Shown: positions 1 through 47,941 of the stretch, piece after piece | Position numbering within the stretch: position 1 is the stretch's first letter | How the letters are laid out: each line of letters opens with the position of its first letter | NCBI GenBank assembly: GCA_021202525.1 | Contig: JAJQCV010000126.1 | Span: 1 to 47,941, forward strand | Length of the DNA: 47,941 nt | Direction: 5' to 3' | Source: Akkermansiaceae bacterium | GTDB lineage: Bacteria > Verrucomicrobiota > Verrucomicrobiia > Verrucomicrobiales > Akkermansiaceae | Translations under genes and position numbers: made by a program | Notes under the pieces: generated by a model | Seen by the model: only the letters and a program-made list of their open reading frames with translations | Databases searched by the model: none | What the model was told of the DNA's origin: nothing

Positions 1-268
1 GTTTCCATCATAGACATTGATATTATCTATTTGTTAGAAAAAATAAGAAGAAAGAAAAGCCAGCGATGCGAACCAACCAAATTCCTGTGCAAAAGATTCA
101 CATGAAAGAAAGAAAAATACTTATGTCTGGGAAGGCAGCTTTTCTCCGGATATTATCTTACACTCTGCAAAGTCCCAAACAAATGCTGCACGCTTGCCAA
201 AATTTTTCATGTGAAAAACCACAAGGAGAAAGATTGCTCCTTTTCCATGGAATCCGTACAATTCCGCC

Positions 269-1327
269 ATGCCTGTAGCTCCGGCACGCATTCTTCAAGA
301 CATCTTCTCTTTTTACCGGGAAAAAGAACTCCCTGTGCTGCTCAACCAGCATAAAAGATGGTCGGAAAGCCGCCCCCTGAAAGGATGCCGGGTGATTGAC
401 GCCTCCCCCGTATTCCGAAACACCTGCGCCAAATACGCCGCCCTGCTGGCGGCCGGAGCGGACTTGACGGTGACCGTCTCCCGGGTCATGCCGCATGATC
501 CGGAAATCCTTCCCCTGCTGGCGGCTTATGGAATTCCCGTGGTAGACGCGGAACGAGCCGAAGGCCCTTACGATGTCGTCCTGGATTGTGCGGGCGCCCT
601 TTCCCATGTCCCCAGCCGCTGCGGCTATGTGGAATTGACGCGGTCCGGCGCGGAACATTATGCGGGATGCACGCAGCCCGTCTGGATGGTGGATGCAGGG
701 AAAATCAAACAGATTGAAACCTGCCTGGGCACCGGGGAAAGTTTCTTCCGCGCCCTAGCCTCCCTGGGATTTGACGACTGGCATGGGAAAACGCTTGTCG
801 TCATAGGATATGGGAAGGTGGGCCGCGGCATCGTCCTGCATGCCCTGAACAACCGGATGCGCGCCATTGTGGCTGATGTAGAAGAAAAACACTTCCCTTC
901 CCCGTCCATCTCCTTTCTTCGCGCGACGGATGGCGCGCCTCTCAGCCACGCGGTAAAACAGACCTTTTGCGCCGTCACGGCTACCGGCAAACGGCATGCC
1001 CTGTCAGGTCTGATTGATCCCGCCTTGCCCTGCTCTTCCGGCGTTCTGCTGGCGAATATGGGTGTGGAGGACGAATGGGGGCCGTCCATCCCGAAAAACC
1101 GCATCCTGAATGAAGAGCGTCCCCTCAATTTCATCCTGCCCGATCCCACGCAAATGTGCTATATTGATCCTCCCCTGGCTCTTCACAACCAGGGCGCCGT
1201 GGAACTGGCCGCAGGCCGCGGAAAGCCCGGCCTGTTTCCGCCTCCTCCGGAAATGGAGGAATACTTCCTGTCCCTGATCCGTTCCGGGGGAATCATTCCG
1301 GCGCAACTGCTGGACTCCATTTCCTGA
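269..1327 (+). CDS. S-adenosylhomocysteine hydrolase-like NAD-binding protein
   Basis: A 352-residue protein with a clear Rossmann nucleotide-binding segment near residues 177-189 (VVIGYGKVGRG), the form of glycine-rich loop found in adenosylhomocysteinase (SAHH). A later stretch (LLANMGVEDEWGP, then an HNQGAVELAAG segment) also recalls SAHH-type C-terminal regions. It is shorter than true SAHH (about 430-490 residues), and I do not see the usual N-terminal substrate motifs, so hydrolase activity on S-adenosylhomocysteine is doubtful. It is better called an SAHH-like or dehydrogenase-like NAD(P)-binding protein. The ATG at 269 has no strong Shine-Dalgarno. The gene stands alone, 62 bp before the next plus-strand gene. 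The family fold is inferred with moderate confidence; the reaction is unknown. Confidence 0.65.
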   Translation: MPVAPARILQDIFSFYREKELPVLLNQHKRWSESRPLKGCRVIDASPVFRNTCAKYAALLAAGADLTVTVSRVMPHDPEILPLLAAYGIPVVDAERAEGPYDVVLDCAGALSHVPSRCGYVELTRSGAEHYAGCTQPVWMVDAGKIKQIETCLGTGESFFRALASLGFDDWHGKTLVVIGYGKVGRGIVLHALNNRMRAIVADVEEKHFPSPSISFLRATDGAPLSHAVKQTFCAVTATGKRHALSGLIDPALPCSSGVLLANMGVEDEWGPSIPKNRILNEERPLNFILPDPTQMCYIDPPLALHNQGAVELAAGRGKPGLFPPPPEMEEYFLSLIRSGGIIPAQLLDSIS

Positions 1328-1389
1328 CTTATCCTCTTGCGTTCGCGAAGCCGGAAGAGTACCCTATAGAGTACGGCTGGGGACTCGAC

Positions 1390-1866
1390 ATGCCCGCCGG
1401 ATCCGTTTCATTGACTTCGCAACTCATGGACACTTATTATTCCTACCATAGCTATCACCTGGCCGGGAAGCTGTACGGTACTCTGGGGTGCGCCCTGGCG
1501 TGGGGTATTTTTGGAGCCGGCTGGTGGATTCTTCCACTGACTGCTGTTCTGATTTGCCTGTGGCTTCCCGTCATCCTCGGCAGACCGCATTTTCTGGCTG
1601 TCACTTCCGCCTTCATCGCATGGGGCAACGGAATCACGCGCAGGGAGATTCCCTGGGAAGCCATTGAAAGCATAGGATATACGCCAGGCCAGGAAAGCAA
1701 GCCGGGCCTCAAGATAGAACTAAAAGACGGCAATATTCTGGACGTGGATTCCTCCTGTTTCTCCGCCCTGCCCGCCGTGCGGGAAGCCGTTCTTCAAGCC
1801 TCCGGCAAATATCCCGTGCATCTTGCCCCGGACCTGTTTGCCGCTCCGGGCATGTTGAGCGAATAA
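1390..1866 (+). CDS. small membrane protein of unknown function
   Basis: A 158-residue protein that I do not recognise. Two closely spaced hydrophobic segments at about residues 28-64 (rich in G, W, L, I, V) look like a membrane hairpin. A soluble C-terminal half follows with alternating strand-like stretches (IPWEAIESIGYTP, LKIELKDGNILDVD), reminiscent of bacterial PH-like domains that follow a two-helix anchor; this resemblance is only an impression. The start is uncertain: ATG at 1390 has a GGGGA about 8 bases upstream, and ATG at 1426 (MDTYYSYH) is an alternative that removes 12 residues. It lies 62 bp after the SAHH-like gene and could be co-transcribed with it. Confidence 0.6.
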   Translation: MPAGSVSLTSQLMDTYYSYHSYHLAGKLYGTLGCALAWGIFGAGWWILPLTAVLICLWLPVILGRPHFLAVTSAFIAWGNGITRREIPWEAIESIGYTPGQESKPGLKIELKDGNILDVDSSCFSALPAVREAVLQASGKYPVHLAPDLFAAPGMLSE

Positions 1867-1961
1867 TCGTTCCAAAGCCTTTTCTCCCACAGAGGGAAGG
1901 AAGGCGTTACCCTTTTATTTTCCAGAGATCCATACTTCATCTCATCCGGGAAAATGAAAAA

Positions 1962-1977
1962 TGTTCCACGTAGAACA
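1962..1977. other. parS-like ParB-binding palindrome (imperfect)
   Basis: TGTTCCACGTAGAACA differs from the perfect palindrome TGTTCCACGTGGAACA at a single base and closely matches the general bacterial parS consensus (TGTTTCACGTGAAACA). It lies in the non-coding gap between the small membrane protein and the dnaN terminator. A second, perfect copy lies 4.6 kb away inside mnmG. The motif is seen directly; ParB binding is inferred. Confidence 0.7.
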
Positions 1978-2018
1978 TTCATGTGAATAACATATCCATT
2001 CCATTTACTTTCAAACAA

Positions 2019-2052
2019 TAAAAAACAGGCGCCATGTTTCCACGGCGCCTGT
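2019..2052 (-). terminator. intrinsic terminator of dnaN
   Basis: Nine-base perfect stem, ACAGGCGCC (2025-2033) and GGCGCCTGT (2044-2052). On the minus strand it is followed by a run of T residues (A-run at 2020-2025 on the plus strand). It sits 34 bp past the dnaN stop codon. Confidence 0.8.
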
Positions 2053-2085
2053 CCCTTTGTATGAATGATTTTGTGCCAGTCAAAA

Positions 2086-3186
2086 TCAGTTGGGAGATCT
2101 CATCGGCATGAGTACGTACAGGAACTCATCGCCAATCTTCAGCACGCCCGGGCTCATTTCATCAATGAGGTTCAGCGTAATCATCGTGTCGCCGGGCATG
2201 GTTTTCAGGGGAGCCATGAAGAAGTCCGGATTGAAGGAGATGGAAAGAGGCCTGCCGGAATAAGTGATGGTCACGGACTCGTGCGCCTCACCTACGCCTT
2301 CCGCGCTGGATGCCACTTCCAGCTCGTTTTCCCGGAAGTTCAGCTTGATGTTCGTGCTCTTGTCCACGGAAAGGAGGGAGACGCGGCGCACGGTTTCCAG
2401 CAATTCTCCGCAGGGGAGTTCGATGCTTTCCTTGCAGTCCGTCGGAATCACCTGGCGGTAATTCGGGTAATTGCCGTCAATCAGCTTGCTGATCAGCAGC
2501 GTATCGTTGATTTCAAAAGCCGCCTGGTTGCGGGTGAAACGGATCGTGACGGAACCCACTTCATCCAGCAGGCGCCGCAATTCTCCTACGGCCTTGGTAG
2601 GCAGAATGGCGTCCAGCTGTTGTTCCTCCGGGAAATCCAGAGCAGTTTCCGCCAGCGCCAGGCGGCGGCCGTCCGTAGCCACCAAGGTCATCTTCCCGTT
2701 GCGGAAGGAAAGGGAAATGCCGTTGAGCACGTAGCGGGTCGTATCCGTGGAGATGGCGTATTCCGTCCGGCGAATGCAGTCGCGCAGAAGGTTCTGCTCC
2801 ACCTGGTACACGGTCGCCTGTTCAAAGGAGGGAAGATCGGGAAATTCATCCGCCGGAAGACCGTTCAGCTTGAACTGGGAGCGGCCGCATTCCACAGTTG
2901 CCTGGTTACGCTGGTTCACATCTACCTGCACTTCCGCCTCGGGAAGTTCGCTGATAATGCTCACCAGCTTTTTGGCGGGGAGGGTAACCGTACCGTCCCT
3001 CACCACGTTGGCGGGCACCACGCCGGTGATGCAGACATCGAGGTCGGTTGCAGTAAAGCGCACTTGCCCGTTTTCGGCTTCAATCTTTACATTGGAAAGA
3101 ATGGGCAGCGTCGTTTTGGAAGACACCACACTGACTACCTGTCTCAGGCCATCCAGAAATACTTGCTTGGAAATAGTAAACTTCAT
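2086..3186 (-). CDS. dnaN: DNA polymerase III subunit beta (sliding clamp)
   Basis: A 366-residue protein of the normal length for the beta clamp, which forms a ring on DNA and tethers the replicative polymerase and repair proteins. The sequence opens with MKFTISKQVFLDGLRQV, has the typical KTTLPILSNVKIEA segment near residues 24-37, and ends with the family's characteristic tail (FLYVLMPMR). Three clamp domains of about 120 residues each fit the length. The ATG at 3186 gives the conserved N terminus directly. It is transcribed alone on the minus strand and ends at a strong terminator. dnaA and recF, often its neighbours, are absent, but DnaA boxes and parS-like sites lie nearby, so it may still be origin-proximal. 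Confidence 0.97.
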   Translation of the reverse strand: MKFTISKQVFLDGLRQVVSVVSSKTTLPILSNVKIEAENGQVRFTATDLDVCITGVVPANVVRDGTVTLPAKKLVSIISELPEAEVQVDVNQRNQATVECGRSQFKLNGLPADEFPDLPSFEQATVYQVEQNLLRDCIRRTEYAISTDTTRYVLNGISLSFRNGKMTLVATDGRRLALAETALDFPEEQQLDAILPTKAVGELRRLLDEVGSVTIRFTRNQAAFEINDTLLISKLIDGNYPNYRQVIPTDCKESIELPCGELLETVRRVSLLSVDKSTNIKLNFRENELEVASSAEGVGEAHESVTITYSGRPLSISFNPDFFMAPLKTMPGDTMITLNLIDEMSPGVLKIGDEFLYVLMPMRSPN

Positions 3187-3624
3187 GTGACTGTGCTTTT
3201 ATCTGCCTCGCATCCTCTCACAAATACCTCCCTCTCTTCAAGTCCTTTCTCCGTCAAATCGGCATATTTGGCAGTATTTTTTTCAAAAGCATACCATATA
3301 TAGTAATTCATCATTTTAAAAGGCATATCTTGGAGGGTGCGTTTTTTTAGATTATTTAAGCATTCTTAAAAGTCTGTTCCACAAGCCGTGCGACTCCCGC
3401 ATTTCCGGTTCGCAGGAGTATTGAAAATGCGGCTTCAACAGGGTTTTCGGACAGAAATTTTCATGAATGCCGGAAACGGAAAGAAATAAAATGGTAAAAG
3501 CTTCTTCATCCGTATCCATTCCGGAAATATTTGGATGAAACAAAAAAATCATGGTTTCACTGGACGGGCATCTTCCGTTCCCGCGCAAACCATGTGCCTC
3601 ATTCTGGAAAATGGACAACCCGTC
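3187..3624. other. AT-rich gap upstream of dnaN
   Basis: About 440 bp between dnaN and the convergently unrelated beta-helix gene. The part next to dnaN (3260-3350) is AT-rich and presumably carries the dnaN promoter, but I could not settle on a -35/-10 pair. A minus-strand open frame at 3352-3552 (ATG at 3552, 66 codons; MIFLFHPNISGMDTDEE and so on) could be a small gene. It has no recognisable domain and no Shine-Dalgarno, so I do not call it. Confidence 0.4.
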
Positions 3625-4527
3625 CTACCGGAAAACTTCGCCGGGCATGGTCCATGTTCCGGGGGGAACCATCCGTCCCGGCAACACAACGGTATTGGCC
3701 CCGAACCGGACGTGATCTCCAACGACGGCTCCCAGCTTGCTCCTTCCCGTCTCCACCAGCCTTCCCCCCGCCATCATCCGGTGCTCCGCCCCGTCGTGCC
3801 TGAAATTGGAACAAACCGTTCCCGCGCCAAAATTGACACCGTTCCCAATGATGGAATCTCCGGCATAACTCAAATGGGAAATAAACGTTCCATCCCCCAC
3901 AATGCAATTCTTCAATTCAACGCCCTGCCCCGCAACGCACCCGTCTCCCAGGGAAACATATCCCCTCAAATAGCAATTCGGGCCTATCCTGCAACCATCT
4001 CCCACCCATACGTAGCCTTCCACCACCACGCCGGGCAGCACTATGGAATCCTTCCCAAGCCGCAAATTTCCCAGAACATGCACGCCATCCTTCCCGGAAC
4101 CGGTGTTCCCTTCCATTCCCTTCATGACTCTCTCCTGCCAGTCCAGCAGATCCCATGGGTATACAAAACGCTCCACAGCCATATCTCCCTTCACGAAACT
4201 CTGCCGTAATCCCGGAACCCCCTTCCCTGCCAAAAAACGGCCCTCCGCATTCCTCAGCTCGCATGCCCCCGGTCCGTAATCAGCCAGCCATACAGCGACC
4301 TCCGGAGAAAAATCGTGCATGGACACCTCCACAACTTCATCCCCGGCTCCCCGCCCTTCCTCTTCCGGCCCAAAAACGGCTTCAAAGCCCGCTTCCCGGA
4401 GCCGTGAGGCACAATACGCGCCTATGCTCGTCCCGGCCACGGAAAACGCGTGGAAGGGCCTTTCAGGACCCGTTGCCGGAAAAGTGAGATCCCTCTCCGG
4501 AATGTAAATCAATCTGGCAATCCTCAT
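3625..4527 (-). CDS. left-handed beta-helix (hexapeptide repeat) transferase-like protein
   Basis: A 300-residue protein. The second half, from about residue 150, is built of hexapeptide-type repeats (LRLGKDSIVLPGVVVEG, VWVGDGCRIGPNCYLRG, VSLGDGCVAGQGVELKN, then GNGVNFGAGTVCSN and VRFGANTVVLPGRMVPPG). This is the signature of left-handed parallel beta-helix acyltransferases and of the C-terminal half of GlmU or sugar-nucleotidyltransferase-like proteins. The N-terminal 140 residues lack an obvious nucleotidyltransferase G-rich loop, so the donor and acceptor cannot be named. The ATG at 4527 (MRIARLIYIPE) is chosen over an in-frame TTG at 4563. It faces away from the putative origin region and ribD. 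The fold is confident; the substrate is unknown. Confidence 0.75.
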   Translation of the reverse strand: MRIARLIYIPERDLTFPATGPERPFHAFSVAGTSIGAYCASRLREAGFEAVFGPEEEGRGAGDEVVEVSMHDFSPEVAVWLADYGPGACELRNAEGRFLAGKGVPGLRQSFVKGDMAVERFVYPWDLLDWQERVMKGMEGNTGSGKDGVHVLGNLRLGKDSIVLPGVVVEGYVWVGDGCRIGPNCYLRGYVSLGDGCVAGQGVELKNCIVGDGTFISHLSYAGDSIIGNGVNFGAGTVCSNFRHDGAEHRMMAGGRLVETGRSKLGAVVGDHVRFGANTVVLPGRMVPPGTWTMPGEVFR

Positions 4528-4847
4528 GCAGGAATGATATTCCCTGTTCCGTACTTCCTGCAAGAGACAATGCAGCCGGTGCCCGGAGAGACCGCTCTGT
4601 GCAATAACCGTGTGGAAGTAACGGTGAATACCCTGTGAATAACTTATTCAGACATTATTCACAATTTTGTTAACGGAATTTATTCACATCCGCAAGATCC
4701 TACAACACGTTTCTCTTAAATGTGAAACCAATGTTGTTCACAATCACTACAGGGTAGAAGAAGAAGGAATTTAATATTGTTAAATCTAATACTCTTCAAC
4801 ACACATCTCTATTGTCCTTTTTCCATGATCCATGATACAAGGTTCCC
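4528..4847. other. putative chromosomal replication origin (DnaA-box cluster)
   Basis: An AT-rich intergenic stretch between divergent genes. It contains three exact copies of the DnaA-box form TTATTCACA: 4634-4642 on the minus strand, and 4655-4663 and 4680-4688 on the plus strand. Near-matches are TTATTCAGA at 4644-4652, TGTGAAACC at 4721-4729 (minus) and TTGTTCACA at 4734-4742. An A/T-dominated segment at about 4769-4795 (TTTAATATTGTTAAATC) could be the unwinding element. dnaN is 1.4 kb and mnmG 1.5 kb away, and two parS-like sites flank the area at 1962 and 6566. dnaA is not in the window. The boxes are seen directly; origin function is inferred. Confidence 0.65.
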
Positions 4848-5903
4848 ATGAACGCAGAGGATTGGGATGCCCGCTGGATGAAACTGGCCATGGAACTTGC
4901 CGGAAAAGGGCTCGGTCTGACCAGCCCCAATCCCTGCGTGGGCGCCGTCATCGTTCACAAGGATCAGCTCATCGGCTCCGGATTTCATGAAAAGGCCGGT
5001 CTCCCCCATGCGGAGAGGAATGCCATTGCCGACGGTATTGCCAAAGGCAATGCCGGGCTGTTTCCGGATTCCACCCTTTACGTTACACTGGAACCGTGCA
5101 GCACGACGGGAAAAACCCCTCCCTGTACGGAAGCCATCATGGAACACCGCTTCAAGCGGGTGGTTTACGGCTCGGAAGACCCCAATCCACGCCACAGGGG
5201 AATCGCTGCGGAAATTTTAAGGAATGCAGGCATTGAAGTTGCCCGGGGGATTCTGGAGAAGGAATGCGACTTTCTAATCAGGACTTTCCGCCTGAACATG
5301 ATGGAAAGCCGTCCCTGGATAATCGCAAAAAGCGCCATGTCCCTGGACGGACGCATTTCCCGCAGTTCGGAACGGTCCCAATGGCTTACTGGAAAAGCCG
5401 CCCGTTCCTTCGTACATACGCTCCGTTCCGAATGCGATGCCATCATGACGGGAGGAAACACGGTACGCTTGGATAATCCGTCTTTGACAATCAGGAATCC
5501 GGAAAAGCCCGTTTCCCCCCTTAAGGAACAACCGTGGCGCATTATCCTGACCCGGAATGCCGCTTCCATCCCGGAAAATTCCATCTGCCTGACGGATGAA
5601 TTTCGTGACCATACCTTGATCGTAGAGAATGTATCCAATTATTTGGAATTGTTACAAAATTTGTATTCGGAAAGAAAAATAGGTACTATTCTTCTGGAAT
5701 CTGGAGGCATTCTGATGAAAGAATTCCTGAAAGCCGGACTGGTGGATGAATGGGTGGGATTTTATGCTCCCGTCATTACCGGCGGCGGTGCTGAAGGAGT
5801 GGAAGGAGGAGCATTCCTGGAACGGGAGGCGTATCTCTCTGAACCTTCTATAAGAATATTCGGCTCTGACGTGTGCATCCGGGGAGATGTTCATTATCAA
5901 TGA
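4848..5903 (+). CDS. ribD: bifunctional riboflavin biosynthesis deaminase/reductase RibD
   Basis: A 351-residue protein of normal RibD length. It catalyses two riboflavin steps: deamination of the diaminohydroxyphosphoribosylaminopyrimidine, then reduction of the ribosyl side chain. The N-terminal cytidine-deaminase-like domain shows the zinc-binding set: HAE at residues 54-56 and two cysteines in PCSTTGKTPPC (C84, C93). The C-terminal reductase domain begins near residue 155 (RPWIIAKSAMSLDGRIS) and carries a GGGAEGVEGG loop near the end. The ATG at 4848 gives the usual start a few residues before MKLAMELA. No other rib genes are adjacent; it lies beside the DnaA-box region. Confidence 0.95.
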   Translation: MNAEDWDARWMKLAMELAGKGLGLTSPNPCVGAVIVHKDQLIGSGFHEKAGLPHAERNAIADGIAKGNAGLFPDSTLYVTLEPCSTTGKTPPCTEAIMEHRFKRVVYGSEDPNPRHRGIAAEILRNAGIEVARGILEKECDFLIRTFRLNMMESRPWIIAKSAMSLDGRISRSSERSQWLTGKAARSFVHTLRSECDAIMTGGNTVRLDNPSLTIRNPEKPVSPLKEQPWRIILTRNAASIPENSICLTDEFRDHTLIVENVSNYLELLQNLYSERKIGTILLESGGILMKEFLKAGLVDEWVGFYAPVITGGGAEGVEGGAFLEREAYLSEPSIRIFGSDVCIRGDVHYQ

Positions 5904-6300
5904 CGGAAAAACCGTCTTCACCGTGAGAAGGTAGTCGTCTTTTCCCCGTCGTCCTGTTCCGGTATTTTTCCGGAATTTCCTTCCTATCCTGATTGTTTGT
6001 CACTAGGTGGTTTCTTTCATGACCTCTGATATTTTCGTTATGTTGAAAAACAATCAGTACGGCGTGCTCCATACCGGGAAACACATCTGAAAAAACGAAG
6101 GAAAAAATTTGAGATAAAAGCTGCGCCTTTTCCCGCCCCCATGCCATAAAAAACGGCGCTGCATAGCCGGAAGGTAGCAGATGAAGCAGTTATTATAAAC
6201 TACCGTCCGAATGGTGATAGACGAGTGAAGCTCCAGTCCTTTTGTTTCAAGCCATTTGCAAATAACGGGTTTCACCTGGAAAAAGTGAAAGAAAGGCTGA
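5904..6300. other. non-coding gap between ribD and mnmG
   Basis: Nearly 400 bp between the converging ends of ribD and mnmG. No convincing coding frame, RNA gene or strong terminator hairpin is seen. Two minus-strand open frames (within 5848-6147 and 6054-6275) overlap ribD or lack protein-like composition. Confidence 0.5.
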
Positions 6301-8178
6301 TTATTGCCTGTTCCGTTTTTGCAGGTAGACGAGCAGGAGCGCCATGTCCGCCGGAGTAATGCCGGGAATGCGGGAAGCCTGTCCTATAGTGGCGGGGCGG
6401 ATCTTGCCCAGCTTGATAACGGCTTCCTTTTTTAAAGCATGGACGGATTCGTAATCAATATCGTCCGGGATGATTTTTTCCTCCATTCGCACGATTTTTT
6501 CCGCCTGTTTTTTTTGCCTTTCAATGTGGCCCTCATACTGGATGTCCGTAGCTATGGCATCCCAATGTTCCACGTGGAACATTTTTTTCATCTCTTCCGG
6601 CAGCATGGACCAGTCGTTTCCGGGACGCTTGAGCCAGATGGAGACGGGAACGCCTTCATATTTCATCGCCGCCGCCTGCTTGATTCCCTCTTCAATGGAC
6701 TTCCGCCTGTTTTCCGTTTCCATGAACAGATCATGGGTGATAAGGCCGTTTTCAAACGCCAGCGGAGCCAGCCGCAGGTCTGCATTATCCTGCCGCAACA
6801 GAAGCCGGAATTCCGCGCGGCTGGTGAACATGCGGTATGGTTCGTCCGTTCCCTTGGTAACCAGGTCATCAATCATGACGCCTATGTAAGCCTGGTCCCT
6901 CCGGAGAATCAGCGGGGGCTTTCCAAGAACTTTCAGAGCGGCGTTCGTTCCTGCCATCAGGCCCTGTGCGGCGGCTTCCTCATATCCGGAAGTCCCATTG
7001 ATCTGTCCGGCAAAATACAGGTTCTCCACAAGCTTGGTTTCCAGGGTGGAATGAAGTTGGGTGGGTGGGCAGAAGTCGTATTCCACTGCATACCCCGGGC
7101 GTATCAACTGGGCATTTTCCAAACCGGGAATAGTGCGGATAAATTCGCATTGAGCGGAGTAGGGCAGGGAGGTGGACACGCCGTTGAGGTAAAATTCCTC
7201 CGTGCTGCGCCCTTCCGGTTCCAGAAAAACCTGATGGCTCGTTTTTTCTGCAAACCGCACGATTTTGTCTTCAATGGAAGGGCAGTAGCGGGGTCCTATC
7301 CCTTCAATGATGCCGCTGTACAGGGGGCTGAATTTCAGATTGTCCCGGATGATGTCATGCGTGGTCTGGTTGGTGTACGTAATCCAGCAGGGCATTTGTT
7401 CCATCCGGAAATCTTCGTCCCCCCACGTGTTCAGTGTACAATAGGGTTCGGAAGAACGCTTCAGGAGGTTCCGTGAACGGTAGCTGAACAGGGCAGGGGG
7501 AGTGTCCCCCGGCTGGAGTTCGCAGACGGAAAAATCAATGGACCTGCCGTTGATGCGGGGAGAAGTACCCGTTTTCAGCCGTTCCACCTGAAAGCCCAAA
7601 TCCGCCAGGTCGGAGGAAAGCGTGGATGGCGCACAGCCCATGCGGCCGCCAGTGACATGTTGCAGTCCTACATGCAGCAGGCCTTTCATGAAAGTGCCGG
7701 AACAGATGACTACGCTGCGTGCATGAATGGTGTAATCCAGGGAAGTGACGGCGCCCGCGGCCTGCTGTTCTCCGTTGACCAGCAGCTTGACGACGTCTTC
7801 CTGGAACAGTCGTACGCCGGGAGCGGTTTCCAGCACTCTTTTCATGCGCGTGCGGTAGGCGGTCTTGTCGCATTGGGCGCGCGGTGCGCGGACGCTGGGG
7901 CCCTTGGAAGCGTTCAGCATCCGGAATTGAATGGCGGTGGCATCCGTATTCAGACCCATGGCGCCGCCCAGAGCATCTATTTCCCGTACAATATGCCCCT
8001 TGGCAAGGCCGCCGATGGCCGGGTTGCAGGACATTTGGCCGATGGTGTCCAGATTGTGGGTAAGAACGGCTACGGAACAGCCCATGCGGGAAGCGGCCAA
8101 AGCCGCTTCAATGCCCGCGTGTCCTGCGCCGACGACGAGAACGTCGAACACGGAAGATGCTTGGGTGGAGGAATTCAT
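6301..8178 (-). CDS. mnmG: tRNA uridine-5-carboxymethylaminomethyl modification enzyme MnmG (GidA)
   Basis: A 625-residue FAD protein that, with MnmE, installs the 5-carboxymethylaminomethyl group on U34 of certain tRNAs. The N terminus has the dinucleotide-binding GAGHAG motif (residues 18-23). It is followed by the family hallmarks [35 protein letters not shown] and, mid-protein, [20 protein letters not shown]. The start is ATG at 8178, which overlaps the stop of holA in a TGATG arrangement and implies translational coupling; an upstream TTG at 8193 is less likely. The codons for FHVEH near the C-terminal third contain a perfect parS-like palindrome. mnmG is often found near replication origins. 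Confidence 0.97.
6566..6581. other. perfect parS palindrome inside mnmG
   Basis: TGTTCCACGTGGAACA is a perfect 16-base palindrome matching the parS class bound by chromosomal ParB proteins. It lies within the mnmG coding sequence and is read as the peptide MFHVEH. The same palindrome with one change occurs at 1962-1977. Motif seen directly; binding inferred. Confidence 0.8.
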
Positions 8179-9284
8179 CAGGATGCTGAACAAATGGCAA
8201 GGCGGTGCAGAACCAGCCGCGGATCAAGAGAAGAAGAAACCAGGGCCTTGTCGGCCTTCATGCACTCCTTCAGGGTCTGTTTCAGTCGCTCCGTCTTGAA
8301 TTTGGCGGCATTTTGGGCCGCCAGGAAAAGCGGGTAGGCATTCGGGGTGCCGTCCTTCTTCAAGGGAATCAGCGCGGATGCATAAGATGGCAGGGAGGAA
8401 ATTCTGGCGGTGAAATCCTTGAAATTGGTGGGCTTCAAATTGAAGGCATCACACAAAAGTTTGGCGGCCAGCAAATTTCTAAGCGTCGGAATAAATGCGG
8501 CACGCATAATGGTGACGGCATTTTCTCCGCGTTCCAGTTGAAAATCGATCAGGGAAATGGCCGTGTCGCTCTTCTTGTTTTCCAGCGCTCGTGAAATTTC
8601 GAAAATTACTCCCGTGCGGGTGAGTGGAACCATTCTTTCAACATCCTCCGGCATGACTGTCCGCCGTTCCGCTCCCAGGAAAAGATCCAGCTTTTCAATT
8701 TCGGAAATAATCTGGCGGGAAGACTCGCTGACGCGGTGGATGAACAATTCCAGCGCGGAAGGGTCAAAGGCCATCCCTCTTGCGGCCGCTTCCTTGTTTA
8801 CCAGGGGCATCAGGCTGCCTTCCCAGCCGGCCTTGGTAATATCCGGCTTGTTCAATTCTGCAGCAGCGGAATGCTGGAGCAGGAATTTATTGAAGGAACG
8901 GCGTTTGTCGAACTCGGAAGCGGAAACAACCAGAATGACGTCCGGACCCAGCCCGGCTTCCAGCAATTGCTTCAGGGAATCCAGGGCCGCTTCCGTGGTG
9001 GAGGACCTGCCGGTGACGGAATCCCCGAGGAAGTTGCAATTCTTCATCCAGACCACCTTGCGCCCGGGGAAAAAGGGCAGTGTGCGCAGGGCCTCCATGA
9101 CCTGGCGGACAATTTGAGATGCTTCATCGAAATCTCCGCAGCCCGCTTCCAGGATTTCATGGGAAAACTCGTTCGTTCCTTCCGTCAGGGCGGCAAAAAC
9201 GCCGGAAGCTTTTTCACGCACCATCCCTTCATCCGTGCCGAAAACGAGATGAATGGCCTGTTGTTCTGGAATGAAACTGCCCAT
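8178..9284 (-). CDS. holA: DNA polymerase III subunit delta
   Basis: A 368-residue protein matching the delta clamp-loader subunit, which opens the beta ring. The N-terminal part has the family features HLVFGTDEG (residues 12-20), [21 protein letters not shown] and [20 protein letters not shown] helical collar-like C-terminal region follows ([13 protein letters not shown] and on). The first in-frame ATG is at 9284 (MGSFIPEQQ); an upstream TTG at 9308 adds eight residues and is less likely. The stop overlaps the mnmG start by one base, so the two form an operon, with holA first. dnaN lies 5 kb away. Confidence 0.88.
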
Positions 9285-9355
9285 AAAGCGTGCCCGTTCA
9301 TACCACAAAATCCGGTTTTTTGAAAGACGTATTTGTCATTAGAAAGTTTTTTCAT

Positions 9356-19045: not shown

Positions 19046-21178
19046 ATGCGTCTTTGTTTTCTTCCTCTGCTCTCTCTGATTGCGTTCACGCCTGCCGTTC
19101 ATGCCCAGTCGCCGGACAGGCATCCTCTGTATGAACCCGCCCTAGCTTCCGCGGGAGCGGTACAGGATGCGGGCAACCTGTTTGCCGGAGCCAAAGTAAC
19201 CGCTTCCGGCCATTACGGCAATGACCGTCCTGAACTGGCGGTGGATGGTCGGTCGGCTGACGGAGACAAATACTGGGGATGTGAAAATCTGCCCGTCTGG
19301 CTCCAAGTGGACATGGGGCAGTCCCGTGTTCTGTCCTCCCTGCATGTATGGCCCTATTGGAAGGGCGGTCGTATATACAAGTATAAAATAGAAGGCTCCA
19401 GGGACGGCAAAAGCTGGGAAATGCTGGCGGACCAGTCCTCCAACAGCATTGCCGCCACGGCGGAGGGGGTGCCTTTCAAATTCAATCCGCGGACGGTCCG
19501 GTACGTCAAAATCACTTTTCTGGGCAACAGCGCAGGCAACGGCAAGGGAGGCCATCTGGTGGAAATCAAGGGATATGGACCGGATGCCTCCCTGGAACTG
19601 AAAGCGGCGGCCGTGAAGGACTATGACCGCCTGCCCTACGGTGAAATGCCGAAGGCGGACATGCTCCAGGACGCGCTCCGCCTTTCCGGGTGGCGGGGGG
19701 AACGGGCCGGCGGCCAGATTGCCGTCTGGTCATCCCAGCCGCAGCCGCAGCTGGCCGTATCCTGCCCGGGGGTCAAAAATGCGTCCGGACAGGTCATTCC
19801 CGTCCGCGTGTCCATGGTGCGCTACACGAAGGCCGGGAACAGGCCCGTAGCGGATGTGATCGGCACGGAAAAGCGCTGTGACCTGCAGGCCGGCATCGTA
19901 CGCCCCGCCTGGGTGGAAATCAATATTCCCGCGGCGGCAAGACCCGGAATATACAAGGGCAACATTACCGTAACCTCTGAAAACAGCCCGGCCGTGAACG
20001 TGCCCGTGACGCTGGAAGTGGCACCGGAATCGCTCCCGGCCCCCGCCGGTTGGCGGGTGCATCTGGACCTCTGGCAGCATCCGCAGGCCGTTGCCCGGTG
20101 GCACGATGTGGAACCGTGGTCCCCGGAGCATTTCGCCCTGATGAAGCCGGTGATGAAAAGGCTGGCGGAAGCCGGCCAGAAAGCCGTCACCTGTTCCCTG
20201 ATTGACGAAGCCTGGAACGGCCAGACCTACGACTGGTGGCCGTCCATGATCGAATGGATCAAGGGCAGGGACGGTAAAATGCGTTATGACTACACCAACT
20301 TTGACAAATGGGTCTCCTTCATGCTCAACGATGTGGGGATCAAGGAACAGATCACCTGCTACACCATGATTCCGTGGTCCCTGAAAGTCCGTTATCTGGA
20401 TGAAGCTTCCGGACAATACAAATTCCTGGAACTCAAGCCCGGCGACCCTTCGTACGAAGCCATCTGGGGGCCCTTCCTGACGGACTTCCGGAAACACGTC
20501 AAAAGCAGGGGATGGCTGGACAAAACCTGCATCGGGCTGGACGAACGGCCGGATGCCATGGTGAAGGCGGCCAAGGACGTGCTGGACAAGTATGCCCCGG
20601 AATTCAAAATCGTTTCCGCCGTTAACCATCCTACGGCCATGACACGGGACGTGTATGACGTTTCCCCCGTGATCGGCCATGCGGAGACGGTCATGGGAGA
20701 CCTGCTGGCGCAGCGTAAAAAGCAGGGGAAAAAAACCACCTTCTATGTCTGCGTCACCCCCCAAAAGCCCAACACCTTCACCATGTCTCCGCTGGCGGAA
20801 GCCGAATGGCTTCCCCTCTTTGCCGCCGCCAACCATCTGGACGGCTTCCTGAGGTGGGCGTACAACTCCTGGAACCGCAATCCGTTTGAGAAAACCGACT
20901 TCGGGAACTGGCCTGCGGGAGACTGTTACCTGGTTTATCCCGGCAACCTCAGTTCCCTGCGGTTTGAAAAGCTGCGCGACGGCCTGGAAGAATTTGAAAA
21001 GGTCAACATCCTGCGTTCCCGCGCCGCAAAAAGCCCGAAGGCGAAAGCCGCCGTAGCCCGCATGGACGAGGAACTGTCCAAACTCTTCACCGTGGAAAAG
21101 AGCCGGGGCAGCGCCCATGAAGACGACGTGCGCAAGGCCCGTGAAATCATCCGGAAGACGGCGGAAGCCACTCGCTGA
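19046..21178 (+). CDS. secreted DUF4091 / GH123-like glycosidase with F5/8 type C domain
   Basis: A 710-residue exported protein. A signal peptide covers residues 1-20 (ending VHAQ). An F5/8 type C (discoidin-like) carbohydrate-binding domain occupies about residues 45-175 (VTASGHYGNDRPELAVDGR, WLQVDMGQSRVLSSLHVWPYW). A barrel-like C-terminal region (about 330-650) resembles DUF4091 and GH123 beta-N-acetylgalactosaminidases. GLDERPDAM near residue 495 contains a D-E pair like the catalytic pair described for GH123. Its likely role is removal of N-acetylgalactosamine from host glycans, which would fit a mucin degrader; substrate is inferred only. The start ATG at 19046 follows hisF after 51 bp. 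There is no glycan operon around it. Confidence 0.8.
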   Translation: MRLCFLPLLSLIAFTPAVHAQSPDRHPLYEPALASAGAVQDAGNLFAGAKVTASGHYGNDRPELAVDGRSADGDKYWGCENLPVWLQVDMGQSRVLSSLHVWPYWKGGRIYKYKIEGSRDGKSWEMLADQSSNSIAATAEGVPFKFNPRTVRYVKITFLGNSAGNGKGGHLVEIKGYGPDASLELKAAAVKDYDRLPYGEMPKADMLQDALRLSGWRGERAGGQIAVWSSQPQPQLAVSCPGVKNASGQVIPVRVSMVRYTKAGNRPVADVIGTEKRCDLQAGIVRPAWVEINIPAAARPGIYKGNITVTSENSPAVNVPVTLEVAPESLPAPAGWRVHLDLWQHPQAVARWHDVEPWSPEHFALMKPVMKRLAEAGQKAVTCSLIDEAWNGQTYDWWPSMIEWIKGRDGKMRYDYTNFDKWVSFMLNDVGIKEQITCYTMIPWSLKVRYLDEASGQYKFLELKPGDPSYEAIWGPFLTDFRKHVKSRGWLDKTCIGLDERPDAMVKAAKDVLDKYAPEFKIVSAVNHPTAMTRDVYDVSPVIGHAETVMGDLLAQRKKQGKKTTFYVCVTPQKPNTFTMSPLAEAEWLPLFAAANHLDGFLRWAYNSWNRNPFEKTDFGNWPAGDCYLVYPGNLSSLRFEKLRDGLEEFEKVNILRSRAAKSPKAKAAVARMDEELSKLFTVEKSRGSAHEDDVRKAREIIRKTAEATR

Positions 21179-21260
21179 CCCTTCCGGGAAAGAAGAGGGA
21201 GATGACAGGTTGCTGCTTCTTCCCGTGGCATGGGGGCGTGGGAAAACCGGAGAAGATGGA

Positions 21261-21581
21261 TTATCTTCCTCTTTGCTGATAGGCGCACCCCCATGCGGCC
21301 ATGGAAGCCAGGATGGGGTGCAGACTGTAGCCCAGCTCCGTAAGGGTATATTCCACGCGCGGGGGTACTTCTGCGTAAACCTTGCGGGTAAGCAGGCCGT
21401 CTTCTTCCATGGTTCTTAAGTGGGCGGTAAGAACCTTCTGCGTCACCGGGCCGATGGATTTGCGAAGTTCCCCGAACCGCCGGGTACCCTGAAGCAGTTC
21501 CCGGATGATCAGCACTTTCCAGCGGGAGGAAATCAGTTGAAGAGTCGTTTCAACGGGACAGGGGGAAGGTTGATAAGTCAT
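21261..21581 (-). CDS. HxlR-family winged helix-turn-helix regulator
   Basis: A 106-residue protein with the full HxlR signature: CPVETTLQLISSRWKVLII at the N terminus (with the family's conserved cysteine near residue 8), then ELLQGTRRFGELRKSIG, the recognition-helix region TQKVLTAHLRTMEEDGLL and the wing RKVYAEVPPRVEYTLTELG. Members are DNA-binding regulators that often sense electrophiles or redox stress through that cysteine. It is transcribed divergently from the adjacent cupin gene, whose control is its most likely job; a perfect inverted repeat lies in the shared 124-bp gap. Confidence 0.93.
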   Translation of the reverse strand: MTYQPSPCPVETTLQLISSRWKVLIIRELLQGTRRFGELRKSIGPVTQKVLTAHLRTMEEDGLLTRKVYAEVPPRVEYTLTELGYSLHPILASMAAWGCAYQQRGR

Positions 21582-21668
21582 TGGTTTTATTCAATGGTTT
21601 CTTTTTGGTGCCTAGAGTACAATTTTCTGCCTACTTTACAGAAAGGCTGTTAATCCTTATGGTAGTGT

Positions 21669-21691
21669 GTGCTTGCCGGAACGGCAAGCAC
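21669..21691. repeat. perfect inverted repeat between HxlR regulator and cupin genes
   Basis: Arms GTGCTTGCCG (21669-21678) and CGGCAAGCAC (21682-21691) with a three-base GAA spacer. It ends 14 bp before the cupin ATG. It could be an operator for the HxlR protein or a hairpin in the cupin leader; there is no T-run, so a terminator is unlikely. Confidence 0.6.
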
Positions 21692-21705
21692 GAACAAATA
21701 ATATC

Positions 21706-22143
21706 ATGAACAAGATCGTTATTGCCAATTACAGGGAAATGGAGCCCCAGGTTATCAGCCAGGGCGGCAACTCCTTTGTGGTGAAATCCCTCATGGAGGA
21801 AGCGGAGACGGGTAAATGCACGGCCAATTTCGTGGAAGTGGAGCCCGGGCGGTTTGCCTACGGCTACCATTATCATGAAGTAAATGAAGAGGTGTTTTAC
21901 ATCATCAGGGGACATGCCGTTGTACGTACTCCGGAGGGTGAAAAAAATCTGAAGGAAGGGGATATCATCGCATTTCCTGCCAGTCCCGAGGGAGCGCACG
22001 TAATCCGCAACGGGTCCGCCACGGAAAAGCTGGTCTATCTGGATGTAGGCACCCGCATCATGCCTGATGTGGTGCACTTCCCGGATATGAAGTCAGGAAT
22101 GGTATGTTCTTCCTCAGGAGTGCACCATTTCCAGGAATCCTGA
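21706..22143 (+). CDS. cupin domain protein
   Basis: A 145-residue single-domain cupin. The two cupin motifs are present: the first as GYHYHEVNEEVFYIIRG (residues about 50-66, with metal-ligand-type histidines and glutamate) and the second as GDIIAFPASPEGAHVIRN (residues about 85-102). Cupins of this size bind a metal and serve as small isomerases, dioxygenases or sensors; the activity cannot be told from sequence. The start is ATG at 21706; an upstream frame from 21667 runs through an inverted repeat and is not preferred. It is divergent from the HxlR regulator. Confidence 0.85.
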   Translation: MNKIVIANYREMEPQVISQGGNSFVVKSLMEEAETGKCTANFVEVEPGRFAYGYHYHEVNEEVFYIIRGHAVVRTPEGEKNLKEGDIIAFPASPEGAHVIRNGSATEKLVYLDVGTRIMPDVVHFPDMKSGMVCSSSGVHHFQES

Positions 22144-22607
22144 GAGAAGCTGCTGCCCTGGTAACCCCGGTTCCGTTTTTTCCGGACGCAGTCTGACTTC
22201 CTTCGGGTTGCGCCCGGAAATCAAAGCATATACGGCAAATGGCTGTAAAAGAGGAAGAGGAGGTAATTTCAAGAAATGCGAGGGATTTTTTCCAAGCAGG
22301 AAGGACAAAAAATGGAAATGTCTATACCCTGCATGGGAAAAGAAGATCGGGAAATAAATTTTATTGCTGGAGTAAAAAGCTCATGGATTCATTTTCCCTT
22401 TTCCCGATATTGTCAACCAAAGCCTCTTCGGCAGGCTGGGAGAGTGTGACGGCCTGTCCTGTGGTTTCTGCCTTATCATGCATAGGCCTAGTTTCAGGTA
22501 GCGGTGTTTTCGAGCCATGTTTTCCACAGGGCCCGCGCCGGGGCTTGATTATTTTTCTTGTATTGAAAGCACAGCAACCATATGTTTGAAGCATCAGGAG
22601 TGTTTTG
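22144..22607. other. non-coding gap after the cupin gene
   Basis: About 460 bp with no convincing gene. The open frame that crosses it (22239-22589, plus) has unlikely composition. A DnaA-box-like TTTTCCACA occurs near 22522, isolated and probably chance. A good Shine-Dalgarno for the next gene lies at the end (AGGAG at 22596-22600). Confidence 0.5.
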
Positions 22608-23036
22608 ATGTACGGGAATATCATTCTGCTTGCGTTTTTTCTGCTGACGTCCATTACTCCGGGAATGGAGCTGGATGCGGAGTATTGCTTTTCCCCCATG
22701 GGGTACTTGATGATAGACTCCTTTTTGTTTGCAGGGTGTTTCTGTTTCCAGCTGGTGATGATTTTCATCCAGTGCGGGAATCCGTGGCAGGGAAAGGCAT
22801 GTGAAAAGCCTTCCCTGAAAAAATTCCTGCTGCTCCGGGGACCGTGGAGCTGGGGCTATTTCCTGATATGGTTCCTGGCGGCTCTCGGTGTGGGGCAGGC
22901 TGTCCATTTGCTGTTGTTTGAGGATTGGAGAAACGGCTGGTTGTGGATAGACACGCTGGGGATTGCTGCTGCCTGTGCGGGGTTGGCGGCCGGACACGCC
23001 GCAGGATTGAGGCTGTGGAAAAGAAGACTTCCGTAA
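22608..23036 (+). CDS. small membrane protein of unknown function
   Basis: A 142-residue protein with four likely membrane segments: residues about 4-20, 32-54, 78-98 and 112-130. I do not recognise a family. The start is ATG at 22608, preceded by AGGAG seven bases upstream, one of the better ribosome-binding sites in this window; this supports it as a real gene. It has no tight neighbours: non-coding stretches lie on both sides. Confidence 0.65.
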   Translation: MYGNIILLAFFLLTSITPGMELDAEYCFSPMGYLMIDSFLFAGCFCFQLVMIFIQCGNPWQGKACEKPSLKKFLLLRGPWSWGYFLIWFLAALGVGQAVHLLLFEDWRNGWLWIDTLGIAAACAGLAAGHAAGLRLWKRRLP

Positions 23037-23536
23037 ATCATTTCCATGGGAGGCAGCGGCGGAATGAAATGAAGGGCTGATTCCGCTGGAGGCCTACAGA
23101 ATGGGCAGTATTTCTTCCCTCCGTTTCCGTTCGGCTTCATGGCAGGGCACCGTTTGAGATTGATGCAGGTAATCCAGCGCCGTTTCTCCGCCGGCAGGCA
23201 CTTTTTGACCAAAAGTAATCGGTAACAATTAGCCTGGGAAGAATAGAATGGCCCTCATTCATTCTCGAATTAGCCAGTCTTCCTCATCCGTTCGGCAAAG
23301 GCCGTGTTTTTCCAATTCTGAAAGGAATGAATTCCAGCATGTTTTCCTGCTTCGGAAAAAACCATGCCCAGCATAAGAAATAGCGGCGAAAGCTCGCAAT
23401 AGAGCTGAGTGGCAGGAAGGGAAGGACGGAACCATAAGGATATTCATGTTCCCGACTGTTATAGATGGATGAAGCAATAAAAACGCCCCTGGCGGAAGAA
23501 CCGCGCAGGGGCGTTGAAATTCAGGAGGGATAACCC
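23037..23536. other. non-coding gap before nifJ terminator
   Basis: About 500 bp between the small membrane protein and nifJ (which reads toward it). The only open frame of note (23259-23477, minus, 72 codons) has no recognisable domain or ribosome-binding site. The right end holds the nifJ terminator. Confidence 0.5.
23477..23515 (-). terminator. intrinsic terminator of nifJ
   Basis: Ten-base perfect stem AACGCCCCTG (23482-23491) and CAGGGGCGTT (23506-23515), with further GCGG/CCGC pairing inside. On the minus strand it is followed by five T residues. It lies 21 bp past the nifJ stop. Confidence 0.85.
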
Positions 23537-26500
23537 TTATTCCGCGTCCGCAGGTTTTTCAACGGGCATCGCGGCCATGTTCTGGTACAGGTTCCAGCGG
23601 CGCCAGACGTCCTTCTGGGCCTGTTCAAGGAGGTTTTCGAATTCTTCCTTGTTGGTCTTGGCCAGAAGCTTGAAGCGGTTTTCGCTGAGCAGGACGTCGC
23701 GCAGGTCGCCCTTCGGTCCCTTGCCTTCCACGATCAGCGGATTCTTGCCCTGGAGGGCCAGATCCGGATTGTAGCGGTACAGGAGGATGCGGCCCGTGTC
23801 CACCCAGGCCTTCTGCTGCTGCAGGCCCTTGGCCATGTTGATGCCGTGGGAAATGCAGTGGGAGTAGGCGATGATCAGGGCGGGGCCGTCGTAGGCTTCC
23901 GCTTCCACGAAGGCTTTCAGCGTGTGTTCGTCCTTCGCGCCGAGGGCGACGGAGGCCACATACACGTTGCCGTAGGTCATGGCCATCAGGCCCAGGTCCT
24001 TCTTCACGCTGTGCTTGCCGGTCGTGGCGAATTTGGCCACGGCTGCGCGCGGGGTGGACTTGGAGCATTGGCCGCCGGTGTTGGAATATACTTCCGTGTC
24101 CATGACCAGCACTTTCACATTCCTGCCGGTGGACAGGATGTGGTCCAGACCGCCGTAACCGATGTCGTAAGCCCAGCCGTCGCCGCCGAGAATCCAGACG
24201 CTCTTGCGGACCAGCTTGTCCGCCAGGGTGAGGAGGCGTGCGCATTCCGGCTTGCCGGTGATTCTCTGCTTCAGTTCCGCGACGTTTTCACGCTGTTCGG
24301 CGATGTCGGCTTCGTCCTTCTGCGGGTTGGCAAGGATCTTGTCCACCAGTTCCTGGCCGACGATGCCGGCGGCGTCATGGAGGAGTTCGATGGCGTGTTC
24401 CATCTGCTTGTCCAGGGAAACGCGGAAGCCAAGACCGAATTCGGCGTTGTCTTCAAAGAGGGAGTTGGACCAGGCGGGACCGCGTCCTTCGGAGTCATGG
24501 GACCATGGGGTGGTGGGCAGGTTGCCGCCGTAAATGGAGGAGCAGCCCGTGGCGTTGGCGACCACCAGGCGGTTGCCGAAGAGCTGGGAGAGCATCTTCA
24601 CGTACGGGGTTTCGCCGCAGCCGGCGCAGGCCCCGGAGAATTCGAACAGCGGGCGGAGCACCTGCATGGAGCGGATGTTGTCCGTCTTCACCTTGGTGCG
24701 GTCCACGTCCGGCAGGCTCATGAAAAAGTCCCAGTTGGCTTCCTCCTTGTCGTGGATCTTCTCGTTGGGAACCATCGTCAGGGCCTTGTGGGTCGGGTCC
24801 GTCTTGCTCTTGGCCGGGCAGACGTCGGAGCAGAGCGTGCAGCCCGTGCAGTCGTCCGGGGAGACCTGGATGACAAATTTTTCACCTTTCCAGTCCGGAT
24901 GTTTGGCATCCAGGCATTCAAAGCCTTCAGGGGCGCCGGCCAGAGCGGCCGGGGAGAAGAACTTGCTGCGGATGGCGGCGTGCGGGCAGACGGCCGTGCA
25001 CTTGCCGCACTGGATGCAGAGGGTGGGATCCCATTCCGGCAGGTCCAGGGCGAGGTTGCGTTTTTCGTACTGAGAGGTGCCGTTCGGGAAGGTGCCGTCC
25101 ACGGGCATCTGGCTGACGGGGATGCTGTCCCCTTCACCGCACATCATTTTGCCCAGAACGTCCTGGACATATTCCGGAGCGTTGGCGGACATCACCGCCG
25201 GGATGGCGTGGCCGTTGACGGTCTTGCCGGTGGTGTCCACCCGGTGCAGGTTGTCCAGCGTGGCGTCCACGGCGGCGATGTTCTTGTCCACCACTTCCTG
25301 CCCCTTCTTGGAGTAGGTCTTGGCGATGGCCTTCTTGATGTAGCCGATGGCTTCATCTGCGGGAATCACGCCGGCCAGCTTGAAGAAGCAGGTTTGCATG
25401 ATCATGTTGATGCGGCCGCCCATGCCCGTCTTGCGGGCCACGGAGAACGCGTCGATCGTGTAAAGCTTGATATTCTTGTCCAGGATCTGCTGCTGCATGC
25501 GGGCCGGCAGCGTGTCCCACAGCTTGTCCGCCGGATGCGGGCTGTTCATCAGGAAGGTGGCGCCGTTGGCGGCGTTCTTCAGGAAGTCGAACAGGTTCAG
25601 CAGGGAGGGCTGGTGCAGGGCCAGGAAGTTCGCCTTGGTGATCAGGTACGTGGACTTGATCGGGCGCGGGCCGAAGCGCAGGTGGGAGATGGTGGAGGAG
25701 CCGGACTTCTTGGAGTCGTACACGAAGTAGCCCTGAACGTACAGGTCCGTGTGCTGGCCGATGATCTTGATGGCGTCCTTGTTGGCGCCCACGGTGCCGT
25801 CGGAACCGAGGCCGAAGAACATGGCGCGCGTCACATCGTCCGCTTCCGTGGAGTAGTCTTCATCGTAGGGAAGGCTGGTGCCCAGCACGTCGTCGTTGAT
25901 GCCGATCGTGAAGTGGTTCTTGGGCTTGTCCTGGGCGAGGTTGTCATAGACTCCCTTGACCATGGCGGGGGTGAATTCCTTGGAGGACAGGCCGTAGCGT
26001 CCGCCGACCACCGTGGGCATGCCGTTGGTGAAGGCAAGGTCTCCGCTGGCCTGGGCGTCAAAGAGGGCCTGGATAACGTCCTGGTGGAGCGGTTCGCCCT
26101 GGGCGCCGGGTTCCTTCGTGCGGTCCAGCACGGCAATCTTTTTAACCGTGGCGGGAAGGGCCTTGATGAGTTCCGCGGCGGGGAAGGGGCGGAACAGGCG
26201 TACTTTCAGCACGCCCACCTTGGCGTTTTCACGGGCGATCATGGCTTCCACCGTTTCTTCCACGGCTTCGGCGCCGGAACCCATCAGGATGATGACGTTT
26301 TCAGCGTCCGGCGCGCCCGTGTAATCCACCAGGTGGTAGGAGCGGCCCGTCAGGGACGCGAATTTGTCCATGGCCTTCTGCACGATGGCGGGGGTGGCGG
26401 CATAGAACGTGTTGACCGTTTCGCGGCCCTGGAAGTAAACGTCCGGATTCTGGGCGGTGCCGCGCAGAACCGGGGCGTCCGGCGTCAGGGCGCGTTCGCG

Positions 26501-27121
26501 GAAGGAATCCAGCCATTCCGTCTTCACCATGGCGTTCAGCGTATCGTCGGAAATGTCGGCGATCTTGCCGATTTCATGGGACGTGCGGAACCCGTCGAAG
26601 AAGTTCATGAAGGGAATGCGGGATTCCAGCGTGGCGGCGTGGGAAATGGCGGCAAAGTCCGCGGCTTCCTGCGTGGAAGAACCGCAAAGCATGGCCCAGC
26701 CGCAGGAGCGGGCGCTCATCACGTCGCTGTGGTCGCCAAAAATGGACAGGGCCTGGTAGGCCAGGGACCGGGCCGCCACATGGAACACGGCCGGAGTCAG
26801 TTCCCCGGCAATCTTGAACATGTTCGGAATCATCAGCAGGAGACCCTGGGATGCCGTGAAGGTCGTCGCCAGGGAACCGGTCTGGAGGGCGCCGTGAACG
26901 GTGCCTGCGGCGCCGCCTTCACTTTGCATTTCCACGACGGAGGGAACGGTCCCCCACAGGTTCTTCCGGTTGACGGCCGCCCAGCTTTCGGCGGATTCAC
27001 CCATCGGAGAAGACGGGGTAATGGGGTAAATGGCAATGACTTCAGAAAAACGATAGGCTACAGAGGCTACGGCTTCGTTAGCGTCAATCGTGCTGTAAGT
27101 TACGGTTTTTTGATCACTCAT
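23537..27121 (-). CDS. nifJ: pyruvate:ferredoxin (flavodoxin) oxidoreductase
   Basis: A 1194-residue single-chain pyruvate:ferredoxin oxidoreductase, the usual length for the fused form. It oxidises pyruvate with CoA to acetyl-CoA and CO2, reducing ferredoxin or flavodoxin, which suits anaerobic fermentation. N-terminal domain: AIYPITPSSPMGE. Two 4Fe-4S cluster motifs lie mid-protein (CIQCGKCTAVCP and CTGCTLCSDVCP). A further cysteine pair is in GACAGCGETPYVK, followed by the thiamine-diphosphate site (GDGWAYDIGYGG and then NTGGQCSKSTPRAA). The ATG at 27121 (MSDQKTVTYSTIDANEA) gives the conserved start; an extended frame to 27289 is spurious. It is monocistronic with its own promoter and terminator. 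Confidence 0.97.
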   Translation of the reverse strand: MSDQKTVTYSTIDANEAVASVAYRFSEVIAIYPITPSSPMGESAESWAAVNRKNLWGTVPSVVEMQSEGGAAGTVHGALQTGSLATTFTASQGLLLMIPNMFKIAGELTPAVFHVAARSLAYQALSIFGDHSDVMSARSCGWAMLCGSSTQEAADFAAISHAATLESRIPFMNFFDGFRTSHEIGKIADISDDTLNAMVKTEWLDSFRERALTPDAPVLRGTAQNPDVYFQGRETVNTFYAATPAIVQKAMDKFASLTGRSYHLVDYTGAPDAENVIILMGSGAEAVEETVEAMIARENAKVGVLKVRLFRPFPAAELIKALPATVKKIAVLDRTKEPGAQGEPLHQDVIQALFDAQASGDLAFTNGMPTVVGGRYGLSSKEFTPAMVKGVYDNLAQDKPKNHFTIGINDDVLGTSLPYDEDYSTEADDVTRAMFFGLGSDGTVGANKDAIKIIGQHTDLYVQGYFVYDSKKSGSSTISHLRFGPRPIKSTYLITKANFLALHQPSLLNLFDFLKNAANGATFLMNSPHPADKLWDTLPARMQQQILDKNIKLYTIDAFSVARKTGMGGRINMIMQTCFFKLAGVIPADEAIGYIKKAIAKTYSKKGQEVVDKNIAAVDATLDNLHRVDTTGKTVNGHAIPAVMSANAPEYVQDVLGKMMCGEGDSIPVSQMPVDGTFPNGTSQYEKRNLALDLPEWDPTLCIQCGKCTAVCPHAAIRSKFFSPAALAGAPEGFECLDAKHPDWKGEKFVIQVSPDDCTGCTLCSDVCPAKSKTDPTHKALTMVPNEKIHDKEEANWDFFMSLPDVDRTKVKTDNIRSMQVLRPLFEFSGACAGCGETPYVKMLSQLFGNRLVVANATGCSSIYGGNLPTTPWSHDSEGRGPAWSNSLFEDNAEFGLGFRVSLDKQMEHAIELLHDAAGIVGQELVDKILANPQKDEADIAEQRENVAELKQRITGKPECARLLTLADKLVRKSVWILGGDGWAYDIGYGGLDHILSTGRNVKVLVMDTEVYSNTGGQCSKSTPRAAVAKFATTGKHSVKKDLGLMAMTYGNVYVASVALGAKDEHTLKAFVEAEAYDGPALIIAYSHCISHGINMAKGLQQQKAWVDTGRILLYRYNPDLALQGKNPLIVEGKGPKGDLRDVLLSENRFKLLAKTNKEEFENLLEQAQKDVWRRWNLYQNMAAMPVEKPADAE

Positions 27122-27555
27122 AAGTCTGCACGGATAGTATAATTGATAAATAAGGTGCGTCTTAACGGGGGTAGTTATAACATGTCCGGCTCCAAAGGTA
27201 AAAGCAATTATGCGTATGTGGCCCCCTGCCGTCCATTTTTTATAATAAGACCAGATACGGACCAGAGAGAAAAATGCCGCCTCCGGCATATGATATTGGT
27301 TTTCTTAGAGAAAGCTTGTCTTTTGGAAAACGGGGTCAGTATGTTAAAAATGCAATTTCAGGATATTTGCCGGAACTTCCTCGACTACGGAAAAAGCGGC
27401 TCTTCTCTCCTCCGCAGACCGGTTGCGGAGAATGGAATCCTCCCCGCGGAATGCAGGGGGTAAACGGCATTTCATGCCAGACGGGGCGCCAAAAATGGAT
27501 TCTGCCTGACAATCCGCTAGCCAAAACGGAGTCAAGCCTTTAAAATCCCCGCACT
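27122..27555. other. divergent intergenic region between nifJ and lysS
   Basis: About 430 bp shared by two divergent genes. The nifJ-proximal end is AT-rich and holds a promoter candidate. The rest shows no convincing coding frame; a short TAAAAT at 27541-27546 just before lysS has no good -35 partner. Confidence 0.5.
27136..27165 (-). promoter_or_regulatory. candidate promoter of nifJ
   Basis: Read on the minus strand: TTAAGA (27165-27160) and TATACT (27141-27136) with an 18-base spacer, ending 15 bp before the nifJ ATG. The -10 is good; the -35 is weak. Confidence 0.4.
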
Positions 27556-29037
27556 ATGTCCGAACAACAGCAGGCACATCCCAATACGACGGAATCCGAA
27601 CTCATTGCCGTGCGCCGCGACAAGCTCGCCAAAATCCGCGAGCTGGGAATCGACCCCTACGGTGCAAGATTTGACGCGACCACCACGCCCGCCGAGTTGA
27701 AGGCCGACTTCCAGGAAGACAGGCAGGTGGCCGTGGCCGGGCGCCTGCTGGCCATTCGGGACATGGGTAAATCCCAGTTCTTCGTCATTGGAGACGTGCG
27801 CGGCAAAATCCAGGGTTTCCTGCACCGGAATGAAGTGGACGAAACCACCTGGAACCTGTGGAAGTTGCTGGACCGCGGGGACTGGATCGGCATTACGGGA
27901 ACCACGTTCCTGACGCGTACCGGGGAGCCTACCGTCAAGGTCTCCGGCCTGGTCATCCTTTCCAAGAGCCTCCGCCCCCTGCCGGACAAATGGCACGGCC
28001 TGGCGGACAAGGAAGTTACCTACCGCAAGCGCCATCTGGACCTCATTTCCAATGAGGAAAGCGCCTCCCTGTTTGTCACCCGCTCCCTGATGATTGCGGA
28101 AATCCGCCGCTTCCTTCAGGACCGCGGCTATCTGGAAGTGGAAACCCCCATGCTCCAGGACGTGGCCGGGGGCGCCGCCGCCAAGCCGTTTGAAACGTAC
28201 CATAACGCGCTGGACATGCCGCTGACGCTGCGCATTGCCCCGGAACTCTTCCTCAAGCGCCTGATGGTGGGCGGATTCACCAGGATTTTTGAACTCAACC
28301 GCAGTTTCCGCAACGAAGGCATCGACCGCCGCCACAATCCGGAATTCACGATGCTGGAAGCCTACTGTGCCTGCGGAGACTTTGAAACCATGGCGAACAT
28401 GGTGGAAGAACTCATTTGCCATCTGGCGGAAACGTTCTGCGGCGGCCTCCAGATCGACCACAAGGATGCGGAAGGCAACGTGCTTTACACCATTGACCTC
28501 ACGCGCCCGTGGAAGCGTGCCGACTACCAGGACCTGATCCGCGGCGTGGCCGGCCAGGACTGGTTTGACATCACGCCGGAAGAACGCCGCGCCCGCTGTG
28601 CGGAACTGGGTGTGGAAATCAGCCCGGACATGAAGGACGTGGACGTTTCCCAGCAGGTATATGAAAAGCTGGTGGAGGAAAAAACCATGAACCCCTGCTT
28701 CGTCACCCACGTTGCCAAGGACCTGGTGCCCCTTGCCAAGCTCAACAGGGAAAACCCGGACGTGGTGGACGTGTACGAGCTGGTGATCAACGGCCAGGAA
28801 ATCTCCCCCGGCTATTCCGAACTCAATGACCCGGACGTCCAGAAGGAACGCCTGGAACACCAGGCTGCCGGGGAAACCCAGCGCGTGGACTACGACTTCA
28901 TTGAAACGCTGGAATACGGCATGCCCTCCGCGGGCGGCATCGGCATCGGCATTGACCGGGTCATCATGATGCTGACCGGCGCTTCTTCCATTCGCGACGT
29001 CCTGCTCTTCCCCCAGTTGAAGCGGAAGGACAGCTAA
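27556..29037 (+). CDS. lysS: lysyl-tRNA synthetase, class II
   Basis: A 493-residue class II aminoacyl-tRNA synthetase of normal LysS length. The N-terminal OB-fold anticodon-binding domain covers about residues 55-165 (VAVAGRLLAIRDMGKSQFF). The catalytic core shows motif 2 in FRNEGIDRRHNPEFTMLE near residues 252-269 and motif 3 in GIGIGIDRVIMML near the C terminus. It also has the LysS segment RKRHLDLISNEE, typical of the bacterial class II lysine enzyme. The ATG at 27556 fits the family. A PP2C phosphatase gene follows after 16 bp on the same strand. Confidence 0.97.
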   Translation: MSEQQQAHPNTTESELIAVRRDKLAKIRELGIDPYGARFDATTTPAELKADFQEDRQVAVAGRLLAIRDMGKSQFFVIGDVRGKIQGFLHRNEVDETTWNLWKLLDRGDWIGITGTTFLTRTGEPTVKVSGLVILSKSLRPLPDKWHGLADKEVTYRKRHLDLISNEESASLFVTRSLMIAEIRRFLQDRGYLEVETPMLQDVAGGAAAKPFETYHNALDMPLTLRIAPELFLKRLMVGGFTRIFELNRSFRNEGIDRRHNPEFTMLEAYCACGDFETMANMVEELICHLAETFCGGLQIDHKDAEGNVLYTIDLTRPWKRADYQDLIRGVAGQDWFDITPEERRARCAELGVEISPDMKDVDVSQQVYEKLVEEKTMNPCFVTHVAKDLVPLAKLNRENPDVVDVYELVINGQEISPGYSELNDPDVQKERLEHQAAGETQRVDYDFIETLEYGMPSAGGIGIGIDRVIMMLTGASSIRDVLLFPQLKRKDS

Positions 29038-29053
29038 TCTTACCGTATGCCGC

Positions 29054-29824
29054 ATGGCCCGACGCACTCCCGATTTCTTGGACTGCGCTTCCGCTCAATG
29101 GATCGGCAAACGCCGCGAGCAGGAAGACGTGGTCAAAAGCCTTTCCGTTGACGGCGGAATGCTGGGAATCGTGTGCGACGGCATGGGCGGCCATCTCCGC
29201 GGCGCCTGCGCCTCCTGCGTGGTGGCGGATGCATTTGCCTCCGCGTTTGCGGAAAGCGGCCGGCAGGACATCCCCGCCCGCCTGGCGGAAGCGCTGCATG
29301 CGGGCAATGAGGCGCTGGCCGCTACCCAGAAGGAGCCGGAAGAATCCGGAACCACCCTGCTGGCCGCGTTCATCCGGGACCGCTGCCTGTGGTGGATCAG
29401 CGTGGGGGATTCCCCGCTTTACTTGTGGAGCGGCACGGACGGGTCCCGCATGGACCGCCTCAATGAAGACCATTCCATGAGGCCGATTGCGGACTGCCTT
29501 TACCGGAAGGGGGAAATGTCCCTCCAGCGTGCCCTGCGGCAGCGCTGCGTGCTCCGCTCCGCCGTGATGGGCGGCCCCATGGAACTGGTGGACATCAGCG
29601 CGGTGCCCCTGCTGCTCCATCCCGGGGATGCCGTTCTGGCCTGTTCGGACGGCTTGCAGGTTTGGTCCGAACTGCTGAGGGAGCCTTCATTCCTGGCCCT
29701 CCGGGCGGCGCGAGAGCGTTCCAGCCGGCATCTGGTGGAAACCGTCATGGACCAGGTGAAGGACATGCTGGAACCCCAGCAGGACAATGCTTCCGTCTGG
29801 GCCGCCGTAGTAAGGAAATCTTGA
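29054..29824 (+). CDS. PP2C-family serine/threonine phosphatase
   Basis: A 256-residue single-domain metal-dependent protein phosphatase. PP2C motifs in order: GKRREQEDVV near residues 18-27 (acidic and arginine active-site residues), GIVCDGMGGHLRG near 37-49 (metal-binding Asp), GTTLLAAFI, WISVGDSPLYLW near 115-126, SDGLQVW near 198, and the terminal QDNASVWA. No membrane segment or extra domain is present. In bacteria these enzymes usually reverse Ser/Thr kinase (PknB-like) phosphorylation; no kinase gene is nearby. It sits 16 bp after lysS and is likely co-transcribed. Confidence 0.92.
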   Translation: MARRTPDFLDCASAQWIGKRREQEDVVKSLSVDGGMLGIVCDGMGGHLRGACASCVVADAFASAFAESGRQDIPARLAEALHAGNEALAATQKEPEESGTTLLAAFIRDRCLWWISVGDSPLYLWSGTDGSRMDRLNEDHSMRPIADCLYRKGEMSLQRALRQRCVLRSAVMGGPMELVDISAVPLLLHPGDAVLACSDGLQVWSELLREPSFLALRAARERSSRHLVETVMDQVKDMLEPQQDNASVWAAVVRKS

Positions 29825-29843
29825 AAGCCTTCCTTCGGAGCCG

Positions 29844-30587
29844 TCAAAATGGATTCAGCGTGAACCACAAAGCGGGCGCCACCTTGCCGTTGCGTCCCTT
29901 GGCGATCAATTCCGCCAGCTTGGCGCTCCACATGTCGATCGTCTTCCGGTGGTTGCCGTACATCGTGTAATCCCTGGCACTGCCGAAAACGGTGGGTTCG
30001 TCCGAGCGGTAGTCGCCGAACACGGCCAGGCGTTCCCCGGTGCGCGCATCCGTCAAACGGCCCGACATGGCCATGTCCCCTTTGGAGATCAGCCCCAGGC
30101 CGTAGGAAAGCCCCGGAATGAAGAGGGAGGACCCCAGGGACAGGAGATTGACGCCCACCAGGGTGCGGTTGATGCTGACAAAGGCCGTCTCCAGCACCAG
30201 GTCGGCTTTTTGACGGCTGTCCGCCAGGGCGATGGGCAGCCCCGGCTGTGCGGCCAGATCTTCCCGGAGTTTCCGGTCAAACTCTCCGGCCAGTTTCACG
30301 GCCTGGGCCTTGAATTCTTCCGGATGCCAGTGCCGGTCCGCTCCCGGCGTCAGGTAGTCGATGGTTGTTGGAGCGATATAAAGCCGCGTATAATGCTTTT
30401 CTTTTCCCTGGACTTTCGGATTGACCCAAAGTCCTTCAAACGGGGCGTTCCACGGTTGCAGGGTCTCGGGTGCAAACTCCGTCTTCGGTATTTTGGCAAG
30501 CAGATGTTCCGTACATGAACAGAACAGGCCGGGCAGGGCGGCGCAGGCGAATGCCAGCGGAAAAAAGGATTTCATAAGGGTTTTCAT
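29844..30587 (-). CDS. DUF3313-like exported envelope protein
   Basis: A 247-residue protein with an N-terminal signal sequence (MKTLMKSFFPLAFACAALPG, then LFCSC), possibly a lipoprotein, though the lipobox is not ideal. The mature part has the layout of DUF3313 lipoproteins: a short strand segment (YTRLYIAPTTIDYL), a helical segment (KLAGEFDRKLREDLAAQP), then the strand ADLVLETAFVSIN, a glycine-rich turn (LSYGLGLISKGDMAM) and SGRLTDARTGERLAVFGDYRSDE. The role is unknown. The start is ATG at 30587, with MKSFF at 30575 as an alternative. It is convergent with the PP2C gene and divergent from the next one. Confidence 0.7.
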   Translation of the reverse strand: MKTLMKSFFPLAFACAALPGLFCSCTEHLLAKIPKTEFAPETLQPWNAPFEGLWVNPKVQGKEKHYTRLYIAPTTIDYLTPGADRHWHPEEFKAQAVKLAGEFDRKLREDLAAQPGLPIALADSRQKADLVLETAFVSINRTLVGVNLLSLGSSLFIPGLSYGLGLISKGDMAMSGRLTDARTGERLAVFGDYRSDEPTVFGSARDYTMYGNHRKTIDMWSAKLAELIAKGRNGKVAPALWFTLNPF

Positions 30588-30760
30588 GAGAACGGAATTT
30601 GCATGAAGACTAGCAAAGCTCCGGAAAATCGGCAAGGGAATCCCTCTGGTGAAGAAAATGCTGCGGACTGTGCGGGAACGGCACAGTTCGCACTCCGGAA
30701 ACCGGAAGCATGAGAATTCGGATTGAAAGCCGGAAAAAAACGGACTAATGGTAAAGTCCT

Positions 30761-31531
30761 ATGAGAACTGCCCTTTGCTCTTTATTGCTGGCTTCCTCCG
30801 TTGCCGTTGCCGCCCCTGTTCCCATTGGAGTGGCGCCTTCCGGCGTCGTTGTACGGTTTGATATGCAGAACTCCCCCGGCTTTACTTTTGTAAGCGATCC
30901 TTTTCCCGGTGTGGAAGTAGGATTGCTCCTGACTCCCTCCGGGGAAAAGGTACAGCTGGCCGCCGGCAGGGAGGGTGAACGCCTGGTTTGTACGGATTCC
31001 ACAGGAAAGGATTTGGGCAAGGTAACGATGATCCCCCTTTATTCCATGGGGGTTGTCCTGCCGCCGCAATACGGATGCGCCGTGGCCGCTCGGGAAGCGC
31101 CTGCCCCGGAAGCGCAATGGATTCATGTCAAGGGAACCTTGCCCGTGCAAGTGCTGGACGGAGAGGAACAAATGGAGCCAGTAACGCTTGAAATGAAGAA
31201 GGGGGCAACTGCTTCCGTGGGCCATGTGGCGCTCAAGGTGGAAAACGCTGTTGTCAAAGACGGTTCCATCACGTTGAACTTGAAATTGTCCCGGAAAAAC
31301 AGGGACGTTCCGGTAGGCGGAATTCTCTTTCAGAAAATGGATGGAACTCCGCTTGAGGCCAAGTGCGGCACGAGACATATCTATTTGGCACAGGAGAACT
31401 ATGCGGTTGAGTACGAATACGCCATCCCTTCCGATGATGCTGAACTTAAAGTGGTGCTCTTCAAAAAGACGGGCAGGGAAGTACAGGTGCCTCTTGACCT
31501 GAAAGTGGGCCTTGGAGGCCCCGCCAGGTAG
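30761..31531 (+). CDS. exported protein of unknown function
   Basis: A 256-residue protein with a signal peptide (MRTALCSLLLASSVAVAAP, cleavage likely near residue 17-18). The mature part is beta-rich with many short V/L strand-like stretches. I recognise no family. It has no tight neighbour: plsY follows after 83 bp. It is probably periplasmic or outer-surface. Confidence 0.7.
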   Translation: MRTALCSLLLASSVAVAAPVPIGVAPSGVVVRFDMQNSPGFTFVSDPFPGVEVGLLLTPSGEKVQLAAGREGERLVCTDSTGKDLGKVTMIPLYSMGVVLPPQYGCAVAAREAPAPEAQWIHVKGTLPVQVLDGEEQMEPVTLEMKKGATASVGHVALKVENAVVKDGSITLNLKLSRKNRDVPVGGILFQKMDGTPLEAKCGTRHIYLAQENYAVEYEYAIPSDDAELKVVLFKKTGREVQVPLDLKVGLGGPAR

Positions 31532-31614
31532 GGAAGGCCGTTCCGGCGGTCCGGGGCCGGGAAATTCTCAATTGTCATTTCCCCGGTGCAGGGGTAGAAT
31601 GCTTTCCACACGAA

Positions 31615-32271
31615 ATGACTGCCTGGATAGTTCTCTACATTGCGGCCTCCTATCTGGTAGGAGCGATTCCGTTCGGCTACCTTGCCGGCAGGTGCAGGGG
31701 GCTTGATCTCAGAAAGGAAGGATCTTGCAACATCGGCGCTACCAACGCATGGCGCGTGCTGGGCTGGCGGTGGGGCGCGCCGGTATTTGCCCTGGACTTT
31801 CTGAAAGGGTTCATTCCCGTGTTCGGCGCCCTTCACTGGCTGCCGTTTCTGACCGGGGACAGTGCCGGGTGGGACTTCAACACGGCAGTGGTTCTGGTAT
31901 GTTTTGCCGTGGTGCTGGGCCATACGTACACCTGTTTTCTCGGATTCAAGGGGGGAAAGGGCGTGGCGACGACGGCGGGCGTTCTCTTTGCCCTCAATCC
32001 GGCAGTGGCCTGTACGGCTTTGGCTACGTGGCTGGTACTCGTGGGGATATCCGGCATCGTCTCCCTGGCCAGCGTTTTGGCGGCGGTTGTGATGATCATT
32101 GCGGGATGGTGGATGTATCCGCTCGCCGAGGGAGGGAACATATCGTCCCAGGTGCCCTATATTGCTTTCTTTACGTTGATCGGCCTGCTGGTCATTTTCA
32201 AACACCGTTCCAACATGGCGAGACTGTTCAACGGAACGGAACACTCCTTCTACTCTAAAAAGTCCAAGTAA
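31615..32271 (+). CDS. plsY: glycerol-3-phosphate acyltransferase PlsY
   Basis: A 218-residue polytopic membrane acyltransferase that uses acyl-phosphate to acylate glycerol-3-phosphate, the first step of phospholipid synthesis. The three PlsY motifs are seen: GAIPFGYLAGR near residues 16-26, GSCNIGATNAWRVLG near 35-49 and GFKGGKGVATTAG near 108-120. Five hydrophobic segments fit the family. The start is ATG at 31615. It is followed after a single base by gpsA, whose product supplies the glycerol-3-phosphate, so the two steps are co-expressed. Confidence 0.95.
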   Translation: MTAWIVLYIAASYLVGAIPFGYLAGRCRGLDLRKEGSCNIGATNAWRVLGWRWGAPVFALDFLKGFIPVFGALHWLPFLTGDSAGWDFNTAVVLVCFAVVLGHTYTCFLGFKGGKGVATTAGVLFALNPAVACTALATWLVLVGISGIVSLASVLAAVVMIIAGWWMYPLAEGGNISSQVPYIAFFTLIGLLVIFKHRSNMARLFNGTEHSFYSKKSK

Positions 32272-32272
32272 G

Positions 32273-33292
32273 ATGATAAATCGGTTACATAAAATAGCGG
32301 TGATCGGCGCCGGTTCCTGGGGCACGGCTTTGTCCATGGTGCTGGCAACCAGGGAATGCGAGGTTGTGCTGTGGACCCCGGTGGAAGCCCAGGCCAGGGA
32401 ACTGGCGGAAACGAGGCGTAGCCCGGTTCTGGATTCCGCCACTCCTCTGGCTCCCAACATTCATCCCACTTGTGACCTGAACCTGGTGAAGGATGCGGAG
32501 CTGATCGTGGTGGTGGTGCCTTCCGTAGCCATGCGTTCCGTGGCGCAGCAGCTGCGTGGTCTGCCCGTGCGGCCGGACGCCGTCATTGTCTCCTGCACCA
32601 AAGGCATTGAACAGGGCACCCATAAAAGGATGACGGAAATTCTCCAGGAATATCTCCCTTCAAACCCCATCGGCGTGCTTTCCGGTCCCAACCATGCGGA
32701 AGACATCTGTCTGGGCCTTCCCTCCGCCTCCTTGATTGGTTTTGAGGATCCGCAGTATGCGGACTGGGTGCAGCAGATATTCGCCTCCAAGACTTTCCGG
32801 GTTTATTCCGCTACGGACATCATCGGAATGCAGCTGGGGGGAACCATCAAGAACGTTTTTGCCATTGGCGCCGGATTGTGCGAGGGGCTGAAGCTGGGAG
32901 ATAACGCCCAGGCCGCCCTGCTGACCCGCGGCCTGGCTGAAATGACGCGCATCGGCGTAGCCAGCGGGGGCCGGAGGGAAACTTTCATGGGCCTTTCCGG
33001 CGTGGGTGATCTCATTGTCACCTGCTATTCCCGCCACTCCCGCAACCAGACGGTGGGGCGCAGACTGGCGGAAGGAAAAAGCCTCAAGGAAATCCTGGAC
33101 ACCCTGGGCATGGTGGCGGAAGGGGTGCCCAACACGCTCTCCGTGTATGAAATCGCCCGGAAACTGAAAGTACGCACGCCCCTGATAGATGCGGTTTACG
33201 CCGTGCTTTATGAATCCAAGGCGCCGATGGAAGCCCTTACGGAACTGATGACGCGGGACCCCAGGCCGGAAATGGATGCGGACGATCATTGA
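32273..33292 (+). CDS. gpsA: NAD(P)-dependent glycerol-3-phosphate dehydrogenase
   Basis: A 339-residue enzyme that reduces dihydroxyacetone phosphate to sn-glycerol-3-phosphate for lipid synthesis. It has the N-terminal Rossmann motif GAGSWGTALSM (residues 12-22), then VVVVPSVAMRSVA, SCTKGIE, the signature VLSGPNHAEDI near residues 135-145, and GTIKNVFAIGAGL with the conserved lysine near 196. The length is normal. It begins one base after the plsY stop and is thus the second gene of a lipid-precursor operon. Confidence 0.96.
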   Translation: MINRLHKIAVIGAGSWGTALSMVLATRECEVVLWTPVEAQARELAETRRSPVLDSATPLAPNIHPTCDLNLVKDAELIVVVVPSVAMRSVAQQLRGLPVRPDAVIVSCTKGIEQGTHKRMTEILQEYLPSNPIGVLSGPNHAEDICLGLPSASLIGFEDPQYADWVQQIFASKTFRVYSATDIIGMQLGGTIKNVFAIGAGLCEGLKLGDNAQAALLTRGLAEMTRIGVASGGRRETFMGLSGVGDLIVTCYSRHSRNQTVGRRLAEGKSLKEILDTLGMVAEGVPNTLSVYEIARKLKVRTPLIDAVYAVLYESKAPMEALTELMTRDPRPEMDADDH

Positions 33293-33375
33293 TCATGGCT
33301 GTTGTGCGGGGTAAGTCGGCACAGGCGTGCCGCCGCCATGAACGTCGCACCCTGGAAAATGTCCATAACCTTGTT

Positions 33376-34296
33376 ATGGAACAGCAAAAAATTACGTTCG
33401 CGAACCGGAACAGCCAGGGCGTCACGATGGCGGCCTTCATCAATTTTCCCGACGGGTTTGATGCCTCCCTGCAATATCCCGCCGTCATCGTCGCCCATCC
33501 CGGCGGCGGGGTCAAGGAACAGACGGCAGGACTGTACGCCCGGAAATTGGCGGAACAGGGTTTTGTCACCATTGCCTTTGACGCCTCCTACCAGGGTGAA
33601 AGCACGGGTGAACCGCGGCATCTGGAAAATCCTTACGTCAGGACTGAAGACATCAGCGCGGCGATTGATTATTTGACCACGCTTCCCTATGTGGACAACG
33701 GAAGGATAGGCGCCATGGGCATTTGCGCCGGAGGCGGCTATACGGCCAATGCCGCAATCAATGACCGCCGCATCAAGGCGCTGGGAACGGTAAGCGCCGT
33801 CAATATAGGCGCCATGCTGCGGAACGGCTGGGAAGGAAAGGGCAGTTCAAGGGACGCTTTTCCGTTGCTGGAAGCCGGTTCCCGGGCCAGAACGTCGGAG
33901 GCGGACGGCTCCGCCCAGGTGACATTTCCCCTTGCTCCGCTGAAGGAGGAAGACGCCCCCAATGAAGAACTGCGCGAGGCATGGGAATACTACCGTACCC
34001 CCCGCTGCGTATGCTCCACGGCTCCAAGCATTGCCGCGTCAAGAAGTCTGACCCAGCTCATTACCTATGATGCGTTCAACATGGCGGACATATTTCTGAC
34101 GCAGCCCCTGCAAATTGTGGCGGGCAGCATAGCCGGGAGCAAATGGATGAGCGATGATCTGTATGCCCGCGCGGCAAGCGGGGACAAGAATTACCACCTC
34201 GTGGAAGGCGCCGACCACATGTCGTTATATGACGTGCCGGAATATGTGGATGAAGCCTCCTCCGTTCTGTCATCCTTTTTCAAAAATCATCTTTAA
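33376..34296 (+). CDS. alpha/beta hydrolase, dienelactone hydrolase-like
   Basis: A 306-residue alpha/beta hydrolase. Strand and helix order is typical: YPAVIVAHPGGGVKEQTAGLYARKL near residues 35-58 (oxyanion side), FVTIAFDASYQGES, and the nucleophile elbow GAMGICAGGGY near residues 113-123. There the catalytic serine position is replaced by the Cys of G-I-C-A-G, as in dienelactone-hydrolase relatives. A late His in VEGADHMSLYD near residues 277-287 completes a triad. The chosen start is ATG at 33376 (MEQQKITFANRNSQGVTM); an upstream frame to 33289 adds unlikely sequence. It follows gpsA after 83 bp. The substrate is unknown. Confidence 0.85.
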   Translation: MEQQKITFANRNSQGVTMAAFINFPDGFDASLQYPAVIVAHPGGGVKEQTAGLYARKLAEQGFVTIAFDASYQGESTGEPRHLENPYVRTEDISAAIDYLTTLPYVDNGRIGAMGICAGGGYTANAAINDRRIKALGTVSAVNIGAMLRNGWEGKGSSRDAFPLLEAGSRARTSEADGSAQVTFPLAPLKEEDAPNEELREAWEYYRTPRCVCSTAPSIAASRSLTQLITYDAFNMADIFLTQPLQIVAGSIAGSKWMSDDLYARAASGDKNYHLVEGADHMSLYDVPEYVDEASSVLSSFFKNHL

Positions 34297-34438
34297 TCTG
34301 TGGCCGGAAGCCTTTCTCTCCCTTCTGCGGCATGCCTTGCCGTGAACCTGTGCCGGAAATGGGAAGGAACGGGCTGCCGGCTTTTTCTTTTCCAGGGGAG
34401 CCGGATGCAGGGGGCGGATGTTTTTTTGTTTTTTTGAG

Positions 34439-34468
34439 TTGCTTTCCCTCGACAAATTATACTATATA
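34439..34468 (+). promoter_or_regulatory. candidate promoter of the TIGR04073-type gene
   Basis: TTGCTT (34439-34444) and TATATA (34463-34468) with an 18-base spacer in a strongly AT-rich stretch, 10 bp before the ATG. The short leader means the -10 could also be the TATACT at 34459-34464; either way a promoter is likely here. Confidence 0.4.
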
Positions 34469-34478
34469 AACAATCAGT

Positions 34479-34913
34479 ATGAAACGTGCCATCATCTCCG
34501 CTCTTTTCGCCGCCGGAGCCCTTGGGGTTGCCAGTGCGGACATCCAGGCTCCGCCCGCTTCCGAATACACTCCCACCCGCAAGCTGGGCCGCGCCCTTGC
34601 CAACATCATTTACTCCGTTGAAGAAATCCCGCTGGGGATCATCAACTGGACGAGCCGCGAAGGCGACTACGCCGGATTCTCCGTCGGCATTGTGGATGGC
34701 ACCGCTACCATGTTTGAACGCATGGGTTACGGCATCTATGAACTTGTCACTTTCTGGGCGCCTACCTACAAGTGCACCTACAGGCCTCCCTACCAGGGCC
34801 GTTGCGGCATGAGCGGCCTCAAGGAATACAATCCCAACGGCGGCCTGAGCGAATTCCCTGCGGAACTCAGCTTCCAGAGCTACTATAACTACTCCCGCCA
34901 GCAGCGCGACTAA
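34479..34913 (+). CDS. exported protein, exosortase system-associated TIGR04073 family
   Basis: A 144-residue protein with a signal peptide (MKRAIISALFAAGALGVASA). The mature N-terminal segment RKLGRALANIIYSVEEIP, followed by an amphipathic stretch with GIVDGTATMFERMGYGIYELVTFWAP, matches my memory of the TIGR04073 family, which is found in bacteria with exosortase/PEP-CTERM systems. The function is not known. A PEP-CTERM substrate occurs 5.8 kb further on (40701-41399), and no exosortase gene is in the window. It is well isolated with its own terminator. Confidence 0.75.
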   Translation: MKRAIISALFAAGALGVASADIQAPPASEYTPTRKLGRALANIIYSVEEIPLGIINWTSREGDYAGFSVGIVDGTATMFERMGYGIYELVTFWAPTYKCTYRPPYQGRCGMSGLKEYNPNGGLSEFPAELSFQSYYNYSRQQRD

Positions 34914-34937
34914 GCCGGGAAACTGGTTGATCAATTT

Positions 34938-34975
34938 CAAAAGGGTTGCCTGTACATGCAGGCAGCCCTTTTTTA
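34938..34975 (+). terminator. intrinsic terminator of the TIGR04073-type gene
   Basis: Stem AAGGGTTGCCTG with CAGGCAGCCCTT (34941-34952 and 34959-34970; one G-T type pair), followed by a run of six T residues. It lies 25 bp past the stop codon. Confidence 0.85.
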
Positions 34976-35151
34976 TGGCGTTCTTGTCCCTTACCGGCGG
35001 AAGCCCTCTTGTTCCAGGAAGGAAAATTGCGTCTTCCCGTGCTGGAATGAAAAACAAACCCGACAGAAACGCTTTTCCGGGAACGGTGATGGCTTTTGGA
35101 GAAAAGAAAACAGGGCCGGAAACGTTTTACATCACGTGACGGCCGTCGCGA

Positions 35152-35180
35152 TTGACGCAAGACAGGGGAAGAAGTATCTT
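35152..35180 (+). promoter_or_regulatory. sigma70 promoter of the helical exported protein gene
   Basis: TTGACG (35152-35157) and TATCTT (35175-35180) with an ideal 17-base spacer, ending 25 bp before the ATG at 35206. Confidence 0.5.
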
Positions 35181-35205
35181 TCCACAACGGAAAGGCTTCA
35201 ATACC

Positions 35206-36024
35206 ATGAATAACACAATTGCTTTCATCGGCCTGGGTGCGGCAGCCTGCATCACGGCGCCTGCATTTGCCCAGGATACCCATACCTCCCTGAGCAAGCA
35301 AAGCGTGGCCTGCATGCAGGAGATCACCGCCGCGATGAACAAGGTGACGGACGAGCCTGGGGCCGCCGCCGCAGTGGAAACCGTCAAGAAGGTGCATGAA
35401 AAACTGGTGGACCTGGGAAAACGGCAGTTGGAGCTGCCCGGCGCCACTCCCCAGGAACAGGCTCAGATTGCTGCGCAGATGGTGGAAATACAGAAAGTTT
35501 CCGGAGAACTGGTGAAATCCCTCGCCCGTCTCAAAAAGAAAAACCTGCTTACTCCGGACTTGCAGAAAGCCCTGATGGATTTGCAGTCCGTTCAAACGGA
35601 ACTGGCGCAGGCTTCCAAAGACAAGGCTGCTCAGGCGGAGCCGTTCCCGAAGGACGCGGAAGGCAATACGCATGAAACCCTGCTGGAAAAAACCGTGGAA
35701 GAAGTAAAGAAGCTGAATGAAGCCCTGGCAAACGTGAAGGATGCGGAAACCAGTGCCGCCGCCGAGGAGCAGGTCAAGCACTACCGGACCGCCTTGCTGG
35801 ACATTGCCAAAAAGCAGGCCGCGTTGCCGCCCCTGACCAGGAACCAGCAGGCCAAACTGATGGGAACGCAGCAGCAGCTTGTGGAAATGATGCAGCCCAT
35901 CATCAAGCACATAATGGCTGTCATGCTTTCCCCCGATACCTCGCCAAACCTGAAGGAATCTCTGAAAACCCTCTCCGAGCTGCCGAAGGAAGTTCAGAAA
36001 ATCCGCGAAGAAGCGGCCAAGTAG
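35206..36024 (+). CDS. exported, mostly helical coiled-coil-like protein
   Basis: A 272-residue protein with a signal peptide ending at APAFAQ (residue about 23). The mature chain is almost entirely helical, with repeated charged and alanine-rich stretches (KKVHEKLVDLGKRQLELPG, EEVKKLNEALANVKDAE, EEQVKHYRTALLDIAKKQAALP). This suggests an extended periplasmic bundle. I recognise no family. The start is ATG at 35206, preceded by a well-spaced promoter. It is followed after 71 bp by the radical SAM pair, but no functional link can be read. Confidence 0.72.
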   Translation: MNNTIAFIGLGAAACITAPAFAQDTHTSLSKQSVACMQEITAAMNKVTDEPGAAAAVETVKKVHEKLVDLGKRQLELPGATPQEQAQIAAQMVEIQKVSGELVKSLARLKKKNLLTPDLQKALMDLQSVQTELAQASKDKAAQAEPFPKDAEGNTHETLLEKTVEEVKKLNEALANVKDAETSAAAEEQVKHYRTALLDIAKKQAALPPLTRNQQAKLMGTQQQLVEMMQPIIKHIMAVMLSPDTSPNLKESLKTLSELPKEVQKIREEAAK

Positions 36025-36095
36025 CCATTTTTGAAAAATGCCTCCTTTTGGGCTGGTCAAAGATAATAATTGTTCTAAAGTGGCAGTCCTGAGGA

Positions 36096-37157
36096 ATGCG
36101 ACCGACTTTTAGTGAAACAGATCTCAATGAACGTCCCTTTCTGGTTTTCTGGGAGGTGACGCGCGCTTGCGCCCTTGCGTGCAAACATTGCAGGGCTGTG
36201 GCCCAGCCGCGGCCGCATCCTGATGAACTGAACCATGAAGAAGCCCTCCGGCTGATTGACCGGCTGGCGGAACTCCGGCCGCCCATGCTCGTGCTGACGG
36301 GCGGGGATCCTGTCATGAGGCCGGATATTCTGGAACTGATCCGCGCGGCGGCGGACAAGGGGCTGCATGTGGCCTTGAGCCCCGCCGCCACGGCCAGGCT
36401 GCTGCACGCGGACTTTCATGCGTTGAAAGAGGCGGGGGTGCAAAGCATGTCCCTGAGCCTGGACGGCGCCCATGAAGCCACGCATGACGCCTTCCGGGGC
36501 GTGCCGCATACGTATGAGCGGACCCTGCGCGCGGCGGAAATGGCCCAGGAGGCGGGCATGCACCTCCAGATCAATACCACCATTACCAAAAGCACGCTGG
36601 GTGAGTTTGACGACTTTGTGGAGCTGATGAAAAAAATGCAGCCGGGCATGTGGAGTGTCTTCCTGCTTGTTCCTACGGGCCGCGCGGCGATGGATGAAAT
36701 GCCTGCCGCGGAGCAGGTGGAGGCCATCTGGAAAAAACTCAGCGAGGTCAGCCGGGAAGTCTCCTTCGGCGTCAAAACCACGGAAGGGCACCATTACCGC
36801 CGGGTGGCCCTTCAGGAGGCCCGTGCTCAGGGAGCCAGGCCCGCGCGGCGCGCCATTCCCACGCGAGACGGCAAGGGCATCATGTTCATCTCCCACACCG
36901 GCGACATCCAGCCCTCCGGCTTCCTCCCCATCACGGCGGGCAACGTCCGCACGGACGACGTGGGCGAAGTGTACCGCACGCACCCCCTCTTTCTCAAGCT
37001 CCGGGACGACAACGCGCTGCTGGGCAAATGCGGCCGTTGCGAATACCGCACCATTTGCGGCGGTTCCCGCTCCCGGGCGTACGCCGTGTACGGAGACATG
37101 ATGGCGGAGGACAACCTTTGCCCCTATCAACCCAGGCTTTCACAACACCATGATTAA
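36096..37157 (+). CDS. radical SAM/SPASM protein, AhbD-like (heme synthase-like)
   Basis: A 353-residue radical SAM enzyme. The SAM-cluster motif is CALACKHC (CX3CX2C) near residues 26-33, and a GGDP SAM-binding motif follows near 69-72. A C-terminal SPASM-type cluster region has CGRCEYRTICGGSRSRAYAVYGD and a final cysteine, like AhbD. AhbD converts iron-coproporphyrin III to heme in the siroheme-dependent pathway. The TIGR04053 maturase family is also a close relative, so the exact reaction is uncertain. GAGG lies four bases before the ATG at 36096. Its stop overlaps the start of the AhbC-like gene by 8 bases, which argues they work in one pathway. Confidence 0.8.
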   Translation: MRPTFSETDLNERPFLVFWEVTRACALACKHCRAVAQPRPHPDELNHEEALRLIDRLAELRPPMLVLTGGDPVMRPDILELIRAAADKGLHVALSPAATARLLHADFHALKEAGVQSMSLSLDGAHEATHDAFRGVPHTYERTLRAAEMAQEAGMHLQINTTITKSTLGEFDDFVELMKKMQPGMWSVFLLVPTGRAAMDEMPAAEQVEAIWKKLSEVSREVSFGVKTTEGHHYRRVALQEARAQGARPARRAIPTRDGKGIMFISHTGDIQPSGFLPITAGNVRTDDVGEVYRTHPLFLKLRDDNALLGKCGRCEYRTICGGSRSRAYAVYGDMMAEDNLCPYQPRLSQHHD

Positions 37158-38397
37158 CATCACCAGACTTTGGACAGGGGCGGAACAGCCCGCGGACCAT
37201 TTGAGATACGGCCAGGGCCACGGGCACGGCCGTTCCGCCGGGGGAGCCGTGGAATCCTGCGCTCCCGCCTCTTCCCGTGTCCGCAAGCCCATTGTGGTAT
37301 GGAACATCACCCGCACCTGCAACCTCAAATGTGTTCACTGCTATGCGGACGCGTCCGCCCGGAAATTTGACGGAGAGCTGGACTGGAACCAATGCTGTAC
37401 CGTCATTGACGATCTGGCGGACTACAAGGTAAACGCCCTCCTGTTCTCCGGCGGGGAACCCCTGGTGCATCCCCGCTTCATGGACCTGCTGGAACGGGCC
37501 ACGGGAAAGGGGCTGAAAGTCACCATTTCCACGAACGGCACCCGCATCACGCCGGAATCCGCCGCGCGGTTCAAGGAACTGGGTGTGGCGTACGTAGGCA
37601 TCTCCCTGGACGGCATCGGCGCCGTTCATGACCAATTCCGCGGGGTGGAAGGCTCCTTTGACCAGGCGGTGCGCGGCTTCAAGCTGTGCAGCGACGTGGG
37701 CCAGAAAACGGGCCTGCGCCTGACCCTGACCCGCAACAACGTGCAATGCATGGAGCAGATTCTGGACTTCATTGACGCCAACGACATTCAGCGCGTCTGC
37801 TTCTACCATCTGGTGCCTACCGGCCGCGGTGTGGAAGTGCAGACGCTTACCCGGGAGGAAGCCCGCCATGCCATGGACACCCTCATTGCCCGCGTGGAAG
37901 AATGGAAGGCGGAAGGCAAAAACCGGGAAGTGCTTACCGTTACCCAGCCTGCGGACGGCATTTATCTGCTGCTCCGCCAGCTCCGGGAAGATTCTCCCCT
38001 GGCGAAGGAAACGCTGAAGCTGCTCCAATGGAACGGCGGCGGGGCGAACAGTTCCGGCCGCGGCATTGCTAACATCGACACGCAGGGCATGGTGCATCCG
38101 GACCAGTTCTGGCAGTCCGTGACGCTCGGCAACGTGAAAAACAACCTGTTCTCCGACTTGTGGGACGCCAAGGCAGGAGCCGCGGCGGAAATGCTGCCTG
38201 AATTGCGCGGGTCCGACGACCCCCTGGAACGGCAGAAAAAAATAGAAGGCCGTTGCGGCCGCTGCGTCCACTTTGCCCTGTGCGGCGGCGGATTCCGCAC
38301 GCGCGCCGCCTTTGCCAACGGGCACTGGTACGGTTCCGACCCCGGCTGTTATTTGACGGAAGAGGAAATCTCCACTCCGCTTCCGGAAATCAAATAA
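37150..38397 (+). CDS. ahbC: radical SAM/SPASM protein, AhbC-like (12,18-didecarboxysiroheme deacetylase-like)
   Basis: A 415-residue radical SAM enzyme. A start region like that of AhbC (MINITRLWTG, then LRYGQGHGHGR) is followed by PIVVWNITRTCNLKCVHCYAD, with the SAM cluster CX3CX2C near residues 57-64. FSGGEPLVHPRF and VAYVGISLDGIGAVHDQFRGV follow. The middle contains RVCFYHLVPTGRG and SGRGIANIDTQGMVHPDQFW. The SPASM-type end has CGRCVHFALCGGGFRTRA and GCYLT. All of this agrees with AhbC as I recall it, which removes two acetate side chains from 12,18-didecarboxysiroheme. The AhbD-like gene precedes and overlaps it. ahbA/ahbB are not in the window. Confidence 0.82.
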   Translation: MINITRLWTGAEQPADHLRYGQGHGHGRSAGGAVESCAPASSRVRKPIVVWNITRTCNLKCVHCYADASARKFDGELDWNQCCTVIDDLADYKVNALLFSGGEPLVHPRFMDLLERATGKGLKVTISTNGTRITPESAARFKELGVAYVGISLDGIGAVHDQFRGVEGSFDQAVRGFKLCSDVGQKTGLRLTLTRNNVQCMEQILDFIDANDIQRVCFYHLVPTGRGVEVQTLTREEARHAMDTLIARVEEWKAEGKNREVLTVTQPADGIYLLLRQLREDSPLAKETLKLLQWNGGGANSSGRGIANIDTQGMVHPDQFWQSVTLGNVKNNLFSDLWDAKAGAAAEMLPELRGSDDPLERQKKIEGRCGRCVHFALCGGGFRTRAAFANGHWYGSDPGCYLTEEEISTPLPEIK

Positions 38398-38974
38398 CCT
38401 GTATTGGTTCCGGCAGGGGCGGAACGGCATATGTTCCCGCCCCTCTCCTTCCGTCCTGAAACATTGACGGAAAACAATCTTTCACCGCAGAAAACGTTCT
38501 GCATGGAAGAAAATGTTCCCTTATGAAAAGGGAATGGCCTTGGAGGCAGGGAACCCGGAAATTCTCCGGTTGGCAGTCGTGTAGTGTAAGGCCTCCAGAA
38601 CAGGCGAATCCGTTCAAGTCTCAATTTTCGGCAAAAAGACGGCCTTCGGGAAACGCTGTAGACAATGAAGTAAAATAAACCTTGCAGCTTTGATCCCCGG
38701 GAATCCAACGGTGTTTTATTCCTGATGGGATGGAGCACTTCTCTCCGCTCCGGCGGAGAGGACGCCGGCGGAACAATTTACCGTGGAAATTTCTTCTCAA
38801 TGAATGCACGGTCTCCATGCCGGGCTGGAGAGGGGAACTCCAGTAAAAACACTCCGCCGGACGTTCCTGAGCAATCACAATATTCCGTTCCCCGGCCCAT
38901 TTGGAACTACCGTATTCCCGCCCTGTTTTTCCCTGCTTTACAAGGGTGGGGGCATCGCATAGCATCCCTGCATC
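38398..38974. other. long structured leader/intergenic region upstream of metY
   Basis: About 580 bp without a convincing gene. It contains a chain of hairpins: an imperfect stem at 38415-38444 just after the AhbC-like stop; GCAGAA/TTCTGC (38487-38492, 38497-38502); TTCCC/GGGAA (38516-38520, 38530-38534); a larger element closed by TGGAGGC/GCCTCCA (38541-38547, 38591-38597) with inner CCGGA/TCCGG (38555-38559, 38565-38569); CTCTCCGC/GCGGAGAG (38741-38748, 38753-38760); and CTGGAG/CTCCAG (38825-38830, 38838-38843). The last lies about 130 bp before the metY ATG. Structures are seen by eye; a riboswitch or attenuator is only inferred. Confidence 0.45.
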
Positions 38975-40264
38975 ATGAGTCAGGAATTGAGACCGGAAAC
39001 CCTGTGCGTGCAGGCGGGTTGGACGCCGAAAAAAGGCGAACCCCGCGTGCTTCCCATTTACCAGAGCACGACGTTCAAATATGAAACCAGCGAACAGATG
39101 GCCAAGCTGTTTGACCTGGAGGAACCTGGTTTCTTCTACACGCGCCTGCAAAACCCCACCAACGAGGCGGTAGCCAGGAAAATAGCTGACCTGGAAGGCG
39201 GCGTGGCCGCCATTCTCACTTCCTCCGGCCAGGCGGCCTCCTTCTTTGCCGTCTTCAACATCTGCGAGGCCGGTGACCACATCGTCAGCGCGGCTTCCAT
39301 CTATGGGGGAACGTACAACCTCTTTGCCGTTACGTTCCGGAAAATGGGCATAGAAGTCACCTTTGTGGACCAGGATGCCCCGGCGGAAGAAATTGCCAGG
39401 GCGATCCGCCCCAACACGAAAGCCCTTTTTGCGGAAACCGTCTCCAACCCGACACTCTGCGTGCTGGACATCCGCAAATTTGCGGACATCGCCCATGCCC
39501 ACGGCGTGCCCCTCATCGTGGACAATACGTTCACCACGCCCATCAACTGCCGTCCTTTTGAATGGGGTGCGGACATTGTCACCCATTCCACCACCAAATA
39601 CATGGACGGCCATGCCGCCGCCGTGGGAGGAGCCATCGTGGACAGCGGCAACTTTGACTGGGAGGCCCACAGGGACAAATTCCCCGGTTTGACGGAACCG
39701 GATCCGTCCTATCATGGACTTTCCTACAGCAAAAGCTTCGGCAAGGGCGCCTACATCACCAAGGCGACCGTCCAGCTCATGCGCGACCTGGGTTCCATCC
39801 AGTCCCCGCAAAACGCCTTTCTGCTCAACCTGGGATTGGAAACCCTGCATTTGCGTGTCCCCCGCCATTGCGAGAACGCGCAGAAAGTGGCCGAATTCCT
39901 GCAGGAACAGGAAGACGTGGCTTGGATCAACTACCCCGGTCTGCCTTCCAACAAGTACCATGACCTGGCCCAAAAGCAGTTCCGCGGCGGCCAGTCCTGC
40001 GGGGTGGTGACATTCGGCATCAAGGGAGGCCGCGAACGGGCCATCAAATTCATGGACAGCCTGAAACTGGCCGCCATTGTCACCCATGTTGCGGACTCCC
40101 GTACCTGCGTGCTCCATCCTGCCAGCCACACGCACCGCCAGTTGACGGACGAACAGTTGATGGAAGCAGGAGTCAGGCCGGATCTCATCCGCTTCTCCGT
40201 GGGGACGGAAGCGGCGGAAGACATTATTGCCGATCTCGGACAGGCTCTGGAAGTCATCCGTTAA
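38975..40264 (+). CDS. metY: O-acetylhomoserine sulfhydrylase (PLP enzyme) MetY
   Basis: A 429-residue PLP-dependent Cys/Met-metabolism enzyme. The N terminus is typical of O-acetylhomoserine sulfhydrylases (ETLCVQAGW, then PIYQSTTFKYE). A substrate-loop Tyr is in FFYTRLQNPT, and the PLP-binding lysine is in THSTTKYMDGH near residue 209. The C-terminal region has VTHVADSRTCVLHPASHTHRQLT, characteristic of this branch over cystathionine enzymes. It uses sulfide and O-acetylhomoserine to make homocysteine. The start is ATG at 38975, after a long structured leader. It is monocistronic, ending at a strong terminator. Confidence 0.93.
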   Translation: MSQELRPETLCVQAGWTPKKGEPRVLPIYQSTTFKYETSEQMAKLFDLEEPGFFYTRLQNPTNEAVARKIADLEGGVAAILTSSGQAASFFAVFNICEAGDHIVSAASIYGGTYNLFAVTFRKMGIEVTFVDQDAPAEEIARAIRPNTKALFAETVSNPTLCVLDIRKFADIAHAHGVPLIVDNTFTTPINCRPFEWGADIVTHSTTKYMDGHAAAVGGAIVDSGNFDWEAHRDKFPGLTEPDPSYHGLSYSKSFGKGAYITKATVQLMRDLGSIQSPQNAFLLNLGLETLHLRVPRHCENAQKVAEFLQEQEDVAWINYPGLPSNKYHDLAQKQFRGGQSCGVVTFGIKGGRERAIKFMDSLKLAAIVTHVADSRTCVLHPASHTHRQLTDEQLMEAGVRPDLIRFSVGTEAAEDIIADLGQALEVIR

Positions 40265-40287
40265 ACCCGTTTTACCTTCCTGTACGC

Positions 40288-40324
40288 ACAGCCGTTCCGT
40301 GGATATGCTCGGAACGGCTGTTTT
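40288..40324 (+). terminator. intrinsic terminator of metY
   Basis: Twelve-base perfect stem ACAGCCGTTCCG (40288-40299) and CGGAACGGCTGT (40310-40321), followed by TTTT. It lies 23 bp after the metY stop. Confidence 0.9.
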
Positions 40325-40662
40325 GTATCTGTGATGGATAAGGCGGACGGGATGGTGGAGGAACGTTAAACGGTACACCTGAAAAAATAGCCGGTGTACC
40401 CATCCCCGCTGCAAGAAACGGACCTCCAGAAGCGAGAGCTGTCCGCCTCCTGTAAAATATTGCAGAAAGTCACGGAGGAAAAATTTCATTTTCTCTTCGT
40501 TGAGAAGTTTGTTTTTACGTAAAATACGGATTTTAATGACGTTGTGCAGGGAAATCCAGAAATGGAGCTTCCCGGAAAATAGCTCGGCTTTTCAGCTTCA
40601 ACAAGATGCGATTGATTTCAGAAAAAGCGGAAATTTCAACTGCTTTTCTTTATAATTGTAAA
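40325..40662. other. non-coding stretch before the PEP-CTERM gene
   Basis: About 340 bp with no convincing gene. It holds an 8-base inverted repeat GGTACACC (40372-40379) and GGTGTACC (40393-40400) and an AT-rich right end with TATAAT at 40651-40656. Confidence 0.45.
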
Positions 40663-40691
40663 TTGACATACCATAATAAATTTATTATGGT
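40663..40691 (+). promoter_or_regulatory. promoter of the PEP-CTERM gene overlapped by a perfect palindrome
   Basis: A consensus -35 TTGACA at 40663-40668. With a 17-base spacer the -10 would be TATGGT at 40686-40691. A perfect palindrome covers the spacer and -10: arms ACCATAATAAA (40670-40680) and TTTATTATGGT (40681-40691). The ATG at 40701 follows within 10 bases, so the mRNA may be nearly leaderless. Its symmetry and position suggest an operator. Confidence 0.55.
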
Positions 40692-40700
40692 GTGGTACTT

Positions 40701-41399
40701 ATGAAAAATAGATATTGTGCTGTATTAATGAGTTGTGCCAGTGTGGTAGCTGCGAATGCCGCCACCATCATTGCCGAACTGCCTGAATCCGCCAATCTGT
40801 CGCAAACTGCGACGATGTCGCCGCAAACAGGAGAGCAGCTGCTGAATAAAGTAAAAAACAGCGGGTTTGGCGTCTATGCGGGAGGCAACAACAACAGTCT
40901 GGCCAACTGGCCCCAAAACGGGGAGGGAACCTGGATCAACAATGGTGACATCGGCTCCATCATCCTTTGCGGCAGAAGCGGAGTGGCCGGCGATTCCTTT
41001 GCCATGGTGTTGGGCGGACCGCGGCAGGGAGACCTTGTTTCCTCCATCGTCTTTTCCTGTGATACGCCTACCTCCGTCATCACCAGCTACACCATGGTTC
41101 TGGCGGTTTACGACTCTTCCGGAACGCTTGTCCAGAACCTTTCCACCGTGGAAGGCTTTACCTTTGATTCCACGTCAAGAACCACGTCCGTTTCCCTGAA
41201 CATGGCGGATTCTCCCCTGACGTGGGGTGAGGGGTACAAGCTGGTTGCCGGGGTACGCGGCGGTGCGGGTGCCGCTACCTCCCCCTACACGCTCACCAAC
41301 ATTCAGGTAGCCTATGAAGTTGTTCCGGAACCGGCTACCGTCTCTCTGGGCCTGCTTGGCCTGGGAGCGTTGGTTATCCGGCGCCATCGGAGCCGGTGA
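40701..41399 (+). CDS. PEP-CTERM sorted exported protein
   Basis: A 232-residue exported protein. A signal peptide is at residues 1-20 (MKNRYCAVLMSCASVVAANAA). The mature part is low in charge and rich in S, T, G and N with beta-strand-like segments. The C terminus has a PEP-CTERM sorting signal: VPEPATVSLGLLGLGALVIRR, i.e. the PEP motif, a hydrophobic segment and a basic tail. In bacteria with exosortase, such proteins are cleaved or anchored at the envelope. No exosortase gene is in the window. An in-frame GTG at 40692 is a less likely start. Upstream is a palindromic promoter. Confidence 0.85.
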   Translation: MKNRYCAVLMSCASVVAANAATIIAELPESANLSQTATMSPQTGEQLLNKVKNSGFGVYAGGNNNSLANWPQNGEGTWINNGDIGSIILCGRSGVAGDSFAMVLGGPRQGDLVSSIVFSCDTPTSVITSYTMVLAVYDSSGTLVQNLSTVEGFTFDSTSRTTSVSLNMADSPLTWGEGYKLVAGVRGGAGAATSPYTLTNIQVAYEVVPEPATVSLGLLGLGALVIRRHRSR

Positions 41400-41451
41400 G
41401 CGGCAAGCGTGCCCATCGGGAAGAAACTTGTCCGAAAGCCGCCCCTTTTCC

Positions 41452-41472
41452 CCTCTCCCTGTTCGGGAGAGG
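41452..41472. terminator. hairpin between convergent genes
   Basis: CCTCTCCC (41452-41459) and GGGAGAGG (41465-41472), loop TGTTC, between the ends of the PEP-CTERM gene and comM. No T-run follows, so it is only a possible bidirectional terminator. Confidence 0.35.
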
Positions 41473-41533
41473 CTATCCTTTGGAATGGAACGAAATGTGA
41501 CATTCTAAAGGCCGCGCGTTTTCCGGAATGAGG

Positions 41534-43060
41534 TCATTCCCGGAGGGAGCGTTCAAAGGCCCGGTACTGGACGGCTTCATACAAATGGTGATCCTGGATT
41601 TCCGCGCTGTCCGCCAGATCGGCTATGGTGCGGGCCACTTTCAGAATACGGTCGTACGCCCTGGCGGAAAGGGCCAGTTCCTCTACCGCGCGCAGCAGGA
41701 TGGCCTGTCCCTCCGGCCGCAGGCGGCAATGCTTGTGCAGAGCTTTTCCGGAAAGAGCGGCATTGCTGCGGATTGTCGTGCCTGCATATCTTTTCTGCTG
41801 GCGTTCCCGCGCGGCCACGACACGTTCCCGGATGCTGGCGGAACATTCGCCGGAAGGAGCCGCCGCCAGTATGGCGGGATCTACGGCGGGAACTTCCATC
41901 AAAAGATCGAACCGGTCGAGAAGAGGACCTGAAATCTTCTGGCGGTAACGTGCTATTTGAGCCGGGGAACAGGTGCAGGTTCTCCGCCGGTCGCCCAAAT
42001 AGCCGCAGGGGCACGGATTCATGGCTGCCGCCAGCATGAAGCGGCACGGAAAAGTCATGGTCCCGGAGGCACGGGAAATAATTGCGTGGCCGGACTCCAG
42101 AGGCTGCCGCAGCGTTTCCAGCGTCGCACGGCGGAACTCCGGCAGCTCGTCCAGGAACAGCACGCCGTTATGGGCGAGGGACACCTCGCCGGGTGTGATA
42201 TTATTGCCTCCTCCCATCAGGCCTGCGTCGGAAATGGTATGGTGCGGGGCACGGAACGGCCGTTGTGTCACCAGGCCGCTTCCGCGTTTCAGCAAGCCGC
42301 ACACGGAATGGACCTTGCTGGTTTCCAGGGCTTCTTCCCGGTTCAGAGGCGGCAGAATGGTCGGGAGCCTTTGAGCCAGCATGGACTTGCCGGACCCCGG
42401 AGAACCGCTGAGCAGGATATTGTGGGCGCCTGCCGCCGCAATCTCCATGGCGCGGCGCGCGTAAGCCTGCCCCTTGATCTCGTCGAAGTCGACATTCGCT
42501 TCACAGGCATCCCCGGCCTTCTGCGGTGCCGTAAAAGGCGCAGGTAGTGCGGCGGCCGTCAGCAGTTGCCAGGCTTCCTGCAAGGTGGAAACGGGAAAAA
42601 TCTCCACACCGTGAACGGGTGCCGCCTCATGCGCATTGGCGTGAGGTAGCATGATGCGTTTCCTGCCCGCCCGCCGCGCTTCGATCACCTGCGGCAGGAT
42701 GCCCTGCACGGGGCGCACGGTTCCGTCCAGGGCCAGCTCTCCGATGATGCACCAGAGAGAAGCGTCAACAGGCTTCTCCGCCGCTCCGGCAATCATTCCC
42801 AGGGCAATGGGAAGATCGAAACCGGGGCCCTGTTTCTTCAAATCCGCAGGAGCCAGATTCACGACGAAAATCCCCTGCTGGAACGGCAGCCCGCTGTTCT
42901 GAATGGCCGTGTCCACGCGCTGCCCGCTCTCCTTGACGGCCGTATCCGGCAAACCCACGATAAAGGTGCGTTTTTCCGCCATGGGGCGGAAATCCACTTC
43001 CACCTCCACTTCTACGCCTTCCACGCCCAGGACGGTGGAGGAATATAACCGCGTCATCAT
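41534..43060 (-). CDS. YifB/ComM-family Mg-chelatase-like AAA ATPase
   Basis: A 508-residue ATPase of the ComM/YifB family. The N-terminal ChlI-like domain begins MTRLYSSTVLGVEG. The AAA core contains Walker A SGSPGSGKSM (residues 218-227), a Walker-B-like VLFLDELPEF near 300 and a cysteine-rich loop PCPCGYLGDRRRTCTCSP typical of the family. The Mg-chelatase C-terminal domain follows (GKALHKHCRLRPEGQAILLRA). ComM in naturally competent bacteria is a helicase aiding branch migration during transformation; the role here is inferred. It is the last gene of a minus-strand run after the rhomboid gene. Confidence 0.9.
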   Translation of the reverse strand: MMTRLYSSTVLGVEGVEVEVEVDFRPMAEKRTFIVGLPDTAVKESGQRVDTAIQNSGLPFQQGIFVVNLAPADLKKQGPGFDLPIALGMIAGAAEKPVDASLWCIIGELALDGTVRPVQGILPQVIEARRAGRKRIMLPHANAHEAAPVHGVEIFPVSTLQEAWQLLTAAALPAPFTAPQKAGDACEANVDFDEIKGQAYARRAMEIAAAGAHNILLSGSPGSGKSMLAQRLPTILPPLNREEALETSKVHSVCGLLKRGSGLVTQRPFRAPHHTISDAGLMGGGNNITPGEVSLAHNGVLFLDELPEFRRATLETLRQPLESGHAIISRASGTMTFPCRFMLAAAMNPCPCGYLGDRRRTCTCSPAQIARYRQKISGPLLDRFDLLMEVPAVDPAILAAAPSGECSASIRERVVAARERQQKRYAGTTIRSNAALSGKALHKHCRLRPEGQAILLRAVEELALSARAYDRILKVARTIADLADSAEIQDHHLYEAVQYRAFERSLRE

Positions 43061-43133
43061 GTCCGCATCCTAGGCGGAAACGGAAAAAAATAAAGAAAAA
43101 TGGAATTAAATATGGGAAACTCCAATAAAATCT

Positions 43134-44021
43134 TCAGCGCCGGGAGGCACGCTTGAGGATTTCCCTCTCCTTCTCCGTCAGGCTGGACAGGCCGGAACGG
43201 GAAATCTTGTCCATTACTTCATTCACTTCTGCTTCCGTAGGGTAAGGCTCCCTTTCGGAGGAAGGGGAAGGCCGCGGAGCGGGGCGGCGGCTGTAGGAAA
43301 CGGGACGGGGAGAAGACAGCTTCTCCTTCAGCAGGATCAGCAGCGTCAAAATAAACCCGGCCAGTATGCCGCCCAGGTGGCCGGCTTCGCCGCCCGCATT
43401 ATTCCACTGGAAAATCACCACGGCGCAGGCAATACCCAGCACGACCAGCGCAAACTGGCGTACGCTCAGGTTCACGGGGGGGGACAGAAGCTGGACCCGC
43501 GCATGGGGGAAAAGCACGGCGCAGGCGGCCATGATGCCGTAAATGGAGCCGGAGGCGCCCACCATCGGGATAAAGCGCCATTCCGGATCAAAAAAGAAGC
43601 CCATGTAACCCAGCAGGGAGGAAAACAGAGCCGCCGCCACGCCGCAGAACAGGTAATACAGCAGGAAGCGCAAATGCCCGAAACGTTCTTCCACCACGGG
43701 GCCGAAAAACCACAGGGCGATCATGTTGAACAAAATATGCCCCAGATTGGCGTGCAGAAACTGGTAGGTGAACAGGCGCCACAATTCCCCCTCGTGAAAA
43801 CACATGTACTCGCTGTAGGCTCCGTACAGCTGAACCAGGTCCAGGCGGCCCGGCGGGTAAATGTCCCGCGGAACCTCCACCTGGAAAAAGAAACCGAGGA
43901 AAAAAATGACCACATTGAGCAGGATCAGCCAGTGCACGACAACGGCGCCGCGCTGGTCGAACAGGCGTTCCTTCACCGTATTTCCCCAATTTTCCTGCTC
44001 TGCTCGCATATAAGACCGCAT
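43134..44021 (-). CDS. rhomboid-family intramembrane serine protease
   Basis: A 295-residue membrane protein. The conserved HANLGHILFNMIALWFFG motif near residues 90-107 and catalytic Ser in GASGSIYGIM near 153-162 are followed by the catalytic His in GEAGHLGGILAG near 213-224. Six hydrophobic segments fit the family. The C-terminal tail is long, charged and proline-rich (PRPVSYSRRPAPRPSPSS). The start is taken at ATG 44021 (MRSYMRAEQENWG); an upstream TTG and an internal ATG at 44009 are alternatives. It lies between comM and an FAD oxidoreductase gene on the same strand. Confidence 0.88.
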   Translation of the reverse strand: MRSYMRAEQENWGNTVKERLFDQRGAVVVHWLILLNVVIFFLGFFFQVEVPRDIYPPGRLDLVQLYGAYSEYMCFHEGELWRLFTYQFLHANLGHILFNMIALWFFGPVVEERFGHLRFLLYYLFCGVAAALFSSLLGYMGFFFDPEWRFIPMVGASGSIYGIMAACAVLFPHARVQLLSPPVNLSVRQFALVVLGIACAVVIFQWNNAGGEAGHLGGILAGFILTLLILLKEKLSSPRPVSYSRRPAPRPSPSSEREPYPTEAEVNEVMDKISRSGLSSLTEKEREILKRASRR

Positions 44022-44092
44022 GTAAACGTGTTCAGGGCGCTTTGACAAGGAAAATGCATGTCCCGTTCAAGGTAGGCCGGAAAGAGGGAATG

Positions 44093-45133
44093 CTACTTCC
44101 ACAGAGCGGCGGGAAGCAGGTCCGGAGGCAGTTCCGTTCCATGAACCAGATGCTCCGCCAGTTGCGCCGCAGCCCAGGGGGAAGTCGTGACGCCCTTGCT
44201 CCCCAGTCCGGAAAAGACGAACTGCCCTTCCAGTCCGGGGATGGGTCCGGCTACGGGCTGGCTGCGCCGAATGATGGGGCGCACGGCGGCCCGGGCGCGG
44301 ATGACGTTCATTTCCCCGGAATAGCGTTTAACGATATCCAGCATCAGTTCCTGGACGGCTGGCGCTTCCGGAACGCCCGGGGCATCCCACGCCCAGGCGT
44401 ACGTGGCGCCGAACCGCCAGAAAAATCCGTTGTGAACCAGCCAGTGCCCGAAATGCAAAATGCCGGCATGCCATTCCAGATCCTTCAGCTCCAGATCCAG
44501 AATCGTTCCCTTGGATGGCCTGCCCTTCAGGGGGGCCATGTCCGGATGCATTCCGGCCTCCCAGCCGGTGCACCACACGATATGTGAAAAAGAGTCCCCG
44601 TTCCAGTGAAAAAAGCCGTCTGCGCCCGGCTGAATATCGCCGGGAGCCGCCTCCGCTTCTACAAACCGGCCCTCTTCCGAGAAAAAGCGGCGCATGGCAT
44701 TCACCATCGTCTCCACGTGCAGGACGCCGGAACCGCGCGTGTAGGCCGCCTGCCCTTTCCCCTCCCAGTGCTCCGGCCACGGAAACAGGGGACCGGCGTA
44801 AGAGCAGGACTCCGGGGCCGTCTGGCGTTCCTGCCAAATCTCAAGCTGGTCCTCCGTTTCCAGCTCCCGGAAAATGGGAATCTTCTGCCACCATGAACCT
44901 CCCAGTTCCCGTTCCGTTTCCGGGTAAAAGGCGGAAAGGGCGGAAAGGCACTCTTCCTGCCGCCAGCCGGGGCGGAAGGCGCGGCCTGTCAGCGGATTCA
45001 CCAGTCCGGCGGCTACGCGGGACGCCGTTTCCGCAACGGGACGGTCGGCAATGGTAAAATCCGCTCCGCGCCGTTTCAGCTCCCATGCCAGGCAACTGCC
45101 GGCAATGCCCTGGCCGATGATAAGAACTTTCAT
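44093..45133 (-). CDS. FAD-dependent oxidoreductase, DAO/MnmC-C-terminal-like
   Basis: A 346-residue flavoprotein. The N terminus has MKVLIIGQGIAGSCLAWELKR (dinucleotide-binding GxGxxG at residues 8-13) and then ASRVAAGLVNPLTGRAF. The C terminus has FSGLGSKGVTTSPWAAAQLAEHL, like the second FAD contact of D-amino-acid-oxidase (DAO) proteins and the oxidase part of MnmC. The substrate is unknown. The start is ATG at 45133; a longer frame upstream is not family-like. It lies downstream of leuB and the leuB terminator, 71 bp before the rhomboid gene. Confidence 0.82.
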   Translation of the reverse strand: MKVLIIGQGIAGSCLAWELKRRGADFTIADRPVAETASRVAAGLVNPLTGRAFRPGWRQEECLSALSAFYPETERELGGSWWQKIPIFRELETEDQLEIWQERQTAPESCSYAGPLFPWPEHWEGKGQAAYTRGSGVLHVETMVNAMRRFFSEEGRFVEAEAAPGDIQPGADGFFHWNGDSFSHIVWCTGWEAGMHPDMAPLKGRPSKGTILDLELKDLEWHAGILHFGHWLVHNGFFWRFGATYAWAWDAPGVPEAPAVQELMLDIVKRYSGEMNVIRARAAVRPIIRRSQPVAGPIPGLEGQFVFSGLGSKGVTTSPWAAAQLAEHLVHGTELPPDLLPAALWK

Positions 45134-45211
45134 GACTTGCTGTGAAAAGGAACCGGACATAAGCCGGAATAAATGGAAGAAGGCGGTAGTGCTCCATTCC
45201 CTGCCGGGAAG

Positions 45212-45244
45212 GAAAAAGGTCCGCAGGTGCATGAAACACCTGCG
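45212..45244 (-). terminator. intrinsic terminator of leuB
   Basis: Eight-base perfect stem CGCAGGTG (45222-45229) and CACCTGCG (45237-45244). On the minus strand it is followed by GGACC and five T residues. It lies 16 bp past the leuB stop. Confidence 0.75.
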
Positions 45245-45260
45245 AACGGTAAAAGGGCAT

Positions 45261-46520
<1,260 letters not shown>

Positions 46521-46535
46521 CTACGGAACGCAAAC

Positions 46536-46610
46536 TCCCCTGTAGCTCAGCGGTAGAGCGGGTGACTGTTAATCACTAGGTCGTTGGTTCGAGCCCAACC
46601 GGGGGAGCCA
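46536..46610 (+). tRNA. tRNA-Asn (anticodon GTT)
   Basis: A 75-base cloverleaf. The acceptor stem TCCCCTG pairs with CGGGGGA (one G-T pair), with discriminator G and encoded CCA. The anticodon is in GACTGTTAATC, read as GTT, for asparagine. The T arm shows GGTTCGAGCCC. It is followed by a terminator at 46617-46655 and then an AT-rich accessory-like region. Confidence 0.97.
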
Positions 46611-46616
46611 TTAATA

Positions 46617-46655
46617 AGCCCTGTAAGTTAGAAGCTTACAGGGTTTTCTTTTTCA
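46617..46655 (+). terminator. terminator downstream of tRNA-Asn
   Basis: Nine-base stem CCCTGTAAG (46619-46627) and CTTACAGGG (46635-46643), followed by TTTTCTTTTTC. It lies 8 bp after the tRNA CCA. Confidence 0.85.
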
Positions 46656-46758
46656 TCTTAAATTATCAAAATGGAGCCAATGCTGTTAGAAATCGTTGAA
46701 TATCTGTGCTATAACTAACAAACGTAGGCAAAGAATTTTTCGTGTAAAGGAATATATT

Positions 46759-47526
46759 ATGGCATCAGTTGATAAAGAAATCAAAGTATACATCTACATG
46801 ACCTACGCCAATATGTTAAAGGTGCTGATAGGGAGGCATCTTAAAGTATTGTCTCCTAGAAAATGCAACGATCCGTATGAATTTTGGCCTTGTGGCTTTA
46901 AGGAACAAAAGAAGTATTATGAGGACATTGGATTTCTGAGTTTTTCCTCAACATGCACTTCCAATCCTATGTGGGGACATTATGGAGAAAAGCATAAAGG
47001 GGTATGCCTTGAGTTTACTTTCCCTTATCTGCACAGGCATGAATACAGTGACAACAAAAAGGGAGAACAATATGGTTATCATATTCTAAAAGAAAACATG
47101 GGAGAAGATTGTTTTGTTGAATTGGTTATTCCTAAGGATAATAAAATTACCCATAAAACCAATGGCGTTTTGTTTGACATGAGGTACAGGGAGGAACGAG
47201 CAGAATGTAATTACGGCATTACAGGGGGTACTGTAAACGATGAAACAATAACCTGTTTTGTAGATGAAACTTTCATTACTAAAGATGCCGCCTGGAATTA
47301 CGAGAAAGAAAAAAGGATGATTGTCCCCATGAACAAACCAGAGAAATTTATTTCTTATTTGCACAAATATTTGACAAGAGTTATTCTAGGAGCTAGGTGT
47401 TCCGAGAAGATAGAAGGTGTCCGCAAAATTATTAAGGCGTTTTGCGAGGATGGTGACAGGAAAGTTAAGGTGTGCAAAATTAAATATTCAAAACATACAT
47501 TTGATATGGAAATTTCCAGACAGTAA
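46759..47526 (+). CDS. DUF2971-like protein of unknown function
   Basis: A 255-residue soluble protein. The layout, with an aromatic N-terminal part (VYIYMTYANMLKVLIG), a PYEFWPCGF segment, SFSSTCTSNPMWGHYGEKHKGVCLEF near residues 60-85, a Y-rich middle and a C-terminal part (VILGARCSEKIEGVRKII), fits DUF2971 as I recall it. The DUF2971 signature region W-GHY-xxxH-GVCLEF is clear. The function is unknown; relatives occur in mobile or accessory regions. The gene is far more AT-rich than its neighbours and follows a tRNA gene, so it was probably acquired. The start is ATG at 46759, with AAAGG just upstream. Confidence 0.7.
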   Translation: MASVDKEIKVYIYMTYANMLKVLIGRHLKVLSPRKCNDPYEFWPCGFKEQKKYYEDIGFLSFSSTCTSNPMWGHYGEKHKGVCLEFTFPYLHRHEYSDNKKGEQYGYHILKENMGEDCFVELVIPKDNKITHKTNGVLFDMRYREERAECNYGITGGTVNDETITCFVDETFITKDAAWNYEKEKRMIVPMNKPEKFISYLHKYLTRVILGARCSEKIEGVRKIIKAFCEDGDRKVKVCKIKYSKHTFDMEISRQ

Positions 47527-47941
47527 CCATCCTAGCATTATGGAAAAGTGAAGTTATAAAAATGTCATGCGCGGGATATATGTTAATCAGCATTCAATGA
47601 TAACTACGCAGCGCCAACATGGAATCCATGATTGGTATCAACGGGAGAGAAACGTTAATTAAGATAACGATTTATATTTACTAGTACATTTCCTTGAAGT
47701 AAGGAGTACGCTGGCAACTGGAAAAATGAAGTAGCCGGCAAACGTATACTCTTATGAAGATACCATTCAGTAGGGCATCGTAAAGAAGTTCACGGGAGGT
47801 ATATATGTGAACGATTAGTCCGTCCCGTGAAAGAGCAAAAGGCTATATATTAGGGTCTTATATACTTGACTTCGGTTCCTCCTCATACTTGTAATAGATA
47901 ATGGCATTTTATGTTACTTACAAAAAAATTGCACAATAAAG
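47527..47941 (+). other. AT-rich non-coding tail with inverted repeats
   Basis: About 415 bp to the window end, with no open frame of protein-like length. Inverted repeats include: a bulged stem near 47699-47753 (AAGGAGTACG with CGTATACTCTT, plus inner GCTGGC with GCCGGC); TTCACGGGA (47789-47797) with TCCCGTGAA (47823-47831); and the overlapping alternative GTTCAC (47788-47793) with GTGAAC (47807-47812). These could be a structured RNA, the start of an intron, or degenerate mobile DNA; I cannot tell which. Confidence 0.35.

Follow-up and report, generated by a model that had tools for sequence, protein, structure and literature searches.

The basal unwinding system of Bacillus subtilis combines DnaA-boxes 6 and 7 with DnaA-trios. 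In its general form, basal unwinding is defined by a DnaA box, an optional weak second box, a spacer of at most 16 bases and at least three trios of the form NAN, of which the commonest in first position is TAG (3'-GAT-5') (PMC8287927). Within the genus Akkermansia, a Hi-C study of strains from the OMM12 mouse consortium used skew, parS and read coverage to assign their origins, including that of A. muciniphila YL44. In its passages on origin placement, that study remarks that origins are not systematically found at dnaA, and the species covered by the remark are not specified there (PMC10197239). It was the only report returned when the published papers were searched for Akkermansia studies dealing with oriC or with peak-to-trough analysis. 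Elsewhere in the phylum, the oriC of Methylacidiphilum infernorum is located 250 nt upstream of dnaA, as set by GC skew (PMC2474590). In Escherichia coli, oriC sits between gidA (mnmG) and mioC (PMC10225481).

Here we analyse a 320-base intergenic gap (4528-4847) in a window of 47,941 nucleotides, by which we mean the whole stretch of DNA analysed. The window is the entire contig C131 of a 138-contig, 2.84-Mb draft genome. The gap is very probably the chromosomal oriC of a gut Akkermansia species, positioned far from dnaA. It shares with the B. subtilis system a DnaA box, an abutting weak box, a GC-rich spacer, a first trio TAG, repeated trios with a middle A, and AT-rich DNA thereafter (PMC8287927). 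It differs in that the Akkermansia module lies away from dnaA, has TTGTTCACA as its anchor box and is predicted from sequence. The YL44 origin, as the Hi-C study presents it, belongs to the same genus and was placed by the same kind of evidence, a parS cluster and a skew switch; the present gap comes from a different species and is resolved to boxes, trios and an AT-rich stretch (PMC10197239). M. infernorum belongs to the same phylum, but its origin adjoins dnaA whereas the Akkermansia origin is far from it. The E. coli oriC is likewise near mnmG and away from dnaA, but has a different gene as its other neighbour and reflects an independent rearrangement. To our knowledge, E. coli has no ParABS system. 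Set beside this earlier work, the gap reads as a genuine DnaA-type origin that belongs to a known kind and occupies a position that is unusual but has been reported.

A DnaA-box cluster between an acetyltransferase-like gene and ribD

The gap is bordered on one side by a gene resembling hexapeptide-repeat sugar acetyltransferases (3625-4563, minus strand; its start may be the ATG at 4527) and on the other by ribD (4848-5903, plus strand; NCBIfam TIGR00326). Close by are dnaN, encoding the DNA polymerase III beta clamp (2086-3186, minus strand; TIGR00663), and mnmG, also called gidA (6301-8193, minus strand; TIGR00136). The NCBIfam models thereby bear out the initial annotation, which had named dnaN and mnmG near the gap and ribD beside it. 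It had also reported that dnaA is missing from the window, and the single dnaA match in the genome is indeed on contig C40. After mnmG comes holA, encoding the DNA polymerase III delta subunit (8178-9308, minus strand; TIGR01128), which with dnaN makes two replisome subunit genes within 5 kb of the predicted origin. In the complete congener G038, ribD (L095:9941-10992) is split over two frames by a frameshift or an assembly error; the origin gap of this genome is intact despite the split.

Three exact copies of the DnaA box TTATTCACA fall within 55 bases of the gap (4634-4688), as originally claimed. They are located at 4634-4642 (minus strand), 4655-4663 (plus strand; TTATCCACA in several relatives) and 4680-4688 (plus strand). 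Three near-matches had been claimed as well. Two of these are one-mismatch copies: TTATTCAGA at 4644-4652 (plus strand), which opposes box 4634 with one base between them, and TTGTTCACA at 4734-4742 (plus strand), the putative anchor box of the unwinding module, which reads TTATTCACA in two relatives. A weaker third, ATCACTACA, carries four mismatches and suits the layout of the unwinding module. Outside the gap, a lone exact box is found at 1982-1990 (minus strand), four bases from the parS site on the dnaN side.

The whole window contains four exact boxes against a mean of 0.19 in first-order simulations, and none of 300 first-order simulations of the window's composition placed two exact boxes within 55 bases. 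Boxes with one mismatch are not enriched across the window (8 found, 6 expected). Genome-wide (2.84 Mb), 25 exact boxes are present compared with 6 matches to a reversed-pattern control, and at the genome's own box density one would expect only about 3e-6 exact triples of this span (55 bases) per genome. The gap therefore has one recognised attribute of an oriC, a cluster of DnaA boxes in intergenic DNA.

A predicted DnaA-trio module and AT-rich stretch

The gap also holds a complete DnaA-trio module, which the initial annotation overlooked. A putative weak second DnaA box, ATCACTACA (4743-4751, plus strand), abuts box 4734 in the layout described by PMC8287927; across nine species this weak box has 2 to 4 mismatches. 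It is separated from the trios by GGG (4752-4754, plus strand), a short GC-rich spacer that is three bases long and mostly GC in the nine species. The trios themselves, TAG AAG AAG AAG GAA (4755-4769, plus strand), form a candidate single-strand DnaA binding site. Box 4734 and the first trio are 21 bases apart, start to start, in all nine species, with 12 bases between them, so that box, spacing and trios agree with the published definition of basal unwinding. The strict trio module occurs once in the window and in none of 200 simulations.

The trios run into an AT-rich stretch of low duplex stability (4770-4800), a predicted unwinding element. AT content reaches 79% over positions 4767-4800, and duplex stability within the gap is lowest in the 50-base segment that begins at 4763. 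An unwinding-like AT-rich stretch had been noted at the outset and is confirmed by these values, though it is not unique in the window, where the 50-base segment ranks as the eighth least stable site.

Conservation of the elements among relatives

In a six-species alignment, the invariant columns are concentrated in the elements and not in the DNA around them. The five boxes have 40 of 45 columns invariant (9/9 for box 4634, 8/9 for box 4644), compared with 5 of 45 in the DNA between boxes 4680 and 4734 and 34 of 94 in the 5' flank. The trios are invariant in 14 of 15 columns and the AT-rich stretch in 29 of 31, giving 43 of 46 together. Nine congeners share almost the same arrangement of boxes in order, strand and spacing, with offsets from the trios constant to within one base. 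Box 4644 keeps its offset in eight of the nine, and the complete congener G028 has a two-mismatch copy, TTATTCGGA. The elements are thus conserved between related species, as those of an oriC should be.

Of 59 genomes assigned to the broad genus, 7 carry the trio and AT-rich sequence with at most two mismatches; G028 is absent from these solely through a one-base insertion in this sequence. The exact sequence is not kept outside close Akkermansia species. In three further genera of the family (g9, g12 and g14), box clusters are present upstream of ribD, some with AAG repeats beside a box. In G036, of genus g13, ribD has been relocated and a TTGTTCACA-trio site is found about 6 kb from parS, at a coarse skew switch. 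We regard these origin-like sites in the four genera as leads, not proofs.

GC skew and the distance to dnaA

Because the genome itself is a draft, GC skew was assessed by proxy in two complete congeners, G028 and G038, that carry the same gene block. For G028 (3.18 Mb) we sampled 40 stretches of 20 kb, which places a switch only to a 20-kb sample. All 16 samples between the first base and 1.22 Mb have negative skew. The value is approximately zero at 1.230-1.250 Mb, and beyond this point nearly every sample as far as 2.82 Mb is positive. The near-zero sample contains ribD, dnaN, the boxes and both parS sites. In G038, skew is negative to 0.944 Mb, approximately zero at 0.962-0.982 Mb, which is the homologous locus, positive from 1.01 to 2.26 Mb and negative at 2.50 Mb. 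In both genomes the reverse switch occurs almost opposite the locus (in G028, near 2.88 Mb against an antipode at 2.83 Mb). A skew minimum at the gap had been proposed as a check on the origin, and at 20-kb sampling the minus-to-plus switch falls in the sample holding the gap in both congeners. The local minimum itself is at 1238408 in G028 and 5589 in the window, 0.3-0.7 kb within ribD. Skew in G019, from another genus, is too noisy for origin placement. In G036 the switch can be placed roughly, at 0.27-0.40 Mb, near parS and mnmG at 0.41 Mb.

An oriC usually, though not necessarily, adjoins dnaA, and this one does not. The gene is at about 1.1 kb in the numbering of both complete congeners, about 1.24 Mb from the locus along a 1.59-Mb arm in G028 and 0.97 Mb along a 1.33-Mb arm in G038, or 73-78% of the path to the terminus. 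The suggestion that the origin is separated from dnaA agrees with these distances and with the location of dnaA on contig C40 in the draft. No exact box is present in the stretch of about 19-20 kb that surrounds dnaA in the draft genome or in G028. An origin beside dnaA was rejected: exact boxes are missing there and the gene is deep inside one skew arm.

parS sites flank the gap

The two parS-like sites reported earlier are real, and they are the sole matches in the genome when TGTTYCACGTGRAACA is searched with up to one mismatch. They lie one on either side of the gap: TGTTCCACGTAGAACA, asymmetric with one mismatch, at 1962-1977, and TGTTCCACGTGGAACA, within mnmG, at 6566-6581. The same block is flanked by parS in G028, G038, G047 and G055. 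Two or three parS sites are present in 12 of 13 relatives searched, and a single site in the other. The pairing of TGTTCCACGTAGAACA with the neighbouring exact box at 1982-1990 is kept in six species.

A main parB-like gene is present in the draft (C39:1438-1716) and in G028 (C1:2218657-2218935), so that 16-base palindromes of the TGTTYCACGTGRAACA type near the predicted origin coexist with a parB gene. The distance between this gene and the gap is large, about 0.98 Mb in G028 and 0.81 Mb in G038.

Alternative explanations

Clusters of DnaA boxes are known away from origins in bacteria. The gap might accordingly be a DnaA-titration site of the datA kind, or a DnaA-regulated promoter of ribD or the acetyltransferase gene, in which case replication would start at another locus such as dnaA. 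A second box array in the genome lends this some weight. It consists of four box-like nonamers, two exact and two with one mismatch, in one orientation and an 11-base register, before a small ORF (C117:51941-51993, L169:1442-1494). Nevertheless, it is the gap and not dnaA that coincides with the skew switch and the two parS sites, there is no exact box in the roughly 19 kb around dnaA, and a trio module follows the boxes in the gap, whereas the individual boxes of the C117 array are not conserved. We consider a titration or regulatory role in place of an origin very unlikely. The C117 array was rejected as an origin in its own right, being only partly kept in seven relatives and located at 3.07 Mb in G028, far from the minus-to-plus switch; it is possibly a DnaA-binding regulatory or titration site. 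In the same region, an ORF at L169:2414-2728 (minus strand) resembles the Cas2 CRISPR protein and is near a phage head-tail-like ORF, both judged by eye.

A narrower objection concerns only 4755-4800, which could be a promoter or leader of ribD instead of an unwinding element while the boxes still mark an origin. The segment is AT-rich and occupies the bases 48-93 before the ribD start, as a promoter or leader might. Its trios, however, stand at the constant spacing from the box pair demanded by the published module, and the stretch is intact in G038 even though ribD is split there; the objection is improbable, if less so than a titration site. Least credible by far is a chance cluster of AT-rich nonamers. 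The window-wide count at one mismatch would fit such an accident, but the genome as a whole is enriched in exact boxes, a triple would not be expected, and the layout kept by nine species refutes it.

A model for initiation, and implications

The reading of the gap as an origin, first put forward as a candidate, draws support from the skew of the congeners, the uniqueness of the parS sites, the conserved box layout and the predicted trio module. By analogy with B. subtilis-type origins, DnaA would bind both the box cluster (4634-4688) and the box pair (4734-4751), and from that pair a filament would grow along one strand of the trios (4755-4769). The AT-rich stretch (4770-4800) would then melt and the replicative helicase would load, allowing two forks to depart in opposite directions. 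ParB would bind the flanking parS sites, which would serve to separate the new origins.

It is likely that dnaA and the main parB gene have gone from the origin in Akkermansia, leaving dnaA towards the terminus on one arm. Its copy number would then stay low during fast growth, when the origin is present in more copies. This separation of dnaA from the origin may be old, since the coarse switch of G036, in another genus of the family, is near mnmG and parS and about 0.65 Mb from dnaA.

A position away from dnaA has already been reported; what is new here is the element-level map of the origin and its conservation. Akkermansia is a much studied gut bacterium, and the numbering of G028 and G038 starts at dnaA, whereas the likely origin is about 1 Mb away. 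The gap should therefore replace dnaA as the reference point when growth rates are estimated from read coverage, when plasmids are designed and in other origin-based work. For the Verrucomicrobiota, the locus offers a defined candidate DnaA-trio module that is open to testing, and a probable example of an initiator gene at a great distance from the origin.
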